Positions 1 to 64,000 of a stretch of DNA of 64,000 bases are shown here, one piece after another. The notes below the pieces were generated by a model. It was not told where the DNA came from and did no database searches. It worked only from the letters and a program-made list of their open reading frames with translations. Location of the stretch: assembly GCF_024362525.1 (NCBI RefSeq), contig NZ_CP101458.1, forward strand, positions 1,178,001 through 1,242,000, in the 5' to 3' direction. The stretch is from Natrononativus amylolyticus. Its GTDB lineage: Archaea > Halobacteriota > Halobacteria > Halobacteriales > Natrialbaceae. The first letter of the stretch is position 1. Every line of letters starts with the position of its first letter. Made by a program: the position numbers and the translations under genes.

Positions 1-1489
1 CCAGCGGCCCGTGTTTGAGTTCACCCGCGGCGAACCCCTCGGCGTGTTTGTACGTGATCTCCTTCATCTTCAGCGCGCCCTCGTACGCGACCGCCTCGTT
101 GTACTTTCGTCCGATGAAGAAGTAGGCGTCGGCGCGCTCGTAGGTTTCCGCGATCTCGCGGGCGCTCGAGTCGTCGAGCACCGTCCGGACCTGGTCGGGG
201 AGCTTCCGCAGCCCCTCGACGAACGACTGGGAGGGGGCGCCGGTGACGGTGCTCGCGAGAAGCGCCAGCGCGACCTGCTGGGAGGCGAACGTCTTGGTGG
301 CGGCGACGCCGATCTCGGGACCGGCGCGGATGTACATGACGTGGTCGCACTCCCGTGCGGCGGAGCTGCCGACGACGTTCGTCAGCGCGAGCGTCGTCGC
401 GCCCGCGCGGTTCGCGCCCCGGAGGGCGCTCATGGTGTCCGCCGTCTCCCCGCTCTGGGTGACGCCGACGACGAGCGTCTCCGGGGGGACCGGGATCTCG
501 TCGACGTCGTACTCGCTCGCGAGGAACGTCTGGGCGGGGATCCCGCGCTCGCGGAGCAGCCGGGCTCCGTACAGCGCCGCGTGGTAGGAGGTGCCACAGG
601 CGACGAACTGCACGGACTCCGGAGCGTCGAGGTTGGCGAGCTCCTCGACGGTGATCGAGCGGGTCATCTCCTCGACGCGCTCGCGGAGGCACTTGCGGAT
701 CGCGTCGGGCTGTTCGTGGATCTCCTTTATCATGTAGTGGTCGTAGCCGCTCTTGCCCGCGTCCTCGGGGTCCCACGCGATCGTCTCGACCGACGTCTCG
801 ACGACGGTGCCGTCGGCGTCGGTGACGACGACCTCGTCGGCGTCGAGTCGGGCGAACTCGCCGTCTTCGAGGTAGATCACCCGGTCGGTGTACTCGATGA
901 ACGCGGGGACGTCGCTCGCCAGGTAGTGGCCGTCCTCGCCGAGTCCCAGCACGAGCGGCGACTCGTTGCGCGCGGCGTACACCGTCTCCGAGCCGGCGAA
1001 GACCGCGGCGATGGCGTAGCTCCCCTCGAGGCGGCCGACCGCCTCGCGGAACGCCGCCTCCGGATCGGCGCCGGCCGCGAGTTCGCGCTCGATCAGGTGG
1101 GGGACGACCTCGGTGTCGGTGTCGCTCTCGAAGACGTGGCCGTCCGCCGCGAGCTCCTCGCGGAGTGCCCGGTAGTTCTCGATGATCCCGTTGTGGACGA
1201 CGGCGACGTTCCCGTCCGGCCCCGTGTGGGGGTGGGCGTTGACGTCCGCCGGGGGACCGTGCGTGCTCCAGCGGGTGTGGCCGATGCCGGCCTCGCCGTC
1301 GAGTCCGCCCTCGGGAAGCGCGCTCTCGAGCGCCGAGAGCTCGCCCTGGCGCTTGTAGATCGAAAGCGAGCCGTTAGTGAGGGCGATCCCCGCCGAATCG
1401 TACCCCCGGTACTCGAGCCCCGAGAGCCCGGTCATGAGGACGTCGAGGACGTCGTTTCCGTCGCCCGTGTAGCCGATGATGCCACACAT
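1..1489 (-). CDS. glmS: Glutamine--fructose-6-phosphate aminotransferase (3' end outside window)
   Basis: Makes glucosamine-6-phosphate from fructose-6-P and glutamine, the first committed step to UDP-GlcNAc. The protein begins MCGIIGYTGDG, with the catalytic Cys2 of the N-terminal glutaminase. Next come the SIS sugar-isomerase signatures (CGTSYHAALYGARLL; VTQSGETADTM near residues 290-340; a second SIS domain starts near residue 440). About 496 codons are visible, ending in the GELKHGPL motif; a full enzyme is near 600 aa, so roughly 100 C-terminal residues lie off the left edge. The ATG shares its A with the TGA of the upstream glmU gene (TGATG), so the two are translationally coupled. Confidence 0.95.
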   Translation of the reverse strand, partial: MCGIIGYTGDGNDVLDVLMTGLSGLEYRGYDSAGIALTNGSLSIYKRQGELSALESALPEGGLDGEAGIGHTRWSTHGPPADVNAHPHTGPDGNVAVVHNGIIENYRALREELAADGHVFESDTDTEVVPHLIERELAAGADPEAAFREAVGRLEGSYAIAAVFAGSETVYAARNESPLVLGLGEDGHYLASDVPAFIEYTDRVIYLEDGEFARLDADEVVVTDADGTVVETSVETIAWDPEDAGKSGYDHYMIKEIHEQPDAIRKCLRERVEEMTRSITVEELANLDAPESVQFVACGTSYHAALYGARLLRERGIPAQTFLASEYDVDEIPVPPETLVVGVTQSGETADTMSALRGANRAGATTLALTNVVGSSAARECDHVMYIRAGPEIGVAATKTFASQQVALALLASTVTGAPSQSFVEGLRKLPDQVRTVLDDSSAREIAETYERADAYFFIGRKYNEAVAYEGALKMKEITYKHAEGFAAGELKHGPL

Positions 1490-2673
1490 CAGTGGTGCAC
1501 CTCCGTCTTCTCCGAGAGGGTGCCCCGGACCGTCGCGCCGGCGCCGATGACGGAGTTCGAGCCGACGACCGTTCCGGGGACGTAGGTGACGCCCCCGTTG
1601 TCCCGGACGTGGTCCGCGAGCAGGGCGCCGAGACGTTCGGCCTCGAAGACGCGGTCGCCGACCCGGACGTCGCCGGGACCGCCCGGTACCGCCGTCGCCG
1701 CGCCGACTTCGACGCCGACACCGGTGACACACTCGAGCAGCGTCGCCTGCTGTCCGATTCTGGTGTCGGCGTCGACGACGCTGCGCTCGACGACGGCGTT
1801 CGAGCCGACGGTAACGTTCTCGCCGAGGCAGGTGTAGGGGCCGACGACCGCGCCGGGGCCGACCTCACAGTCGGCGTCGATCACGACCGGCTCGCGGATC
1901 ACCGCCGACTCGTGGACCGTCGCGCGCTCGTCGACGCTCGAGGCGACGCCGCCGTCCTCCGGAGCCGAATCGAGCAGCTGGAAGGAGACGTCGAGGAGGT
2001 CCCACGGGTAGGTCGCGTCCACCCAGAGCCCCTCCGAGACGACGCCGCGAACCTCCCGACCGGAGGCGATCAGCTCGGTGATGCCGTCGACGAGCGAGTG
2101 CTCGCCCGCGCGGGGTTCGGCCGTCCGAATCGCCTCGAAGACGTCCGGCTCGAAGGCGTACACCCCGGCGTTGAGCCGGTAGTCGCGCTCGTCGCCCGGT
2201 CGCTCGACCAGCTCCGTCACCTGGTCGCCCTCGAGGATGACGCCGCCGTACCCCTCGACGGCCGACCGCTGGATCAGGCCGAGCGTCGCGGCCGCGCCGT
2301 CGTCGTGGGCGTCGATCACGTCGGTCACGATCCGGTCGTCGATCAGCTGGTCGCCGTTGACGACGAGCAGCGACCCCTCGAGGTCGGACTCGGCCGCCAG
2401 CAGCGCGTGGCCGCTACCGAGCTGGATCTCCTGTCTGCTGTACCGTAGGGGGACGTTTCGGTACGTCGGGCCGAAGTGCGACTGGACGCGCGTTCGCCCG
2501 TAGCCGACGACGATCGTGATGTCCGTGATACCGGCGTCGACGAGCGTATCGAGAACGTGCTCGAGGATCGGCTTCGTCGCGGCCGGCAGCATCGGCTTCG
2601 GTCTGTGGGTCGTCAGCGGTCGCAGTCGTCGTCCCTCCCCGGCTGCGAGAACAACGGCAGATAGATCGTTCAC
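1489..2673 (-). CDS. glmU: Bifunctional sugar-1-phosphate nucleotidylyltransferase/acetyltransferase (GlmU-type)
   Basis: A 394-aa archaeal GlmU-like enzyme, expected to acetylate GlcN-1-P and uridylylate GlcNAc-1-P to UDP-GlcNAc, the precursor for N-glycans and surface polymers. The nucleotidyltransferase signature LAAGEGRRLRPLTTHRPKP lies at residues 9-27. The N-terminal Rossmann-like domain runs to about residue 230. From about 255 on there are hexapeptide repeats of a left-handed beta-helix (GPGAVVGPYTCLGENVTVG and similar). The start is a GTG at 2671-2673; the nearby ATG is out of frame. It overlaps glmS by one base, which supports a shared pathway. Its exact sugar specificity is inferred from context. 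Confidence 0.88.
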   Translation of the reverse strand: MNDLSAVVLAAGEGRRLRPLTTHRPKPMLPAATKPILEHVLDTLVDAGITDITIVVGYGRTRVQSHFGPTYRNVPLRYSRQEIQLGSGHALLAAESDLEGSLLVVNGDQLIDDRIVTDVIDAHDDGAAATLGLIQRSAVEGYGGVILEGDQVTELVERPGDERDYRLNAGVYAFEPDVFEAIRTAEPRAGEHSLVDGITELIASGREVRGVVSEGLWVDATYPWDLLDVSFQLLDSAPEDGGVASSVDERATVHESAVIREPVVIDADCEVGPGAVVGPYTCLGENVTVGSNAVVERSVVDADTRIGQQATLLECVTGVGVEVGAATAVPGGPGDVRVGDRVFEAERLGALLADHVRDNGGVTYVPGTVVGSNSVIGAGATVRGTLSEKTEVHH

Positions 2674-2861
2674 ACCACATCGACCGACAGCCAGCGCCGT
2701 TACTGTTTCGGCCCGACAGTATCCATTGGGGGAAAGCGGTCTGTTTCCGTCGAATCTTCCCGCACGAGCGACGTCCGCCCGTGGCGGTTTGGAGACGCCC
2801 TGGGAGGGTGATCGGAACGAGCGACGCCAACGACTTTGCCGCTCGAGAGCCTCTGGCGGGT

Positions 2862-3269
2862 ATGGCGTCGATCGCCAACATTACGTTCGCGTGTGACGAT
2901 CCCGATTCCCTCGCCGAGTTCTGGACGGAGGCGGTGGGCTACGAGCGCCAGGAGGCCCCGCCCGGTCTCCTCGAGGCCGTCGAAGCCGAGGGCGGCGACC
3001 CCAACGCGGCGGCCGCGGCCGTCGACCCCGCCGGCCGTGGCCCACGGCTGTTCTTCAAGAAGATGCCGCGCTCGTCGCCGGAACACATCCCGATCCACCT
3101 CGACCTCGCCGCCGAGGACCGCGAGGCCGAAGTCGAGCGGCTGACCGAACTCGGGGCGACCGCCGTGGAGACGAAAACGGAGACGACCGGCCCCTACACC
3201 GAAATTTGGACGGTCATGCGAGATCCCGAGGGGAACGGGTTCTGCGTGCAGCCGTCGCCGGGGGAGTAG
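2862..3269 (+). CDS. VOC (glyoxalase/bleomycin-resistance) family protein
   Basis: A 135-aa single-domain protein of the vicinal oxygen chelate superfamily. It starts MASIANITFACDDP, then SLAEFWTEAVGY (typical beta-alpha-beta entry), HIPIHLDLAAEDR in the middle, and ends with the classic DPEGNGFCVQP strand. Candidate metal ligands are the His/Glu residues in these motifs, but the substrate cannot be told. The ATG at 2862 is chosen because the family fold begins there; the reading frame stays open upstream to 2781 without homology-like sequence. It is divergent from glmU. The 188-bp gap between them shows no other gene. Confidence 0.8.
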   Translation: MASIANITFACDDPDSLAEFWTEAVGYERQEAPPGLLEAVEAEGGDPNAAAAAVDPAGRGPRLFFKKMPRSSPEHIPIHLDLAAEDREAEVERLTELGATAVETKTETTGPYTEIWTVMRDPEGNGFCVQPSPGE

Positions 3270-3356
3270 GACTCCGGCCCCGTCGACGGGGTCGAGAATC
3301 GCTCGAGCGGGTCGGTCGGCCCGTTCCCACCGGGTGTCCGGGTCGCCGGAGCCGGC

Positions 3357-4409
3357 TCACTCGTCTTCGACGTCGACCCAGAGGTGGACGGAGTACTCGG
3401 TGTTCTCCGTCGACGGCTCCTCGGGCACCTCGTCGGGGTACAGCAGCCAGACGATCCGGATATCGTCGCCGGTCATCGTCGGCTCGAGCTCGTGAGGGTG
3501 GTGCCAGCTGTCGTTGTGCGAAAGCCGCGTCTCGAAGCGCTCGAGTTCGTTCTGCTCCGTGACGACCGTCTCGTTGCCGGCGGTCTCGACCTCCTGTTCG
3601 ACCATCACCACCGTGTAGTCGACCGTGCGGTGCTCGTGGTTGTCGACGCCGAGGACGATCTCGGCCGCTTCGCCCGCGACGAGTTCGTCGGGGTAGTCGG
3701 CGGCGACGAGGTCGCCGTCGTCGTCCTCGGTCAGGATGTACACCGCGGAGAACTGCTCGCCCTGGGGCGGGACGGCGACCGCGTAGGCGACGCTGCCGAC
3801 GGCGAGGACGATCGCGGCGACCAGCAACACGTTGAGCGCCGCGTCCGCACGGGTGTCGGGCTCGAGCAACTCGCCGCGACCGGCGGCGTACCACTCCCGG
3901 TAGGGGACCGCGAAGCGCTCCTCGGGCGGGAGCTGCCAGCGCCGGACGGCGGCGACGGCGGTCGCGATCAGGGTGAAGCCGCTGACGGCGACCATGATCG
4001 GAACCAGCCGGATGCCCCACGGCGTGAAGTTGAGCGCGAGGCCGATCAGCGGCACGATCGCGATGCTCAGCCCGAACGCGAGCGCGACCCGCTCGATGCC
4101 GTCGATCCCCGACCGGTCGACGCCGCTCCAGAACGGCTCGTCGTTAACGTGGCTCTCACCTTCGAGTTCCTCGTCGGGCGCCGCCGGCGACTCGCCGGCC
4201 TCCGGAAAGAGCGCGGCGACGAACACGTAGCCCGGCACGAACAGGACGAACGCGAGGCCGAGCGGGATCCGCAGCGGCGTCTCCCGGACCACGGGGGCGA
4301 ACACCGCCACGTTCACGACGACCGTCAGCGCGACCATCGCCGCGAGATCGGCGGGACAGGCCCGGATCTGACGCGGGAGCAACAGCCACAGCGACCGGTG
4401 AGACTCCAT
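3357..4409 (-). CDS. DUF1616 family membrane protein
   Basis: A 350-aa protein with an N-terminal membrane part. Hydrophobic segments lie near residues 22-44, 48-68, 112-132 and 138-160, and another at about 198-216. A C-terminal extracytoplasmic region of about 130 residues follows, rich in beta-strand-like sequence and Asp/Glu. The arrangement (PLRIPLGLAFVLFVPGYVFVAALFP) matches DUF1616 proteins, which in haloarchaea often sit near surface-glycoprotein or glycosylation genes; the function is unknown. The gene lies just downstream of, and codirectional with, nothing closer than the DUF4129 gene, which is transcribed away from it at 83 bp on the same strand order. Start ATG at 4407-4409. Confidence 0.78.
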   Translation of the reverse strand: MESHRSLWLLLPRQIRACPADLAAMVALTVVVNVAVFAPVVRETPLRIPLGLAFVLFVPGYVFVAALFPEAGESPAAPDEELEGESHVNDEPFWSGVDRSGIDGIERVALAFGLSIAIVPLIGLALNFTPWGIRLVPIMVAVSGFTLIATAVAAVRRWQLPPEERFAVPYREWYAAGRGELLEPDTRADAALNVLLVAAIVLAVGSVAYAVAVPPQGEQFSAVYILTEDDDGDLVAADYPDELVAGEAAEIVLGVDNHEHRTVDYTVVMVEQEVETAGNETVVTEQNELERFETRLSHNDSWHHPHELEPTMTGDDIRIVWLLYPDEVPEEPSTENTEYSVHLWVDVEDE

Positions 4410-4492
4410 CCACCGTGTTGTAGCGAGGTTGACCCTAAAAGTTAGTCGGTCGCATCAGCCACCGCCTCCCGAGAGACTGCGCCGGTGACAGA

Positions 4493-6586
4493 TCAGTCGT
4501 CCGCCGCGTCGTACCGGCCGCCGTCGTCGTCGAGACCGCACAGGTGTCGAGCCCGCTCGAGCAGCCCCGTCGCCTCCTCCGGGGACGTCCCCTCCCGGCC
4601 GAACGCGGCGCGCTCGTACCCCTCGGTCAGCGTCCGGAGCCGGCCGTCGTCGACTGCGAGGTCGGTCGCGCCCAGCCGCCGGTAGAACTCCCAGTGGGTG
4701 AGCGCCCCGCCGGCGCCGGCCCGCGACTCGAGGGCGTGACGGGCCGCCACGTAGCCGCTCTGGACGGCCGCGTCGGGCTCGCCGCGTGCGAGTTGCTCGC
4801 GTGCGCGCTCGAGCAACGTGCGGGCGACCGACTCGGCCGACCGCGGCGCGGTCGCCGCGTCGCTCTCGGCGGCCGTCGGAACGGGGCGGTCGGGTTCGGG
4901 CGCCGTCCCGTCCCGGCTGCGGCGGTACCACCAGAGGGCCGCCACGGCGACGGCGCCGACTGCGAGGGCCGCGGCCGCGAGCGCCCACGTCGGCAGCCCG
5001 GTCGGCGCGAGCGCGCTCTCGGCCGCCGGCACCGTCACCACGGCCTCGTCCTCGGCGGCCGCGACGTTCGACCCCGCCCCCTCGTAGGTGGCGGCGATCG
5101 TCAGCTCGCCCTCCGCGTCGTCGGGGACAGTGACGGTCCCGCCGAAACTCCCGTCGGCCGCCGTCGTCGCGGTGCCGACCGTCTCCCCGTCGAGGCGCAC
5201 TTCGACCGGCTCGCCCGCGACCGGCTCGCCCGCGTCCGTCTCGAGGGTTCCGTCGACGGCGACGTCCCGGTCGCCCCCGTACTCGGCGTCGACCGACAGC
5301 GAGGCGTCGGTCTCCGCGACCGTGATCCCGGCCGTCTCGCTCGTCGACGCCAGCGCGCGGTCCTCGTAGGCGAGTTCGATCGCCAGCTCGCGGTCGCCGT
5401 CGGGCACCGTCGCCGGCATCGTCAGCGTCTCGTCGAACCCGCCGCCCGAGACGTTCGTCGTCCCCAGGCGTTCGCCGTCGACGGTGACCTCGAGGGGGAC
5501 GCCGTCGACGGGGACGCCCCCGGCGCCGAGGCTCCCGGCGACCCGGATCTCCTCGCCGTAGGCCGCCGACGCGGACGTCTCGAGCCGGTCGATCTCGGGT
5601 TCGACCTGCTCGACGGAGACCGGAACGGTCGTCTCGCTGCCCAGGTACGCCGACTGGGTGTCGGGAACGTAGCGGATCGTGAGTTCGGCCGTGTCGAGCG
5701 GCAGATCCGTCGGCCGGTACTCGAGTGCCACGGCGCCCTGAGCGTCGGTTTCGGTCCGCACGGTCTCGTTTTCGACCGCGAACTCGAGTTCCTCGTTCGC
5801 GAGCGTCGAGCCGTCGGCCGTCCGGACCTCGCCGCCGGCGACCAGCGGCTCGAGGAACGAGATCGTCTCGGACTCGGGCTCGAGGATCAGCTCCGTCTCG
5901 ACGAACTGCTCGCTGCGGACGGTCTCCTGGTCGGTCTGGACGTCCGTGTTGGTCTCCTCGACGGCCCGGTCGGGCTCCGAGAAGTCGATCCCGGTCGCCT
6001 CCTCGAGGTCGTCGTAGTGCTCCCGGACGGCCGCGCTGGAGTCGTCGATCCGCTGGGAGAGCTCCTCGAGGTCGCGGGCGAGTTCCCGGGCGCGGTCGCC
6101 GTCGCCCTCGTCGCGGGCCTGTTCGTACTCGTCTCTGGTCTCGCGGTACTCCTCGACGTCGTTGGTGAGCTGCTCTTGCTCGTCGCGAACCTCCTCGAAC
6201 GTCTCCTCCTGGCCGTCGCCGTCGGTTTCGCCCGCGACGTCGACGTACTGGCCGAAGCGGTCGCGGTACTCCTCGTCGACGTACTGGCGGGCGAGCTCGT
6301 ACTCGCCCTGGTTGAGCTCGATCGCCCCCTCGCTGAGTTGACTCGAGAGGCGGTCGGCGAGCCAGGACTCGAGGCCGTCCACGTCTCCGTCTTCGGCGTA
6401 CTCGTCCGGGTTCTGGTGGCGCGGCGTCTCGTTGTCGTCGTCTGCGAGCGCCAGGCCGGCGGCGCCGACGGCGTCCCCGGCGTCGGCCGGCGCTCCCGGC
6501 CCACCAGCGACCCCACCGACGGCTGCCAGCGCAGCCAGACACAGGACCGCGACGAGGACGAGCGCGCGACCACCGGACGTGTTCAC
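4493..6586 (-). CDS. DUF4129 domain protein with signal peptide, helical region and Ig-like repeats
   Basis: A 697-aa protein. An N-terminal signal/anchor (ALVLVAVLCLAALAAVGGVAG) is followed by a Glu/Gln/Arg-rich, probably coiled-coil region (about residues 55-200). Several Ig-like/carboxypeptidase-regulatory-like beta domains follow (about 210-510). One transmembrane helix lies near 530-552 (LPTWALAAAALAVGAVAVAALWW), and a cytosolic DUF4129 tail (LLERAREQLARGEPDAAVQSGYVAARHALE) ends in a poorly conserved stretch. DUF4129 domains are usually encoded with MoxR, DUF58 and transglutaminase proteins, and both MoxR and DUF58 are neighbours here. A role at the cell envelope is inferred. The start is GTG (6584-6586). 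Confidence 0.82.
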   Translation of the reverse strand: MNTSGGRALVLVAVLCLAALAAVGGVAGGPGAPADAGDAVGAAGLALADDDNETPRHQNPDEYAEDGDVDGLESWLADRLSSQLSEGAIELNQGEYELARQYVDEEYRDRFGQYVDVAGETDGDGQEETFEEVRDEQEQLTNDVEEYRETRDEYEQARDEGDGDRARELARDLEELSQRIDDSSAAVREHYDDLEEATGIDFSEPDRAVEETNTDVQTDQETVRSEQFVETELILEPESETISFLEPLVAGGEVRTADGSTLANEELEFAVENETVRTETDAQGAVALEYRPTDLPLDTAELTIRYVPDTQSAYLGSETTVPVSVEQVEPEIDRLETSASAAYGEEIRVAGSLGAGGVPVDGVPLEVTVDGERLGTTNVSGGGFDETLTMPATVPDGDRELAIELAYEDRALASTSETAGITVAETDASLSVDAEYGGDRDVAVDGTLETDAGEPVAGEPVEVRLDGETVGTATTAADGSFGGTVTVPDDAEGELTIAATYEGAGSNVAAAEDEAVVTVPAAESALAPTGLPTWALAAAALAVGAVAVAALWWYRRSRDGTAPEPDRPVPTAAESDAATAPRSAESVARTLLERAREQLARGEPDAAVQSGYVAARHALESRAGAGGALTHWEFYRRLGATDLAVDDGRLRTLTEGYERAAFGREGTSPEEATGLLERARHLCGLDDDGGRYDAADD

Positions 6587-6676
6587 GGCACGTCAATTCG
6601 GCTCCCGCAGCAAAAACCTGTTCTCTCGTGACTGACAACCAGTAGCTTCAACAGGTCGCCGATAAATCTCGCGTGT

Positions 6677-8116
6677 ATGCACGTCACGCGTCGAGTGTGG
6701 GCGGTCGGGGGCCTCGCCGCCTTCCTCGCGGCCCTCTCGGTCGCCCTCGCCCGCCCCGCCCCGCTGGCGGGGACGGCCCTGCTCGGCGCGTGGCTCCTCG
6801 GCCGGCAGTACCTGTTCGTCCGGGAGGTCGGTCGCACGGTCGACGCGCTGTCGGTCGCGCAGGTCCCCGCCCAGACCGGCGTTCGCACCGGCGCCGACGC
6901 GCCGGTGACGCTGTCTGCCACCCTCGAGTTTCCCGCCGGGGTGGCGCTCTCCCTCGAGGCCGGGCTGCCGACGGCGACGAGCGCGGACGACCTGTCCGTG
7001 CGGATCGACCCCGGCGAGTCCGGCGGCGAGGAGACGGTCGACGTCCGCTGGCCGGTCGCGGGAACCCACCGGTTCGAGCCGACGACCCTCCGCGTCACGG
7101 ACGGGCTGTTCGCCGAGACGCTTCCCGTCGGCACGGCGCCGACGGTCACCGTCGAGCCCCGAAGCCCCCGCACGCTGCACGTCGGCGCGGGCGGCGAGCG
7201 CCTGGCGACGGCCTACGGCGAACACGGCGGCGGCCAGCTCGGTTCGGGGATCGACCCCTCCGAGGTCCGGGAGTACGTGCCGGGTGATACGGCCGACCGG
7301 ATCGACTGGAAAGCGACCGCCCGACTGGGGTCGCCCCACGTCCGCGAGCACGAGCCTGACACCGACCGGCGGACGCTGCTGGTCGTCGACCACCGCGCCA
7401 GCCTCGTCGCCGGCGAGCCCGGCGAGACGAAACTCGAGTACCTCCGGGAGGTCGCGCTCTCGATCGCCGGCACCGCGCGCACACTCGGCGACCCCCTGGG
7501 CCTCCTCGCCGTCGACGACGAGGGAGTGACGACCCGCCTCGAGCCCTCGACCGCCCCCGACCGGTACACCGCGGTCCGGCGGCGGCTGCTGGATCTCGAG
7601 GCGACGGCCGCGACGACTCCGTCGACCGATCCGAACCGGGAGCCGTCGGCGGCGACCGTTCGCCGCTCGCTGGCCGCGCTCGAGGACGACGCCGACCCGT
7701 TCGCGGCGACGCTGCGACCGTTCTACGCCGGCCACCGGACCTACCGGGAGCGCCTCGAGACGAACCCGCTGTACGGCGCGCTCCGGACGACGCTCACCGG
7801 TCGACGGGGGACGGTCTGGACGGTCCTCTGTACGGACGATACGCGCCCCGACGAGCTCCGCGAGACGGTCGACGTCGCCCGCTCGGGCGGCGGCTCGGTG
7901 CTCGTGTTACTCGCCCCGTCGGTGCTGTACGAGCCGGGCGAGCTGGCCGACCTCGAGGGCGCCTACGACCGCTACCTCGCCTTCGAGGAGCGCCGGCGCG
8001 AGCTGGCGAGACTGCCGCGGGTCACCGCCCTCGAGGTCGGCCCCGGCGACCGCCTCTCGACGGTTCTCACGGCCGGTCGCGACCGGCGACTCCAGCGGGC
8101 GGGTGGTCGCCCGTGA
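6677..8116 (+). CDS. DUF58 domain-containing protein
   Basis: A 479-aa protein. Two adjacent N-terminal hydrophobic segments (residues about 8-40) are followed by a beta-rich region. The DUF58 core motif VREYVPGDTADRIDWKATAR starts near residue 196, with a vWA-like fold behind it (TLLVVDHRASL). DUF58 proteins form a conserved partnership with MoxR AAA+ ATPases, thought to act in assembly of complexes or metal insertion at the membrane. It is the first gene of a three-gene unit; its TGA overlaps the next start (GTGA). Divergent from the DUF4129 gene, with 90 bp shared upstream DNA. Confidence 0.88.
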   Translation: MHVTRRVWAVGGLAAFLAALSVALARPAPLAGTALLGAWLLGRQYLFVREVGRTVDALSVAQVPAQTGVRTGADAPVTLSATLEFPAGVALSLEAGLPTATSADDLSVRIDPGESGGEETVDVRWPVAGTHRFEPTTLRVTDGLFAETLPVGTAPTVTVEPRSPRTLHVGAGGERLATAYGEHGGGQLGSGIDPSEVREYVPGDTADRIDWKATARLGSPHVREHEPDTDRRTLLVVDHRASLVAGEPGETKLEYLREVALSIAGTARTLGDPLGLLAVDDEGVTTRLEPSTAPDRYTAVRRRLLDLEATAATTPSTDPNREPSAATVRRSLAALEDDADPFAATLRPFYAGHRTYRERLETNPLYGALRTTLTGRRGTVWTVLCTDDTRPDELRETVDVARSGGGSVLVLLAPSVLYEPGELADLEGAYDRYLAFEERRRELARLPRVTALEVGPGDRLSTVLTAGRDRRLQRAGGRP

Positions 8117-8634
8117 GCTCACGAGCGCCCCCGGCCGGTGGCGACTCGCTGCTGGTCACCGCACGGCGGGGTCGGCCGTGGGCCGAGGGACTCGCCGCCG
8201 TCGCGCTGCTCGTCGCCTGCACGGTCGTCGTCGGCCCGCTCGGCGCGCTCGCAGGGATCGTCGCGGTCGTCCTCTGGGCGACCCTCGGCGCGCCGTACGC
8301 GGTCGCGGGCGGAACGGTCGCCCTGGTGGCGGCGGTTCCCGACGGGCTCGACCCGATCTCGGTCGGCCTCGTCGGGGCGGGATTCCTGGCGGTGCTGCTC
8401 GCCCCGGCGGTTCACACGCCCGCACCCGGTCGGTTCGCGGCGGTCACGGTCGCGAGCGCGCTCGGGCTCGGGGGGCTCGCGTGGGCCGTCGCTCGAGCCG
8501 GCCCCCTCTGGCTCGCCGGCGCGGTCCTGCTGGGGGCGCTCGCGACGGCGGCGTACGGCCTCCACCGCTACGAACTGGTCCGGCTGGGGCTCGTGCCGGA
8601 GACGACCGCGGAACACCCGACCGAGGAGTTATGA
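8113..8634 (+). CDS. Polytopic membrane protein of the MoxR/DUF58 cluster
   Basis: A 173-aa protein of almost entirely hydrophobic helices: about five or six membrane segments rich in Ala, Val, Leu and Gly, with a short polar N-terminus and an acidic C-terminus (ETTAEHPTEEL). No enzyme motif is visible. It starts with GTG overlapping the DUF58 stop by 4 bp and ends in an ATGA overlap with the next gene, so the three are very probably co-translated. It probably anchors or assembles with DUF58; I do not recognise a named family with certainty. Confidence 0.75.
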   Translation: MSSRAPPAGGDSLLVTARRGRPWAEGLAAVALLVACTVVVGPLGALAGIVAVVLWATLGAPYAVAGGTVALVAAVPDGLDPISVGLVGAGFLAVLLAPAVHTPAPGRFAAVTVASALGLGGLAWAVARAGPLWLAGAVLLGALATAAYGLHRYELVRLGLVPETTAEHPTEEL

Positions 8635-9548
8635 GTAGGAACGACGGTATCGACGAGAGAGTCGAGACGGCAGACGACGACACCGACCGGGACCTCGCAG
8701 CCGCCGCCAGCGTCGAGCTGCTCGAGGCCGAGAACCGCCGGCTCAGGGCGGAGTACGCCCGCATCCGCCAGCGCCGGTACAGGAACACCGCCGTCGGGCT
8801 CGCCGCGCTCGGGCTGGTCGCGGCCGGCGGCGGGGCGGTCTTCCCGGACGGCAGGGAGGTGCTGTTCGCCCTGGCCGCGACCGGCCTCTTCGGGGCCGTG
8901 CTCACCTACTACCTCACGCCCGGCCAGGTCGTCGCCGCGGACGTCGGCGAGCGCGTGTACAGTGCGCTGGCGGACAACGAGGCGACGATCGCCGCCGAAC
9001 TCGGCCTCCGCGAAGACCGGATCTACGTCCCCCAACCTGACGGGCCGGCGGCGCTGTTCGTCCCGCGCTACGCCGACGCGACGCCGCCACCGCTCGAGCG
9101 CGGGGCGGAGACCCGCCCGTTCCTGCTCGAGGACGACCGCCGCGGGCTCGTGCTCCGGTCGACCGGCGGCGAGCTCTACGCCGAGTTCGAGCGCACGCTG
9201 AGCGGCCCGCTCGCGGGGACGCCGGTCGGCCTCGCGACGCAGCTCGCCGACGGGCTCACCGACGGCCTCGAACTCGTCGGGGGCGCCGAGGTCGACGTCG
9301 AGGACGGCCGGGCCACCGTCGCCGTCACTGACAGCGCGTTCGGCGCCGTCGACCGCTTCGATCACCCGGCGGCGTCGTTTCTCGCGACCGGATTCGCGAC
9401 CGGCCTCGAGCGGCCCGTCACCCTGGCGGTCGAACCCGGCGACGAGCGGGCCGACTGGCTGGTGACCTGTCGGTGGGAGACGCGCGAAGGGGCGGCCGGC
9501 GGGGACGAGGAAACCGACGGCGGACGCTCGAGCGAGCCGGAAGAGTGA
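8631..9548 (+). CDS. Conserved haloarchaeal membrane protein, third gene of the DUF58 unit
   Basis: A 305-aa protein. A charged N-terminus with a heptad-like helix (ASVELLEAENRRLRAEYARIRQRR would be a coiled coil) precedes two close transmembrane helices near residues 45-65 and 72-92. A soluble C-terminal domain of about 200 residues follows, with motifs such as GLREDRIYVP and a mixed alpha/beta pattern. No catalytic signature was recognised. The ATG overlaps the previous stop (ATGA). The gene ends 27 bp from the end of the convergent moxR gene. Function is unknown; operon context ties it to the MoxR system. Confidence 0.78.
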   Translation: MSRNDGIDERVETADDDTDRDLAAAASVELLEAENRRLRAEYARIRQRRYRNTAVGLAALGLVAAGGGAVFPDGREVLFALAATGLFGAVLTYYLTPGQVVAADVGERVYSALADNEATIAAELGLREDRIYVPQPDGPAALFVPRYADATPPPLERGAETRPFLLEDDRRGLVLRSTGGELYAEFERTLSGPLAGTPVGLATQLADGLTDGLELVGGAEVDVEDGRATVAVTDSAFGAVDRFDHPAASFLATGFATGLERPVTLAVEPGDERADWLVTCRWETREGAAGGDEETDGGRSSEPEE

Positions 9549-9575
9549 TCGACGGGCCCGAGAACGGGGAACCGA

Positions 9576-10589
9576 CTACGCGGGGTCGTCGGCGCCGACG
9601 GGCGCGTGCTCGTCGGGTTCGGCGCCGGGCGGATCGACGCTCTCGAGGAGGTCCGCGACCACGTCGGTCGCGACGACGTCGCTGAGTTCGGCGTCGGTGC
9701 TCAGCACCAGCCGGTGGGCCAGGATCGGCTGGGCGAGCGCCTTCGCGTCGTCGGGGATGACGTACTCGCGGCCGTGGATCGCCGCGCGGGCCTTCGTGGC
9801 GTTGAGGAAGGCGAGCGTCGCCCGCGGGGAGGCGCCGTGGGAGACGTCCGGGTGGGTTCGACTGGCGGCGACGAGATCCAGCACGTACGACTTCACCGGC
9901 TCCGAGACGTGGACGTCGGCCACCGTCTCGCGGGCCGCCAGCAGGGCGTTCGGCGCGACCACCTGCTCGATCGTCTCCGGTCCGAGTTCCGGGTCGGTGT
10001 CGAATCGCTCGAGCAGTTCGCGTTCGACCTCGCGGTCGGGGAGGGAAACGGTGAGTTTGAGCTGGAAGCGGTCCCGTTGCGCTTCGGGGAGTTCGAAGAC
10101 GCCCTCCATCTCGACGGGGTTCTGCGTCGCGACGACCATGAACGGGGTCGGCAGCGCGAGCGTCTTCCCCTCGATGGTGACGTGGCGCTCCTGCATCGCC
10201 TCGAGCAGGGCGGCCTGGGTCTTCGGCGTCGCGCGGTTTATCTCGTCGGCGACGACCAGGTTGGTGAAGACGGGGCCGCGCGTGAGTTCGAACTCGCCGA
10301 TGTTCTCGCGGTAGACGTGGGTGCCGGTGATGTCCGCCGGGAGGATGTCGGGGGTCATCTGGATGCGGCGGTGTGAGAGCCCGCTCGCGCGGGCGAACAG
10401 CGTCGCGATCGTCGTCTTCGCGACGCCGGGGACGCCCTCGAGCAGGACGTGCCCGCGGGTCAACAGCGCGATCGTGAGCCGCTCGATGACCGTCTCGTTG
10501 CCGACCAGCACCCGGCCGGTCTCGTCGCGGATCGCGTCGTACACCCCGCTCGGAGTGAGCTCGACGTCCGCAGGGTCGTTCCTGCTCAT
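9576..10589 (-). CDS. MoxR family AAA+ ATPase
   Basis: A 337-aa AAA+ chaperone-like ATPase. Walker A GVPGVAKTT is at residues 52-60, Walker B LVVADEINRA around 111-120, sensor 1 VVATQNP around 150, and the sensor-2/lid region is C-terminal. MoxR proteins remodel partner complexes together with vWA/DUF58 proteins; here the DUF58 gene lies on the opposite strand 1.5 kb away. The ATG overlaps the stop of the upstream DUF4350-like gene (ATGA at 10586-10589), so it is the last cistron of a three-gene unit. Start is well supported by the family N-terminus. Confidence 0.93.
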   Translation of the reverse strand: MSRNDPADVELTPSGVYDAIRDETGRVLVGNETVIERLTIALLTRGHVLLEGVPGVAKTTIATLFARASGLSHRRIQMTPDILPADITGTHVYRENIGEFELTRGPVFTNLVVADEINRATPKTQAALLEAMQERHVTIEGKTLALPTPFMVVATQNPVEMEGVFELPEAQRDRFQLKLTVSLPDREVERELLERFDTDPELGPETIEQVVAPNALLAARETVADVHVSEPVKSYVLDLVAASRTHPDVSHGASPRATLAFLNATKARAAIHGREYVIPDDAKALAQPILAHRLVLSTDAELSDVVATDVVADLLESVDPPGAEPDEHAPVGADDPA

Positions 10590-11674
10590 TCGTCGTCACG
10601 TCGTTTTTCACCGGAGCGGTTAAACGCTGCTATCACGCGGTCGACCCGGTCGTCGTCCCACTCGGGGTGGCGGTCGGCCACCAGCGCGCGCCGCTCGCCG
10701 TCGGTCAATCCCGGCTCGCGGTGCTCACGGCGGCGCCACCGGGCGGGGAGTCGACGCCGGACCGTCGGGGGGACGCCTCGAGCGGCCAGCGCGGCGAGGC
10801 CGACGCCGAGACCCCCGACGAGCGCCTGCAACAGCGGGAGTTCGCGCAGCGTCAGCGCGGCCGCCGCCAGCGGCGGCACGTCTCCGGCGTGTGAGAGGTC
10901 GAAGAGGACCCGGTCGTCGGCGAAGTTCTCGAGGAACGCCCGGTTGTCGGGCTGCTCGAGCATGACGTTGATCGTGATGCTCGGGTCGCCGACGACCACG
11001 ACCTCGCCGTCGCCGACGGGTTCGGTCGTCGCGACCGGGTGCGCCGACAGGTCCTCGGTCTCCGAGAGGTCGGTGTCGGCGTCGCCCAGGTAGGCGAAGT
11101 CGCTGGTCGAGACGAGAACGGTCGCGTTGCCGGGCTCGACGGCGGTCGCGTAGTTCAGCGTGAGCTGATCGACGCCCTCGGTTCGCGTGTGGTTCTCGAC
11201 GCCGGTCGCGACCGGCATCGCCGGGCCGCGGTAGTTGTGGCGGTCGTCGCGCAGGAGCCCGCCGTCGGTTCGAGCCTCCGCCCCGACGGCGGCGAGCAGC
11301 CGGTTGCCGCCGTCGTCGAAGTTCTCGAGGACGACGAGCGTGCCGCCGCGGTCGACGAACGACCGGACGCGCTCGGCGTCGGTGCCCTCGTAGGGCTCCT
11401 CGGGCGCGACGACGAACGCGGTCGCGTTCTCGGCGTCGAGGTCGTCGTAGCGGTCGGTCTCCCGGACGATCTCGGCGGAGACGTCAGGGTCGTCCTCGAG
11501 GCCGTCGTGGAGGTCCGTCGAGCCGTCCCAGGAGGGGTTGTACGGGCCGAACGCGGTCGTCGACGTGGCGGCGACGACGCCCAGCGCGAGGACGGTCGTC
11601 ACCGCGAGCGCGAGCAGGAACGCCCGCGGCCAGTCGACCCCGTCGCGGTCGGTGAGCCACTCGCGGGCGGTCAC
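10586..11674 (-). CDS. DUF4350 domain-containing membrane protein
   Basis: A 362-aa protein. An N-terminal transmembrane helix (FLLALAVTTVLALGVVAAT) precedes an extracytoplasmic domain with the DUF4350 GATase-like pattern: FVVAPEEPY, then VRSFVDRGGTLVVLENFDDGGN near residues 100-120, and VVVVGDPSITIN near 225. A second hydrophobic stretch (about 275-305) and a basic, cytoplasmic C-terminus follow. DUF4350 proteins are regular members of MoxR/DUF58 clusters. The start is GTG at 11672-11674, overlapping the TGA of the upstream small gene; the open frame extends further upstream, but that part lies antisense-like over the neighbour and is not plausible. The C-terminal ATGA overlap couples it to moxR. 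Confidence 0.85.
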   Translation of the reverse strand: MTAREWLTDRDGVDWPRAFLLALAVTTVLALGVVAATSTTAFGPYNPSWDGSTDLHDGLEDDPDVSAEIVRETDRYDDLDAENATAFVVAPEEPYEGTDAERVRSFVDRGGTLVVLENFDDGGNRLLAAVGAEARTDGGLLRDDRHNYRGPAMPVATGVENHTRTEGVDQLTLNYATAVEPGNATVLVSTSDFAYLGDADTDLSETEDLSAHPVATTEPVGDGEVVVVGDPSITINVMLEQPDNRAFLENFADDRVLFDLSHAGDVPPLAAAALTLRELPLLQALVGGLGVGLAALAARGVPPTVRRRLPARWRRREHREPGLTDGERRALVADRHPEWDDDRVDRVIAAFNRSGEKRRDDE

Positions 11675-11949
11675 CACGGCAGCACCTCCGGTGGCAGGAT
11701 CTCGAGGATGCGCCGGACGACGACGTAGCCGAAGCCGACGAGGCCGAGCGCGATGATCCACGTCAGCCGCCGCCGCCAGGCGGGCGCGACGGCGACGGGC
11801 GCGGTCAGTTCGGTGACGACGAGAAAGCCGATCAGCGAGAGGACGAAGAACAGTTCGTACGAGAGCGATCCCAGCAGCGAGAGGAGCAACACCGTCGCTA
11901 GCATCCAGGCGAGCTGGCCGTGGACGAACCGCATCCGCCGCCGGGTCAT
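11671..11949 (-). CDS. Small two- to three-helix membrane protein, first gene of the moxR unit
   Basis: A 92-aa protein of hydrophobic segments: [33 protein letters not shown], a short basic loop (WRRRLT), then [15 protein letters not shown]. The N-terminus is basic (MTRRRMRF). It is the promoter-proximal cistron, overlapping the DUF4350 gene by 4 bp (GTGA). No motif indicates a reaction; a subunit or membrane anchor of the MoxR/DUF4350 assembly is the likely role. Confidence 0.72.
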
Positions 11950-12025
11950 CTACTCGAGTGAGGTCGCCGGGAGTACCTAAATCCAGCGCACCTGACACGC
12001 GATCGGATCGCCCGCCGCACGGGGG

Positions 12026-12733
12026 TCAGTCGTGCTCGGCCGACGGGGAGGCCTCGAGTCGCTCGCCGGCGCCGCCCCGACGCTCGAGGCGGCCGTCCGC
12101 CAGCGTGAACGTCCGGTCGAAGGCTGGCTCGAGCGCGGGGTCGTGGCTGATGGCGACGAGGGCGACGTTCGTCCGCTCCTGGACGTCGGCCAGCAGCGAG
12201 ACCACCTGGTCCGTGGTGTCCGGATCGAGCTGTCCCGTCGGCTCGTCGGCGAGGATCACGCCGGGGCGGTTCGCGAGCGCCCGCGCGATGGCGACGCGCT
12301 GTTTCTCGCCGCCGCTGAGCGTCGCCGGGTAGCGGTCGGCGAGGCCGGCGATTCCGAGGGTGTCGAACAGCTCCTCGAGCCACCCCTCGTCGCCGCCGGC
12401 GGCGTGGGTCTGGGGGAGGCGGGCGTTCTCCCACGCCGAGAGGTCGGGGACGAGCTGGAAGTCCTGGAAGACGAAGCCGAGTTCGTCCCGGCGCAGCCGC
12501 GCGCGCTTTCGCTCCGACAGCGAGCCCGCGTCCGTGCCGTCGACGACGACGCGGCCCGAGTCGGGCTCCTCGAGCAGCCCCAGCACGGAGAACAGCGTCG
12601 ACTTGCCGGCGCCGCTCGCACCCCGGATCAGCGTGCGCGAGCCGGCGGGGATCGACAGCGAGACGCCGTCGAGCACCCCCCGCTCGCCGCGGCTGACCGA
12701 GAGGTCGATCACCTCGAGTACCGGGGAGGTCAC
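12026..12733 (-). CDS. ABC transporter ATP-binding protein, LolD/MacB/FtsE type
   Basis: A 235-aa ATPase. Walker [10 protein letters not shown] is at residues 38-46, Q-loop [10 protein letters not shown] near 88-97, signature [10 protein letters not shown] at 139-148, Walker [12 protein letters not shown] at 160-170, and H-loop AISHDP near 195. The family powers mechanotransmission exporters and envelope-lipoprotein or division complexes rather than classic import. It overlaps its cognate permease gene by 4 bp (ATGA at 12730-12733), an arrangement expected for an obligate complex. Substrate unknown. Confidence 0.93.
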
Positions 12734-15700
12734 GTCCGGCCGTTGTTCCTCCCGGATGTTAAGTCTCGCTCTCCGACGGGCGCGCCGCCGTCGGCTCGCG
12801 GAGCGGGCTCCCGATTCGACGGCGCGTCGCCGCCGCGGGGCTCCGGCGGAGCGAACAGCGACGCGGGCGACGCCCGGACGAGCGAGCGCGTGGCGACGAG
12901 CGCGCTGAGCGCCGTCAGGAGGACCCCGACGACGACGATGCCGGCAGCCAGCGCCGGCGCCGGACGCGGATCGAGGGTGATCCCGAACACGGTGAGCCGC
13001 CCCGCGAGCGCGAGCGCCTCGAGCGTCGCCGTCGCGACGACGAGCGCGAGTAGCGAGGCGGCGACGCCGATCCGGACCGCGTCGGCGAGCACGAGCCCCA
13101 GAAGCCGGCGGGGGGACGCGCCGGTCGCCCGGTAGATCCCGAGCGAGCGCCGCCGGGCGCGAACCGCCCGCGTGAGGACGGCGCTGGTCGCCCCGACGAC
13201 GGTCAGCGACGCGAGGCCGGCGAGCGCCCCGAGGAGGACGTGCAGGTTGCCGACCGCGTACTCGACGGCCGTGGCGATCCCGCCCCCGCCGTCGTAGTGG
13301 CCGCTCGCCGCCAGCGCACCGGTCAGCCGGTCGTCGCCGCCGACGCGGTACTCGTGGGTCGCGAGGGTGCTCCCGTCGGCGCGAACCGCCACGCCGTACT
13401 CGCCCGGCGGCCGCTGGGGGAACGTGGTCGTAACGGTCGTCGTCTCGCCGGCCTCGAGGGTAACGTCCTCGGACGCGCTCGTCCCGGGACCGTCGATCTC
13501 GACGGTCGTCTCGATCGGGCGCTGCCAGGGGTTCGAGAGGGAAACCTCGAGCGTCGGTCGGCTGTGGATGCCGGGCGTCGCCGGCTCGAGGCCCGTCTCG
13601 GCGAGCAGCGCCGTCTCGGCGTCCGCCGAGATCGTCACCGACTCGGTGACCGCGCGCTCGTCCGTCCGGGCGGTGACGTCGACGGTTCCGGACTCCTCGG
13701 GGAGCGAGAGCCAGGCGCTCCCCTCGGAGTCGGTCGTCACCGTCTCCTCACCGGCCTCGATCGTCGCGTTCGCGACCGGGTCGCCCGTCGCGTCGACCAG
13801 GGTCGCAAGCGTCGTCTCGCCCGGCGGCGCCGTCCCGGCGAGGGTGGCGAACTCGAGGGGGGGCTCCGTCGCGACCGTCGTCGTGCGCTCGAACGACCCG
13901 ACTCGAACCTCGTACTCGCCGGCTTCGACCGCCGGAAGCTCGATCGTCTCCGTCGTTCGGGCGCCGGGATCGACGGTCACCGTCCGCTCGACGGTTTCGT
14001 CGCCGATCGACGCCTCCACCGTTCGTTCGGCCGGCTCGTCGGCCGGGTTCCAGAGCGTGACCGACGCCGGGATCGGCTCGCCGGGCTCGGCGTGGCCCGG
14101 TGCCTCCGCCTCGACGAGCACCGCGGACGTCGGGCCGACCGCGCCGTCCGGCGCCGTGGCGTTGGTTCGAACCAGGTTCACGTCCCCCGGATCGACCGTC
14201 GAGAGGTGGCGCGCCGTCGGCAGCGAGACGAGCAGCTGGTGGTCCTCGAGCGTTCCCGTCTCGTAGACGCCGGCGATCTCGACGGTCGCGAACGCCGCGT
14301 CGGTGCTCCCGCCGACGACGAGCTCGTCGCCCGGCTCGAAGTCGAGCGCGTCCGCGAGGGCCGTGCCGATCGCCGCCTCCGATCGGTTTTCGGGCGGCTG
14401 TCCGTCGACGACCGTCGCGTTCGTCACCGCCGCGAAGGCTTCGTAGTCGACGCCGCGAGCGAGATAGGGCTCGCCGTCGTGGCCGGTGAACAGCACGATC
14501 TCGGGGCTCGCCGCGGTGTCGTTGTCGACGGCGCCCGCGTAGCTCTCGGGAACCGAACTCTCGATCGGGTGGGGCGAGCCGGGCTCGGTGATCGTCGCCT
14601 CGTCGGTGGTCAGCGCGGCGCCGACGGCCGCGAGCGAGCCGATCAGCAACACGATCACCGCGAACACCGACAGCGTCGCCGCCGTCGGGACGACGGTTCG
14701 CGCCTCGAGCAGCGACGGTGCGAGAAGCGCCCTGACGCGACCGAGACGACCCGACCCGCCGCCGGTCGCCGACCGCGGTCTGCCGACCCGCGCCGGCGGC
14801 ACCGTCGTCGCGCCTCGAGCCGCGAGGTAGCCGCCGACCGCGCCGACGAGGACGAGGCCGGCGAGCATCCCGGCGAGCAACGGCGCGACCTCGCGCGTCA
14901 CCCGGATCGAGAGCGTCGTCGGCAGCCCCGCCACGATCGCGACGTTGACCGCGACGTTCGGGACGACGACGCCGAGCGCGTAGCCGAGTCCGACGCCGCC
15001 GCCCGCGAGCGCGCCCCCGCGGAGCGCGAACAGCAGCCGGATGCGACGCGGGGGCGCGCCCGTCGCCCTGATCACGCGGATCGTCCGCGCGCGCTCGCTG
15101 ACCGTCGTCCGGACGACGCTCGAGATCGTGACCGCGACGACGACGCCGGCGACGGCGACGCCGACCCAGAGGAGTCCGATCACGCTCCGGGTGCCGCCCG
15201 CGAAGAAGGCGAGCGCGCCGACGAGCGGGCTCCCCGTCTCGCCGACTGCGCCGCCGTCGGCCGGCTCGAGGGCGAGCGCCCCCGTCGGTCCGACCGCCTC
15301 GACCGCCTCGGGGGTCGTCCGCACCCACGTGTCCGGAACGCTACCGCTCGAGACGCCGGGCGAGACCGTCTGCGTCGTCGATTCCGCCGTCCCCTCGAGG
15401 CGCCACTCCTCGTCGGCCGAGACGGGGCCGACCGCGCCGTCCGGCTGGGCGGGCAGGGCCGCGCCGGCGGCGTCGGCCGCCGGAATCCCGACGGCGGTGT
15501 GGGACGTCCCGTCCGGCGCCGTCGCCTCCGCCAGCGGAAGGACGGTGGCGTTCGGGCCGGTGTCGTCGTGTGCCGCCTCGAGGGAGTCGTACCCCGTGAC
15601 CGTCGCGTTCGCCTCGAAGTCGGCCGCGAGCGTCTGGGTCTGCTCGCCCGCAGTGACCGCGAGGAGGGTCGCCCCGACCAGCAGGGCGACCGCCAGCGCG

Positions 15701-15765
15701 ACGACGAGCACGGCCAGCCGGTCGCGTCGGGACCAGCGGGTGACGAGGAGGCTGCGGTAGGTCAT
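12730..15765 (-). CDS. ABC transporter permease with two FtsX domains and extracytoplasmic CARDB/Ig-like insert
   Basis: A 1011-aa permease. The N-terminal helix is VLVVALAVALLVGATLLAV. A first FtsX core lies near residues 190-310 (SVVRTTVSERARTIRVIRATGAPPRR is the coupling-helix motif). A further helix near 365-390 is followed by a long extracytoplasmic part with a MacB-like periplasmic core. This part carries CARDB-like domains (SVTLWNPADEPAERTVEA; LEVSLSNPWQRPIETTVEI) and a regulatory-like beta domain between them. A second FtsX core (about 850-985) again contains IYRATGASPRR. Both halves are fused in one chain, so it could work as a MacB-like monomer pair. The ATPase partner follows directly. 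Confidence 0.9.
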   Translation of the reverse strand: MTYRSLLVTRWSRRDRLAVLVVALAVALLVGATLLAVTAGEQTQTLAADFEANATVTGYDSLEAAHDDTGPNATVLPLAEATAPDGTSHTAVGIPAADAAGAALPAQPDGAVGPVSADEEWRLEGTAESTTQTVSPGVSSGSVPDTWVRTTPEAVEAVGPTGALALEPADGGAVGETGSPLVGALAFFAGGTRSVIGLLWVGVAVAGVVVAVTISSVVRTTVSERARTIRVIRATGAPPRRIRLLFALRGGALAGGGVGLGYALGVVVPNVAVNVAIVAGLPTTLSIRVTREVAPLLAGMLAGLVLVGAVGGYLAARGATTVPPARVGRPRSATGGGSGRLGRVRALLAPSLLEARTVVPTAATLSVFAVIVLLIGSLAAVGAALTTDEATITEPGSPHPIESSVPESYAGAVDNDTAASPEIVLFTGHDGEPYLARGVDYEAFAAVTNATVVDGQPPENRSEAAIGTALADALDFEPGDELVVGGSTDAAFATVEIAGVYETGTLEDHQLLVSLPTARHLSTVDPGDVNLVRTNATAPDGAVGPTSAVLVEAEAPGHAEPGEPIPASVTLWNPADEPAERTVEASIGDETVERTVTVDPGARTTETIELPAVEAGEYEVRVGSFERTTTVATEPPLEFATLAGTAPPGETTLATLVDATGDPVANATIEAGEETVTTDSEGSAWLSLPEESGTVDVTARTDERAVTESVTISADAETALLAETGLEPATPGIHSRPTLEVSLSNPWQRPIETTVEIDGPGTSASEDVTLEAGETTTVTTTFPQRPPGEYGVAVRADGSTLATHEYRVGGDDRLTGALAASGHYDGGGGIATAVEYAVGNLHVLLGALAGLASLTVVGATSAVLTRAVRARRRSLGIYRATGASPRRLLGLVLADAVRIGVAASLLALVVATATLEALALAGRLTVFGITLDPRPAPALAAGIVVVGVLLTALSALVATRSLVRASPASLFAPPEPRGGDAPSNREPAPRADGGAPVGERDLTSGRNNGRT

Positions 15766-15921
15766 GGGCGCCGGGCCGGCCGCCCCCGTCCGTCGGCCCG
15801 GGCTCTCGTCTCTGCCGCGCTCACGTTCACGTCAGCAATCAGGTGGACGGCCCATAGTCGTTGCGACGCGCCGGTGGTCGGCTTCGCACCCTTTTTCCAC
15901 CTCGAGGGCCAACCGACGGGC

Positions 15922-16350
15922 ATGAGCGACGTACTGGCGGAATTTCGCGCGGGGGAGCGACCCGACGACGTGGGGCTCTACCTGGCCGACTCGTTCGTCG
16001 AGGACGACCGCCTCGAGCGCTTCGGCGAGCCGGTCGACGGCGGCGTGCTGATCGTCGTCGACGGCGAGAGCGGGCGCAACGCCTTCGAGGCGGCGACGGG
16101 GACCGACGCGATGACCTTCGCCGGCTCGGCGATGCAACGCGAGGGGGAGATCGACGCGGACCTCACCGGCGGCGGCTGTCCGGACGCCGACGAGGAGGGC
16201 GACCACGCGGTGCAGTTCGTCTTCGCGTTCGCGGAGGAACGAAACGAGGAGGTCGGCGGCATCTACGAGGAGGGCGACGTGATCCACGCCTACGCCCGGT
16301 GTGCCTGCGGGACGGCGTACTCGGATCGGTGGGTCGCCGGCGAGCGGTAG
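15922..16350 (+). CDS. DUF5807-like conserved haloarchaeal protein
   Basis: A 142-aa acidic soluble protein starting MSDVLAEFRAGERPDDVGLY. Two Cys pairs stand out (GGGCPDADEEGDH and YARCACGTAYSDRW), suggesting a small metal-binding or zinc-ribbon-like site in the C-terminal half. The sequence resembles the family catalogued as DUF5807; no function is known. ATG at 15922 is chosen because it opens the conserved part, although the frame is open far upstream through antisense sequence of the ABC permease. The 156-bp upstream gap is shared with the divergent permease gene. Confidence 0.72.
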   Translation: MSDVLAEFRAGERPDDVGLYLADSFVEDDRLERFGEPVDGGVLIVVDGESGRNAFEAATGTDAMTFAGSAMQREGEIDADLTGGGCPDADEEGDHAVQFVFAFAEERNEEVGGIYEEGDVIHAYARCACGTAYSDRWVAGER

Positions 16351-16413
16351 GCGGGAGCACACGGGCGGAATGCTGATACTCGGTCGAACAGTTCTGTGTC
16401 GTAGAGATACTCT

Positions 16414-17052
16414 GTGACCGACAAGAATCGCGTCCGCCGGGCGTACGACGTGATCGCAGCGCAGTATGCCGACCACCGATCCCAGGGCGGGACGGAAGTG
16501 CTGGCGCAGTTCCTCGAGTCGCTCTCGGCGCCGGCGCACGTCCTCGATGCCGGCTGTGGACAGGGGACGCCCGTGCTCTCCCGACTGACCGAGTCGACGA
16601 CGGCGACCGGCCTCGACTTCTCGCGCGAGCAGTTGCGGCTGGCGACGGACGGCGCACCCGACGCCGCGCTCGTCCAGGGCGACATGGCGACACTCCCGTT
16701 CAGGACCGGTACGTTCGACGCGGTCGTCGCCTACTGGTCGCTGATCCACGTTCCCCTCGAGGACCACCAGGGAGTCGTCGACGAGTTCGCCCGCGTGCTG
16801 CGTCCGGGGGGTCGCGTGCTGGTCTGTGAGGGGACGGACGAGTGGTGCGGAGAGAACCCAGACTGGCTCGACACCGGCGTCCGGATGGAGTGGAACGTCG
16901 CCGGTGCGGCGGCGACACTGGAGCAACTGCGGACCGCCGGCTTCGTCCTCGAGGACAGCTGGGGCGTCCCCGAAGTACTGTGCGAGGACGGCTCTGACGA
17001 CGGGGACGACGACCAGCCCTGGACGTTTTTCGCCGCACGACTCGAGGCGTAA
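16414..17052 (+). CDS. Class I SAM-dependent methyltransferase
   Basis: A 212-aa methyltransferase (type 11 fold). SAM-binding motif I VLDAGCGQGTP is at residues 43-53. TGLDFSREQL (motif II acidic residue) follows, then GDMATLPFRTGTFDAVVAYWSLIHVP (motifs III/IV) around 95-120 and LRPGGRVLVCEG near 130. The C-terminal part is short and the substrate is not identifiable. It starts with GTG at 16414. It precedes a membrane-protein gene on the same strand by 60 bp, without clear functional link. Confidence 0.88.
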   Translation: MTDKNRVRRAYDVIAAQYADHRSQGGTEVLAQFLESLSAPAHVLDAGCGQGTPVLSRLTESTTATGLDFSREQLRLATDGAPDAALVQGDMATLPFRTGTFDAVVAYWSLIHVPLEDHQGVVDEFARVLRPGGRVLVCEGTDEWCGENPDWLDTGVRMEWNVAGAAATLEQLRTAGFVLEDSWGVPEVLCEDGSDDGDDDQPWTFFAARLEA

Positions 17053-17112
17053 CCGCGGACCCCACGGCACCGGGCTGACAGGCTTTTCTGTCTCTGCGGG
17101 GTAGTCACTCCA

Positions 17113-17805
17113 ATGAGTTCCTTCGAGACGCCACACGAGACCGAGCGCGGGTTCGGCCTCTCGAGTCGCGAGGCGCGGGTGATCGGCGGGGCGAGCGCTC
17201 TGATGGCGATCAACGTCGCGCTGATGTACGTCTTCGTCGTCACGCCGCTGTCGGCGGTCAACAGCTACCTGTTCGCGGTGCCGATCGTCGGCGTCCTCGT
17301 CTACGGGGCGGCGATCATGGCCGGCGAGCTGATCGCCGAACGCGGCGTCGAGGGCGGCGATATGGGGATCGCCTTCGCCGGAATGGTCGTCCTCCAGCTC
17401 GCGTTCGGGGTCTTCGGCGCGGGCGTGCTCTCGTTCGCGCCGCGGGAGAGCCAGGTGTTCATCCTCGGCGTGACCGCGATCGTCGTCGCACTCATGACGG
17501 CGCTCATCTCGGGGTACGTCTACGCCCGCTCGATCACCTTCGAGCACTGGGGTCGGTTCGCGAACTACTCATTTATCGCCGGGATCGTCGCGATCGCCGT
17601 CGGAACGTTCGTCGCCCCCGTTCTGCTCGTCGGCTTCGTCCTCATCTTCCTCGGTTTCGTGCTCCGGCTGGGGTGGGAAATCTGGAAGGTCCGCGACCGC
17701 AGGAACGCCTCCGTCGCCCTCCAGACGATCGGCGTCTACATCGCCGTCGCCGGCGTGTTCGTTCACGTCCTCCAGCTCGTGATGCGGGCGCTGGCACGCC
17801 GGTAA
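17113..17805 (+). CDS. Polytopic membrane protein of unknown function
   Basis: A 230-aa protein with about seven predicted membrane helices: near residues 20-44, 52-72, 78-100, 110-135, 145-170, 172-192 and 200-222. The only charged loops are short (GELIAERGVEGGDMG and RLGWEIWKVRDRRN). No conserved catalytic motif is seen. The start ATG follows a purine-poor 60-bp gap after the methyltransferase gene; an own promoter is possible. Confidence 0.7.
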   Translation: MSSFETPHETERGFGLSSREARVIGGASALMAINVALMYVFVVTPLSAVNSYLFAVPIVGVLVYGAAIMAGELIAERGVEGGDMGIAFAGMVVLQLAFGVFGAGVLSFAPRESQVFILGVTAIVVALMTALISGYVYARSITFEHWGRFANYSFIAGIVAIAVGTFVAPVLLVGFVLIFLGFVLRLGWEIWKVRDRRNASVALQTIGVYIAVAGVFVHVLQLVMRALARR

Positions 17806-17873
17806 CCGAGTGCGCGCGCCGCGGTCTCGAATCCCCTCGTTGCTCGCCGAACGGTGTATAGTTTAAAAATGTG

Positions 17874-17879
17874 TATAAA
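17874..17879 (+). promoter_or_regulatory. TATA-like box of the acidic lipoprotein gene
   Basis: TATAAA, in an unusually A/T-rich stretch (17856-17890), lies 33 nt before the ATG at 17912. This spacing fits a haloarchaeal promoter with a very short leader. Confidence 0.5.
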
Positions 17880-17911
17880 TCGCTAACTATTCTCCCGTCG
17901 GTAGTATCAGT

Positions 17912-19195
17912 ATGTCCCCGCGTACACGGCAGTTTCTCCTGATTTTCGGAGTCGTTGCGCTCGTCGCGCTCGCGGGCTGTGGCGAGAGCCTCGAGGGGCC
18001 GGACAACGACATCGAAGGGGAGGGTGGCGATTTCGAAGAGACAGAGCAGGAAAACGAGACTGAGACGAACGAGTCGACCGACGACGGAGACGCGGATGAC
18101 GCAGGCGATGCCGATGACGCAGTCGTCGAAATAGACGAAACCGACGATGCAGACGCTGACGACGCTGAGGACGGCTCGCCGGAAGCCGAGGAGGCCGACG
18201 ACTCGAGCGACGACGCCGGTGGCGCGGCCGACGACGCAAGCGACGGCAGCGGCGCTGACGACGCGAGCGACGACGACGCCGACGACTCGAGCGACGGTGA
18301 CCAGGACGACGCCGCCGACGACTCGAGCGATGGCGACCAGGACGACGCCGACGACGAGCCGCGAGCGCCCGATCAGTCGCTGCTGACGCTGACCGTCGTC
18401 GACGAGGACGGCGACCCGATCGAGGGCGTGAGCGTCCACGGTCAGGGCGAGCCACACGACGCCGACATCCCGCTCGAGTTCGGCGGCGAGACGAACGCCG
18501 ACGGCCAGTACGTCGACGAGATCTACCAGAACAACTACACCATCGAACTCGAGCGCGAGGGGTACAACGCGACGACGCTCCAGCACGTCCACGACGGCGA
18601 GTACGAGGTGACGACGACCCTCGAGTGGGAGGCCGAGGAAACCGGCGAACTCGAGATCGAGGTGCTCGAAACCACGTGGGGCGGACCCGCCGAGGGCGTC
18701 GAAATCTACGGCGAGCGCGAGGAGCCCGGTCCGGACGGCGAGCCGGTGACGTTCACCGCCGAGACCGACGGCGACGGGATGGCCGCCGTCGACGTCCCGT
18801 ACGGGGTCTACGACCTCGAGTTCGGCGGCGACGACTACGAGTCGCTCGAGGGGCAGGTCGACCACCGGGAGACCGACGAGCGAACGCCGCCGGCGCTGTT
18901 CGAGGTCAACCTCGTGCCGCCGGAGTACGAGCTGACGATCAACGTCGTCGACGAGGACGGCGAGCCGGTCGACGGCGTCGACATCGAGGGCGTCAGCGAG
19001 CCCTACTACGCCGACCAGACCGACAGTTTCGAGGTGCGCGGGGTCAACGGCTCGACGACGGTCACGACCCTGGGCGAGGGGCTGGTGACGGTCACCGCGA
19101 CGCCGACCGAAACCGACCACGAGCCCGCGACGGCCCAGATCAGTCTCCGCCAGCACGACGAACTCACGATTCGCCTCGAGTCGACGGGTAACTAA
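17912..19195 (+). CDS. Lipoprotein with acidic low-complexity linker and three carboxypeptidase-regulatory-like domains
   Basis: A 427-aa secreted protein. A signal peptide is followed by the lipobox LAGC with Cys23. About residues 30-149 are a disordered Asp/Ser/Glu/Ala linker containing two exact-pattern copies of ADDSSDGDQDDA encoded by a 36-bp tandem repeat (18278-18349). Three beta-sandwich repeats then begin near 156 (LTLTVVDEDGDPIEGVSVHG), 248 (LEIEVLETTWGGPAEGVEIYG) and 342 (LTINVVDEDGEPVDGVDIEG). The layout is that of a surface protein held off the membrane by a spacer. No enzymatic motif; ligand or structural role unknown. It stands alone between a membrane protein and a convergent DHH gene. 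Confidence 0.8.
   Translation: MSPRTRQFLLIFGVVALVALAGCGESLEGPDNDIEGEGGDFEETEQENETETNESTDDGDADDAGDADDAVVEIDETDDADADDAEDGSPEAEEADDSSDDAGGAADDASDGSGADDASDDDADDSSDGDQDDAADDSSDGDQDDADDEPRAPDQSLLTLTVVDEDGDPIEGVSVHGQGEPHDADIPLEFGGETNADGQYVDEIYQNNYTIELEREGYNATTLQHVHDGEYEVTTTLEWEAEETGELEIEVLETTWGGPAEGVEIYGEREEPGPDGEPVTFTAETDGDGMAAVDVPYGVYDLEFGGDDYESLEGQVDHRETDERTPPALFEVNLVPPEYELTINVVDEDGEPVDGVDIEGVSEPYYADQTDSFEVRGVNGSTTVTTLGEGLVTVTATPTETDHEPATAQISLRQHDELTIRLESTGN
18278..18349 (+). repeat. 36-bp tandem repeat (two copies) inside the lipoprotein gene
   Basis: Two consecutive 36-bp units encode ADDSSDGDQDDA twice, differing at only a few third positions (for example GAC GGT versus GAT GGC). It sits in a longer run of degenerate Asp-Asp-Ala/Ser codons (about 18080-18350). 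Such repeats can expand and contract by slippage and so change spacer length. Confidence 0.8.
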
Positions 19196-19304
19196 TACCG
19201 TCCGACAGGACTATTCGACGATCGGTCGCTCGAGTGCGGCCGTCTCCGGTTCGAGGTCGTGTGGGGGACGAACCGGGTCGCCCGTTTCCTGCCGGTGATC
19301 GCGA

Positions 19305-20504
19305 TTACGAGCCGGCGGCGTCGTCCGCGGTCGGCGCCTCTCGCGCGACGACGGCCTCGAACGCCTCGAGGATCACCCGCTTGGTCACCGTGCCGCGGGA
19401 GGTCCAGTGGTAGGCGTAGTCGAGCATGTCGTCGTAGACGTCGGGTTTGCAGCCCGCGGCCTTGGGGTGGCCGCCGCCGTTGACCAGGTCGGCGACCTCG
19501 TGACACCGGTCGAAGGCGTCGGTTCCCCGGATGGAGGCGCTGCCGGCGGGTTTGACGATCACGGAGGCGTCGGCGCCCTGTTCGCGCATCGCCTCGGCGA
19601 CCTCGTTCTGCGAGCAGCGGCCGTAGGTGATCCCGACGGTGTACTCGCCGACGTCACGAAACTCCGCCCGCGAGACCGCCCGCTCGATCAGCGCGTTCTT
19701 CTCGATCCGGCGCTCCTCGAGGAACGTCTCGACCCACGCGGGCAGGTCGGCGCCGTGTTCCCGGACGACCTCGACGTACTCGGCGGGATCGGTCCAGTAA
19801 GCGTAATCGGCGAGGTCGTCGCTGCGGGGGTCCTCGCGCAGCCAGAGGTCGTGGTCCCGGGTGACGGCGGCGAGTTCCTCATACATCGGCGCGAAGTCGT
19901 ACTCGAGCGAGCGGTAGACGACGTCGGCGGTACACTCCTCCTCGCTGTCGCCGACGACGAGGTCGACCCCCGCCTCTCGGATCGCGCTCGCGACCTCGTC
20001 GTCCCACTGGTGGTGGTCGTACCACGACGCCGACCCGGCCACGGCGAGGGCGGCCTCGAGTTCCGCGGCGACGTACTCGAAGCGGTCGGGACAGAGGTCA
20101 CAGACGTAGAGGTCGACTCCCTCTTCGGCGTAGTCGGCGACGTGCTGGAGGGAGTCCTCGAGGTCGTGCGGACTCGCCGGGAGCAGCGCGACCCGGTGGG
20201 GGGTCGGCTCGGGCTCCTCGAGCGACGGCTCCTCGTCGTCGGCTACGGGCTCCGCGGGCTCGTCGTCCGTGGGGTCCGGCACGTTCCTGACGTCGTCGTA
20301 GGCCTCCCGGAGCAGCGCCACGCAGGCCAGCCCGTCGGCGTCAGCGTCGGCGACGACGGCGGCGTCGGCGCCCGTGAGAGCGGCCTCCGCCTGCTGGTCC
20401 TCGAGGTCGTCCTCGAGGTCGTCGGGGAGGAAGAAGCCGGTGCCCGGCAGGAGCGACTTGCGGGCGATCGGGAGATCGCTGGTCGCGAGCAGATCGTCGG
20501 TCAT
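19305..20504 (-). CDS. DHH family phosphoesterase
   Basis: A 399-aa DHH/DHHA1 phosphoesterase. The N-terminal metal motif VVADADADGLACVALL lies around residues 50-65. The DHH-type motif appears as SWYDHHQWDDE near 157-167, and the DHHA1 substrate-binding motif VNGGGHPKAAGC near 342-353. This architecture occurs in archaeal RecJ-like nucleases and nanoRNA/c-di-nucleotide phosphodiesterases; which applies cannot be decided from sequence alone. Acidic insertions (DDLEDDLEDQQ; DDEPAEPVADDEEPSLEEPEP) are haloadaptive. The gene is convergent with the lipoprotein gene across a 109-bp gap. Confidence 0.87.
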   Translation of the reverse strand: MTDDLLATSDLPIARKSLLPGTGFFLPDDLEDDLEDQQAEAALTGADAAVVADADADGLACVALLREAYDDVRNVPDPTDDEPAEPVADDEEPSLEEPEPTPHRVALLPASPHDLEDSLQHVADYAEEGVDLYVCDLCPDRFEYVAAELEAALAVAGSASWYDHHQWDDEVASAIREAGVDLVVGDSEEECTADVVYRSLEYDFAPMYEELAAVTRDHDLWLREDPRSDDLADYAYWTDPAEYVEVVREHGADLPAWVETFLEERRIEKNALIERAVSRAEFRDVGEYTVGITYGRCSQNEVAEAMREQGADASVIVKPAGSASIRGTDAFDRCHEVADLVNGGGHPKAAGCKPDVYDDMLDYAYHWTSRGTVTKRVILEAFEAVVAREAPTADDAAGS

Positions 20505-20633
20505 ACCACACTTCGGCGGGCCGGCGGGAAGAAACCGCCGGTCCAGTGCGCCTCTCGGGCGGCCGCTGGGCCGATTTCCCGGCGCAGCCGCGAGTCCGCC
20601 GGATGCGCCGGAACTGGCGGATTGAGGTCCGTA

Positions 20634-21080
20634 TCAGGCCGTCGCGGCCGCCTCGTCGCCCTCGAGCTGTCGGACCGTCAGGACGGGGACCGGAGACGTG
20701 CGAACGACGCGCTCGGCGACGCTGCCGAGCAACAGTCGGTTCTCGCCGTGGCGACCGCGGGTGCCGGTGACGATCAGGTCGGCGTCGGTGTCGCGGGCGT
20801 ACTCACAGATTTCCGGTGCGGGACGGCCCGTCCGGACGGCCGTCTCGATGCCGGGACCGGCCCGGTCCTCGACGTCGGCGAGGGCGGCGTCCGCGTGCGT
20901 CTCGAGGGCGACGCGCAGCTCCTCGCGGAGCTGTTCGGGCGAGGCGTCGACCTCGCCGGCGTCGACGACCGAGAGCGCGTGGACGTCGGCGCCGAACCGC
21001 GCGGCGAGGTCGAGTGCGACGTCGATGGCCCGCCTGACACTCCGGGAGCCGTCGGTCGCGACGACGATCGTATCGAACAT
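20634..21080 (-). CDS. Universal stress protein (UspA family)
   Basis: A 148-aa USP-fold protein starting MFDTIVVATDGSRSVRRA, the usual first strand and Asp. The ATP-binding signature GTRGRHGENRLLLGSVAERVV (G-x2-G-x9-G-S/T type) lies near residues 112-132. It should therefore bind ATP, unlike its divergent neighbour. The 100-bp space to the next USP gene (21181, opposite strand) would hold both promoters. Confidence 0.9.
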   Translation of the reverse strand: MFDTIVVATDGSRSVRRAIDVALDLAARFGADVHALSVVDAGEVDASPEQLREELRVALETHADAALADVEDRAGPGIETAVRTGRPAPEICEYARDTDADLIVTGTRGRHGENRLLLGSVAERVVRTSPVPVLTVRQLEGDEAAATA

Positions 21081-21180
21081 GGAGAGAGGTTGCGCTCGGG
21101 ACGGTATAAACTCCCACGGATCCGGCAGGTCGGGCGGCGGCGTGGGGAGGATTTTTCACGACCGCGCGCACACTCCGCGT

Positions 21181-21639
21181 ATGGACGCCAGTGAGCCGTT
21201 CTCCGTCGACACCGTCCTCGCGCCGGTCGACGGAAGCGAAGAGTCCGCCGTCGCCGCCGAGTACGCCGTCGCCGTCGCCGACCGCTACGACGCCTCGGTA
21301 CACGTCCTGTTCGTCCTCGGCCGCGGCGTCGTCGAGGGGATGAACGCCGGCACCGTCGACGAGGACGATGTCGCCGAGAACTCGCGGCGGTTTCTCGAGG
21401 ACGCGACGGCGCTCGCGGAGGCCTACGACGTGCCCGTGTCGACGGCCGTCTCGCACGGGTTCTCGCCGCACCGCAAGACCCGCCACCCGGGGAGCGTCGT
21501 CCTCGACGCCGCCGACACCGCCGGCGCGGACTTCATCGTCATCCCCCGCGAGCCGATGACCGACCCGACCGCAGAAGTGCTCGAGAAGGCCGCCGAGTAC
21601 GTCCTCTCCTACGCGAGCCAGCCGGTGCTCTCGGTATGA
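21181..21639 (+). CDS. Universal stress protein-like protein lacking the ATP-loop signature
   Basis: A 152-aa USP-fold protein. SVDTVLAPVDGSEESAVAAEYAVAVADRYDASVHVLFV is the canonical N-terminal half, but the segment where G-x2-G-x9-G-S/T is expected reads IPREPMTDPTAEVLEKAAEYVLS. It probably does not bind ATP in the UspA way. ATG 21181 is chosen as the start of the fold; the frame is open upstream only across antisense sequence of the neighbouring USP gene. It is followed closely by a small membrane-protein gene. Confidence 0.86.
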   Translation: MDASEPFSVDTVLAPVDGSEESAVAAEYAVAVADRYDASVHVLFVLGRGVVEGMNAGTVDEDDVAENSRRFLEDATALAEAYDVPVSTAVSHGFSPHRKTRHPGSVVLDAADTAGADFIVIPREPMTDPTAEVLEKAAEYVLSYASQPVLSV

Positions 21640-21664
21640 GGTCGCGAACCGAGCGGGCGAACCG

Positions 21665-21931
21665 ATGACGGCCGACGACCCGGGCGAGTCCGACGACGAG
21701 GTGGCGCGAGCGCTACGGAGACAACTGCTCGATCTCCCCACGCTCCTGCGGTTCGGCGCGTTCGTGTTCGTGCTGGTCGGGTTTTTCGGTGCGCTCGAGA
21801 CGGACGCCTCGCCCGTCGCCGCGGACTCGGCGTTCAGCCTGCTGTTCTACCTCGGGATCGCCTGTGCGGTCGCGTCGATCTACCTCGCGATGTACCGCCA
21901 GCGGCCGGGCGGGGAGTCGGACGACGGCTGA
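21665..21931 (+). CDS. Small two-helix membrane protein
   Basis: An 88-aa protein with an acidic N-terminus (TADDPGESDDE) and two membrane helices, LRFGAFVFVLVGFFGALE and FSLLFYLGIACAVASIYLAMY, separated by a short acidic loop; the tail is RQRPGGESDDG. It lies 25 bp after a USP gene on the same strand and may be co-transcribed. Its function is unknown. Confidence 0.65.
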   Translation: MTADDPGESDDEVARALRRQLLDLPTLLRFGAFVFVLVGFFGALETDASPVAADSAFSLLFYLGIACAVASIYLAMYRQRPGGESDDG

Positions 21932-21939
21932 ACGCCGGA

Positions 21940-22503
21940 CTACTCGAGTCTGATCGACATCTCCTGTTCGAAACTCTCGGCGCCCGAGATCTCGAAGCCG
22001 ACGCGCTCGTACAGCGCGATGGCGGGGCCGTTCCAGCGCTCGACGGTGAGCCAGACCCGCCCGATCCCCCGCTCGCTCGCGTGGCCGAGCAGCGTCTCGA
22101 GCAGCCGGGTGCCGATGCCGGCCTGCTGGTAGGCCTGGAGGACGAAGATCGCGAGCTCCCACTCGATCTCGCCGAGGTCCGCGACCGCGCCCGGATCGTC
22201 GGTGTCCGGCACCAGCGTGGCGTGGCCGATGACGGCCCCCAACTCGCCGTTTCGCGCGACCACGTTGACCCCGTTTTCGACGATCGGCTCGAGCCACTGG
22301 CGAATCCGGTCCTCGCCGGTCGGCGGGATCCCCTGGGCCCGGTCGGCGGGGTCGAACCGGACGTACATCTCGACGAGGTCGTCGACGTCCTCGGCCCCGA
22401 GCTCCTCGAGTGCGATCGAGCGACCGTCGGCGTCCTCAAAACCGGTCGGCGGTGTCGGAAACGGGCCCGAGCGCTCGTCGGGGTAGACGCGCGTTCCGGG
22501 CAT
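21940..22503 (-). CDS. GNAT family N-acetyltransferase
   Basis: A 187-aa acetyltransferase. The acetyl-CoA pyrophosphate-binding signature is in FVLQAYQQAGIGTRLLETLL (Q-x-x-G-I-G) near residues 120-140, followed by RVWLTVERWNGPAIALYERVGFEISG, the typical motif B ending. The protein substrate is unknown. The gene lies 2 bp upstream of the USP-like gene at 22506, on the same strand, reading away from it. Start ATG follows the N-terminal MPGTRVYPDE. Confidence 0.87.
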   Translation of the reverse strand: MPGTRVYPDERSGPFPTPPTGFEDADGRSIALEELGAEDVDDLVEMYVRFDPADRAQGIPPTGEDRIRQWLEPIVENGVNVVARNGELGAVIGHATLVPDTDDPGAVADLGEIEWELAIFVLQAYQQAGIGTRLLETLLGHASERGIGRVWLTVERWNGPAIALYERVGFEISGAESFEQEMSIRLE

Positions 22504-22505
22504 GG

Positions 22506-22874
22506 TTATCGGATCAGTTTGACGGTCGTCGTCGCGTTCAACAGGACGAACTCGGTGATCCCGCCGAGGCGGATCTTCCCCATCGGGCTCTCCGTGCCGC
22601 CGCCGATCACCAGCTGGTCGAACTCGCCGTGCTCTGCGAGGTCGACGAGGGCGCTCCCCGGATCGCCCTCGAGGCGTTTCACGTCGGCGTCGACGCCGGC
22701 CTCCGACAGGAGCTTCTCGGCCTGGTGGGCCATCTCCTCGGGCGCGCGGTCCGCCTCCGGTTTCTCGATGACGGCGACGGTGAGGTCGTCGCCGGCCTCC
22801 CGCGTCCGGTCGATCGTCCGTCGAAGCGCCTTCATCGACTCGTCGCTTCCGCCGAGACCCAGCAACACGTGCAT
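22506..22874 (-). CDS. Divergent universal stress protein
   Basis: A 122-aa USP-fold protein starting MHVLLGLGGSDESMKALRR. The C-terminal region IGGGTESPMGKIRLGGITEFVLL carries a G-rich loop resembling, but not fully matching, the ATP-binding loop. The ATG at 22872-22874 is used since the fold starts there; upstream in-frame codons (to 22964) encode a Pro/Arg-rich stretch unlike the family. Its stop is 2 bp before the GNAT gene's start, so the two probably form one transcript. Confidence 0.85.
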   Translation of the reverse strand: MHVLLGLGGSDESMKALRRTIDRTREAGDDLTVAVIEKPEADRAPEEMAHQAEKLLSEAGVDADVKRLEGDPGSALVDLAEHGEFDQLVIGGGTESPMGKIRLGGITEFVLLNATTTVKLIR

Positions 22875-23017
22875 ACCCACGTCTGGGACCTGCCGGAGGA
22901 AAATGGTTCCGCCGGCTCGAGGCGCCAGCCGACGCGCGGACGGCGTTCCGCGCGACGGGGTCACACGCCCAGGGCGGGACGACGGGGTTAAGGCCGAGCA
23001 GCGGATAGTTTCAGCGA

Positions 23018-24433
23018 ATGAGTGATTCGGCGCTCGACGTCGTGGAGTTCCTGCTCACGACGAGCGTCTATTCGGACGACAGATCGCTAGACGAAAACGA
23101 CCTGCCTCCGGCGATCCGTCGGGTCTTCTGGACCGGCGGCTCCGGCGAGGACGACGAGAGCGAGGAGACCGACGGCGACGGACCGCGGGGACGGCGGCGC
23201 CGCGGCGGGATCAGGCGGCCGCTGTCGGCGACCAACGCCACGGCCCGGGCGGCGACGGGCGTCGACCGGCCGTGGGACGCCGTCTCGGAGCTCATGTTCA
23301 CCGACAGAGACGAGTTCTCGGGGACGATCACCCTCACCCAGCAGGACCTCGCCGAGCGGTGGTTCGTCGAGCGCGCCGACGACGAGCGACTGGCCGCGAA
23401 TCCGACCCTCGCGAAGCACTTCGAAGACCACGAGAGCGTCGACATCAGCTACGAGGAGGCCAGGGAGCGAAACCGCCCGATCCAGGCCGATCGGGTCTGG
23501 ATCGACGGTCTGCTCGAGGAGTACTTCAGCGACGAGGACGAACAGGAGATGCTGGACCTCGTCGACGTCCGCGCACCCGAGGAGGTCGACATCTCGCTCG
23601 ACGACATCGTGCTCACGCCCGGCCAGGAGGCCGAAATCGAGAAGATCGCGAAGGCGATCGAACACCGCGACTACCTCGCACAGATCGGCCTGCGCGAGAT
23701 CGGTAAACTGCTGTTCGTCGGCCCGCCGGGCACCGGGAAGACGTCGACGGCGCGGGCGCTGGCGAGGGACATGGACCTCCCGTTCGTCGAGGTCAAACTC
23801 TCGATGATCACGAGCCAGTACCTCGGGGAAACCGCGAAAAACGTCGACAAGACCTTCGAGGTCGCAAAGCGGCTCTCGCCGTGTATCCTCTTTATCGACG
23901 AGTTCGACTTCGTCGCCAAAACGCGCCGGAGCGACGAACACGCCGCGCTCAAACGGGCCGTCAACACGCTCCTCAAAGCCGTCGACGACATCTCGCTGAT
24001 CCAGGACGACGTGCTCCTGATCGGCGCGACCAACCACCCCGATCAGCTCGATGCGGCCGCCTGGCGGCGCTTCGACGAGATCGTCAACTTCCCCAAACCC
24101 GACTCCGGAATGCGCGCGGACATCCTCGAGGTGATCACCCGCGCGATGGACATCGACGAATTCGACCCCTACGCCATCGCCGAGGCGACCGAGGGCCTTA
24201 CGGGAAGCGACCTCCGGATGGTGCTCCGGGAGGCGGTCCTCGAGGCGCTCACCGAGAACCGGCGCGTGCTGACCCAGGAGGACTTACTCGAGGCCGTCGC
24301 GGGTTTCGAGGAGCGGGACAACCTGAAGAACATGGACATGATCGAGGGCGACCACGACGCGCTCGTCGCGGGTGGCGACCTCGGAAAGGCGAGCGACGGC
24401 GGTCACGACCACGACCACTCACACGACCACTGA
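23018..24433 (+). CDS. AAA family ATPase with histidine-rich C-terminus
   Basis: A 471-aa single-AAA protein. An N-terminal region of about 200 residues with an acidic/basic low-complexity patch (DDESEETDGDGPRGRRRRGG) precedes Walker A GPPGTGKTS at 235-243, Walker B CILFIDEFDF near 288-297, sensor 1 LLIGATNHPDQLD near 330 and arginine-finger-like AAWRRFD. The C-terminus GHDHDHSHDH is a potential metal-binding tail. It resembles CDC48/proteasomal-type AAA modules but lacks the PAN coiled coil; the partner is unknown. It is monocistronic by spacing. Confidence 0.86.
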   Translation: MSDSALDVVEFLLTTSVYSDDRSLDENDLPPAIRRVFWTGGSGEDDESEETDGDGPRGRRRRGGIRRPLSATNATARAATGVDRPWDAVSELMFTDRDEFSGTITLTQQDLAERWFVERADDERLAANPTLAKHFEDHESVDISYEEARERNRPIQADRVWIDGLLEEYFSDEDEQEMLDLVDVRAPEEVDISLDDIVLTPGQEAEIEKIAKAIEHRDYLAQIGLREIGKLLFVGPPGTGKTSTARALARDMDLPFVEVKLSMITSQYLGETAKNVDKTFEVAKRLSPCILFIDEFDFVAKTRRSDEHAALKRAVNTLLKAVDDISLIQDDVLLIGATNHPDQLDAAAWRRFDEIVNFPKPDSGMRADILEVITRAMDIDEFDPYAIAEATEGLTGSDLRMVLREAVLEALTENRRVLTQEDLLEAVAGFEERDNLKNMDMIEGDHDALVAGGDLGKASDGGHDHDHSHDH

Positions 24434-24594
24434 GCCGGCTCGGTTCGAGAGCATGGGTCCGGTTGGGTGCCACGGCTCCAACGGTCGTCATTTTTCGATC
24501 GCTAGCGGGTTGCATACCGCGCGAGCGGTAGCCTCCGGCCGGTTTCGACGATTTCTTCGGTGGCGATAGAGTTATGTAACCGGTGTAACGTAGA

Positions 24595-24616
24595 CTTTAC
24601 GTAAAGCGTGCTTTAC
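24595..24616. promoter_or_regulatory. Interlocking palindromes, candidate operator of the DUF2178/XRE operon
   Basis: CTTTAC GTAAAG (perfect 12-nt palindrome, 24595-24606) is directly followed by CG TG CTTTAC, so GTAAAGC and GCTTTAC (24601-24607, 24610-24616) form a second, overlapping palindrome. Three half-sites lie 24-45 nt before the ATG at 24640, across the expected promoter. The XRE regulator two genes downstream is the obvious binder (inference). Confidence 0.55.
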
Positions 24617-24639
24617 ACCCGCGCGCTCGATCCACACTC

Positions 24640-25056
24640 ATGACCGAACACACACGATCCACGGCGAACAGGCTCACGCAACGACGGCGGCACAAGGGAC
24701 TGATGTACGGCTCGCTGGCAGTTGGAATCCTCGGGCTACTGGTCGGGGTCTTCCTCGAGCAGTTCGTCGCCGGCGTTCTCGTGTACTGGGCCGGCTTCTT
24801 CGGCATGATCGCGGTCTGGCTGTTCAGCCCGGTAACGCTGTACGACGAGCGCGATACGGCCATCGAGCGGAAGGCGAGCGACTACACGCTCGGCGTCTTC
24901 GCGTTCGTGCTCGTTCTGGGAGCCCCCGGTGGGCTGGTACTCGAGGACGGCGGCGTCCTCACGCTCCCCGATGCGTTCTACGGCGCGATGTGGACGCTCG
25001 TGGCCCTGTTCGCCGTCTTCGGCGTCATCTACACCGCCCTCCGCAACCGCTCGTGA
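24640..25056 (+). CDS. DUF2178-like membrane protein paired with an XRE regulator
   Basis: A 138-aa protein with four membrane segments: GLMYGSLAVGILGLLVGVFL, AGVLVYWAGFFGMIAVWLF, YTLGVFAFVLVLGAPGGLVL and GAMWTLVALFAVFGVIYTAL. A conserved cytosolic DERDTAIERKASD loop in the middle is typical for DUF2178 proteins, which are usually encoded beside a small helix-turn-helix gene. That pairing is present here (next gene 13 bp downstream). The pair looks like a sensor/effector and regulator module; the stimulus is unknown. Confidence 0.82.
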   Translation: MTEHTRSTANRLTQRRRHKGLMYGSLAVGILGLLVGVFLEQFVAGVLVYWAGFFGMIAVWLFSPVTLYDERDTAIERKASDYTLGVFAFVLVLGAPGGLVLEDGGVLTLPDAFYGAMWTLVALFAVFGVIYTALRNRS

Positions 25057-25069
25057 GCAGGCCGAATCC

Positions 25070-25282
25070 ATGAAAAACGTCCTCAAAGACCACCGTGAGC
25101 GCCACGGCGAGAGTCAGGCCGATCTGGCCGCCGCCGTCGACGTCACCCGCCAGAGCATCAACGCGATCGAACGCGAGCGCTACGACCCCTCCCTCGAGCT
25201 GGCGTTCAAGCTCGCGCGCCACTACGACTGTACAATCGAGGAACTGTTCGATCCGGACCCCGAGAACGATGCCGGCCCGTGA
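25070..25282 (+). CDS. Small XRE-family (YozG-type) helix-turn-helix regulator
   Basis: A 70-aa single HTH domain: LKDHRERHGESQADLAAAVDVTRQSINAIERERYDPSLELAFKLARHYDCTIEELF. This is the complete HTH_3 fold with the recognition helix VTRQSINAIE at about residues 25-34. Such short regulators follow DUF2178 genes and probably autoregulate the operon. The GTGA overlap with a downstream 60-codon frame hints at a third cistron. Confidence 0.9.
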   Translation: MKNVLKDHRERHGESQADLAAAVDVTRQSINAIERERYDPSLELAFKLARHYDCTIEELFDPDPENDAGP

Positions 25283-25461
25283 TCCCCGCGAGCGCGACGA
25301 CGAACCTGTGGACGAACCGCAGACCGGAGCGAGTCGACGCGGAGACGGTCGCGGCGCTCGAGGAAACCGAGGCGTTCGCCGTCGGCTGGGCCGTCGCGGC
25401 CGTCGTCGAAGACGACGGCGACCGGGTGCTGCAAAGAGTGCGCTCTCGAGGGGGAGCGTAA
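25279..25461 (+). pseudogene. Possible truncated NUDIX-like remnant
   Basis: A 60-codon frame starting GTG, overlapping the HTH stop by 4 bp, reads ETVAALEETEAFAVGWAVAAVVEDDGDRVLQRVRS and then stops. The AVVEDDGDRVL pattern resembles the first strands of a NUDIX domain, but no NUDIX box follows. It is either a 3' truncated gene or a chance frame in GC-rich DNA. Kept because of the GTGA coupling; low confidence. Confidence 0.3.
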
Positions 25462-25478
25462 TCCGGCGCCAACTCGAG

Positions 25479-25847
25479 CTACGGCTCGTACCGGGAGACG
25501 TCGTCGACGGGTGGCGCGCCGACCGCAACGACCGTCGTGCTCTCGTCGGCGTCGTCGGGAACGAACGCCCGGTGTGGGTTTCCGGGTTCGACCGCGAAGA
25601 ACTGGCCCTCGTCGATGGCGAACGTTTCGCCCGGGGTTTCGACGCGGATCGTCCCGCTCGAGACGAAGAACACCTCCTCTTGATCCTCGTGTGCGTGGTA
25701 CACGAGCGGAATCTGCGCTCCCGGTGTTGCGTCGAACACGTTCACGCCGACGTGTTCGAACGCCACGGCGTCGCTAATCGAGCGGCATTCGCGACCGTTG
25801 GCCGCCATCGGTTCGACGTCATCGGGATCGAGGACGTGGTATCCCAT
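25479..25847 (-). CDS. Cupin domain-containing protein
   Basis: A 122-aa single cupin barrel. Motif 1 appears as YHAHEDQEEVFFVSSGTIRVE (His, His-replaced position, Glu; near residues 50-70), and motif 2 as FFAVEPGNPHRAFVPDD, with the final metal-binding His in GNPHR. It probably binds a divalent metal. The substrate cannot be predicted. It lies between the HTH operon (convergent) and the PAN gene, which also runs on the minus strand. Confidence 0.85.
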   Translation of the reverse strand: MGYHVLDPDDVEPMAANGRECRSISDAVAFEHVGVNVFDATPGAQIPLVYHAHEDQEEVFFVSSGTIRVETPGETFAIDEGQFFAVEPGNPHRAFVPDDADESTTVVAVGAPPVDDVSRYEP

Positions 25848-25907
25848 ACTCGATGGGCGTGTCTTCCCGCTGCATAATCGTACTGGCCGCGAGATCGCAG
25901 CCGGGAG

Positions 25908-27137
25908 TCACTGGTAGAAGTAGCCCGCAGAGGAGATGACGTCGTTGCCGTCGTCGTCCTCGATCTTCTCCAAGGCGTTCTCGAAGTCCGTTTGCTGAAC
26001 TGTCGTGCGGTCGTCGCGGATGGCGAACATGCCGGCTTCGGTGGTGACGCTCTCGATCTCGGCGCCGGAGTAGCCGTCGGTCTCGTCGGCCAGTTCGGCG
26101 AAGCTGACGCCGTCGTCGACGCTCATCCCGCGGGTGTGGATCTCGAAGATCTGCTCGCGGCCGTCGCGGTCGGGTTCGGGCACCTCGATGAGGCGGTCGA
26201 AGCGACCGGGCCGGAGGATCGCGCGGTCGAGCATGTCGAAGCGGTTCGTGGCGGCGATGATCCGGATCTCGCCTCGAGCCTCGAAGCCGTCCATCTCGGC
26301 GAGCAGCTGCATCATCGTCCGCTGGACCTCGGCGTCGCCGCTGGTTTTCGATTCGGTGCGCGTGGCGGCGATGGCGTCGATCTCGTCGATGAAGATGATG
26401 GCGGGTTCGCGCTCGCGGGCCATCTCGAAGAGGTCCCGAACCAGCCGCGATCCCTCGCCGATGAACTTGCGGACGAGTTCCGAGCCGGCCATCTTGATGA
26501 AGGTGGCGTCGGTCTGGTTGGCGACGGCTTTGGCGAGCATCGTCTTCCCGGTGCCCGGTGGGCCGTAGAGGAGGACGCCGCTCGGCGGCTCGATGCCGAC
26601 GTCCTCGAACAGTTCGGGCTGGGCGAGGGGCTGTTCGACAGCCTCGCGGACCTCCCGAACCTGCTCGTCGATGCCGCCGATGTCGGTGTAGTCGACCTCG
26701 GGGCGCTCGGTGATCTCCATCGTCTGAGCGCGGGCGTCCGTTTCGGCATTGAGCAGCTTCTGAATGCCGAAGGAGTCGTTGACGGCGACGCGGTCGCCCG
26801 CGTCGAGGCGGTCGGCCATCCGCGGGGAGACCTCCGTCAGCACCTCCTGGTTGTTGCCGTGCTGTTTGACGATGACCTCGCCGTCGACCATGTCCTCGAC
26901 GGTCGCGATGTACAGCGAGGAGCTCTTGAGACACTCGTTCTCTCGTTCGATGCGGTCGACTTTCTCCTGGAGGCGAGAGCGACGCTCCCGTGCGGACTCG
27001 AGTTGCTGTGAGAGCTGCGTGTGAACGTCAGTAATGTCCGAAAAGTGCTCACGCAACGCCTCGAGCCGCTGTTCGTCCGAGAGATCCGGATCGATCTCGC
27101 GGCGGGGTCGGTCGGGAAGAGACGGACTTCGAGACAT
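25908..27137 (-). CDS. panB: Proteasome-activating nucleotidase (PAN, second paralogue type)
   Basis: A 409-aa AAA+ unfoldase that feeds the 20S proteasome. An N-terminal coiled coil (about 30-75, EHFSDITDVHTQLSQQLE...) is followed by an OB domain (YIATVEDMVDGEVIVKQHG), Walker A GPPGTGKTM near 191-199, Walker B IIFIDEIDAIA, sensor 1 IRIIAATNRFD and arginine fingers RPGRFDR. The C-terminus is YFYQ, giving an HbYX-type ending (Phe-Tyr-Gln) for docking into the 20S alpha ring. Start ATG at 27137: a TATA-like TTTATC lies 28-33 nt upstream, so the longer in-frame start at 27200 would be upstream of the promoter. The sequence resembles haloarchaeal PanB more than PanA. Confidence 0.92.
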   Translation of the reverse strand: MSRSPSLPDRPRREIDPDLSDEQRLEALREHFSDITDVHTQLSQQLESARERRSRLQEKVDRIERENECLKSSSLYIATVEDMVDGEVIVKQHGNNQEVLTEVSPRMADRLDAGDRVAVNDSFGIQKLLNAETDARAQTMEITERPEVDYTDIGGIDEQVREVREAVEQPLAQPELFEDVGIEPPSGVLLYGPPGTGKTMLAKAVANQTDATFIKMAGSELVRKFIGEGSRLVRDLFEMAREREPAIIFIDEIDAIAATRTESKTSGDAEVQRTMMQLLAEMDGFEARGEIRIIAATNRFDMLDRAILRPGRFDRLIEVPEPDRDGREQIFEIHTRGMSVDDGVSFAELADETDGYSGAEIESVTTEAGMFAIRDDRTTVQQTDFENALEKIEDDDGNDVISSAGYFYQ

Positions 27138-27164
27138 CTGCTGTACGCCGATTAGTTTTCCACG

Positions 27165-27170
27165 ATAAAT
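27165..27170 (-). promoter_or_regulatory. TATA-like box of the PAN gene
   Basis: On the minus strand TTTATC (in CACATTTATCGTGG) lies about 28 nt before the chosen ATG at 27137, fitting a leaderless or nearly leaderless transcript, common in haloarchaea. It decides the start. Confidence 0.5.
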
Positions 27171-27256
27171 GTGCCTTTGGGTTGCGGTCGTCTCTATCAT
27201 CGTCGCCGAGACGGGCGTTTACCCGTATTTCGGGGCGGCTGCCGCCCGACTGCGAG

Positions 27257-29050
27257 TCATGTCAGCAGCGAGTCGAGCTCCTCGAGTCGCTCGCCGTAGG
27301 TCGCGAGCGCGCGGTCGATCGGCTCCGAGGTACTCATGTCGATGCCGGCGATCCGGAGCAACTCGAGGGGGTACTCCCGCGAGCCCCGGCGCAGGAACTC
27401 GAGGTAGTTCTCGGCGGCGTCGGCGCCGTTTGCGAGGACGTCCTCGGAGATGGCGAGCGCCGCGGAGATGCCGGTCGCGTACTGGTAGACGTAAAAGGCC
27501 CGGTAGAAGTGCGGGATGCGCATCCACTCGCGGGCGATGCGGTCGTCCGCGTTCGCCGGCTCGTAGTAGGTCGACTTCAGGCCGTGGTAGAGCTCGTCGA
27601 GGCGGTCGGCGGTCAGCGGCTCGCCGCTCTCCTCGAGTTCGTGGGCGCGGTGTTCGAACTCCGCGAACAGCGTCTGGCGGTAGAGCGTCGAGCGCACCCG
27701 TTCTGCGAACTCGTTGAGCACCGCCCTCCGGAGGGCGGGCTCTTCGACGGTCTCGAGCAGGTGGTTCGTCAGCAGCGCCTCGTTGACCGTGCTCGCGACC
27801 TCGGCGACGAAGATTTCGTATCCGGAGTAGACGTACGGCTGCGCCTCCTTCGTGAGCTCGGAGTGCATCGAGTGGCCGAGTTCGTGGGCCAGCGTGTACA
27901 TCGAGGTGACGTCGTCCTGGTAGTTCATCAGGATGAACGGCTGGGTGTCGTAGGTTCCCCCGGAGTAGGCGCCCGCGCGCTTCCCCTCGTTCTCGTAGAC
28001 GTCGACCCAGCGGGAGTCGAGGCCCTCCGCGACGCGGGACTGGTAGTCCTCGCCGAGCGGGGCGACCGCGTCGACGACGTACTGTGCGGCGTCGTCGTAC
28101 TCGATATCGGGACCCTCGTCGCCGGTCAGCGGCATGTAGAGGTCCCACATCTCGAGTTCGTCGACGCCGAGGGCCTCGCGCTTGAGTTCGGCGTGCGTGT
28201 GCAGATGCTCGAGGTTGTCGTTGACGCTCTCGACGAGGGTGTCGTAGACAGAAACCGGCACGTTCGGGCCGTCGAGGGCGGCCTCGCGGGCGGTGTCGTA
28301 GTTGCGGGCCTGGGCCAGCTTCACGTCGGCTTTGACGCTGTTCTTGTACGTCGAGGCGACCGTGTTGCGCATCGACTCCCACTCGTCGAAGTACGCCTCG
28401 TGAACCTGCCGGCGGAACTCGCGGTCGGTGCGCTTGAGCAGGTTCGTGAAGTTGCTCTGGGTGATCTCGACGGGCTCCCCGTCCGGGTCCTCCACCGTCG
28501 GAAACGTCATGTCCGCGTTCGAGAGCATGTTGTAGACGTCGCCGGTCGCCCCCGTCACCTCGCTCAGGTCGGCGAGCAGCGCCTCGACCTCCGCCGAGCG
28601 GGTGTGCGGCTTCATCCGCAGGACGTCGTCGACGTAGTGGTCGTACAGCTCGAGTTCCGGCGCTTCCTCGACCATCTCGTCGAACTCCTCGCGGGTCAGC
28701 GCCTGGATCTCGGGGTCGATGAAGGAGGCGGCCGACTGGGCGTCCGCCGCCAGCGACTGGGCGCGGGCGCTCATCGCCTGGTACTCCTGGTTCGCCGTGT
28801 CCTCGTCGCTTCGCATTCGGGCGTAAGAGAACACCGTCGACACCTCGCGCATGAGCCGATCGCGCAGCTCCAGCACCGCCAGGAGGGTCTCGCCGTCGTC
28901 GGTCGCCTGCCCCTCGTAGGCCGCGAGTTCCTCGATCGTCTCGGCGGTCTCCTCGTAGGCGGACTCCCAGTCCTCGTCGGTCGCGTAGATGCTCTCGAGA
29001 TCCCACGTGTACTGCTCGTCGATCTCGGAGCGGTCGGGTACCGAACTCAT
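27257..29050 (-). CDS. pepF: Oligoendopeptidase F (M3 family zinc metallopeptidase)
   Basis: A 597-aa M3B peptidase that cleaves short peptides in the cytosol. Zinc motif HELGHSMHSE has His389 and His393 with Glu390. The following helix YSGYEIFVAEVASTVNEAL contains the third ligand Glu. The N-terminal PepF domain is YTWDLESIYATDEDWESAYEE. Its length is normal for the family. It lies upstream of PAN on the same strand, 119 bp away; PAN has its own promoter, so co-transcription is uncertain, but the pair suits stepwise protein breakdown. Confidence 0.94.
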   Translation of the reverse strand: MSSVPDRSEIDEQYTWDLESIYATDEDWESAYEETAETIEELAAYEGQATDDGETLLAVLELRDRLMREVSTVFSYARMRSDEDTANQEYQAMSARAQSLAADAQSAASFIDPEIQALTREEFDEMVEEAPELELYDHYVDDVLRMKPHTRSAEVEALLADLSEVTGATGDVYNMLSNADMTFPTVEDPDGEPVEITQSNFTNLLKRTDREFRRQVHEAYFDEWESMRNTVASTYKNSVKADVKLAQARNYDTAREAALDGPNVPVSVYDTLVESVNDNLEHLHTHAELKREALGVDELEMWDLYMPLTGDEGPDIEYDDAAQYVVDAVAPLGEDYQSRVAEGLDSRWVDVYENEGKRAGAYSGGTYDTQPFILMNYQDDVTSMYTLAHELGHSMHSELTKEAQPYVYSGYEIFVAEVASTVNEALLTNHLLETVEEPALRRAVLNEFAERVRSTLYRQTLFAEFEHRAHELEESGEPLTADRLDELYHGLKSTYYEPANADDRIAREWMRIPHFYRAFYVYQYATGISAALAISEDVLANGADAAENYLEFLRRGSREYPLELLRIAGIDMSTSEPIDRALATYGERLEELDSLLT

Positions 29051-29145
29051 GAACGCCGTTTCGGAACGGAGGTGGTAAAGGTTGCCGAACCGGCGCGGCG
29101 GGCGCCGACCTGAGCGTTTTTCTCGTTTCCGCGTGAGTGTGGGCC

Positions 29146-30522
29146 ATGAACGAGTCAGCGGAGACGACCGGAGACGAGACCGGAGACGAAGCGACCTTCG
29201 AGCGGGCGCTCGGGGCCGCGTGGCACGACGACCGGGCCTGGGAACTGCTCACGGAACTCACGCAGCTCGGGAGCCGAATGGGCGGCTCTCCCGGCGAGCG
29301 TCGGGGCGCCGAGTTCGTCCGCGAGGCGTTTCTCGAGGCCGGCGTCCGGGATCCGACCATCGAGGAGTTTCCGATGAACTACTGGGAGCGCGGCACGACC
29401 GAGTTCGCCGTCACCGAACCCGTCGAACGCTCCTTCGAAGCGATCGCCTTGCCCTACAGCGCGGCGGGCGACGTCGAGGGGCCGCTGGTCGACGTCGGCT
29501 ACGGCACTCCCCAAGAGATCGAGGACGCGGGGGAAGCGGTGCGGGGCGCGATCGTCGTCGCGAGCACCACGACCCCGCCCGGCCAGCGGTTCGTCCACCG
29601 GATGGAGAAGTTCGGCCACGCCGCCGCGGCGGGCGCGGAGGCGTTCGTCTTCGCCAATCACGTCCCCGGCCAGCTCCCCCCGACCGGCTCGCTGAAGTTC
29701 GACGGTGAGGCGGCGATGCCCGGCGTCGGCGTCAGCGCCGAAACGCACGACTGGCTCGCCGAGTACGCCGAAGCCGGCGGGCGCGCCCGCCTGCGCGTCG
29801 ACGCGACGACGGAGGCGGGCTCGAGCCAGAACGTCGTCGGCGCGCTCGGCCCCGACACCGACGAGGAGATCGTCGTGCTCGCCCACTACGACGGCCACGA
29901 CATCGCGGAGGGTGCGCTGGACAACGGCTGCGGAATCGCGACGATCACCGCCGCGGCGGCGGTGCTGTCGGAGATCGAGGACGACCTCGAGTGTCGCGTG
30001 CGGATCGCCGGTGTCGGCTGCGAGGAGGTCGGGCTGATGGGCGCGGCCGCGCTCGCCGCTGACAGCGACCTCGAGTCCGTCCGGGCCGTGGTCAACGTCG
30101 ACGGCGCGGGCCGGTTCCGAAACCTGCGGACGTACAGCCACAGCTCGGACGAACTCGAGGCGCTGGCGAGCGAGGTGACCAACGAGTTCGGCCAGCCGGT
30201 GGTCCACGAACCCGACCCTCACCCCTTCAGCGACCACTGGCCGTTCCTCCGGGAGGGCGTCCCGTCGCTGCAACTGCACAGCGAACCACCGGCGGGTGGC
30301 GAGCGCGGCCGGGGCTGGGGCCACACCGCCGCGGACACCCGCGACAAGGTCGACCCCCGGAACCTCCGCGAACACGCGATGCTCACCGCCCTGCTGGTCC
30401 GGGAGCTGAGCGGCCGAGCGGTGGCGCGGATCGACGGCGACGAGTTGCGCGAGGCGTTCTACGAGCAGGACTACGAGCCGGGGATGCGCGCCTCGGAGAT
30501 CTGGCCCGAACGCTGGGAGTGA
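29146..30522 (+). CDS. M28 family metallopeptidase (aminopeptidase)
   Basis: A 458-aa zinc peptidase. The co-catalytic site starts at AHYDGHDIAEGALDNGCGI (His247 and Asp in the ALDN segment). Then come GCEEVGLMGA (Glu-Glu pair; catalytic base and ligand) and VVNVDGAGRF, with a final His in FSDHWPFLREGVPSLQLHSEP. An inserted PA-like domain near residues 110-190 (DVGYGTPQEI..., VVASTTTPPGQRFVHRM) is typical. There is no clear signal peptide, so it is probably cytosolic. Start ATG at 29146 follows the short N-terminal MNESAETTGDE. Divergent from pepF with a 95-bp gap. Confidence 0.9.
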   Translation: MNESAETTGDETGDEATFERALGAAWHDDRAWELLTELTQLGSRMGGSPGERRGAEFVREAFLEAGVRDPTIEEFPMNYWERGTTEFAVTEPVERSFEAIALPYSAAGDVEGPLVDVGYGTPQEIEDAGEAVRGAIVVASTTTPPGQRFVHRMEKFGHAAAAGAEAFVFANHVPGQLPPTGSLKFDGEAAMPGVGVSAETHDWLAEYAEAGGRARLRVDATTEAGSSQNVVGALGPDTDEEIVVLAHYDGHDIAEGALDNGCGIATITAAAAVLSEIEDDLECRVRIAGVGCEEVGLMGAAALAADSDLESVRAVVNVDGAGRFRNLRTYSHSSDELEALASEVTNEFGQPVVHEPDPHPFSDHWPFLREGVPSLQLHSEPPAGGERGRGWGHTAADTRDKVDPRNLREHAMLTALLVRELSGRAVARIDGDELREAFYEQDYEPGMRASEIWPERWE

Positions 30523-30647
30523 ACTACCCCGCCCTACTCGCTCACATTCGTTCGCTCCGTGAGGACGGTGCATTCTCGCCTGTTTTCTGGTAAACCGCGG
30601 GAACCGGTGTCGAAAACGGTCGCCGATAGAGGGAGCCTCAAACCCGC

Positions 30648-30655
30648 TATATAAA
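30648..30655 (+). promoter_or_regulatory. TATA box upstream of doxX
   Basis: TATATAAA in an AT-rich island inside the 206-bp gap after the M28 gene, 74 nt before the ATG at 30729. A start site about 25-30 nt downstream would leave a leader of some 45 nt. The rest of the gap holds a short imperfect stem (CTCAC...GTGAG near 30540-30562) and no gene. Confidence 0.5.
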
Positions 30656-30728
30656 GGCCCCCTCAAATAAAGGAAGATCACTCACCCGTGTTCGGCTCCT
30701 CTGTTCAAATACGAGAGGTCAACCGATC

Positions 30729-31295
30729 ATGTCCACTACTACTCGAAACAGACTCGAAAGCCGGTACGCGGGAATCACGCTCGAAGGACACCCCCACGCG
30801 CTGTCGGCGTGGTTCATCGTCGCCCTGCGGTTCGTGATGGGCGGGACGATGCTGTTCGCCGGACTCGGCAAGTTCGCGTTCGTCAGCGGCGAGGCGTTCG
30901 ACGCCAGCGGCTTCCTCGTCCACGGCGTCGACCCGGCCAGCCCGGTCAGCGGGCTCTACGCCGCGATGGCGGGCAACGCGATGTTGCTCGAGGTCATCAA
31001 CGTCGTCGTCCCGGTCACGCAGGTGCTGATCGGCGTGGCGCTGATCACCGGCGCGTTCGTTCGGCTGGCCGCTCTCGGCGGCGCGCTCCAGATGTCGGCC
31101 TTCTACCTCGGCGGGTGGGAGGGACAGTGGCTCGCGCTGTTCGACTCGACGCTGATCTACGCCGTCGTCTTCCTGGCCATCGCGGCCTTCGGCGCCGGCC
31201 GGATCCTCGGCCTCGACCGCTACATCGAACAGATCGACGCGGGCGGGCAGACGCTCGTCGAGCGCTTCCCGAAGCTTCGATACGTTCTGAGCTAA
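30729..31295 (+). CDS. DoxX family membrane protein
   Basis: A 188-aa protein of about four to five membrane helices: ALRFVMGGTMLFAGLGKFAFV, NAMLLEVINVVVPVTQVLIGVALITGAFV, RLAALGGALQMSAFYLG and LIYAVVFLAIAAFGAGRILGL. The signature RFVMGGTMLFAGLGKF is of the DoxX type (related to the DoxD subunit of thiosulfate:quinone oxidoreductase and to SURF-like membrane partners). Whether it acts with a thiosulfate or stress system cannot be told; no DoxA partner is adjacent. Confidence 0.87.
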   Translation: MSTTTRNRLESRYAGITLEGHPHALSAWFIVALRFVMGGTMLFAGLGKFAFVSGEAFDASGFLVHGVDPASPVSGLYAAMAGNAMLLEVINVVVPVTQVLIGVALITGAFVRLAALGGALQMSAFYLGGWEGQWLALFDSTLIYAVVFLAIAAFGAGRILGLDRYIEQIDAGGQTLVERFPKLRYVLS

Positions 31296-31430
31296 CTCCG
31301 ATTTTTGTATGGAAGCCAGGAAAGTACCCGCGGCTTCGGCTGTGAGCAACTCAATTACTGCGAACTGACCCCGTTGGAGCCCTTCGTCGGTGATAGACTT
31401 CAGGAATCGCGCTGAATACAGAGCGCGAAC

Positions 31431-31610
31431 TTACGAGATCCATTCACAAGCGGCGCCGTAGGTCAGTTCCTCTTCTTCAATATACGCTGCTAGACACGCA
31501 TAATTACAGAACTGCCCCATCCGGTTAGCAGAAGCGTTCGTCCCCTCGTTTACGAATATGGGGTCGTGTCGCTCACCGTCGCTCCCACAGTACGTGCATT
31601 CGTTTTCCAT
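31431..31610 (-). CDS. Small TRASH-like zinc finger protein, AT-rich gene
   Basis: A 59-aa protein with two Cys pairs, ECTYCGSDGE and QFCNYACLAAY, separated by about 30 residues. This resembles TRASH/MYM-like treble-clef fingers. It is acidic at the C-terminus (EEEELTYGAACEW). ATG at 31608-31610 is chosen; longer in-frame starts exist to 31685. The gene and its flanks use more A/T third bases than the neighbours, suggesting acquisition. It is convergent with doxX. Metal sensing or DNA binding is only inferred. Confidence 0.6.
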   Translation of the reverse strand: MENECTYCGSDGERHDPIFVNEGTNASANRMGQFCNYACLAAYIEEEELTYGAACEWIS

Positions 31611-31702
31611 GGTCTCTGTTCGTGTGGAAAGCGGTAAGTCGTTGTCTGAAGTCAGCACGCGAGTTCTGTCAGCATGAATACGCACTGCGGCGAAAAACGT
31701 CC

Positions 31703-31945
31703 TTATCGACGTCTCTCGGCCGCAACCGCGGTTCGAACGACTCGAGCGGCCCCGAGCGTCGCGAGAAAACAGCCGACGAGAACGAGGCCGACGAAGAGGA
31801 CGATGCCGAGTCCGGTCGCCCCCGGTTCGGGGTGCGAGAGCAACGGGTCGGTAAACCGGTAGCCGCCGGCGATCACGAGCACGCCCGCGGCGATCCGGGC
31901 CGACGCCCGCCAGTAGGCGCCGTACTCCTCCGGAGACAGTTCCAT
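31703..31945 (-). CDS. Small two-helix membrane protein
   Basis: An 80-aa protein: a short amphipathic N-terminus (MELSPEEYGAYWRAS) then hydrophobic helices ARIAAGVLVIAGGYRF and ATGLGIVLFVGLVLVGCFLATLGAARVV, ending in a basic AAERRR tail. No motif. Flanked on the same strand by other small membrane-protein genes; probably its own transcript. Confidence 0.55.
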   Translation of the reverse strand: MELSPEEYGAYWRASARIAAGVLVIAGGYRFTDPLLSHPEPGATGLGIVLFVGLVLVGCFLATLGAARVVRTAVAAERRR

Positions 31946-31980
31946 GCCGACGACTGTGCGGGCGGTCTACAAAAACGCTC

Positions 31981-32214
31981 TCACCGATCCGCCAGTTCGT
32001 CGGCGACGGTTTCGGCGACGACCAGCGAGATTCCCTCCGAGACGTATCGAAAGCCGATGAAGACGCCGAGCAGTCCGACCACGCTACCGAAAACTCCGCC
32101 GACGAGGTCGTACTGGCCGTAGAGAAACGCGGCGGCCGCCCACGGAGCCGCGGCCGCGACCGCCCCGCCGGTCATGAGCGCCGCCGCGTCCCAGAACGTG
32201 TTCGTCTCGACCAT
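31981..32214 (-). CDS. Small membrane protein downstream of truA
   Basis: A 77-aa protein of two to three hydrophobic segments (DAAALMTGGAVAAAAPWAAAAFLYG and GGVFGSVVGLLGVFIGFRYVSEGISLVVAE). The frame is open much further upstream, but the upstream part is Arg/Pro-rich antisense of truA, so ATG 32212-32214 (MVETNTFWD) is chosen. It may be cotranscribed with truA (62-bp gap). Unknown function. Confidence 0.6.
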   Translation of the reverse strand: MVETNTFWDAAALMTGGAVAAAAPWAAAAFLYGQYDLVGGVFGSVVGLLGVFIGFRYVSEGISLVVAETVADELADR

Positions 32215-32276
32215 ACCGGACGGAGCAAGGGGTTCGCCGAAAACGTTCCGGAACTGATCGGTTCGATACGACCGAC

Positions 32277-33122
32277 TCACCGAACGCCGTCTCGGAGCTG
32301 GCCCGCGACTCGAGCGCCAGTCGCCCGCTCGAGCCGCCGCGCCTCGAACACCTCGCGGGCGCTTTCGGCGGCCGTCTCGTCGATGCGGAACGCGAGGTTC
32401 GGGTACGCCACGCGAGCCAGGACGAGCGGCTCCGGCGGGGCGGGGGCGACCCCCTCGTGGCCCGGCAGCGGGTCGGGTCCGAGAACGCGGTCGATCTTCG
32501 CGAGCGGCTCTGCGCCGGTGCCGACGTCTCGGGCCAGCGAGACGAGGCGGCGGACGAGTTCGCGCGAAAAGCCCGGTGCCGAAACGGTGACGACGAGGTA
32601 GTCGCCGTCGCGGCTCGCCTCGAGGCGGGGCTCCCGTTCCGTGTTTCGGTCGTCGGGCGTGAGGTTGTGGAAGTCGTGGAAACCGGAGAGCGCCTCGAGC
32701 GCCTCGCGAAAGCGGTCGTCGTCGACGGGATCGGCTCCCGAAGGGCCCGGTGTTGCCCCCGTGGGGGGCGCGTAGAGGTGGTAGACGTACTCCCGACGAA
32801 CGGCGTGGTGGGTCGCGTGGAAGCCGTCGGGGGTGTCCGCTGCGGCCCAGGCGCGGACGTCGGCGGGGAGTTCGGCGTTCAGCGCTCGAGGGGTGAGCCA
32901 GTCGGGTACCTCGAGCCCGATCGTCTGGGCGAGCGCCGACACTCCCGCGTCGGTTCGGCCTGCGGCGGCGTACCCCGCGGGTCGGTGGGCGTCGGGGGCG
33001 AGGACCTCGAGCCGTCGAAGGGCGTCGAAAATCGCGTCCTCGACGGTGGAGACGTCCGGCTGGCGCTGGAAGCCGTAGTAGCCGGCCCCGTCGTAGGCGA
33101 TCCGGAACGCGCGCGGGTGCAT
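32277..33122 (-). CDS. truA: tRNA pseudouridine(38-40) synthase TruA
   Basis: A 281-aa pseudouridine synthase that isomerises U38-U40 in the anticodon arm. The conserved motif AAAGRTDAGVSA holds catalytic Asp58. N-terminal FRIAYDGAGYYGFQRQPD and the later REYVYHLYAPP and FTRDLV-like VSAPGFSRELVRRLVSLA segments fit the family. The length is slightly larger than bacterial TruA, typical of haloarchaea. The upstream 124 bp separates it from the divergent sulfatase gene. Confidence 0.93.
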   Translation of the reverse strand: MHPRAFRIAYDGAGYYGFQRQPDVSTVEDAIFDALRRLEVLAPDAHRPAGYAAAGRTDAGVSALAQTIGLEVPDWLTPRALNAELPADVRAWAAADTPDGFHATHHAVRREYVYHLYAPPTGATPGPSGADPVDDDRFREALEALSGFHDFHNLTPDDRNTEREPRLEASRDGDYLVVTVSAPGFSRELVRRLVSLARDVGTGAEPLAKIDRVLGPDPLPGHEGVAPAPPEPLVLARVAYPNLAFRIDETAAESAREVFEARRLERATGARVAGQLRDGVR

Positions 33123-33246
33123 CAGTTTCGAGGCAGGGGCGGAGGGGTGTTATACCGTTCGCTGGGCGCCCCTCGCACCCGCCGCGTCTGTACGGCCTGC
33201 ATACTCCGGGGGTGGGGCCTTCCCCCAGAGCGGCGGACGTGGGTGT

Positions 33247-34734
33247 ATGACGGAGACAACCGAGCGTGAAGCCGACCCCCATGAAACCGTGCGGAACGTG
33301 GTGTTCGTCGTCCTCGACACGGCGCGAGCGACGAGCGTATCCGAGCGGACGATGCCGACGCTCGCCGCCCTCGCCGACGAGGGGACGACGTTCGACCGCG
33401 CGTTCGCGACCGCACCCTGGACCCTTCCCTCACACGCCTCGATATTCACCGGCACTTACCCCTCCGAACACGGCGCCCACGGCGGTCACACCTACCTCGA
33501 GGACTCGCTGCGAACGCTTCCCGAGGCGTTCGACGCGGCGGGGTACGACACCGTCGGCGTCTCGAACAACACCTGGATCACCGAGGAGTTCGGCTTCGAC
33601 CGCGGGTTCGACGACCTCCGGCGGGGCTGGCAGTACATCCAGTCGGACACCGACATGGGCTCGGTCGTCCGCGGCGAGGACGTCCACGAGAAACTCGAGG
33701 CGACGCGGGACCGCCTGTTCGAGGGGAACCCGGTCGTCAACGCCGCCAACGTCCTCTACAGCGAGGTGTTCCAGCCTGCAGGCGACGACGGCGCCGATCG
33801 GACGACGAACTGGATGCGCGACTGGCTCGCCTCGCGGTCGCGCGACCGGCCGTTTTTCCTGTTCTGTAACTACATCGAACCCCACGTCGAGTACGACCCG
33901 CCGCGGGCGTACGCCGAGCGGTTCCTCCCCGAGGGCGGCAGCTACGAGGAGGCGACCGCGATCCGCCAGGACCCCCGCGCCTACGACGTCGGCGACTACG
34001 AGCTCACCGAGCGGGAGTTCGCGCTCCTCCGGGGGCTCTACCAGGCGGAACTGGCCTACGTCGACGACCAGCTCGAGCGGCTGCGGGCCGCCCTCGAGGA
34101 CACCGGCCACTGGGAGGACACCCTGCTTGTCGTCTGCGGCGATCACGGCGAGCACGTCGGCGAGCACGGGTTCTTCGGCCACCAGTACAACCTGTACGAC
34201 ACTCTCCTGCACGTCCCGCTCGTGTTTCACGGCGGCGCCTTCACCGGCGGCGGCCGCCGGAGCGAGCTGGTCCAGCTGCTCGACCTCCCCGCGACGCTGC
34301 TCGAGGCGACCGGGCTCACCGACGCCGAACTGACCGAGCAGGGCCACGGCCGCTCGCTGTACCCGGGATCTCGGTCCGAACCGCGCGACGCGGTGTTCGC
34401 CGAGTACGCCGCCCCGCAGCCGTCGATCGACCGACTCGAGGCGCGCTTCGGCGAGGTTCCCGAGCGCGTCCGGGCGTTCGACCGCCGGCTCCGGGCGATC
34501 CGGACGGACGAGTACAAGTACGTCGTCGGCGACGACGGCTTCGAGCGCCTCCACCACCTCGTCTCCGACCCGCGAGAGCGCGTCGACGTCTCGAGCGAAC
34601 GCCCCGAACGGGCGGCCGAACTCGGCGCGCGACTCGAGGGCCAGTTCGACGGGGTCGAGGCGACGACGGCGGCGAGTAGCGTCGCGATGCGCGAGTCGAC
34701 GAAGGATCGGCTGGCGGACCTGGGCTACCTGTAG
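33247..34734 (+). CDS. Sulfatase-superfamily hydrolase with Thr at the nucleophile position
   Basis: A 495-aa alkaline-phosphatase/sulfatase-fold enzyme. The N-terminal metal-binding strand is RNVVFVVLDTARATS. The active-site segment is APWTLPSHASIFTGTYP with Thr59 where sulfatases have Cys/Ser (C-x-P-x-R); the following Arg is also replaced. The metal-binding DHGEHVGEHGFFGHQYNLYDTLLHVPLV block lies near residues 298-326. A Thr nucleophile points to a phosphodiesterase, phosphotransferase or phosphonate-type reaction rather than sulfate ester hydrolysis with formylglycine. It has no signal peptide. Its stop codon abuts the stop of the convergent kinase gene without a gap (34734/34735). Confidence 0.82.
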   Translation: MTETTEREADPHETVRNVVFVVLDTARATSVSERTMPTLAALADEGTTFDRAFATAPWTLPSHASIFTGTYPSEHGAHGGHTYLEDSLRTLPEAFDAAGYDTVGVSNNTWITEEFGFDRGFDDLRRGWQYIQSDTDMGSVVRGEDVHEKLEATRDRLFEGNPVVNAANVLYSEVFQPAGDDGADRTTNWMRDWLASRSRDRPFFLFCNYIEPHVEYDPPRAYAERFLPEGGSYEEATAIRQDPRAYDVGDYELTEREFALLRGLYQAELAYVDDQLERLRAALEDTGHWEDTLLVVCGDHGEHVGEHGFFGHQYNLYDTLLHVPLVFHGGAFTGGGRRSELVQLLDLPATLLEATGLTDAELTEQGHGRSLYPGSRSEPRDAVFAEYAAPQPSIDRLEARFGEVPERVRAFDRRLRAIRTDEYKYVVGDDGFERLHHLVSDPRERVDVSSERPERAAELGARLEGQFDGVEATTAASSVAMRESTKDRLADLGYL

Positions 34735-35811
34735 TTACCGCGCAGACGGGATCGGGACGGTCTCGACGCCCCGACACTCGATCCGGGTGCCGCCCGCCTC
34801 GCTGGTCGTGACCGAACAGTCCCAGTCGTACGCCGCCGCGAGGTGAGCGACGAAGGTGAGCCCGAGCCCGATCCCGTTCGAGTCGGTGGTGTAACCGGCC
34901 TCGAACACGTCGCTTCGGTCCGCCTCCGGAATCCCGCGGCCGTCGTCGGCGACGTAGAAGCCGTCCTCGAGGCCGCCGAGACGGACGGAAACCGCGTCGC
35001 CGCCGTGTTGGACCGCGTTTCTGAACAGGTTCTCGAGCAGGTAGTGGACGTGGACCGGGTCGGCCCGGATCGTCCGATCGTCGTCGACCGTCAGCGTCGC
35101 CCCCTCGGCGGTGACCTCGGCCCACGCGTCGGCGGCCGCGTCCGCCAGGTCGACCGTCTCGCCGTCGATGGCGACGTCACCGCTCCGTGCGGTGATGAGG
35201 AGGATGTCGATCATCTCCTCGATCCGCTCGAGCGCCGTCTCGACCTCGCCAGCCGCCCGGTCGTCTCCGTCGACGGCGGACGCCAGATACACCTGGGCGA
35301 TCGAAAGCGGGTTCCGGAGCTCGTGGGCGAGCATCCGCGAGAGGCTCTCCAGGCGGTCGTTCTGCCGTCCGAGCTGGCGTTTGTGCGCCTCAGCCTCCCG
35401 CGCTCGAGTGACGGCTCTGGCCTCGTTGAGTCCGATGGCGAGGCCGGCAACGCCCCCCACGGCGGTCACGAGCGCGGCCGTCCAGAGCGGGTTCTCGTTG
35501 GTGACGGCGGGGTTGGCGACGACGAGCCCGAAGACCGCGCTCATCACGACGAGCCCGCCGATACACCAGCCCGCGATCCGCCAGTACGTCTCGGGGTGGA
35601 GGTCGGTTCGCGGGAGCCGGTAGCCGCCGTACAGGATCGCGAGTCCGGGGCCGCCGACGAGGACGAAGTCGATGAGCGCCGCGACCAGCGGCTGACCGGT
35701 CGCCACGTTGATGAGAACGCGGCCCGCGGCGTAGGCGATGTACAGCTCACCGAGGAGGACGATGACGCGCCTGCCATCGACTCGGGAGTCGGCGAGCGAG
35801 GAGATGGACAT
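34735..35811 (-). CDS. Membrane-bound sensor histidine kinase
   Basis: A 358-aa kinase. Four hydrophobic segments (about 17-37, 42-64, 78-99, 108-128) come first, then a short helix and the HisKA dimerisation box LSRMLAHELRNPLSIAQVY with His163. Next are the N-box HYLLENLFRNAVQHGG, G1 YVADDGRGIPEADR and G2 GIGLGLTFV. It lacks PAS, HAMP and receiver domains, so the N-terminal membrane part is the likely sensor. No response regulator lies adjacent, as often in haloarchaea. Convergent with the sulfatase-like gene, with directly abutting stops. Confidence 0.9.
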   Translation of the reverse strand: MSISSLADSRVDGRRVIVLLGELYIAYAAGRVLINVATGQPLVAALIDFVLVGGPGLAILYGGYRLPRTDLHPETYWRIAGWCIGGLVVMSAVFGLVVANPAVTNENPLWTAALVTAVGGVAGLAIGLNEARAVTRAREAEAHKRQLGRQNDRLESLSRMLAHELRNPLSIAQVYLASAVDGDDRAAGEVETALERIEEMIDILLITARSGDVAIDGETVDLADAAADAWAEVTAEGATLTVDDDRTIRADPVHVHYLLENLFRNAVQHGGDAVSVRLGGLEDGFYVADDGRGIPEADRSDVFEAGYTTDSNGIGLGLTFVAHLAAAYDWDCSVTTSEAGGTRIECRGVETVPIPSAR

Positions 35812-35860
35812 GGTGCGGTACCGCGTGGTTCCAGACCTCCGCTCTTAGTAATATGGCTGT

Positions 35861-35867
35861 TTTTATA
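35861..35867 (-). promoter_or_regulatory. TATA-like box of the histidine kinase gene
   Basis: On the minus strand TATAAAA, in an A/T-rich patch (35845-35872), is 50 nt before the kinase ATG at 35811. This implies a leader of some 20-27 nt. Confidence 0.35.
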
Positions 35868-35922
35868 GAATGCGGCGCGGCTCGTCGGATCGAACCGACG
35901 GCTGAGTATCGGCCGTGACCGC

Positions 35923-37374
35923 TCACTCGAGGGTCTTCGGCACCCACTTCCGGTACGGGTCGTCGGTTCGCTCCATCCACGACACCAGCCGATCTGCCAG
36001 CTTCCGGCGCACGCCTTCGTACTCGGGGTGGTCGATCAGGTTGTGTAGCTCTGCGGGGTCCGCCTCGAGGTCGTACAGTTCGTTCACGTCGGGGCCGTTG
36101 TAGACGAGCTTGTACTCCGCCGTTCGAACCATCCGCTGAGTGTAGAGGCCGAACTCCTCGCCGTGGTACTGGGCGAACGTCGAGTCGGGCCACGCCTCCG
36201 GTAGCTTCCCCTCGAGTAACGGGAGGAGACTCCGGGCGTCGAACTCCTCGGGGATCGGAGCGTCGCCGACCTCGAGGAACGTGGGCGCGAGGTCGTGGAG
36301 GTGAACCGGCGCCTCGCAGCGCGTTCCGGGCTCGACGACGCCCGGCCAGCGCACCTGCAGGGGGACGTGGTAGGTCTCCTCGTACATCAGCGGTCCCTTG
36401 TTGAACTGGCGGTGACTGCCGGTGAAGTCGCCGTGGTCCGATGCGTGGACGATCATCGTGTCGTCGGCGAGATCGAGTTCATCGACGGCCTCGAGGATCC
36501 GGCCGAACTGGTCGTCGATCAGCGAGACGAATCCCCAGTACTTCGCGACGGCTTCGGCCCAGGTGTCCCAGTCGAAGTCGGCGACGCCGCGATAGTGGAG
36601 GAACTGCTCGTGAACCGCGGGTTTGCCGTCGTACGTCTCGGCGTAGCTCTCCCAGGGGACGACCTCGCTCGCGTCGTACATCGAGGCGTAGGGTTCGGGA
36701 ACCACGTAGGGGTGGTGGGGGCCGTAGAAGTCCGCCCGGTGGAAGAACGGCGCGTCGGCGTCGGGGCGCTCGTCGTCGGCGTGGGCCTCGAGGGCGTCGA
36801 TGGTGCGCTCGGCCAGGAAGTACGCCCGCGTCGCCTCGACGTCGACGGGGGTTTCGGCGGCGACGAGGGTGCCCTCCTCGGGGTCGTTGTGGGTGTAGAT
36901 CTCGTCGGTGAGAGCCGTCGCCTCGAGCGGTACGCCCAGGTCCGCGCGGTACTCCCGGAACGCCGTGTCGATGTCGTCGTGGTGTCTGTCGCTGCCACCG
37001 AGGTACTCGAAGCCGAAGTCCTCGGGGATCTGGTCGCGGCCGACGTGCCACTTGCCGGTGTAGGTGAGGTCGTAGCCGGCGTCGGCGAGCGCGTCGGAGA
37101 ACGTCGGCAGCTCCGGGGGGAGGTTCGCCCGGATCGCGTCGGCCTCGTGGCAGTTGTTGAGCATTCCGTGGCCGTGCGGGAACCGTCCCGTGAGCAGGGA
37201 GGCGCGCGCGCTCGTACAGATGCTGATCGGGGTGTACGCCGCCGTAAATCGCACCCCCTCACTCGAGAGCCGGTCGAACGCCGGCGTCGCCACGGGCGGC
37301 CCGTCGGGGGCGGTGCAGTCGTACCGTTCCTGGTCGGTGAGGACGAACAGGACGTTCGGGCGGGCGTCTGCCAT
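35923..37374 (-). CDS. Sulfatase with Cys-type active site
   Basis: A 483-aa sulfatase. N-terminal NVLFVLTDQERYD binds metal. The active-site motif ICTSARASLLTG has Cys53-Thr-Ser-Ala-Arg57, matching C-x-[P/A]-x-R and needing conversion to formylglycine. The C-terminal metal motif is in VHASDHGDFTGSHRQFNKGPLMYEETYHVPL. The family includes choline-sulfatase and arylsulfatase. ATG 37372-37374 (MADARPNVLF) is chosen, since the longer frame is Arg-rich. No signal peptide seen. A formylglycine-generating partner was not found in the window. Confidence 0.87.
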   Translation of the reverse strand: MADARPNVLFVLTDQERYDCTAPDGPPVATPAFDRLSSEGVRFTAAYTPISICTSARASLLTGRFPHGHGMLNNCHEADAIRANLPPELPTFSDALADAGYDLTYTGKWHVGRDQIPEDFGFEYLGGSDRHHDDIDTAFREYRADLGVPLEATALTDEIYTHNDPEEGTLVAAETPVDVEATRAYFLAERTIDALEAHADDERPDADAPFFHRADFYGPHHPYVVPEPYASMYDASEVVPWESYAETYDGKPAVHEQFLHYRGVADFDWDTWAEAVAKYWGFVSLIDDQFGRILEAVDELDLADDTMIVHASDHGDFTGSHRQFNKGPLMYEETYHVPLQVRWPGVVEPGTRCEAPVHLHDLAPTFLEVGDAPIPEEFDARSLLPLLEGKLPEAWPDSTFAQYHGEEFGLYTQRMVRTAEYKLVYNGPDVNELYDLEADPAELHNLIDHPEYEGVRRKLADRLVSWMERTDDPYRKWVPKTLE

Positions 37375-37405
37375 CACTCGTCGTACGGCAACCCGTCGGT
37401 TAACG

Positions 37406-37819
37406 TTACGCGTGGCGCTCGCGCCACTCGCCCGGCTCGACGCGCACGCGATCACCGTCGACGACGGTCACGACGTGGTCGTGGATCGGGAACGAGACCG
37501 AGCCCGCTCGCGCCTCCGCGGAGCGCCGCGGCGCGAACAGCCCCTCGAGCGCTTCGGGGTCGAGACAGTCGTAGAGCGGTTCGACCTCGAGAGGGTCGCA
37601 GCCGGCGGCGGTCGCGACGGCGTCGACGATCACGCAGACGAGCGAGTCGTCCCGGGTCGGGTCGTACCGGGTCTCGTAGCCGTCAGCCGGGTCGTCGGGC
37701 AGCCCGCCCTCGAGCGGGTCGTCCGGGCCGGTGTCGGGAGAGAGGTCCGGCGGGTCCCCGCCGTCCTCGAGCGAGGGCGGCCGGGTCGGTGACTCGTCGG
37801 TGTCGCGGATGTCGGCCAT
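37406..37819 (-). CDS. HalOD1 output-domain protein
   Basis: A 137-aa acidic protein. An N-terminal disordered Pro/Asp/Gly-rich half precedes a C-terminal HalOD1 domain, recognised by VCVIVDAVATAAGCDPLEVEPLYDCLDPEALEGLF and the closing VTVVDGDRVRVEP. HalOD1 domains are found in haloarchaeal signal-transduction proteins as output modules. It lies on the same strand as the sulfatase (31 bp apart), 165 bp before a Bat-type regulator, also minus. A regulatory link is plausible but unproven. Confidence 0.82.
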   Translation of the reverse strand: MADIRDTDESPTRPPSLEDGGDPPDLSPDTGPDDPLEGGLPDDPADGYETRYDPTRDDSLVCVIVDAVATAAGCDPLEVEPLYDCLDPEALEGLFAPRRSAEARAGSVSFPIHDHVVTVVDGDRVRVEPGEWRERHA

Positions 37820-37984
37820 CAGTGTCCCACCTCGAGTCGGGACTCGACGTCCGCGGTCGTCCCGTGGTCAGATCGACGGAGAGAGGTCGTCATAGAACGT
37901 AGTGATGGTAAGGGGGGCGGCGGTCGTGAGGATAGTGCGTCTACATAGAACGGTTTCAAGGCAGTCGTCCGCGGTCGCGGCGCC

Positions 37985-38650
37985 TCACTCGGACGACGAC
38001 TCGAGGTCGGCGGCGACCGTGCTCCCGACCAGTCGCGACAGCCCTCGCCGGAGCCGGCGGGAAACCGCGCGCTGACTCACGCCGAACTCCGCGGCGAGGT
38101 CGGTCTGGGTCACCCCCTGGGGCTCCTCGAAGTAGCCCCGGTCGTACGCCAGTCGGATCGTCTCGCGCTGGTCGTCGGTCAGCTGGTAGCCGCCGTCGAG
38201 CGGCGTCGTGCTGGCCGTGTAGATGCGGTTGAGTTCGACCGGCACCTCGTGTCTGTGACAGTACCGCTGGAACGAGCGGATCTGCTCTCGCTCGCCGAAG
38301 CGGAGTTCGAACCGCCAGCCGTCGGTCGTGGCGCGCCCGTTGAGGATCGTCGCGCCGATGCGGGTGATTCCGCGGACGAACCCCTCGACGTCGCTGTTCC
38401 ATCGCGCCCGATAGAGGTGTTCCTCCGGCGTCTCCGAGATCAGCTCGAGCGACAGGACGGCCTCGCGCTCGAGGAGTCGGCGCTCGAAGGCCTCGAAGTC
38501 GGCACACCCCCGAACCCAGAAGAACGGGAGGACACCCTCCTCGGTCGGGACGATCCGCTCGAGGTCGATGCGAACGGAGGGCTCCGCCTCGATCGCCACG
38601 CCCAGGGGGAACTCGGCGAGCGGCAGGCGAAAGTCGGCGATCGTCGCCAT
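37985..38650 (-). CDS. Bat-type HTH-10 transcriptional regulator
   Basis: A 221-aa protein of the bacterioopsin-activator-like family. An N-terminal regulatory domain with the pattern VRGCADFEAFERRLLEREAVLSLELI is followed by the C-terminal HTH_10 (LTDDQRETIRLAYDRGYFEEPQGVTQTDLAAEFGVSQRAVSRRLRRG). The recognition helix is near residues 185-205. These regulators usually control few neighbouring genes or energy metabolism. The nearest downstream genes are the HalOD1 and sulfatase genes on the same strand (165-bp gap), potential targets. Confidence 0.87.
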   Translation of the reverse strand: MATIADFRLPLAEFPLGVAIEAEPSVRIDLERIVPTEEGVLPFFWVRGCADFEAFERRLLEREAVLSLELISETPEEHLYRARWNSDVEGFVRGITRIGATILNGRATTDGWRFELRFGEREQIRSFQRYCHRHEVPVELNRIYTASTTPLDGGYQLTDDQRETIRLAYDRGYFEEPQGVTQTDLAAEFGVSQRAVSRRLRRGLSRLVGSTVAADLESSSE

Positions 38651-38701
38651 AGCCGCGCTACACCACCGCCCGCTAAAAAGACCGGGCCGTCCCGCGCCGG
38701 C

Positions 38702-40003
38702 TCACTCGGCGAACTCGTCGTACGTCGGGCGGTCGGCGTCGCCGGGGAACGACGACACCGGCACCTGGACCTGGTCGCCGCTCTCCATCTCCTTTAGCGT
38801 GATTTCGTCGTTCCCGAGGTCGCGCTCGCCGACGATCACCGTCGTCTCGGCGTTGATCGAGTCGGCGTACTCGAGCTGGGCGCCGAAGGAGCGACCGGCG
38901 ACGTCGCTCTCGACGACGTGGCCGCGCTCGCGGAGGTCACGGGCGATCCGCGCCGCCTCGGCGCGGGTGTCGCCCACCGAGAGGACGTAGTAGTCGGTCG
39001 ACACCGCCTCCTCGGGCCAGACGCCCGCGCGCTGACAGAGCAGCGAGAGGGTGGCGTGGCCGGGCGCGACGCCGACGGCGGGCGTGGGTTGACCGCCGAA
39101 CTGCTCGATGAGGTCGTCGTAGCGCCCGCCGCCGAAGATCGACCGTGAGACCTCGCCCGCGGAGTCGAAGCACTCGAAGACGATGCCGGTGTAGTAGTCG
39201 AGTCCGCGGGCGGTCTCGAGGGAGATCGTACAGTACTCCCGGGCGCCGACGTCCTCGGCGGCCGCGAGCACGTTCTCGAGGTTCTCGACGGCCGCAGTCA
39301 CCCGCTCCGTGCCGGCGACCGCCTCGACCGCCTCCAGATCGCCGCTGGCGATCAGGTCGTCGAACTCGGCGGCCTGGTCGGGGGAGAGGCCGGCGTCGAC
39401 CAGCAGGTCGTGGTACTCCGCGGTTTCGAGCTTCTCCGACTTGTCGACGGCGCGGATCGCCGCCTCGGTGTCGACGTCGGCGTCGTAGCTCTCGAGAACA
39501 CCCCCGAGAAGGTCGCGGTGAGAGATGCGGAACTCGAAGTGCTCCCCCGTGAGCCCGAGGCCCGTGAGCGCGTCGGCCGCCCACGCCAGCACTTCGGCGT
39601 CGGCTTCGGGTTCAGAGGAGCCGAAAACGTCGACGTTCGTCTGGTAGAACTCGCGCTGGCGACCCTGCTGGACCTGCTCGTAGCGCCAGAACGGCCGGGT
39701 CGAGAACCACTTGATCGGCTTGGCCAGCGCCTGCTGTTTGGCGACGACCATCCGGGCCACCGTCGGCGTCAGTTCGGGGGTGAGCGTGACGTGGCGGCCG
39801 CCCCTGTCCTCGAAGGCGTACAGCTCGTCGACGATCTCGTCGCCGCTCTTGTCCGTCCACATCTCTGCGCGTTCGAGCGCCGGCGTTCCGATCTCGCGGA
39901 AGCCGTAGCTGCGGGCGGTTTCCTCGAGCGTGTCGATGGTCGCCCGCCTGGCGGCCATCTCGCCGGGGTAGAAGTCTCGAAAGCCCTTGATCCGGTCGTA
40001 CAT
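38702..40003 (-). CDS. hisS: Histidine--tRNA ligase
   Basis: A 433-aa class II synthetase charging tRNA-His. N-terminal YDRIKGFRDFYPGEMAARRATI precedes motif 1 PALERAEMWTDKSG and motif 2 around RPFWRYEQVQQGRQREFYQ. The HisA block ARGLDYYTGIVFE is followed by GGRYDDLIEQFGG (motif 3). The anticodon-binding domain is at the C-terminus (YYVLSVGDTRAEAARIARDLRERG). Length and motifs are normal. It lies downstream of the PP-loop gene on the same strand, 67 bp away. Confidence 0.95.
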   Translation of the reverse strand: MYDRIKGFRDFYPGEMAARRATIDTLEETARSYGFREIGTPALERAEMWTDKSGDEIVDELYAFEDRGGRHVTLTPELTPTVARMVVAKQQALAKPIKWFSTRPFWRYEQVQQGRQREFYQTNVDVFGSSEPEADAEVLAWAADALTGLGLTGEHFEFRISHRDLLGGVLESYDADVDTEAAIRAVDKSEKLETAEYHDLLVDAGLSPDQAAEFDDLIASGDLEAVEAVAGTERVTAAVENLENVLAAAEDVGAREYCTISLETARGLDYYTGIVFECFDSAGEVSRSIFGGGRYDDLIEQFGGQPTPAVGVAPGHATLSLLCQRAGVWPEEAVSTDYYVLSVGDTRAEAARIARDLRERGHVVESDVAGRSFGAQLEYADSINAETTVIVGERDLGNDEITLKEMESGDQVQVPVSSFPGDADRPTYDEFAE

Positions 40004-40070
40004 GTCCGGTGGTTTGGGCAGCGCGCACTTCTAAGTTCCTGCTCGAGCGCCGTCGACTCGAAAAACCGGA

Positions 40071-40661
40071 CTACCGAACGCCGGTCACGTGGGTCTGCTC
40101 GTGGGCGGGGAACCACTGCTCGAGCGCGCGTTCGCCCTCCCGGTCGGCGATGAGCGCGCGGAGTTCGGCCTCGTAGTCGGCGCGGGTGATCTCCTCGCTC
40201 GGGCCGACGGTGACGTCGAGGGTGGCGTCGACGAGGCGGTCGACGGCGTTCCGGCCGAACCCCGACAGCGGCGCGATGTAGTCGACGCCGTGGCGGTCCT
40301 CCAGGCTCTGGGCCTGGGCGCGCGAGACCGTCGGCACCCGGTCGTCGCGGCGGGTGCCGTCGGCGACGGCGTCGAACCCGTTCGCCGCCACCGTCTCGAG
40401 GGCGTGCTGGTGGACGAGCTGGATCCCGTTGCGGGGGAAGCCGTCCTCGCGGATCCGGTCGACGGCCTCTGTGGCGACCCCGGGGTCGAGCTCGAGGCGT
40501 TCGAAGTCGAACCCGGTGGTCTCGGCCGTCTCCCGGGCGTGTTCCCAGTCGTCGGTGATCCCGAAGTGTGCGGTGACGAGCGTGACGTCGTAGAACTCAC
40601 GGAGGAGCAACGCCGCGAGCGTCGAGTCCTTGCCGCCGCTGTAGAGCAGTCCCAGCCGCAT
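40071..40661 (-). CDS. PP-loop ATPase of the DUF7411/asparagine-synthetase-like fold
   Basis: A 196-aa protein. The N-terminal PP-loop SGGKDST (residues 8-14, [14 protein letters not shown]) indicates adenylation chemistry on an unknown substrate. The fold resembles diphthine-ammonia ligase and tRNA-modification PP-loop enzymes, but no ligase-specific motif was seen. ATG overlaps the PDCD5 stop by one base (TGATG at 40659-40663), so it is translated with PDCD5. In haloarchaea this linkage is regular, suggesting a translation-related role (inference). Confidence 0.8.
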   Translation of the reverse strand: MRLGLLYSGGKDSTLAALLLREFYDVTLVTAHFGITDDWEHARETAETTGFDFERLELDPGVATEAVDRIREDGFPRNGIQLVHQHALETVAANGFDAVADGTRRDDRVPTVSRAQAQSLEDRHGVDYIAPLSGFGRNAVDRLVDATLDVTVGPSEEITRADYEAELRALIADREGERALEQWFPAHEQTHVTGVR

Positions 40662-41011
40662 CAGCGCCGCTGGATGTCGAAGCTCTTCTTCTCGGGCTGG
40701 AGTTCCTTGAGGAGTTTCTTCATCTGGGCGTCGTCGATCTTGCCCTGAATGCGGCCGCTCTGGGCGAGCGCGACGACCTGGCGTTCGACCTGCTCGCCGA
40801 ACTGCTGTTTGCTCATCTTGACCGTGTTGAGTCGCTTCCTGGCGTCGTCGGTCAGGTACTGCCGGAGGATCGCCTGCTTCTGGGCGTCGGCTTGCTGCTG
40901 GGCCGCCTCCTGGGCCTCCTCGTTCTGCTGTTGGCCGGCCTGCTCCTGGAGCTGCTCCATCTTCTGTCGGCGCAGTTCCTCGAGTTCGTCCTCGTCGGGA
41001 GTGCCGCTCAT
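40661..41011 (-). CDS. PDCD5-related DNA-binding protein
   Basis: A 116-aa protein with an extended N-terminal Glu/Gln helix ([27 protein letters not shown]) and the conserved core [44 protein letters not shown], the PDCD5 three-helix fold. Bound nucleic acid or ribosome association is known for the family; exact function is unresolved. Sits between S19e and the PP-loop gene, all minus. Confidence 0.92.
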
Positions 41012-41110
41012 ACCCCACCGTTGGCCGTACCAGGGGAAAATGATTACGGACGCCGCGTCCGCTCGAGGGCGCGAACTGCCGGTACGGACGCGAACGTCGG
41101 AGAAGCCGTC

Positions 41111-41566
41111 TTACGCGTAGCGCTCGAGTTCCGGGCGGTCGAGGTCTTCGAGGACGTTGCCCGCGGTCTCGTCGAGGAGGCTGCGCCCCTCGGCGGTGAT
41201 GCGTCGGCCCTCGCCCTCGGCGGTCTCGACGAGGTCCTCCTCCTCGAGTTGCTGGAGGATGGTCCGGATGAGGTTCCGGGAGCCGTCGACGCGCTTGTCG
41301 GGGGCGACGCGGTAGCGGGTCGAACCGCGTTTGGCACCGCCGTACTCGGTGGCGAGGCGGCTGACGCCGATCGGACCGTTGTCGGCGACCTTGCGGAGGA
41401 GGCTGGCCGCGCGGATCGCCCAGAAGTTCTCCTGTTCGGGTGGCAGCTCGCGGTCGACGCCGCTCTTGGTGAACTGCGCCCACTCGGGTTCCTCGAGTCG
41501 CTCCTCGAAGTCGTCGGCGAGCGCCTCGATGAGGGCATCCGCCGGAACGTCGTACATCGTAGCCAT
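41111..41566 (-). CDS. rps19e: 30S ribosomal protein S19e
   Basis: A 151-aa archaeal/eukaryal-type ribosomal protein. VPADALIEALADDFEERLEEPEWAQFTKSGVDRELPPEQENFWAIRAASLLRKV and GPIGVSRLATEYGGAKRG are signature blocks; the C-terminal winged-helix part is RTILQQLEEEDLVETAEGEGRRIT. Start ATG 41564-41566 (MATMYDVP) is favoured over the longer frame, which is not family-like. It is upstream of PDCD5 (99 bp), in the regular archaeal gene order. Confidence 0.94.
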   Translation of the reverse strand: MATMYDVPADALIEALADDFEERLEEPEWAQFTKSGVDRELPPEQENFWAIRAASLLRKVADNGPIGVSRLATEYGGAKRGSTRYRVAPDKRVDGSRNLIRTILQQLEEEDLVETAEGEGRRITAEGRSLLDETAGNVLEDLDRPELERYA

Positions 41567-41698
41567 TGGCGTTTCGTTCCCTTCGGCGGCATTTAAGGCC
41601 ATCGTTGTCCGCTCGCGGGCCGTCTCCGCGGCCGTAGCGACGCGGCCGGCTCGCGCCTCGACCGGTTCGTTTTTCGCTCTCGCCTCGAGAGGGACCGT

Positions 41699-42595
41699 AT
41701 GGACGAACGCGCCGCGCTGGCGCTGTTAGAGAGCGAGCTCGAGCCGGTCGGCGACGACGCGGCGGTCGTCGACGGACTCGTCCTCACGATCGACATGCTC
41801 CACGAGCGGACGGACTTCCCCGCCGGGACGAGCCGCTACACCGCCGGCTGGCGGTCGGTGGGCGCGTCGCTGTCCGACGTCGCGGCGATGGGTGCCGAGG
41901 CGACCGCGGCCGTCGCCGCCTACGCCGCCCCCGAGTTCGACGAGGCGGAGCTGCTGGCGTTCGTTCGCGGCGCCCGCGACGTCTGTGAACGCGTCGACGC
42001 CCGGTACGTCGGCGGCGACCTCGACGGCCACGAGGAGTTCACCGTGGCCTCGACGGCGGTCGGCCGCGTCGACGAGCCGGTGTACCGCTCTGGCGCCGGC
42101 GTCGGCGACCGCGTCTGCGTTACCGGCGCGCTCGGCCGGAGCGCCGCGGCCCTCGAGCTGTTCGAACGCGCCGACGAAACCGGCGACGAACGCGCTCGCG
42201 AGCGAGCCAACGACCTGTTTCGGTTCGAGCCTCGCGTGGACGCCGGGCTGGCGCTGGCCCCCTACGCGAGCGCGATGATGGACTCGAGCGACGGCCTCTC
42301 GCGGTCGCTCCACCAGCTCGCGGCGGCCAGCGACTGCGGGTTCGCGATCCGGTCGGAGCGGGTGCCCGTCGCCGACTCGCTGACGGAACTGGCCGCCGCC
42401 GAACGGGCGCTCGAGCGCGCGCTCACCTTCGGCGAGGACTTCGAACTCGTCTGTACGATCCCCGAGGCGGACCTCGAGGCCGCTCGCGCGGACGCCCCCG
42501 TCCCGCTCTCGGTCGTCGGTGAGGTCGTCGCGGCGGGGGTAACGCTCGACGGGACCGCGCTCGAGGACCGAGGGTACACGCACGGGCGGTCCTGA
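41699..42595 (+). CDS. thiL: Thiamine-monophosphate kinase
   Basis: A 298-aa kinase that makes thiamine diphosphate from TMP and ATP. The AIRS-like fold starts with the Asp-rich site SELEPVGDDAAVVDGLVLTIDMLHERTDFP. Then come the Mg-binding SLSDVAAMGAEATA around residues 62-75, GDLDGH near 107 and ALDSSDGLS-type ASAMMDSSDGLSRSLHQLA near 197. A slightly shorter N-terminus is usual in archaea. Divergent from S19e, convergent with the site-2 protease across 26 bp. Confidence 0.92.
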   Translation: MDERAALALLESELEPVGDDAAVVDGLVLTIDMLHERTDFPAGTSRYTAGWRSVGASLSDVAAMGAEATAAVAAYAAPEFDEAELLAFVRGARDVCERVDARYVGGDLDGHEEFTVASTAVGRVDEPVYRSGAGVGDRVCVTGALGRSAAALELFERADETGDERARERANDLFRFEPRVDAGLALAPYASAMMDSSDGLSRSLHQLAAASDCGFAIRSERVPVADSLTELAAAERALERALTFGEDFELVCTIPEADLEAARADAPVPLSVVGEVVAAGVTLDGTALEDRGYTHGRS

Positions 42596-42621
42596 GAGAC
42601 CGGAACCGTCCGCAGATCGTC

Positions 42622-43788
42622 TCAGCCGACGATGGCGATCGGGACCGGCATGAAACAGAGGACGCCGAGCGCGAACGTGACGACCCCGAGGAGGAGCCGA
42701 CCGGGGCCCAGTCGCTCGTCGTCGACGGGTTTTGCGGGGCCGACCGCCGCGATGAGCGTCGCGAACAGTCCCCAGAACACCCAGATGAACACCGAGTTGC
42801 CGCTCTCGCCGCTCACGTAGTAGAGGTAGCCGGCGAGGCCGAAGAGGACGCCTGGCACGACGGCGGCGATGGTCTCCTGGAGGTCGCCGACCATCGCCCG
42901 GAGGATGTGGCCGCCGTCGAGCTGGCCGACGGGGATCAGGTTGAGGAACGTGATGAACATCCCGACCCAGCCGCCGATGACGACCGGATTGACCGCCGTC
43001 GCCGGGTCGTCACGGTACAGCGGCTGGTCGAAGATCGCCGCGAGGAACTCGAGCAGCGGCGGATAGCCGAGGCGAATCTGAACGGCGTTCGGGCTGTCGA
43101 CGAGACCCGGCGGCGCGGTCACCGGCTGCATGTGGAGGCCGACGACCGTGACGACGACGGTCGCGATCAGCCCCGCGAGCGGGCCCGCGACCCCGATATC
43201 GAACAGCGCCTTCCGGTCGGGCATCCGACCTTTCATCTTGATCACCGCGCCCATCGTCCCGATCAGCGTCGGCACCGGGAGGAAGTAGGGTAACGAGGCG
43301 TTAACACGGTGATAGCGGCTCATCACGTAGTGGCCCATCTCGTGGACGCCCAGCACGCCGAGGATCGCCACGGTGAACGGCCACGCCGCGACGACGGCGC
43401 CGATCGGGTCCTCGAACGGGTTCACGTAGTACCACTGGGCGCCCGCGAACAGCGTCGACGCCACCGTCGCCAGAAACAGGACGACGTTGGTCCAGGGGAC
43501 GCCGTCGACGCCGACGTCGATCGGCTCGGCGACGAGGACGTACTCGCCCTTTCGTGCCGTGAGCTGTGCCTCGTAGCCGGCTTCGCGGAACGCCGGCCAG
43601 AGCTCGCCCATGAGCTGTTCGGGCGGGAGTCGCGGCTCGCCGTAGTACAGCAGCTGCTCGCCGTCGGTTCGCGTCTCGTAGACGGCGAACACCGACTCTA
43701 TCGTCTCGATCGGAGGGCCCTCGAGCGTTCCGGCGCCGGGCGCGCGACGCGAGCCGAACTCGCGAGCCGACCGGTCCGCGTCGTCCAT
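42622..43788 (-). CDS. Site-2 protease family (M50) membrane metalloprotease
   Basis: A 388-aa intramembrane metalloprotease. The zinc motif HEMGH (residues 149-153) lies inside a hydrophobic helix. The second conserved motif is GQLDGGHILRA (third ligand Asp) near residue 300. About six to seven membrane helices surround it, and a cytosolic N-terminal domain of about 75 residues precedes them. It could process membrane-bound regulators or signal peptides; substrate unknown. Start ATG 43788 with a TATA-like TTTATA (43813-43818, minus strand) about 25-30 nt upstream. Confidence 0.9.
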   Translation of the reverse strand: MDDADRSAREFGSRRAPGAGTLEGPPIETIESVFAVYETRTDGEQLLYYGEPRLPPEQLMGELWPAFREAGYEAQLTARKGEYVLVAEPIDVGVDGVPWTNVVLFLATVASTLFAGAQWYYVNPFEDPIGAVVAAWPFTVAILGVLGVHEMGHYVMSRYHRVNASLPYFLPVPTLIGTMGAVIKMKGRMPDRKALFDIGVAGPLAGLIATVVVTVVGLHMQPVTAPPGLVDSPNAVQIRLGYPPLLEFLAAIFDQPLYRDDPATAVNPVVIGGWVGMFITFLNLIPVGQLDGGHILRAMVGDLQETIAAVVPGVLFGLAGYLYYVSGESGNSVFIWVFWGLFATLIAAVGPAKPVDDERLGPGRLLLGVVTFALGVLCFMPVPIAIVG

Positions 43789-43812
43789 CACCGGGAATTC
43801 GGCGCGGTCCGG

Positions 43813-43818
43813 TATAAA
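43813..43818 (-). promoter_or_regulatory. TATA-like box of the M50 protease gene
   Basis: TATAAA read on the plus strand (TTTATA on the minus strand) starts 25 nt before the gene's ATG at 43788. It is consistent with a leaderless transcript. Confidence 0.5.
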
Positions 43819-43954
43819 TCGACTGCCGCGGCTCGAGACGTGGGGTCGCTCGTGAAAACGAACGTGCCGGATAGCGTGAGGGGAGCACGCGCCGGCGCGT
43901 GTCGACGGGATCCGTGACGTGGAGTTGAGTGGAGTGTCGTCGATGCCGACAGTG

Positions 43955-44194
43955 TCAGGCGTGTGCGACGCGCCAGGTCGTCGCGCTCGTGTACGACCAC
44001 TTCTCGATCTCGAGATCGGTCGCCGACTCGGAGAGTTTGACCATGAGCGCGCCGATTTCTTTGGGGGACAATCCGACGTCGTCGGCGATGAACTTCCCTT
44101 TGAAGTACAGCTCGCCGTCTTCGGCACTTTCGCGCAGGTAACGCTTGAGGCGGGTTTCTTTGCTTTCCGTGGAGGGTTGGGCTGTCGTGCTCAT
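43955..44194 (-). CDS. DUF7123-like winged-helix-type small protein
   Basis: A 79-aa protein: basic helix ETRLKRYLRESAEDGELYFKGKF, then IADDVGLSPKEIGALMVKLSESATDLEIEKWSYTSATTWRV. The middle part has a winged-helix look (a possible recognition helix SPKEIGALMVKL) and resembles the haloarchaeal DUF7123 family. It is expected to be DNA-binding, unproven. Preceded by a clear TATA element. The 166-bp gap downstream (43789-43954) before the M50 gene holds no gene. Confidence 0.8.
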   Translation of the reverse strand: MSTTAQPSTESKETRLKRYLRESAEDGELYFKGKFIADDVGLSPKEIGALMVKLSESATDLEIEKWSYTSATTWRVAHA

Positions 44195-44223
44195 CGACAG
44201 TTACCCGTATCAGCCGGGATATG

Positions 44224-44230
44224 TTATAAA
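44224..44230 (-). promoter_or_regulatory. TATA box of the DUF7123-like gene
   Basis: TTTATAA on the minus strand lies 30 nt before the ATG at 44194, giving a transcript with almost no leader. Confidence 0.55.
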
Positions 44231-44282
44231 GGAAGGATGCTTTGGAGTTTTTCGATTGTCTTCAGGAACGCGAGACGTCTCG

Positions 44283-44344
44283 GACGTTTTATGATGGTTC
44301 ACCTGACGTTTCACAGGGCACCGAGATCCGCCCAGACGTTTTAT
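44283..44344. repeat. Three GACGTTT direct repeats in an AT-rich intergenic region
   Basis: GACGTTTTAT (44283), GACGTTTCAC (44305) and GACGTTTTAT (44335) stand 22 and 30 nt apart in the 266-bp gap between the MoaE-fusion and DUF7123 genes. The last copy continues into TTTATAATCGG, TATA-like on both strands. It may be a regulator-binding array. The rest of the gap has no coding sequence I can support. Confidence 0.4.
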
Positions 44345-44460
44345 AATCGGATCTGCGCCCGTATCTCGAGAAGTGAATTCGGGCATCAGCGTAAGTTGTT
44401 CGTCCGAATACACTGTATGATTCAGCTATGACCCTTCTGGAAACATCGGAAATCGAAGTG

Positions 44461-45315
44461 TCACGACCGGTGGTGAACCCAGAACTCCTCGTCGACCGTC
44501 ACCTCCTTCTTGAACAGCGGGACCTCGTCCTTCAGGCGGTTGATGCCGTCCTCGACGGTGCGAAACGCCTCCTCGCGGTGTCCGGCCAGGACGACGACGA
44601 ACACGATGTCCTCGCCGTCGCGCACGACGCCGGTCCGGTGGTGGAGTTCGACCGCGTAGACGCCGTCTCGAGCCTCGAGATCCGCTTTCAGGGCCGCCAT
44701 CCGCTCGTCGGCGACGCCCTCGTACTTCTCGAACTCGAGGTACTCGGTGCGCGCGTCGTCGTCGGCGTCCTTCGCCCGCACGCGGCCGGTGAACGTCGCG
44801 ATCGCGCCGGAGCGATCGGCGGCGGGCGAGTCCTTCACCCGGGCGACCAGCGACTCGAGGGTTTCGTAGGGCTCGGTTTCGAGCAGAGCGTCGACGACGG
44901 CGTCGTACTCGAACGCCGAGGGAGTGGCGGCGGTCGCGAGAACCGGTCCCGCCGGTTCGTCGGTCTCGACGCGGGTCTGGGCGTCGGGGCCGACCGCGAC
45001 GACGGGAGCCCGAATCGAGGGCGCGCCGACGACGACGGCGAACGCACAGTCGATCGCGAGGTCCTCGAGGGCGTCGCCGACGGCGTAGCCGGTTCCGCAG
45101 GCGGTCCAGTCGCCGTCGACGCCGAGGTCGTAGGTGACGTCACCGCCGGGGGTCACTCCCGCGTTCCGGAGCGCCGCCGTCCCGTCGGCGATCGTCGCGT
45201 CGTACCGGACGACGCCGACTCGCCCGCGCGCGGAGAGTCGGTCGACGAGCTGATCGACGGCGCGCTCAAGGCCGTCGTCGTCTGTCCCGCAGTCGAGAAC
45301 GCCGAGTACGTGCAT
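44461..45315 (-). CDS. moaE: Molybdopterin synthase catalytic subunit fused to an N-terminal MobB-like domain
   Basis: A 284-aa fusion. The C-terminal half (about 130-284) is MoaE: DRSGAIATFTGRVRAKDADD, YLEFEKYEGVADERMA, VELHHRTGVVRDGEDIVFVVVLAGHREEAF and the catalytic Lys in PLFKKEVTVDEEFWV. The N-terminal half starts MHVLGVLDCGTDDDGL and contains GVVRYDATIADGTAALRNAG, resembling an archaeal MobB/GTP-binding-like domain that lacks a clear Walker A. MoaE inserts sulfur into precursor Z with MoaD. Start ATG 45313-45315. The fusion makes MoCo maturation and insertion steps physically linked (inference). Confidence 0.85.
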   Translation of the reverse strand: MHVLGVLDCGTDDDGLERAVDQLVDRLSARGRVGVVRYDATIADGTAALRNAGVTPGGDVTYDLGVDGDWTACGTGYAVGDALEDLAIDCAFAVVVGAPSIRAPVVAVGPDAQTRVETDEPAGPVLATAATPSAFEYDAVVDALLETEPYETLESLVARVKDSPAADRSGAIATFTGRVRAKDADDDARTEYLEFEKYEGVADERMAALKADLEARDGVYAVELHHRTGVVRDGEDIVFVVVLAGHREEAFRTVEDGINRLKDEVPLFKKEVTVDEEFWVHHRS

Positions 45316-45421
45316 ACTCGAAACGTGGTCGGCTCGAGGTTTGTAGCTATCGCCGCGCCCGCGAACGACCGAATCGGGGTTGGCAACCCTTAAGATTGCA
45401 ACCCGGTTAGACCGCGGTAGC

Positions 45422-46147
45422 ATGAAAGTGGTCGTCTCTATCGGCGGGAGCGTACTCGTGCCCGAACCGGGCTCACATCGGGTCGAAGCGCACGCCGCCG
45501 TCGTCGAAGACCTCGTCTCGGATGGCTGTCGCGTCGGTGCCGTCGTCGGGGGCGGCGGCGTCGCCCGCGAGTACATCGGCGCCGCACGCGACCTCGGCGC
45601 GAACGAGATCGAACTCGATCAGATCGGCATCGACGTCACGCGGCTCAACGCCCGCCTGCTCATCGCCGCACTCGGCGAGGACTCGGTGACCGCGCCCGTC
45701 CGGGACTACGAAACCGCGGGCGGCGCCCTCCGCCAGGGCGACGTCTGCGTGATGGGCGGCGTCGCGCCCGCCCAGACGACAGACGCCGTCGGCGCGGCCC
45801 TCGCGGAGTACGTCAACGCCGACCTGCTCGTCTACGCCACGAGCGTCCCCGGCGTCTACAGCGACGACCCCAACGAGACCGACGACGCGACGAAGTACGA
45901 CGAGCTCTCGGCGACCGAACTGGTCGACGTCATCGCCGGCCTCGAGATGAACGCCGGCGCCTCCGCGCCCGTCGACCTGCTGGCGGCGAAGATCATCGAG
46001 CGCTCGGGAATGCGAACGATCGTCCTCGACGGCACCGATCCCGACCGGATCGCTCGTGCGGTTCGCCACGGCGACCACGAGGGGACGGACGTCGTCCCCG
46101 AGGACGTCGGCGAGGAGCCGACCTACTGGGCCAGCGATGAGCACTGA
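45422..46147 (+). CDS. pyrH: Archaeal UMP kinase
   Basis: A 241-aa amino-acid-kinase-fold enzyme phosphorylating UMP to UDP. MKVVVSIGGSVLVPE is the N-terminal glycine loop. GAVVGGGGVAREYIGAARDLG (UMP-binding), then LLVYATSVPGVYSDDPNETDDAT near residues 138-160, match the archaeal type, which has no GTP effector site. The frame overlaps the following LysRS gene by 11 bp, so the two are probably coupled. Confidence 0.93.
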   Translation: MKVVVSIGGSVLVPEPGSHRVEAHAAVVEDLVSDGCRVGAVVGGGGVAREYIGAARDLGANEIELDQIGIDVTRLNARLLIAALGEDSVTAPVRDYETAGGALRQGDVCVMGGVAPAQTTDAVGAALAEYVNADLLVYATSVPGVYSDDPNETDDATKYDELSATELVDVIAGLEMNAGASAPVDLLAAKIIERSGMRTIVLDGTDPDRIARAVRHGDHEGTDVVPEDVGEEPTYWASDEH

Positions 46148-47840
46148 CGAATCCGCGGGCGGCGACGAAGCGAACACGGATGCGGACGCCGAGAGCCCGT
46201 ACACGCTCCAGGCGGAGCGCGAGTCCGGAGGGGACGCACACCACGTCTTCTGGGCGGACGAGGTCGCGGACCGCGTCGAAGCGCGCGACCCCGAGGAACC
46301 CATCGTCATCAAAGGCGGCATCTCCCCTTCCGGCGTTCCCCATCTGGGGAACATGAACGAGATCATGCGCGGCTACTACGTCGCCTGTGTGCTGCGCGAA
46401 CGCGGCCACGAGGTTCGGCAGGTGTTCACCGCCGACGACCGCGACCCGCTTCGCAAGCTTCCGCGCACCCTCTGTGACCTCGAGGGCACCCTCGTCGGCC
46501 TGGGCGAGGTCGACGCGGGGGCGCTCGGTCGAAACCTCGGCTCGCCGTACACCGACATTCCCGACCCCTTCGGCTGCTGTGACTCCTACGGCGATCACTT
46601 CTCGCAGATCATTCAGGACAGCGCCGACGCCCTCGAGGTGCCGATCGACCTCGTCTCGACCACGGAGCTGTACGAGAGCGGCGAGCTGGACCCGGTGACG
46701 CGACACGTCCTCGAGAACCGCGAGACCGCCCGCGAGGTCCTGGCGAACTACCAGGACAAGGTCGACACGGAGTACGTCCCGTTCAACCCCATCTGTGCGG
46801 AGTGCGGGAAAGTGACGGAGACGATCACCGGCGTCGACCTGGAGGCCGAAACCGTCGACTACCGCTGTACGGACATGGAGGCCGGCGACCGGACCATCGA
46901 CGGCTGCGGCCACGAGGGCACCGCCACCTTCCGGGAGGGGAAGATGCCCTGGCGCTTCGAGTGGCCCGGCCAGTGGCAGGTGCTCGGCGTCGATTTCGAG
47001 CCGTTCGGAAAGGACCACGCAGAGGGCTCCTGGCCCAGCGGTCAGGACGTCGCCCGCAACGTCCTCGGCATCGAGCCGCCGGTGCCGATGGTCTACGAGT
47101 GGTTCACCTTAGACGGCGAGCCGTTTTCCTCCTCGGAAGGAAACGTCATCCTCGTCTCGGAGGTGCTCGAGTTGCTCGAGCCCGAAGTCCTCCGGTACTT
47201 CTTCGCGAAGGACCCCGCGAAGGCGCGCGATTTCAGCGTCGAGCGGCTCGATCTGCTGGTCGACGAGTTCGACCGCTTCGAGGCGATCTACTTCGGCGAG
47301 GTCGCGGCCAGCCAGGACGAAAAGGCGTTCGCAGAACGCGTCTATCCGTTGGTCGTAGAGGAACCGCGGCAGGACCGCATCCGCCTGCCCTACACCTTCG
47401 CCGCGGTGCTGGGGATGACCGACGACCCAGCCCTCCGCGAGGAGATCGCCCGCCGCGAAGGACACGTTCCCGAGGGCGCGCCGGAGTGGGCGATCGAGGC
47501 CGCCCTCGAGCGTGTCGAACGCGCCCGCAACTGGGCCCGACGGACCGAAAACGAGTTCGACTACGAACTCAAGCGGACCGAGATCCCCGACCACGAGTTC
47601 GACGAGCCCACGGAGGCCGCCCTCGCCGACCTCGCTGCGTTCATCGAAGCGGGCCACGGACCCGAGGAGATTCAGGGCGAAATCTACGAGGCAGCCAAGC
47701 GCCACGACGTCGACATCGGCGAGTTCTTCGGGGCGGGCTACCGGCTCTTTTTCGACGAGAGCCAGGGGCCGAAGCTCGGTCCGTTCCTCGCGAAGGTCGA
47801 CCGCGAGTTCGTCGTCGCTCGGCTGCGACGCGAGCGCTAA
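46137..47840 (+). CDS. lysS: Class I lysine--tRNA ligase
   Basis: A 567-aa class I LysRS. The HIGH-type motif is SPSGVPHLGNMNE (residues 64-74). The CP insertion has Cys residues (CAECGKVTETITG; YRCTDMEAGDRTIDGCG) suggesting zinc binding. The KMSKS-type motif occurs as EPFSSSEGNVI near 325. Helical anticodon-binding region at the C-terminus. Class I LysRS is typical of Euryarchaeota. Start ATG 46137 overlaps pyrH; it is acidic at the N-terminus (haloadaptation). Confidence 0.93.
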   Translation: MSTDESAGGDEANTDADAESPYTLQAERESGGDAHHVFWADEVADRVEARDPEEPIVIKGGISPSGVPHLGNMNEIMRGYYVACVLRERGHEVRQVFTADDRDPLRKLPRTLCDLEGTLVGLGEVDAGALGRNLGSPYTDIPDPFGCCDSYGDHFSQIIQDSADALEVPIDLVSTTELYESGELDPVTRHVLENRETAREVLANYQDKVDTEYVPFNPICAECGKVTETITGVDLEAETVDYRCTDMEAGDRTIDGCGHEGTATFREGKMPWRFEWPGQWQVLGVDFEPFGKDHAEGSWPSGQDVARNVLGIEPPVPMVYEWFTLDGEPFSSSEGNVILVSEVLELLEPEVLRYFFAKDPAKARDFSVERLDLLVDEFDRFEAIYFGEVAASQDEKAFAERVYPLVVEEPRQDRIRLPYTFAAVLGMTDDPALREEIARREGHVPEGAPEWAIEAALERVERARNWARRTENEFDYELKRTEIPDHEFDEPTEAALADLAAFIEAGHGPEEIQGEIYEAAKRHDVDIGEFFGAGYRLFFDESQGPKLGPFLAKVDREFVVARLRRER

Positions 47841-47926
47841 CGACGGCGGCGGGCGGCGTTTTCGGTGGGGCGCTCGAGCACTCCCAGACAAAAGCCCTTT
47901 GAGAACGCCCCGCCGAAGGAGTAGTA

Positions 47927-49759
47927 ATGGAGTTCGGATCCCCCGCGTCGCCCGCCTTCATCGACGCCTTCGCGTCGAGTACGTTGACGTGGGTTCTCGT
48001 CGGAATCGTCGCCTACTGGCTCGTCATCGCCACCCTCCGAGCCCGCGGTTTGCTCCCGAGCTACGTCGGCACCCAGGGACCGATACTGACGATCCACACG
48101 AAGCGGGGTCGCAACTTCCTGAACTGGCTCGCCGGCCCCAAACGGTTCTGGCGGGCCTGGGCGAACATGGGCGTCGGCATCGCCATCGTCGTGATGGCGA
48201 GCATGTTCGTGTTCCTCCTGCTGTCGGCTTACGCCGCCCTCTCCGCACCGCAACCGTCGACCGTCCAGCAACCCCGAAACGTCCTCGTCATCCCCGGCGT
48301 CAACGACTTCCTCCCGCTGTCGGCAACCCCGGGGATCGTCTTCGGCCTGCTCGTCGGCCTGGTCGTCCACGAGGGCGGCCACGGCCTGCTCTGTCGGGTC
48401 GAGGACATCGAGATCGAGTCGATGGGCGTCGCCATGCTCGCAATCTTGCCGATCGGCGCGTTCGTCGAACCCGACCAGGAGAGCAACAAGAAGGCCTCGA
48501 GGGGCGCCCAGACCCGGATGTTCGCCGCGGGGGTCACGTTCAACTTCATCGTGACGATCCTCGCGTTCGCGCTGCTGTTCGGCCCCGTCGCCGGCGCGAT
48601 CGCCGTCGCCCCCGGCGCGGCCGTCGGCGGCGTCGCCCCCGATTCCCCGGCCGCGGACGCCGGCCTCGAGCCCAACGACCGGATCACGGCGATCGACGGC
48701 GAGGCGGTCGCGGACAACGACGACCTGAGCGAGCGCCTCGAGGCGAGCGACGGCGAGGAGGTGACCGTCGAGCGCAACGGCGACGAGGAGATCACGTTCC
48801 AGCGCTCGGCGGTCGTGCGCGCGGCGATCGAAGACGGTCCCGCGGGCGTCGGGGTCGGCGACTCGATCGTCGCCGTCGACGGCCAGTCGGTCGCCACCGA
48901 AACCGGCTTCTTCGAGGCCGTCGGCGACGAGGAGATCGTCGAACTCACGCTCGAGCGCCCGGACGGCGAGCGAGTGACCGCCGAGGTGCCGGTCGGCGGG
49001 GCGGTCGACGTCGCCGAGGACGGACCCCTCGCCGACGCCGGCGCACCGGCCGGCGAAACGCTCGTCGTCACCGAGTACGACGGCGAGCGGATCCAGACCT
49101 TCTCCGACCTCAGCGGGCTGCTGGACGACTCGAGCGAGGGCGAGGAGGTGACCGTCGCGGGCTACCTCGACGGCGAGCGCGTCGAGTACGCGGTCACTCT
49201 CGGCGCCCATCCGCAGGGCGACAGCGGCTATCTCGGCATCCTCGGCAGCCCCGGCGTCTCCGGGTTCTCGATCGCCGACATCGGCGTTCAGCTCTACCCC
49301 GCAGAGGAGTACCTCGTCATCCTCGGTGGCGAGGGCGACGGCCAGTTCGGCGCGGTGACCGACACCTTCCTCGGAAAGATCGGGCTGGTCCTCTTTCTGC
49401 CAATCATCGGCGTGCTCGGTCTGCTTCCGTTCAACTTCGCCGGCTTCACCGGCGGGATACAGAACTTCTACGAGGTGCAGGGCTCGCTGGGCGTCCTCGG
49501 CGAACCGGGCGTCTTCCTGGTGGCGAACCTGCTGTTCTGGACCGGCTGGATCAACGTTCAACTGGGCTTTTTCAACTGCATCCCGGCGTTCCCGCTCGAC
49601 GGGGGTCACATCCTGCGAACCAGCACGGAGGCGGTGATCTCGAGGCTCCCCGTCGACGCCACTCGCGGGATGGTCCGGACGGTGACGACCTCGGTCGGCC
49701 TGACGATGCTCGTGAGCTTCCTGTTGATGCTGTTCGGACCGCAGTTGCTCGCGGGCTGA
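47927..49759 (+). CDS. Site-2 protease family protein with PDZ domains
   Basis: A 610-aa M50 protease. The zinc motif is HEGGH (148-152) and the distal motif PLDGGHILRTS (Asp558). Between them is a long extracytoplasmic insert with PDZ-like units: GVAPDSPAADAGLEPNDRITAIDGEAV near 230-256, then GPAGVGVGDSIVAVDGQSV near 303 and ADAGAPAGETLVVTEYDG near 366. This resembles RseP-like enzymes, with several PDZ copies as in some haloarchaeal homologues. Two membrane helices precede the active site. Substrate unknown. Confidence 0.9.
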   Translation: MEFGSPASPAFIDAFASSTLTWVLVGIVAYWLVIATLRARGLLPSYVGTQGPILTIHTKRGRNFLNWLAGPKRFWRAWANMGVGIAIVVMASMFVFLLLSAYAALSAPQPSTVQQPRNVLVIPGVNDFLPLSATPGIVFGLLVGLVVHEGGHGLLCRVEDIEIESMGVAMLAILPIGAFVEPDQESNKKASRGAQTRMFAAGVTFNFIVTILAFALLFGPVAGAIAVAPGAAVGGVAPDSPAADAGLEPNDRITAIDGEAVADNDDLSERLEASDGEEVTVERNGDEEITFQRSAVVRAAIEDGPAGVGVGDSIVAVDGQSVATETGFFEAVGDEEIVELTLERPDGERVTAEVPVGGAVDVAEDGPLADAGAPAGETLVVTEYDGERIQTFSDLSGLLDDSSEGEEVTVAGYLDGERVEYAVTLGAHPQGDSGYLGILGSPGVSGFSIADIGVQLYPAEEYLVILGGEGDGQFGAVTDTFLGKIGLVLFLPIIGVLGLLPFNFAGFTGGIQNFYEVQGSLGVLGEPGVFLVANLLFWTGWINVQLGFFNCIPAFPLDGGHILRTSTEAVISRLPVDATRGMVRTVTTSVGLTMLVSFLLMLFGPQLLAG

Positions 49760-49904
49760 GACGGTCTGCGGTTTCGATTTCCCGACCGGGCGTACGGATC
49801 GGCGGTTGCGCCGAAACCGACGGACAGTAGTCCGCACGAACCTGGATTCGAAACCCACGACGTCCGAACCGCGGAAACCACTCGCTGCCGAGGCAGGCTC
49901 GAGA

Positions 49905-50429
49905 TCAGTCTTCGTACTCGATACCGTGGCGCCCGTAGAACTCCTCGGGGGTCTCCTCGATGCGCTCGAACTCGGTGTCGAAGTAGTAGTCGTGGTGGCG
50001 GATCAGCTGTTCGACGATCCAGGCGCTGAACTCCTCGTCGAAGCGCCACTCGCCCTCGAGGTCAGGGATCTCGAACCGGTCGTCGGTCGAGAAGGCGGCG
50101 TAGACGTGGAAGAAGCCGAGAATGACGTCGGCGAAGTCGTGGGCCTTCTCGGCCCCCGACTCGCGGCGTTCGGCGAGTTCCGCGGCGCCCGCCTCGGTGA
50201 GTTCGAAGTACTTGCGGTCGGGTTCGTCCTCGCGCTCGATGCGCTCGGTCCACCCCTTCTCCTCGAACTTGTAGAGGATGGGGTAGACGGAGCCGTAAGA
50301 CGGCTCCCAGTGACCGCCGCTGATGTCGCGGATCTCTTTGAGGATCTCGTAGCCGTACCGGGGTTTCTCCTCTAGCAACTCGAGAACGAGATAGGCGATG
50401 AGTCCTTTCGGCGGCCCACTTTTCCGCAT
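49905..50429 (-). CDS. PadR family transcriptional regulator
   Basis: A 174-aa PadR wHTH: GLIAYLVLELLEEKPRYGYEILKEIRDISGGHWEPSYGSVYPILYKFEEKGW, the full N-terminal winged helix, with RKYFELTEAGAAELAERRE as the wing/linker. The C-terminal half is helical, as usual in PadR-s1/s2. It is divergent from the PitA-like gene (162 bp apart), so it could control both itself and that gene. Confidence 0.92.
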   Translation of the reverse strand: MRKSGPPKGLIAYLVLELLEEKPRYGYEILKEIRDISGGHWEPSYGSVYPILYKFEEKGWTERIEREDEPDRKYFELTEAGAAELAERRESGAEKAHDFADVILGFFHVYAAFSTDDRFEIPDLEGEWRFDEEFSAWIVEQLIRHHDYYFDTEFERIEETPEEFYGRHGIEYED

Positions 50430-50454
50430 GGTACTCGTGATTCAAACGGGCGTA

Positions 50455-50460
50455 CGTAAA
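50455..50460 (-). promoter_or_regulatory. TATA-like element of the padR gene
   Basis: TTTACG on the minus strand, 26-31 nt before the ATG at 50429; compatible with a leaderless start. Confidence 0.35.
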
Positions 50461-50560
50461 GGGTTTCGGTCGCCAGCAACCCCCGTGATGCCATAGCGCG
50501 GCTCGAGACGGTCGAAACCGACGGCAGCCGGTTTGCGGGCCGGCGAGGAAAAAACCGGTC

Positions 50561-50566
50561 TTTATT
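50561..50566 (+). promoter_or_regulatory. TATA-like box of the pitA-like gene
   Basis: TTTATT after an A-rich run (50550-50556) is 31 nt before the ATG at 50592. Confidence 0.45.
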
Positions 50567-50591
50567 CACCTCTCCGGTCGAACCCGCGTCT

Positions 50592-52091
50592 ATGGACCGA
50601 CGCAGACCTCCACAGACCGAGGAAGGCTGGTACGTGCTCCACGACTTCCGGACCGTCGACTGGGACGCCTGGCGGGACGCCCCGGACCGCCGCCGCTCGC
50701 GGGCCATCGAGGAGGGGATCGAGTATCTCGGCTCCTGTGAGCGACTCGAGGACGCCGACGAGGGCGGCTCGGCGACGTTCGCCGTGCTGGGCCACAAGGC
50801 CGACCTGCTCGTCTTGCACCTCCGGCCGTCGCTCGAGGACCTGGACGTGCTCGAGCGCCGGTTCGAACACACCGCCCTCGCCGAGTTCACCGAGCGCGTC
50901 GACTCCTACCTCTCGGTGACGGAGGTCTCGGGCTACATGTCCGAGGAGTATTTCAACGACGGTGCAGAAGTCGAGGACACGGGAATCGCCCGCTACATCG
51001 AGTCCCGGCTGAAACCCGAAATCCCCGACGCGGAGTACGTCAGCTTCTACCCGATGGACAAACGGCGCGGCGACGAGCACAACTGGTACGACCTCTCCTT
51101 CGAGGAGCGATCCGAGTACATGTCCGGCCACGGCGAGATCGGCAAGGGGTACGCCGGTCGGGTCACCCAGATCATCTCCGGCAGCGTCGGCCTGGACGAC
51201 TACGAGTGGGGGATCACCCTCTTTGCCGACGATCCCACCGACATCAAGGAACTGCTGTACGAGATGCGCTTCGACCCCTCGAGTTCGCGCTTCGGCGAGT
51301 TCGGCCGGTTCCTCTTCGGCCGCCGCTTTGCCCCCGAGAACCTCGGGGCGTACCTCGCCGGCGAGCAGGTGCCCAAGGAGGCGGCCAACGGACCACACGG
51401 CGGCCACGAACACGGGAGCGGCCACCCACACGACGATGGTGGCGACCACCACGACCACGCACACGGCGGCGATGATGGGGGAACCGGCGACGGCAGCGGC
51501 GACGGTATCCGCGGCGAACTCGAGGAGATGGGCGTCTACGGCGGCAAGCCACACGGCGAGGACGTCCACGCGGTCGTGCTCTACTCCGAAGCCGACCCCG
51601 ACGAGCTGTTCGAGGAGGTCGACGGCCTGCGAACGAACTTCGATCACTACGACAGCCACGTGAAGACGGCGGTCTACCAGGACGAGGGAGAGGCAAGCGA
51701 GAGCGCGGTCGTGAGCCTCTGGGAAACCGAACGCGCGGCGACCACGGCTGCAGGCTTCCTCGGCGACCTCCCGGACATCGTCCGGCAGGCGGGCGACGAC
51801 GAGGGTGACTCGTGGGGTACCATGGGCATGTTCTACACCGTCAAACCAGACCACCGCGAGGACTTCGTCGACACGTTCGGCGAGGTCGGCGAGGCGCTCG
51901 AGGGGATGGACGGCCACCGCAAGACGAGCCTGCTGGTCAACCGCGAGGACGAGAACGACATGTTCATCGCCAGCCGCTGGGACGCCCGCGAGGACGCGAT
52001 GGCCTTTTTCCGCAGCGACGAGTTCTCGGAAACCGTCGAGTGGGGCCGGGACGTCCTCGCCGACCGGCCGCGCCACGTCTTCCTCGCCTGA
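50592..52091 (+). CDS. pitA: PitA-like chlorite-dismutase/HemQ fold fused to an ABM domain
   Basis: A 499-aa haem-binding fusion known in haloarchaea. Residues 1 to about 265 carry the chlorite-dismutase/coproheme-decarboxylase-like fold (YVLHDFRTVDWDAWRDAP, KADLLVLHLRPSLEDL, SFYPMDKRRGDEHNWY, GLDDYEWGITLFADDPTDIKELLYEMRFD). A linker near 267-303 is rich in His/Gly/Asp (GGHEHGSGHPHDDGG then DHHDHAHGG), a likely metal-binding spacer. The C-terminus (about 310-499) is a dimeric alpha/beta-barrel ABM-like domain (MGMFYTVKPDHREDFVDTFGEVGEAL). A divergent PadR gene may regulate it. Chlorite activity, haem decarboxylation or other redox use is not decided. Confidence 0.88.
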   Translation: MDRRRPPQTEEGWYVLHDFRTVDWDAWRDAPDRRRSRAIEEGIEYLGSCERLEDADEGGSATFAVLGHKADLLVLHLRPSLEDLDVLERRFEHTALAEFTERVDSYLSVTEVSGYMSEEYFNDGAEVEDTGIARYIESRLKPEIPDAEYVSFYPMDKRRGDEHNWYDLSFEERSEYMSGHGEIGKGYAGRVTQIISGSVGLDDYEWGITLFADDPTDIKELLYEMRFDPSSSRFGEFGRFLFGRRFAPENLGAYLAGEQVPKEAANGPHGGHEHGSGHPHDDGGDHHDHAHGGDDGGTGDGSGDGIRGELEEMGVYGGKPHGEDVHAVVLYSEADPDELFEEVDGLRTNFDHYDSHVKTAVYQDEGEASESAVVSLWETERAATTAAGFLGDLPDIVRQAGDDEGDSWGTMGMFYTVKPDHREDFVDTFGEVGEALEGMDGHRKTSLLVNREDENDMFIASRWDAREDAMAFFRSDEFSETVEWGRDVLADRPRHVFLA

Positions 52092-52118
52092 CCGAGCGCC
52101 GCGGCGATTTCGCGTTCG

Positions 52119-52204
52119 CTGTAGTAGCCACTGAAAGTCAATGCACACCTGATCGCACGACGGCTGTGCGATCAGTGTGTAAATCGTTTCAGTTGTTACT
52201 ATAG
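52119..52204. repeat. 86-bp MITE-like long inverted repeat
   Basis: Left arm CTGTAGTAGCCACTGAAA (52119-52136) mirrors the right arm, which read in reverse complement is CTATAGTAACAACTGAAA (ending 52204). The inner arms TGATCGCAC (52150-52158) and GTGCGATCA (52166-52174) pair perfectly around the 7-nt loop GACGGCT. The stem continues via C149-G175, one bulge and ACAC/GTGT pairs. Between outer and inner arms the match weakens for about 7 nt. It carries no coding capacity. Its right arm forms the last codons and stop of the minus-strand gene at 52189. It looks like a non-autonomous insertion, although no target duplication was proved. Confidence 0.65.
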
Positions 52205-52386
52205 AGCGGTCCCGACTCGCTCGAGTCGTAGAAGAAGTACCCCGCGATACCGGCGAGACCGATCGCGAGCGTGATGAACGGCCAGTTGCCGGCGTCTCGT
52301 CCGGTGACCGCCGCGTGGACCGTTACGCAAATAGCGAAGCCGATGTGGGCGACCAGCGTCGCCGCGAGAAACGTCGCGAGATCCAT
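52189..52386 (-). CDS. Small two-helix membrane protein ending inside the MITE-like element
   Basis: A 65-aa protein with two membrane helices: MDLATFLAATLVAHIGFAICVTVHAAV and WPFITLAIGLAGIAGYFFYD. The last residues YSNN and the stop codon (TGA, 52189-52191) are encoded by the outer arm of the inverted repeat, so the original C-terminus may have been replaced by the insertion. Function unknown. Confidence 0.6.
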   Translation of the reverse strand: MDLATFLAATLVAHIGFAICVTVHAAVTGRDAGNWPFITLAIGLAGIAGYFFYDSSESGPLYSNN

Positions 52387-52480
52387 TTGTTCGCTCGAGT
52401 GTTTCGATGAGCCGGTATTAGGGGTTTCGCCCCGACTGCGAGGGAAAAGTACTCGAGGCTCCCGGATCGGACTCTAGACG

Positions 52481-52930
52481 GTGAACAGACGCGCGTTCCT
52501 CGCTTCCGTTCCGGCGATCCTGCTCGCGGGCTGTGCCACGCGGTTGGGGCTCGCCGAACGAGACGAGATCGCCGAAAAGCGCGTGGTCGTCGGGTACGGC
52601 GACTCGAGCGAGACGCTCGTCCGTCAGCGGTACGACGGCGGGGAGCCGTACTTCGACGGGGAGGGTCACGAGCTGTTCGGCGACGTCGCCCCCGACGACC
52701 GCCTCGAGGTCTCCGACGAACTCGACGGCGAACTCCGGTCGATGGACCCGGACGTCCGCTACGAGATCAGGGGATGTGCGGCGGGGGCTCGAGGCGAGGG
52801 TGACTGCCGGGAGGCGGTACTCGTCCGCGATGATTTCAACGACGTTGACGTCGGTGACATCGTGGACCTTCGCTACGGCGACCCCGGCGCGGGTGTCATT
52901 TCGGTACACCGGCGGCGCGAGAAACGATAA
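52481..52930 (+). CDS. Probable Tat-exported lipoprotein
   Basis: A 149-aa protein starting with GTG: MNRRAFLASVPAILLAGC. The twin Arg, short hydrophobic stretch and lipobox LAGC (Cys18) match haloarchaeal Tat lipoproteins. The mature part is acidic with beta-like repeats (VVVGYGDSSETLVRQRYDGG; GDVAPDDRLEVSDELDG) and two Cys (RGCAAGARGEGDC), possibly a disulfide. Family not recognised. Ends where the hairpin array region begins. Confidence 0.7.
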   Translation: MNRRAFLASVPAILLAGCATRLGLAERDEIAEKRVVVGYGDSSETLVRQRYDGGEPYFDGEGHELFGDVAPDDRLEVSDELDGELRSMDPDVRYEIRGCAAGARGEGDCREAVLVRDDFNDVDVGDIVDLRYGDPGAGVISVHRRREKR

Positions 52931-52977
52931 CTGCGGCGTGTCCTACCTCGAGCCGGAACAGTGCCACGGCCGGGAGT

Positions 52978-53304
52978 GCGAATCGGCGCAATTGCGCCGA
53001 TTCGCTCGATCCGGGGAAAGGCTGGTCGCTCGCCGAATTGTACCGCAAGCGCCGCAGGCGCTTGCGGGCCGACGACCGATGTGGAAGGCGCTCGCTGAGC
53101 GCCTGTAACGGAGGGAGGAGTGCTTTTGGTCCAGCCTGAGCGGAAGCGAAGCTTCCGCGAGGTCCAAAAGAGCTTCGCTCTTTTGAAGACTTTGCCGAGA
53201 GACAGCGCGCTGTGCGGTAGCTTCGCTGCCGTCAGCGCGCAAGACCGTGGTTCGAAAGACGCCTTCGGCGTCTTTCGTCATCACGAGAGAGCTTTGCTCT
53301 CTCG
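52978..53304. repeat. Array of eight short hairpins in a convergent intergenic region
   Basis: The 397-bp space between two convergent genes (52931-53327) holds no supportable gene but a dense series of hairpins. Positions: H1 52978-53005 (28-nt perfect palindrome, half-site GCGAATCGGCGCAA); H2 53043-53067 (11-bp stem, loop GCA); H3 53086-53104 (8 bp, GCT); H4 53140-53158 (8 bp, GAA); H5 53165-53185 (9 bp, TTC); H6 53215-53231 (7 bp with one T-G pair, TTC); H7 53253-53277 (11 bp, TTC); H8 53284-53304 (9 bp, TTT). CTTTTGG at 53123-53129 can also pair with CCAAAAG of H5 (53164-53170), enclosing H4. Stems differ in sequence, so this is not a simple tandem repeat. It may act as a bidirectional terminator, attenuator or recombination site. 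Confidence 0.75.
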
Positions 53305-53327
53305 AACGACAGCGCAAAAGGTGGGTT

Positions 53328-53711
53328 CTAGAAGTCGTGGTCCGGGTCGTCCTCGACCGCCCGTTTGAGCGAGTCGCGGCGGGATTTGGCGTCGCGGGCG
53401 GTCGCCTCGAGTAAGAACTCGTTTTTCGCAGAGACGGCGTCTCCGGCGGCCTCGAGTTCGTCGGGGCCGAGTTCGGTGGGGTCGCGCTCGACGAAGTCGA
53501 CGGCGAGTTTGTCCTTCTTGCCGGAGTACTGGACGGCGCCGACGACGATGCGCTCGAAGACGGGGTTGTCGGGTTCATCGATGACGAACAGGTCGCTTCC
53601 CTTGTACTCCTCGGTGCCGGTGATCGGCCCGAAGTAGTCTTCGACGGTGGCCTCCATGTCGGGGATTCGGTCCTCGAGGTGCTCACCACGGCGCATCTTG
53701 TACTCCTTCAT
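53328..53711 (-). CDS. DUF5611 family protein
   Basis: A 127-aa protein: MKEYKMRRGEHLEDRIPDMEATVEDYFGPITGTEEYKGSDLFVIDEPDNPVFERIVVGAVQYSGKKDKLAVDFVERDP, then an amphipathic C-terminal helix (AKSRRDSLKRAVEDDPDHDF). This matches the archaeal DUF5611 family (small conserved protein of unknown role). Start ATG 53709-53711; the longer frame MKRGKHSPVYSGA is not part of the family pattern. Ends next to the hairpin array. Confidence 0.88.
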   Translation of the reverse strand: MKEYKMRRGEHLEDRIPDMEATVEDYFGPITGTEEYKGSDLFVIDEPDNPVFERIVVGAVQYSGKKDKLAVDFVERDPTELGPDELEAAGDAVSAKNEFLLEATARDAKSRRDSLKRAVEDDPDHDF

Positions 53712-53897
53712 GGCTCCAGAATACACGGGGGAGTGTTTACCTCTTTTCATCGCTGACGGTCGCTGAGAGAGATATACACCACGTCATGGTCCGCCCAGCT
53801 GTACTGTGGACAGAGACGACTGTTTGAAGCGCCGTTCCCGTCCGGGCGACCACGTGTCGCGTGAATAATGACGTGGTGGACGACCCCGGCGATTCCG

Positions 53898-54758
53898 CTA
53901 CCGACCGGCGGTCCGCGGACGCTCGCCGAGGTACCCCTTTCGACACTCCGGACAGATGTCACCCGGACGGAGCGAACCCCGGTCGCCGGCGGCGAGAAAC
54001 GAACACTGCGGACAGAAGAACTCCGTCGGAACGCCGTCGTCGGGTGCGGACTCGCCGGGGACCGGCGCGGACTGCGCGCTGGCGATGCCCGTCCCGGAGT
54101 CGGTTCCGGCGGGGTGTGTTCCCTCCTCGGACGTCCCGGCGGAGCGGTCCGCGCCGACGTCGCTGACCTCGCCGTCGGCGTCGAGAAAGAGCGTCTCGGA
54201 CCCGGACTCGAGCACCTCCGCGCCGTCGTCGGGTGCGGGTTCGTACTCCCGGTCGTCTGCGTCGGCATCCTCGTCTTCGTCGGGCCACGCCGTCGGTTCG
54301 GCATCGGCGCCGACCGGCGGTCCGACGTCCTCGGAGTCGGGCCACTCGCCGTGACCGCGCTCGGCGTCCGGGTCGATCGTCTCCTCGAGAATCTCGGCGT
54401 CGTCGGTGATCGGATCGCCGTTCTCGTCGGTCGGAAGCTCGACGGCGTCGGCCGGCTCCTCCTCGGCGGGGTCGGGATCGTCGTCGACGAACTCGGCGTC
54501 GGCGTCTGTCTCCTCGTCGTTCGCCGGTTCGGGTGCTGTCTCGTGTTCGGCTGTGGGCGCTGGAGGATCGCTCGCGACCGTCTCGGAGGAGATGCTGGTC
54601 ACCTCGGTGTTTTCGCTGAGGAGGTGTTTGTCCCCGCAGCGCGAACACTCCTCGTACTCCGTGACGGTCACGATGACCTCACTGCCCCGTTCTTCGCGCT
54701 CGCGTTCGACGTCGGCCTCGCCGTAGTCGTGTCCGAGCAGCGAACATCGCAGGACCAT
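53898..54758 (-). CDS. DUF7093-like protein with two zinc-ribbon ends
   Basis: A 286-aa acidic protein. N-terminal MVLRCSLLGHDYGEADVERERE and CSRCGDKHLL form one Cys/His site. A long disordered acidic centre (about 70-235; DDDPDPAEEEPADAVELP, EDEDADADDREYEP) leads to a C-terminal zinc ribbon FFCPQCSFLAAGDRGSLRPGDICPECRKGYL (residues 249 on). The pattern resembles DUF7093 of haloarchaea; no activity known. Start ATG 54756-54758; the 30 bp further in-frame region is A/T rich promoter-like. Upstream gap 110 bp is shared with the divergent DUF6432 gene. The 186-bp gap to DUF5611 holds no gene. Confidence 0.78.
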   Translation of the reverse strand: MVLRCSLLGHDYGEADVEREREERGSEVIVTVTEYEECSRCGDKHLLSENTEVTSISSETVASDPPAPTAEHETAPEPANDEETDADAEFVDDDPDPAEEEPADAVELPTDENGDPITDDAEILEETIDPDAERGHGEWPDSEDVGPPVGADAEPTAWPDEDEDADADDREYEPAPDDGAEVLESGSETLFLDADGEVSDVGADRSAGTSEEGTHPAGTDSGTGIASAQSAPVPGESAPDDGVPTEFFCPQCSFLAAGDRGSLRPGDICPECRKGYLGERPRTAGR

Positions 54759-54868
54759 TGTCCCATCGTACCAATCCAGGGCATAAAAAACGTACCGCAA
54801 CCGTCAGCCGACGCCGAGCGGTGTGCGAACGATAAACGTCAAATCCCGGGTCGACGAATACCAAACGA

Positions 54869-55165
54869 ATGAGAGCGAAGCGAGAGTTCCGGGACCGGGA
54901 GTCGACGGAGGTAGCGGTGCTCGACGCGCTCGTCAACCGCACCGAGGACGGGATGACCGTCTTCGAACTCCGTGCTGCGGTTTCAGTCGAGATCGACGCC
55001 CTCGAGGACGCCCTCGCGACGCTCAAAGCCGACGACCTCATCACCGTCGAGACGCGGGGCGGGGAGACGGTGATCAAGCCCGCCGACAGGGTCGTGCCCG
55101 ACGATCCGGTCGAAACCGACGAGGAGTCGCTCACCGACTGGATCCGAAAGCGAATGCCGTTCTGA
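54869..55165 (+). CDS. DUF6432 winged-helix-like protein
   Basis: A 98-aa protein with a probable wHTH: STEVAVLDALVNRTEDGMTVFELRAAVSVEIDALEDALATLKADDLITVETRGGETVIKPADRVV, where FELRAAV and the DDLITVETRGGE wing are the DNA-facing parts. The sequence matches the haloarchaeal DUF6432 family. It is 96 bp upstream of the GcvT/YgfZ gene on the same strand. Confidence 0.8.
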   Translation: MRAKREFRDRESTEVAVLDALVNRTEDGMTVFELRAAVSVEIDALEDALATLKADDLITVETRGGETVIKPADRVVPDDPVETDEESLTDWIRKRMPF

Positions 55166-55261
55166 TACGGATCGTTGTACCGTGGGACCGGTGATCGCTA
55201 TCCCGGTCGAGCGATCACCGACATCGAAACGCCTGTCACCGTTCCCCGCCTCGAGTCCTCC

Positions 55262-56365
55262 ATGAGCGTCATCGAGTCGCTGCACGAAGACCACGGCGCG
55301 ACCTTCGGCGAGCGTGCGGGCCGAACCGTCGTCGAACACTACGGCCGGCCCGAACGCGCCCACCGCGCGGTCCGAAACGGCGTCGGGTTGCTCGAGTGCG
55401 CCTACGGCGTCGTCGTCGTCGAGGGCGACGACCGGGTCGAGTACGTCGACAACGCCGTCTCGAACCGCGTTCCCGAAGCGGACGGCGAGGGCTGTTACGC
55501 GCTCCTGCTCGACCCGCAGGGCGGGATCGAGATCGACCTCTACGTCTACAACGCCGGCGAGCGGTTGTTGCTGTTCACGCCGCCCGGCCGGGCGGAGGGA
55601 CTGGCGGCCGACTGGTCCGAGAAGGTGTTCATCCAGGACGTCGAGATCCGCGCCGCGACCGACGAGTTCGCGATCTTCGGGGTCCACGGCCCGAAGGCGA
55701 CCGAAAAGATCGCGAGCGTGCTCAACAAGGCCGCCTCGCCCGACCGCCGGCTCTCGTTCGTCCGCGGAACGATGGGCGACGCCGGCGTGACGGTGATCCG
55801 CACCGACGCGCTCGCGGGCGAGGAGGGCTACGAGGTCGTCTGCGCCACCGATGCCGCCGCCGAGGTGTACGACGTGCTCCTGAACTACGGCCTCAACGCC
55901 GCTCACTTCGGCTACCGGACCTGGGACACGCTCACCCTCGAGGCTGGCTCCCCGCTGTTCGAGACCGAACTCGAGGGGCGGATCCCGAACGTGCTCGGCC
56001 TCCGCAACGCGCTGGACTTCGAGAAGGGGTGTTACGTCGGCCAGGAGGTAGTCTCCCGGGTCGAGAACCGGGGGCAGCCGAGCAAGCGGCTCGTAGGGCT
56101 CACGCTCGAGGGCGGGGGTTCGGAGGACGCGGTTCCCGAACCCGGTGCGGCCGTCTTCGCCGGCGATTCGGCCGTCGGCGAGGTCACGCGCGCGGAGGAG
56201 AGCCCGCTGCTCGAGACCCCGATCGCGCTGGCGGTCGTGGAGTACGGGCTCGAGGCCGACGGGCTGACGGTCCGCGTCGGCGGGGAGGAGGTACCGGCGG
56301 AGCGGACGGAGCTGCCGTTCCTCGAGGGATCGGATCGGTCGGCGCGGCTGCCGCAGTATCCGTAA
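55262..56365 (+). CDS. Folate-binding YgfZ/GcvT-like protein
   Basis: A 367-aa GcvT-fold protein. The YgfZ signature KGCYVGQEVVSRVENRGQPSKR near residues 255-276 (with the redox Cys) separates it from glycine-cleavage T-protein; the Fe-S-cluster assembly/repair role of YgfZ/IBA57 is thus likely, though archaeal copies also resemble tetrahydrofolate aminomethyltransferases. Other blocks: GLLECAYGVVVVEGDDR, IFGVHGPKATEKI, EEGYEVVCATDAAAEVYDVLL. Start ATG 55262 fits MSVIESLHEDHGATFGERAG. Confidence 0.86.
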   Translation: MSVIESLHEDHGATFGERAGRTVVEHYGRPERAHRAVRNGVGLLECAYGVVVVEGDDRVEYVDNAVSNRVPEADGEGCYALLLDPQGGIEIDLYVYNAGERLLLFTPPGRAEGLAADWSEKVFIQDVEIRAATDEFAIFGVHGPKATEKIASVLNKAASPDRRLSFVRGTMGDAGVTVIRTDALAGEEGYEVVCATDAAAEVYDVLLNYGLNAAHFGYRTWDTLTLEAGSPLFETELEGRIPNVLGLRNALDFEKGCYVGQEVVSRVENRGQPSKRLVGLTLEGGGSEDAVPEPGAAVFAGDSAVGEVTRAEESPLLETPIALAVVEYGLEADGLTVRVGGEEVPAERTELPFLEGSDRSARLPQYP

Positions 56366-56447
56366 CCACGCTCGCACTCCGTCTCGCGGCACGGCGTTAC
56401 GGCGATATCGGTACGCAGCGCCGGTTGCCCGCCCTCGACACCGTCCG

Positions 56448-56618
56448 TTACAGCGGCGGCGAGACGATTTCGAGCGTGGCGAGGAGTATCCAGCCTCCCC
56501 AGAACGCCGCCCACAGCAAGACGCCGATTGCGATCCACCGGTGGACGTTTCCCGACAGGTCAGGCGTTTCCGATGGGTAGTACGGTGAAAGCGGGTTGTT
56601 CGGCTTTCTGTCACTCAC
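56448..56618 (-). CDS. Small single-helix membrane protein
   Basis: A 56-aa protein with a GTG start: MSDRKPNNPLSPYYPSETPDLSGNVHRW followed by one membrane helix, IAIGVLLWAAFWGGWILLATLEIV. Too short for certain assignment; the polar N-terminus and C-terminal helix look like an assembly factor or subunit. Longer in-frame starts exist but add non-conserved sequence. Confidence 0.5.
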   Translation of the reverse strand: MSDRKPNNPLSPYYPSETPDLSGNVHRWIAIGVLLWAAFWGGWILLATLEIVSPPL

Positions 56619-56691
56619 GCTCGAGGCTATACTCCGGAAGGAGTTAAAACACCAGACAGGATCGATTCGAGAGTCTGAAACGGCCGCGATG

Positions 56692-56720
56692 CGTCCGCGA
56701 GCCGTCCGCGAGCCGTCCGC
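56692..56720 (+). repeat. 11-bp tandem repeat CGTCCGCGAGC, 2.6 copies
   Basis: CGTCCGCGAGC at 56692 and 56703, and CGTCCGC at 56714, in the 205-bp gap between two divergent genes (56618 and 56824). A nearby CCCCGGGG/GGGAC stretch gives additional short inverted repeats. Could be an operator array; could be chance in GC-rich DNA. Confidence 0.45.
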
Positions 56721-56792
56721 TAGAACGCAGCCGCCGGCCTTCGCCGCCGGACCCCGGGGCAGTCCCGGGACCAAGAGAGGGCCGGGCACAGC

Positions 56793-56798
56793 ATAAAG
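56793..56798 (+). promoter_or_regulatory. TATA-like box of the 131-aa hypothetical gene
   Basis: ATAAAG 31 nt before the ATG at 56824. Confidence 0.35.
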
Positions 56799-56823
56799 TT
56801 CGCAGACGGTGGCGAGTGAGGGT

Positions 56824-57219
56824 ATGGATTCGAGTACCGACTTCGACGAACTCGTCACGCAGATTCGCACCCAGTCCAAGGACGCCCCGGGCTCGGACAC
56901 CGACCGGGTGACGATCCGGTCCTACGAGAGCCTCGACATCGACGCGCTGTCGGACCTGTTCGGCGCGCTCTCCGAGCAGCCGCCCGACCCGTCGGACCTC
57001 GTATTCTTCCTGTCGCCGACCAACCTCGAGCGGGTGCTCGAGGGGGAGGACGAACTCGCGGAGAGAGACGACCTCGAGGAGTCGCTCGGACACCCGGTAC
57101 AGACGGACGAGGGGATGCCCGACGACACGATCTTGCTGCTCGACCCGAACGCGATCGAGGGCGAGGAGATCGTCGCGCCGAAGTGGGTCGCCTGCGGGAC
57201 GGTCGGGACGGCGGATTGA
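56824..57219 (+). CDS. Conserved haloarchaeal hypothetical protein
   Basis: A 131-aa acidic protein: DSSTDFDELVTQIRTQSKDAPGSDTDR, then DALSDLFGALSEQPPDPSDLVFFLSPTNLERVLEG, and DDTILLLDPNAIEGEEIVAPKWVACGTVGTAD at the end. No Cys pair or catalytic motif. It appears to be a single alpha/beta domain. Start ATG 56824 is preceded by a TATA-like element. Function not recognised. Confidence 0.65.
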   Translation: MDSSTDFDELVTQIRTQSKDAPGSDTDRVTIRSYESLDIDALSDLFGALSEQPPDPSDLVFFLSPTNLERVLEGEDELAERDDLEESLGHPVQTDEGMPDDTILLLDPNAIEGEEIVAPKWVACGTVGTAD

Positions 57220-57231
57220 ATCGAGAGCCGG

Positions 57232-58332
57232 TCAGGACGGCGAGAGCATCGCCTTCAGGTGCTCGAGGGAAAGCGCCGACGTGGGTCGATCCATGTGGAC
57301 GCCGATCTCGCCCGACGCGGCCCGCAGCCCCACCCGCTGGACGGGCTCCGGCAGCGAGTACGCCCGGCGCAGCCAGTGACCGAGTTCGATCTCGCGCTCG
57401 AGATCCTCGCGCCAGGCGTGCTCGTAGGCGGCGAGGGTCGTCGGTCGATCGGGGTCGATTTCCCGGACGGCGTGGTCGGCGCAGGTCATCCCGTAGAGGA
57501 TGCCACCCCCGGTGAACGGCTTGGTCTGGGCGGCCGCGTCGCCGATCAGGAACCCCCGGCGGCTCGTCACCCGGTCCGGGGGACCGATCGGAATCGCGCC
57601 CGAACAGCGGTGAGAGACCTCCACCTCGTAGCCGTCGATCAGCTCCTCGAACTGCCTGTTGACGTGGACCCCCGGCGGGGCCGCCAGCCCGTACTCGACG
57701 CCGGCCTCGTGGCGGGGGATACGCCAGGCGAAAAAGCGCGGGGCGGTGAGGTGGACGTCGACGAAGTCCCCGTCGTCGGGTTCCTCGGAGAAGGCGAGCA
57801 CCCCGTGGAGCAGTTCCCCTGGATCGGGAAGCGAGAGCGCGGCGCGGGTCCGCGAGCGCGGGCCGTCGCAGCCGGCGACCATCTTCGCCTCGTGGGTCGC
57901 GGTGCCGTCCGGACCCTTCGCGGTGACCTCGACGCGGTCGCGGTGTTCTACCACCTCCGTGACGGTGTGTTCGTCGCGGACGTCCGCGCCCGCCTCGCGG
58001 GCGAGTCCCGCGAGGTGCTTGTCCAGACCCACGCGGTCGATGACGTTCGAGACGACCTCGCGCTTGTAGAACGGGTAGGTGTCGCGGTCGTCGTCGCCCG
58101 TGTGGGGGCCGCCGACGTGAAACCGCGCGCCGTACACCTCGTTCTGGAGGAGTTCCTCACGAGCGCCGCCGCCCGTATACTGCCAGATATCCGTGCTGAC
58201 GTGGCCCGAGCAGGCCAGTGGTTGGCCGATCTCGCCCTGTTCGAAGGCGAGGACATCGTAGCCGGCCTCGGCCGCTCGTCGCGAGAAGCGCGCCCCGGCG
58301 GGGCCGACGCCCACGACGACGAAATCGTGCAT
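57232..58332 (-). CDS. Geranylgeranyl-reductase family FAD-dependent oxidoreductase
   Basis: A 366-aa flavoprotein. The N-terminal Rossmann motif is VVVGVGPAGARFSRRAAEAGYDVLAFE (GxGxxG near residues 8-13), then CSGHVSTDIW, the FAD-contacting RSRTRAALSL, and the second FAD motif GFLIGDAAAQTKPFTGGGILYGM near 270-290. The family includes digeranylgeranylglycerophospholipid reductase, which saturates archaeal lipid chains; several paralogues exist in haloarchaea, so this one's substrate is uncertain. It converges on the 131-aa gene with 12 bp between stops. Confidence 0.87.
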   Translation of the reverse strand: MHDFVVVGVGPAGARFSRRAAEAGYDVLAFEQGEIGQPLACSGHVSTDIWQYTGGGAREELLQNEVYGARFHVGGPHTGDDDRDTYPFYKREVVSNVIDRVGLDKHLAGLAREAGADVRDEHTVTEVVEHRDRVEVTAKGPDGTATHEAKMVAGCDGPRSRTRAALSLPDPGELLHGVLAFSEEPDDGDFVDVHLTAPRFFAWRIPRHEAGVEYGLAAPPGVHVNRQFEELIDGYEVEVSHRCSGAIPIGPPDRVTSRRGFLIGDAAAQTKPFTGGGILYGMTCADHAVREIDPDRPTTLAAYEHAWREDLEREIELGHWLRRAYSLPEPVQRVGLRAASGEIGVHMDRPTSALSLEHLKAMLSPS

Positions 58333-58402
58333 ATCACCCACATCTCGCTCGGGAAGTAAGAAGGTCTCGAGTGTCATCCGGTGGCGGCCCGGTTGCCGGA
58401 GA

Positions 58403-58972
58403 CTACGCCTCGAGCAGTTCCATCGCGCGCTCGAAATCCCCCTCGAAGCGCTCGAGCAACCCTCGAACCGCCGCGCGAACCTCGCCCGTAACCCTGACGT
58501 GAACCATCCCCTCGTCGGGCTGGCCGTAGACGACGCTCGCGCCCTCGGGCGCAGCGATAATCGCAGGGAGGACGGCGAGGTCCTCCTCACCGTCGACGAG
58601 GATCGTGCTCGGTCCCTCGCGCTCGAGGGCCTCCCGGAGCGCTACCAGCAACTCCTCGGTCAACTCGGCCGGCGGGTTTTCCACCTCGAGGTTCACCCCC
58701 TCCGTTACCGCCCGCTCGATCTCTTCGTCCACCCTCGTTCGCTTGGTGCGACCGTCGACGAACGCGACGTCCGGCTCGCGACCGGCCTCGAGGAAGTGGT
58801 AGGTCACGACGTCGCCGACGGCGACGAGCGGCCCCTCGACCGACTCGAGCAGCGTTTCGGCGTCGGTCTCGATCGGCCCCATCGGCTCCTTGAGTTCTGA
58901 GCGGAGATCGTCGGGCAGAGAGAGCAGCGGCTGGTCGTCCCCGAAGCGATCGTCTGCGGGCTCTCGATCCAC
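58403..58972 (-). CDS. GTP-dependent dephospho-CoA kinase (DUF359)
   Basis: A 189-aa protein of the archaeal DPCK family: LLSLPDDLRSELKEPMGPIETDAETLLESV, GPLVAVGDVVTYHFLEAGREPDVAFVDGRTKRTRV and INPAGEV-like LEVENPPAELTEEL, GPSTILVDGEEDLAVLPAIIAAPEG, all conserved blocks. Makes CoA from dephospho-CoA using GTP. GTG start at 58970-58972, just 2 bp past the spt4 stop, so it is the last gene of the aIF2gamma-rpoE-spt4 operon. Confidence 0.9.
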   Translation of the reverse strand: MDREPADDRFGDDQPLLSLPDDLRSELKEPMGPIETDAETLLESVEGPLVAVGDVVTYHFLEAGREPDVAFVDGRTKRTRVDEEIERAVTEGVNLEVENPPAELTEELLVALREALEREGPSTILVDGEEDLAVLPAIIAAPEGASVVYGQPDEGMVHVRVTGEVRAAVRGLLERFEGDFERAMELLEA

Positions 58973-58974
58973 GT

Positions 58975-59172
58975 TTAACGGACTTTCAGCGCGTAGGCGC
59001 CCGGCTCGGTGACCTGCATCTCGCGGGCGATCTCGCTGCTCTCGGGATGGGCGATGACGACGTAGCCGGCCCAGTCCTCGGTCAGCGACGAGGAGTTACA
59101 GGAGTCACACGTGTCGTTGTCGGGATCGTTGACCCGGTGGCACTCCCGACAGACGAGGCGGTTGGTCGCCAT
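58975..59172 (-). CDS. spt4: Transcription elongation factor Spt4 (RpoE'')
   Basis: A 65-aa zinc protein: RLVCRECHRVNDPDNDTCDSCNSSSLTEDWAGYVVIAHPESSEIAREM. Two CxxC-type pairs bind one zinc. Partner of Spt5 in RNA polymerase processivity. Start ATG 59170-59172 (MATNRLVC); a GTG six bases upstream overlaps the rpoE' stop (GTGA) and could also be used. Confidence 0.93.
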   Translation of the reverse strand: MATNRLVCRECHRVNDPDNDTCDSCNSSSLTEDWAGYVVIAHPESSEIAREMQVTEPGAYALKVR

Positions 59173-59174
59173 CG

Positions 59175-59744
59175 TCACTCACCCGCCGCGGCTTCGCGCT
59201 TTCGGCGGTCTTCTTCGAGCCACTGGTGTTTGCCGAGGCCGGGTTGTTTCGCCGTGAGCCCGATCTTCGAGTCCCGCGGGTTGCGCTCGTCGATGCTCTT
59301 GGTGACGATCCGCGTCCGGACGGCGTCGTCGACGCCTAAGGTGCGGTTCGACTCGTTCGAGGCGAGTTGCTGGTTCTCGCCGTCGAACGCGAGGTACTCG
59401 TCGGAGATCTGCGAGACGTGCAACAGTCCGTCGACGGGGCCGATGCCGACGAAGGCGCCGAACTCGACGACCTCGACGACGGTGCCGTCGACGACCTCCT
59501 GCATCTCCGGATCGAACGTCACCGCGTCGAACTCCGCCTCGTAGTAGACGCCCGGCCGGTTCGGCAGGACCGTCCCCTCACCGATGTCGTGGACTTCGGT
59601 GACGGAGACGACGCTTCCCACCTCCTCGTCCATCCGTCCCTCGAGTTTGTCCTGGAGCAGTCGCTTCACGAGCAGCGGCGAGACGTCGCCGAGCTCCCGT
59701 GGGGGCACTTCCACCGTATCTTTTAGTCTGACCCGTTTGTACAT
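59175..59744 (-). CDS. rpoE1: DNA-directed RNA polymerase subunit E' (Rpb7 homologue)
   Basis: A 189-aa stalk subunit. The N-terminal domain MYKRVRLKDTVEVPPRELG... is followed by an S1 domain DGTVVEVVEFGAFVGIGPVDGLLHVSQISDEY near residues 81-115. The C-terminus is haloarchaeal (KQPGLGKHQWLEEDRRKRE). It forms the Rpo4/7 stalk. The gene starts directly after the PIN-gene stop with no gap and overlaps Spt4. Confidence 0.95.
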   Translation of the reverse strand: MYKRVRLKDTVEVPPRELGDVSPLLVKRLLQDKLEGRMDEEVGSVVSVTEVHDIGEGTVLPNRPGVYYEAEFDAVTFDPEMQEVVDGTVVEVVEFGAFVGIGPVDGLLHVSQISDEYLAFDGENQQLASNESNRTLGVDDAVRTRIVTKSIDERNPRDSKIGLTAKQPGLGKHQWLEEDRRKREAAAGE

Positions 59745-60182
59745 CTATGGTTGAGTGATCGTCAACTTGTTTCTCCCGCGTAATGCAATTACCGGTACGT
59801 TCGCGTCGAGCACCCGGTCGCCGAGCGGGCGATCGTTCGTGACGACGTAGTCGGCCCCGCCCTCGCGGGCGAGTTCGACCAGGGCGTCGTCGGCGTACGA
59901 TTCGTCCGTCTCGACTACGAGACAGCGATCGGTCGCCAGCTCGTAGCCGACGGACGCCGCGGTGCCCTCGAGACCGCCGCCGTCGGCCAGCCGTCGAAGC
60001 TCGTCGACGACCGGCCGGGGCGCGAGCACCTCGAACGCGCCGTCTCGCGGTGACGAACCGCGATCCGATTCCGGCGGGCGTGGCGCCCCACAGAGGAGCC
60101 GCTCGAGCTCGTCGAACAGCCGCACGTCGAGTTCGACCGGCATCATGAGCGCGCTCGTGTCGAGGGCGACCCGCGTCGTCAT
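59745..60182 (-). CDS. PIN domain nuclease-like protein
   Basis: A 145-aa PIN-fold protein: TTRVALDTSALMMPVELDVRLFDEL with the first acidic Asp, PRPVVDELRRLADG with Glu, DDALVELAREGGADYVVTNDRPLGDRVL with the third and fourth acidic residues. Resembles the FCF1/UPF0129-like archaeal PIN proteins found next to aIF2gamma, thought to act in rRNA processing. Directly adjacent to both neighbours (stop at 59745, start at 60182), no antitoxin gene present, so it is not a VapBC toxin. Confidence 0.88.
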   Translation of the reverse strand: MTTRVALDTSALMMPVELDVRLFDELERLLCGAPRPPESDRGSSPRDGAFEVLAPRPVVDELRRLADGGGLEGTAASVGYELATDRCLVVETDESYADDALVELAREGGADYVVTNDRPLGDRVLDANVPVIALRGRNKLTITQP

Positions 60183-61415
60183 CTACTCTTTCAGCGTTCC
60201 GAGGCCGATCAGCCGCCAGCGCGCGCCGATCCGGCGGTTGATCGCGATCTTCGCGCCGGGTTCGGCACAGACGGGGCGCTTGAGTGTGACCTCGCACTCG
60301 CCCTCGCGCGCGCTCGTCACCGCGCCGACGGTCGTCGACGTGCCGACGGTCATCATCAGCGGCTCGCCCGTGCTGATCTCGTCGATCGTCTCGCCGCCGT
60401 CGGCGCCGACGACGCGCTCGAGCAGGTCGACGCTCATCGTGAACGCCTCCCAGGTCGGCGGAAGCGATCCCGGCGGGCCGGCGACCCGGCCAGCGAGGGC
60501 GTCGCCTTTCGTCAACGCGGGGTCGAGCCCGGTGCCGACGCCGATCAGGCCGCCCGGCGTGACGGTGTCTGCGCCCCGTCCGGCGGCCTGCAGCGACCGG
60601 ACCGTCGTCTCGATCGGGACGTACTCCGACTGGCCGCCCTCCTCGACCTGGCGTCCGGGGCGGATCTCGAGGTCGTCGTCGACCGAGAGCTGGCCCTGGA
60701 CGAGGCTGCCGCCGAGAACGCCGCCGGTGAGGTTCTCGTGGGTCGTCCCCGGCTTGTTGATGTCGAAGCTGCGGGCGACGTGCATCCGGGGGCCGGCGTC
60801 CGGATCGCGATCGGGGGTCGGGATCTCGTCTTCGATCGCCGCCATCAGGAGGTCGATGTTGACGTTCTGTCCCGCGCTGATCGGAACGACGGGAGCGTCT
60901 TCGGCGACGGTCCCCTCGACGAACTCCTGGATCTCCCGGTAGTTCTCCCGCGCCCGGTCGGCGCTGACCAGGTCGACCTTGTTCTGGGCGATGACGATGT
61001 TCTCGATACCGATGATATCGAGCGCCATCAGGTGTTCTTCGGTCTGGGGCTGTGGCACCGACTCCGACGCGGAGACCACCAGCACTGCGCCGTCCATCAG
61101 CGCCGCACCAGACAACATCGTCGCCATCAGGGTCTCGTGACCCGGGGCGTCGACGAACGAGACGGTCCGAACGGGCTCGCTTTCTGCGCCGTCCGGACAC
61201 TCCTCCTCGACGGTGTAACACTCGGGCTCGTCCACGCCGGGACAGCGACGGAACGTCGCGTCCGCGTAGCCCAGTCGGATGGAGATGCCGCGTTTCATCT
61301 CCTCCGAGTGCTGGTCCGTCCACGACCCACTGAGCGCCTGCACCAGTGTCGTCTTGCCGTGGTCGACGTGACCAACGAGTCCGATGTTCACCTCCGGTTG
61401 TCGATTTCCTGCCAT
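60183..61415 (-). CDS. eif2g: Translation initiation factor aIF2 subunit gamma
   Basis: A 410-aa GTPase carrying initiator tRNA. G1 GHVDHGKTT at residues 15-23, switch 2 VDAPGHE and NKVD near 145. A Cys-rich insert ([21 protein letters not shown]) forms the zinc knuckle. Domains II and III follow ([19 protein letters not shown], then [22 protein letters not shown]). First gene of the five-gene minus-strand operon. The 256-bp space upstream (61416-61671) to the winged-helix gene holds promoters for both and no supportable gene. Confidence 0.95.
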
Positions 61416-61671
61416 AAACGGTGAGTAATCTTGGATAGAGATTCCGCCGTGCGCTTGATAAACCTACTGTTCTGGGGGCGTTTCGAACGCCGGGAACGTC
61501 AGTGCCGGCGGGGAGGTTTCGCGAGCATACACGAGTGGTCGCACTTCGCGTCTGCGGCCCGTCCCCTCGACGTGCGGCGGTTCGTCGGGGTCGCCGTGCG
61601 AGGCTGGTCAGATCGGCTACAGAAATCGGTTTGAGCGAACGTTTTAGCCACCTGACGTACTGAGTGTTCGT

Positions 61672-62580
61672 ATGAGCAGATCCGACGCCTCGAGCGACTC
61701 CACCATCCTCGAGTGCACCGACTGCCTCGACCCCGCGGAGGCGTTCGCGCTGATCGGCAACGAGACGCGGCTTTCGATCCTCGAGGCGCTGTGGGCCGCA
61801 GAGGAGCGCCCCGTCGCCTTCTCGGAACTCCGCAGGGAGGTCGGGATGCGTGATTCGGCGCAGTTCAACTACCACCTCCAGAAGCTGACGGGCCACTTCG
61901 TGACCCACCGAGAAGCCGAAGACGGAAACGGTGGCTACGACTTCAAGCACGCCGGCGAGAAGGTCGTCCGCTCGGTGATCGCCGGCTCGTTCAACGAACA
62001 CCCGACGCTCGAGCCCTTCCCAGTTCAGGGCGGCTGCGTCGCCTGCGGCGGCCCCCTCCAGGCGAGCTACGCGGACGAGCATATCACGATCGAGTGTATC
62101 GATTGTGGCCAGCAACACGGCGAGTACTCGTTTCCGCCGGGTGGGCTAAACGACCGCACGGCAGAGGAGATCGCCGACGCGTTCGACCAGCGAGTTCGTC
62201 ACCTCCACTGTCTGGCCGCCGACGGCGTCTGCCCCGAGTGCAGCGGTCGGATGGAAACCCGCCTTGTGGAGAAGGGCGAGTGCTGTCTCGGCATCTCCGT
62301 TCGCGTCGACCACGACTGCCTCCAGTGCGGCCACAGCCTCTGTTCTGCAGTAGGCCTCCGCCTGCTCGATCACTCCGCGGTCGTCAGCTTCCACCGCGAA
62401 CGCGGCGTCCGCCTGGACGAGCGCCCCTACTGGACGCTGCCGTGGTGCGTCTCCGATCAGTACACGACCGTTCTCGAGCGCGACCCGGTTCGCCTCGAGG
62501 TCACGATCCCCCTCGCGGGCGACGAACTGCGCGTGGTGATGGACGAGACGCTCGCGGTACTCGAGACGACGGTCGCCTGA
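61672..62580 (+). CDS. ArsR-like winged-helix regulator with zinc-ribbon C-terminal part
   Basis: A 302-aa regulator. N-terminal wHTH: ECTDCLDPAEAFALIGNETRLSILEALWAAEERPVAFSELRREVGMRDSAQFNYHLQKLTGHFV (residues 14-76). Four Cys pairs lie in GGCVACGGPL, IECIDCGQQHG, GVCPECSGRM and DCLQCGHSLC (about 120-225), likely two zinc ribbons. The remainder is a beta-rich ligand domain (VRLEVTIPLAGDELRVVMDETL). Typical haloarchaeal transcription regulator, target unknown; the neighbour may be the membrane protein 62735. Confidence 0.84.
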   Translation: MSRSDASSDSTILECTDCLDPAEAFALIGNETRLSILEALWAAEERPVAFSELRREVGMRDSAQFNYHLQKLTGHFVTHREAEDGNGGYDFKHAGEKVVRSVIAGSFNEHPTLEPFPVQGGCVACGGPLQASYADEHITIECIDCGQQHGEYSFPPGGLNDRTAEEIADAFDQRVRHLHCLAADGVCPECSGRMETRLVEKGECCLGISVRVDHDCLQCGHSLCSAVGLRLLDHSAVVSFHRERGVRLDERPYWTLPWCVSDQYTTVLERDPVRLEVTIPLAGDELRVVMDETLAVLETTVA

Positions 62581-62734
62581 CGAGCGCTGCCGACAGCTCA
62601 GTTTTCGAGAAGTTCCGACTGGCGGGAGAACTCTCTCGCGGGCGGACTGAAGCGAATTTCAGTCCGTTTCGTTACAGAATTGTATTTCAGATTACATTTA
62701 TCCCCATCGGGTGCCTCCGTTCAGGTGAGAACTC

Positions 62735-63064
62735 ATGACCAGACAACCACACCCCCACACGGTCGAACTGGCCGCGTCGGACCGGAGCGTCCTCGAGGAG
62801 GCGATCGTCACGCTCGCGACGGTCGTCGTCCTCCTGGTCGCCTTCGGCGGCGCCGCCGCGACGGCCACCACCCTCGGTATCGGTACCGCGATCGGGCTGA
62901 TCGCCGCGGCCGCCGTCGGCCTCGCGATCGCCGTCGCGATCCCGCTCGGAGCGACTGCGCTGGGCAGATCCCTCGCCCGCCGGCTCGAGGCGCGGGAAAC
63001 CCGCCGTCGCCGCGGACCCGACCCCGGCCCCGTCCGACCCGCCACCCGCCCGCGCGGGCGGTGA
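62735..63064 (+). CDS. Small two-helix membrane protein
   Basis: A 109-aa protein: VLEEAIVTLATVVVLLVAFGGAAATATTLGIGTAIGLIAAAAVGLAIAVAIPLGAT holds two to three membrane helices (residues about 20-75); the tail is Arg/Pro-rich and basic (ETRRRRGPDPGPVRPATRPRGR). No motif. Upstream gap of 154 bp contains an A/T-rich stretch (TTACAGAATTGTATTTCAGATTAC) that could be a promoter. Confidence 0.6.
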   Translation: MTRQPHPHTVELAASDRSVLEEAIVTLATVVVLLVAFGGAAATATTLGIGTAIGLIAAAAVGLAIAVAIPLGATALGRSLARRLEARETRRRRGPDPGPVRPATRPRGR

Positions 63065-63104
63065 AACCCGCGGTCTTTTCTCTCCGGCGCCCCTCTCACC
63101 GACC

Positions 63105-64000
63105 GTGTCGGAGTTCGCCTTCGAACTCGCGCTGTGTGCCGCACTCGAGGAGCGACGCGACGGAATCATCGCGCGCCAGCTGGGCGGTAGCGTCGCGGAC
63201 CCCGGCGGCCGGATTCTGGACGTCGTCTGCGTCGAGCCCGGTCCCGCGTTCGACGAGCGCCGGCGGCTCACGGGCGAGACGATTCCCGACGCGGCCGTTC
63301 GGTCCGCGGTCGGTCCCGGCCGCTTTCGCTACTGGAAGGACGCCTTCGACTGTCACCCCGACCGGGCCCGTCGAGCGACCGAGCGCGCCGTCGAGGTCGG
63401 GTTCTTCGAGTCGAAGCGGCGCAACGGCCGGGAGTACGTCCGCCAGGTCGCCCGCTACCCCGACTGGTACGGTGCGATCACGGGAATCGAGAACAAACCC
63501 GATCTGGGCCGGCCGGGCGACCTCGAGTCTCAGCTCCGTACCGACGTGAGTCTCGGGCTGGTCGACGAGGCGATCCTCGCGACCGAGAGCTACGTCACCC
63601 GCGCCCACGTAAACCGCATCCCCGAGGCGGTCGGCGTCTGGCGGGTCCACCGGGAGGGCGAGGCGGTGACCGAGATCGAGGTCGTCCGCGAGCCGACGAC
63701 ACTCGCCGTCGACGAGCCGGGAATCGAGCCCCTCGCGTTCCACCCCGGACGGACCGACGTCGCGGTCGTCTCGAGCGCCCGGAAGGCCCGCGCCCGCCGG
63801 CGGCTGGCCGAGCGCGCCTACGGGAAGGGGTGGCGAACGTACGAGTTTCCGGACTGTGGCGCCTGCGAGCCGACCGCCGAGGCCGCGCTGCCGTTCTGTG
63901 CCTGGAAGGGCGACATCGTCGACGCGGCCGCGGAGTGTCGCCCCGCCTGCGGCGGCTACGAGCCCGCGGCGCCCGCAGACGTCGACCTCGCGGCCGAGCG
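63105..64000 (+). CDS. DUF5787 family protein (3' end outside window)
   Basis: Starts with GTG at 63105: SEFAFELALCAALEERRDGIIARQLGGSVADPGGRILDVVCVEPG. About 298 codons are visible. Conserved blocks FRYWKDAFDCHPDRARRATERAVEVGFFESKRRNGREYVRQVARYPDW and GIENKPDLGRPGDLESQLRTDVSLGLVDEAILATESYVTRAH resemble PD-(D/E)XK-nuclease-like folds (the ITGIENKPDL block with Glu and Lys), in the family I know as DUF5787. Cys-rich end of the visible part (CGACEPTAEAALPFCAWKG, ECRPACGG) suggests an Fe-S or zinc site. Nuclease activity is only a hypothesis. Confidence 0.78.
   Translation, partial: MSEFAFELALCAALEERRDGIIARQLGGSVADPGGRILDVVCVEPGPAFDERRRLTGETIPDAAVRSAVGPGRFRYWKDAFDCHPDRARRATERAVEVGFFESKRRNGREYVRQVARYPDWYGAITGIENKPDLGRPGDLESQLRTDVSLGLVDEAILATESYVTRAHVNRIPEAVGVWRVHREGEAVTEIEVVREPTTLAVDEPGIEPLAFHPGRTDVAVVSSARKARARRRLAERAYGKGWRTYEFPDCGACEPTAEAALPFCAWKGDIVDAAAECRPACGGYEPAAPADVDLAAE

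Follow-up and report, generated by a model that had tools for sequence, protein, structure and literature searches.

The hairpin array on the 3′ side of the DUF5611 gene of Natrononativus amylolyticus is best explained as a composite of small non-coding repeats, in which a palindromic 3′-flank element (the base) lies behind the stop codon and two mobile two-hairpin units (dyads A and B) are placed in or next to it, the dyads possibly being mobilised in trans by a Y1 transposase. We assign this reading as a whole a probability of roughly 78%. The array is part of the 64,000 nucleotide long stretch of DNA that was analysed (the window). Comparison of related copies showed that the family is dispersed, that its stems are compensated and that dyads were repeatedly inserted into other hairpins and into IS200/IS605-type elements. 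The components of the array and the flanking genes are as follows (loci are given by our L numbers; hp, hairpin).

52481–52930, plus strand: convergent gene, 149 aa, no match in a Pfam search
52978–53005, no strand assigned: module D, perfect 28-nt palindrome, flanked by CCCCGG... and ...CTCCCGGCC as in other copies
53043–53067, minus strand: hairpin C2, perfect stem of 11 bp, loop GCA; variants in L007 and L116
53066–53077, minus strand: conserved box GGTCGTCGGCCC; GTCGTCGGCC follows downstream in 30 of 47 box copies
53086–53104, minus strand: hairpin C1, perfect stem of 8 bp, loop GCT (AGC on the minus strand); L024 has C1 with an altered loop
53110–53123, minus strand: box GCACTCCTCCCTCC, conserved in the composites
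53136–53189, minus strand: dyad B, approximately 54 bp, TCTT[hp 53165–53185]GACCTC[hp 53140–53158]TCAG; covered by CM R2 (53130–53197, E = 1.5e-15)
53140–53158: dyad B hairpin, perfect stem of 8 bp, loop GAA
53165–53185: dyad B hairpin, perfect stem of 9 bp, loop TTC
53190–53196, minus strand: partner arm of the base palindrome, GGCAAAG (GGCAAAA in relatives), from the sequence and the composites
53203–53243 (approximately), minus strand: imperfect hairpin of the base palindrome, from folding; variants in L123 and L161
53248–53309, minus strand: dyad A, 62 bp, TCGTT[hp 53284–53304]TGATGA[hp 53253–53277]AACCA; delimited by CM R1 (E = 1.5e-17) and by empty versus filled sites
53253–53277: dyad A hairpin, perfect stem of 11 bp, loop TTC
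53284–53304: dyad A hairpin, perfect stem of 9 bp, loop TTT
53310–53319, minus strand: outer arm of the base palindrome, TTTTGCGCTG, from the sequence, 8 nt past the DUF5611 stop codon
53328–53750, minus strand: DUF5611 gene (Pfam PF18446, E = 1.4e-24), stop codon at 53328–53330

The N-terminus of the 149-aa protein looks like a lipoprotein signal. Elsewhere in the window (50592–52091), a chlorite dismutase-like domain and an antibiotic biosynthesis monooxygenase-like domain form a fusion (Pfam PF06778 and PF03992).

Every hairpin coordinate of the first-pass annotation of this DNA matches the sequence. Of perfect stems with a 3-nt loop and a length of 8 bp or more, the region 52931–53327 (397 bp) contains six, whereas 500 dinucleotide shuffles of it averaged 0.03 and never exceeded one. 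Compared to shuffles the array folds with a z-score of −10 as DNA and −11 as RNA. Tandem duplication is, as had been stated, not the source of the hairpins, which have their geometry in common. Open reading frames of 82 and 191 aa cross the region, which could point to a decayed gene, an outcome that the annotation had named as speaking against its own proposal. Such a gene, and equally an origin by chance, are refuted by the shuffle and folding statistics, by a region that is devoid of called genes and by dozens of related non-coding copies. The array is the sole cluster of at least three such hairpins in the 460 kb scanned on the same chromosome. The claim that nothing else looks like it is correct for the window, but not for the genome, where related copies are located at C1:296 kb and C1:1658 kb. 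A CTTTTGG segment had been proposed to pair alternatively with the arm of hairpin H5, and this fold does exist. A conserved alternative fold is ruled out, because most relatives carry CTTTTCATC, CTTTTGATC or CTTTTAATC at this position. Rfam contained no match to the array, either at the gathering score or at relaxed thresholds.

In the base, TTTTGC and GGCAAAA enclose a hairpin and are followed by the CTCCTC box, hairpins C1 and C2 and module D. Read on the DUF5611 strand, the order in relatives is stop codon, (A)CGAA, TTTTGC, dyad A (sometimes), hairpin, GGCAAAAT, dyad B (sometimes), TTCGATNAAAAGCACTCCTCC, hairpin, GTCGTCGGCCC, hairpin and a palindrome between CCCCG and CCGGCC. Altogether, 47 CTCCTC-box sites were found; the GTCGTCGGCC box lies at most 260 nt away in the 30 that have it (expectation 0.013 each), and the CCCCG box is present in 21 (expectation 0.001 each). 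In L105 and L106 different palindromes are located between the module D flanks. Natrinema salsiterrestre (L024) has the base element behind its DUF5611 gene with neither dyad A nor dyad B and with a different base hairpin; most orthologous DUF5611 loci lack the element. The genes upstream of the copies are unrelated to each other and include eIF1A (its C-terminus was read from L003, L007 and L116). An upstream open reading frame could be scored in 26 of 35 element copies, and in 24 of these 26 the element starts 5–9 nt past the stop codon in sense orientation.

This position is also what would be expected if the whole composite were a selected haloarchaeal transcription terminator or 3′-UTR cassette, with hairpins that work in RNA and with incidental gain and loss of dyads, an explanation that deserves serious weight while staying well below even odds. 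The strong RNA fold fits it, some copies follow sequences resembling the 3′ ends of stable RNAs (L108, L161), T runs occur on both strands, and termination in vivo in Haloferax volcanii reaches 95% with T5C and 59% with one hairpin (PMC7237163). Like the intrinsic and T-stretch terminators of Haloferax (PMC7237163), the array combines hairpins and T runs behind a gene; unlike them, it belongs to a dispersed mobile family with fixed linkers. However, its longest T run is four nucleotides and a terminator scan gave a weak result (two found versus 0.7 expected). The absence of the element from most orthologous DUF5611 loci also argues against a terminator, as do the dyads in TnpA genes and transposon ends, where such a role would be senseless. 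Termination, bidirectional or not, and RNA attenuation, which the first-pass annotation had listed, are here candidate roles only. Under the composite reading, passenger dyads in 3′ flanks would give transcripts strong hairpins, which may make the 3′ ends more stable or assist termination at T runs close by.

In each dyad a fixed linker of 6 nt connects two perfect hairpins; the outer ends are also fixed, the stems vary with compensation and the 3-nt loops are free. The invariance of the linker is partly conditioned by the search pattern used. Dyad A contains the unit TSGTT[hairpin]TSA twice, in opposite orientation, and a relative of dyad B reads TCAA[hairpin]GTACCTC[hairpin]TTAG. Compensatory stem changes, which the first-pass annotation had itself put forward as the test, are present in the relatives: 13 double-changed cells were counted for dyad A (4.7 after shuffling) and 16 for dyad B (2.7 after shuffling), in both cases with 0 of 500 shuffles as high, and slid controls were far lower. 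Among 147 dyad loops, GAA/TTC (72), GGA/TCC (31) and AAA/TTT (20) are the common ones, and the loop-closing pair is C-G in 146. DNA mini-hairpins in which a GNA triloop closes on a G-C pair are extraordinarily stable (PMC4686876), and function or repair of the dyads as single-stranded DNA would fit this.

The three common loop triplets are approximately as frequent as their reverse complements (33/39, 16/15 and 10/10), which is expected if recombining arms flip the loop. Together with the fact that compensation is possible without selection on RNA, this could mean that the dyads are passive relics, with template switching or cruciform-based correction keeping the stems perfect and with homologous recombination or gene conversion, not transposition, spreading the copies. 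We consider this unlikely, since homology-driven conversion does not suffice for precise insertions between G and C at unrelated sites that have no common flanks.

Some dyads have one hairpin and the linker replaced by TCG[CCCGAAAATC nnn GATTTTCGGG]ATGA (L205–L207, L209–L211, L220–L223), which suggests that half-units recombine. At L252, a second place in the same genome, a relative of dyad A lies between the two hairpins of dyad B; therefore nesting recurs. At L005:1745–1870, a second copy of dyad A has its central linker interrupted by two additional hairpins (CGTGATG^TGACG).

Evidence for mobility comes from empty and filled sites, all compared between species. Downstream of eIF1A in two genomes of one genus, L304 contains dyads A and B and L305 neither, the sequence being otherwise continuous with small changes (these 3′ ends were located by the peptide GHIQ, which covered about half of the loci). 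IS200-type TnpA genes (PF01797) have the 3′ palindrome CCTCGGGG-TCAAG-CCCCGAGG, with the junction CCTCGGGGTCAAG^CCCCGAGG. It is empty in L288 and L291, and also in L297, which has the one-letter loop variant TCTAG; dyad A separates TCAAG from CCCC with exact junctions in L284, L285 and L286, and L295 has another dyad at this very base. Within the TnpA gene, a B-like dyad follows CCGAAG in L292, L293 and L297 (with small changes in L276 and L285) and is missing in L284, L288 and L291, while L286, L288 and L296 have other dyads in the coding region. Insertion at L160 and L158 predicts that their flanks, once joined, exist elsewhere. Those of L160 occur uninterrupted at 12 places in 11 of 125 genomes, two of them letter-perfect and the others with 1–3 mismatches; the flanks of L158 occur at 20 places in 14 of 125 genomes with 1–3 mismatches in 51 bases. 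Backward controls of both had no match in the 125 genomes.

In the window, dyad A is located between the G and the C of the base palindrome; for this insertion no empty site at the same locus was found in a close relative, L024 differing also in the base hairpin. Among 59 distinct dyad A copies the preceding base is G in 58 and the following base is C in 56, and the compared empty and filled sites revealed no target duplication. At orthologous sites that are empty in one genome and filled in another, the insertion point falls exactly between the G and the C.

Several targets are themselves hairpins. Dyads were found in the loops of unrelated palindromes, such as the TnpA 3′ end, a TnpB-linked palindrome (L160, L162), which was met both filled and empty, and TTTTTGCGCC...GGCGCAAAAA (L158). 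Gapped local comparison of the two flanks of 61 distinct copies gave a complementarity score of at least 10 in 30%, compared to 4.6% of mismatched pairs, and ungapped comparison at offsets below 8 nt showed no excess. Because the ungapped scan was null and the gapped excess partial, we propose hairpin targeting for a subset of copies only, as a partial trend to which the base element contributes. IS200-type TnpA genes (L284–L288, L292, L293, L295–L297, L299) were repeatedly struck by different dyads at the same small set of codons and at the 3′ palindrome; some of these insertions are in frame and add peptides such as SSENRRFSGSRET.

The first-pass annotation had suggested a search of haloarchaeal genomes, which identified two-hairpin units with conserved linkers at unrelated loci of most related genomes. 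With blastn, the array region matched 30 of 41 haloarchaeal genomes, with up to 18 matches per genome and 10 in its own. The dyad A model matched 40 of 41 genomes of the family, and in a sample of the phylum 42 of 247 genomes were positive, all 42 from the same order and including other haloarchaeal families. Dyad B is narrower, with matches in 25 of 41 genomes. Matching DNA is also present in 27 haloarchaeal plasmid records and is almost never annotated there; the phage records searched contained no match.

The clustered, intergenic palindromes with conserved linkers could also be a protein-binding array like BIMEs, for instance for topoisomerase or a chromatin protein. This would be a very improbable explanation, since the copy number is low (0–44 dyad A model matches per family genome, often for both strands of one place), the stem letters vary and many copies are solitary. 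Among the roles that had been proposed for the array, recombination comes nearest; the proposals missed that the array is made up of two-hairpin units that are dispersed and move separately. Two genomes from a different haloarchaeal family (L194–L223) have dyad A within a second dispersed repeat, CCAAAGCCCCAGCCG...CGCTCGCTG[dyad]CGCTCCTC...GCGGTGCTTGCG. In L140–L143 dyad A adjoins sequences resembling the 3′ half of a tRNA (GGCGTGGTTCAAATCCCA), which could be tRNA-derived integration remnants.

How might the dyads move? In the composite reading they would move as folded single-stranded DNA, be recognised by stem geometry and linker letters, and depend on a mobiliser acting in trans, for which an IS200/IS605-type Y1 (HUH) transposase is the likeliest candidate. 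This chemistry, with a Y1 HUH transposase acting on single-stranded DNA, involves exact, duplication-free insertion, hairpins and fixed adjoining letters (PMC3116915, PMC3119063). The numbers of dyads and of Y1 matches correlate (rho 0.54, p 0.006, n = 25 genomes), a correlation open to confounding by mobile-element load and by dyads lying in Y1 elements. Some Y1_Tnp matches have dyads 41–48 bp behind them, inserted in the 3′ palindrome of the match, and some genomes with many dyads (G006 and G021) have no Y1_Tnp match. The step of Y1 mobilisation in trans is tentative and, taken by itself, somewhat improbable.

Two known kinds of element are close. Like the dyads, SMR-A of Haloquadratum walsbyi (HqIRS42, 43 and 55; Dyall-Smith et al., 2011, PMC3119063) is haloarchaeal and non-coding, has inverted ends, generates no target duplication and is inserted in near-terminal palindromes of IS605-type elements and PATEs. 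It is approximately 110 bp long with prominent terminal inverted repeats, whereas the dyads have 54–62 bp, outer inverted letters of approximately 5–7 nt and two separate hairpins; compared with SMR-A as described, the dyads differ further in their fixed linker, their presence in several haloarchaeal families and their location, both in 3′ flanks and within TnpA genes. REPINs and RAYTs (Bertels and Rainey, 2011, PMC3116915) share with the dyads inverted doublets of short palindromes, conserved outer letters, compensatory changes and ties to Y1 transposases of the IS200/IS605 superfamily. Two inverted REP copies forming one unit define a REPIN, and the dyads have this structure (TSGTT[hp]TSA twice, inverted). 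Unlike REPINs, they have no GTAG tag, their outer letters being TSGTT/AACSA, copy numbers are lower and hairpins often serve as targets. No dedicated RAYT was found for them.

GTAG- and CGTC-tagged REPs (PMC3733652) resemble the dyads in their short stems and loops, in being located downstream of genes and in forming dimers; their tags are different, the text of that paper names no haloarchaeon, and for the dyads the inserted unit itself is shown. PATEs and IS200/IS605 elements of haloarchaea have subterminal palindromes and cause no target duplication (PMC3119063), like the dyads. They are targets of the dyads, which are gene-less and far shorter than most PATEs (terminal-only PATEs of 52 bp are known). 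The dyads work like REPINs and SMR-A, yet fit only part of either definition. We found no description of the dyad family in a literature search that misses most subscription papers. The kind of element is known, from bacteria (REPIN) and Haloquadratum (SMR-A), and the family, the dyad architecture and its spread seem to be new.

With odds that we put slightly short of even, the dyads might form an order-wide, gene-less family that moves as folded single-stranded DNA, targets hairpins between G and C, exchanges half-units and repeatedly strikes the genes and ends of the IS200-type transposases on which it possibly depends. They would then be parasites or silencers of transposons and builders of arrays behind host genes.

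With exact ends, a target rule and empty sites in hand, what was an odd intergenic sequence is now a defined mobile family of a whole archaeal order that is open to testing. The mobiliser of SMR-A was unknown in 2011, and the movement of the small Haloquadratum repeats was termed enigmatic (PMC3119063); the dyads add many cases to this enigma and provide a clean substrate for experiments. That the stems are perfect and capped by C(GNA)G loops suggests that selection or repair acts on single-stranded DNA. Since the base element lies in sense orientation behind stop codons, a link between repeats and archaeal 3′ ends becomes testable.
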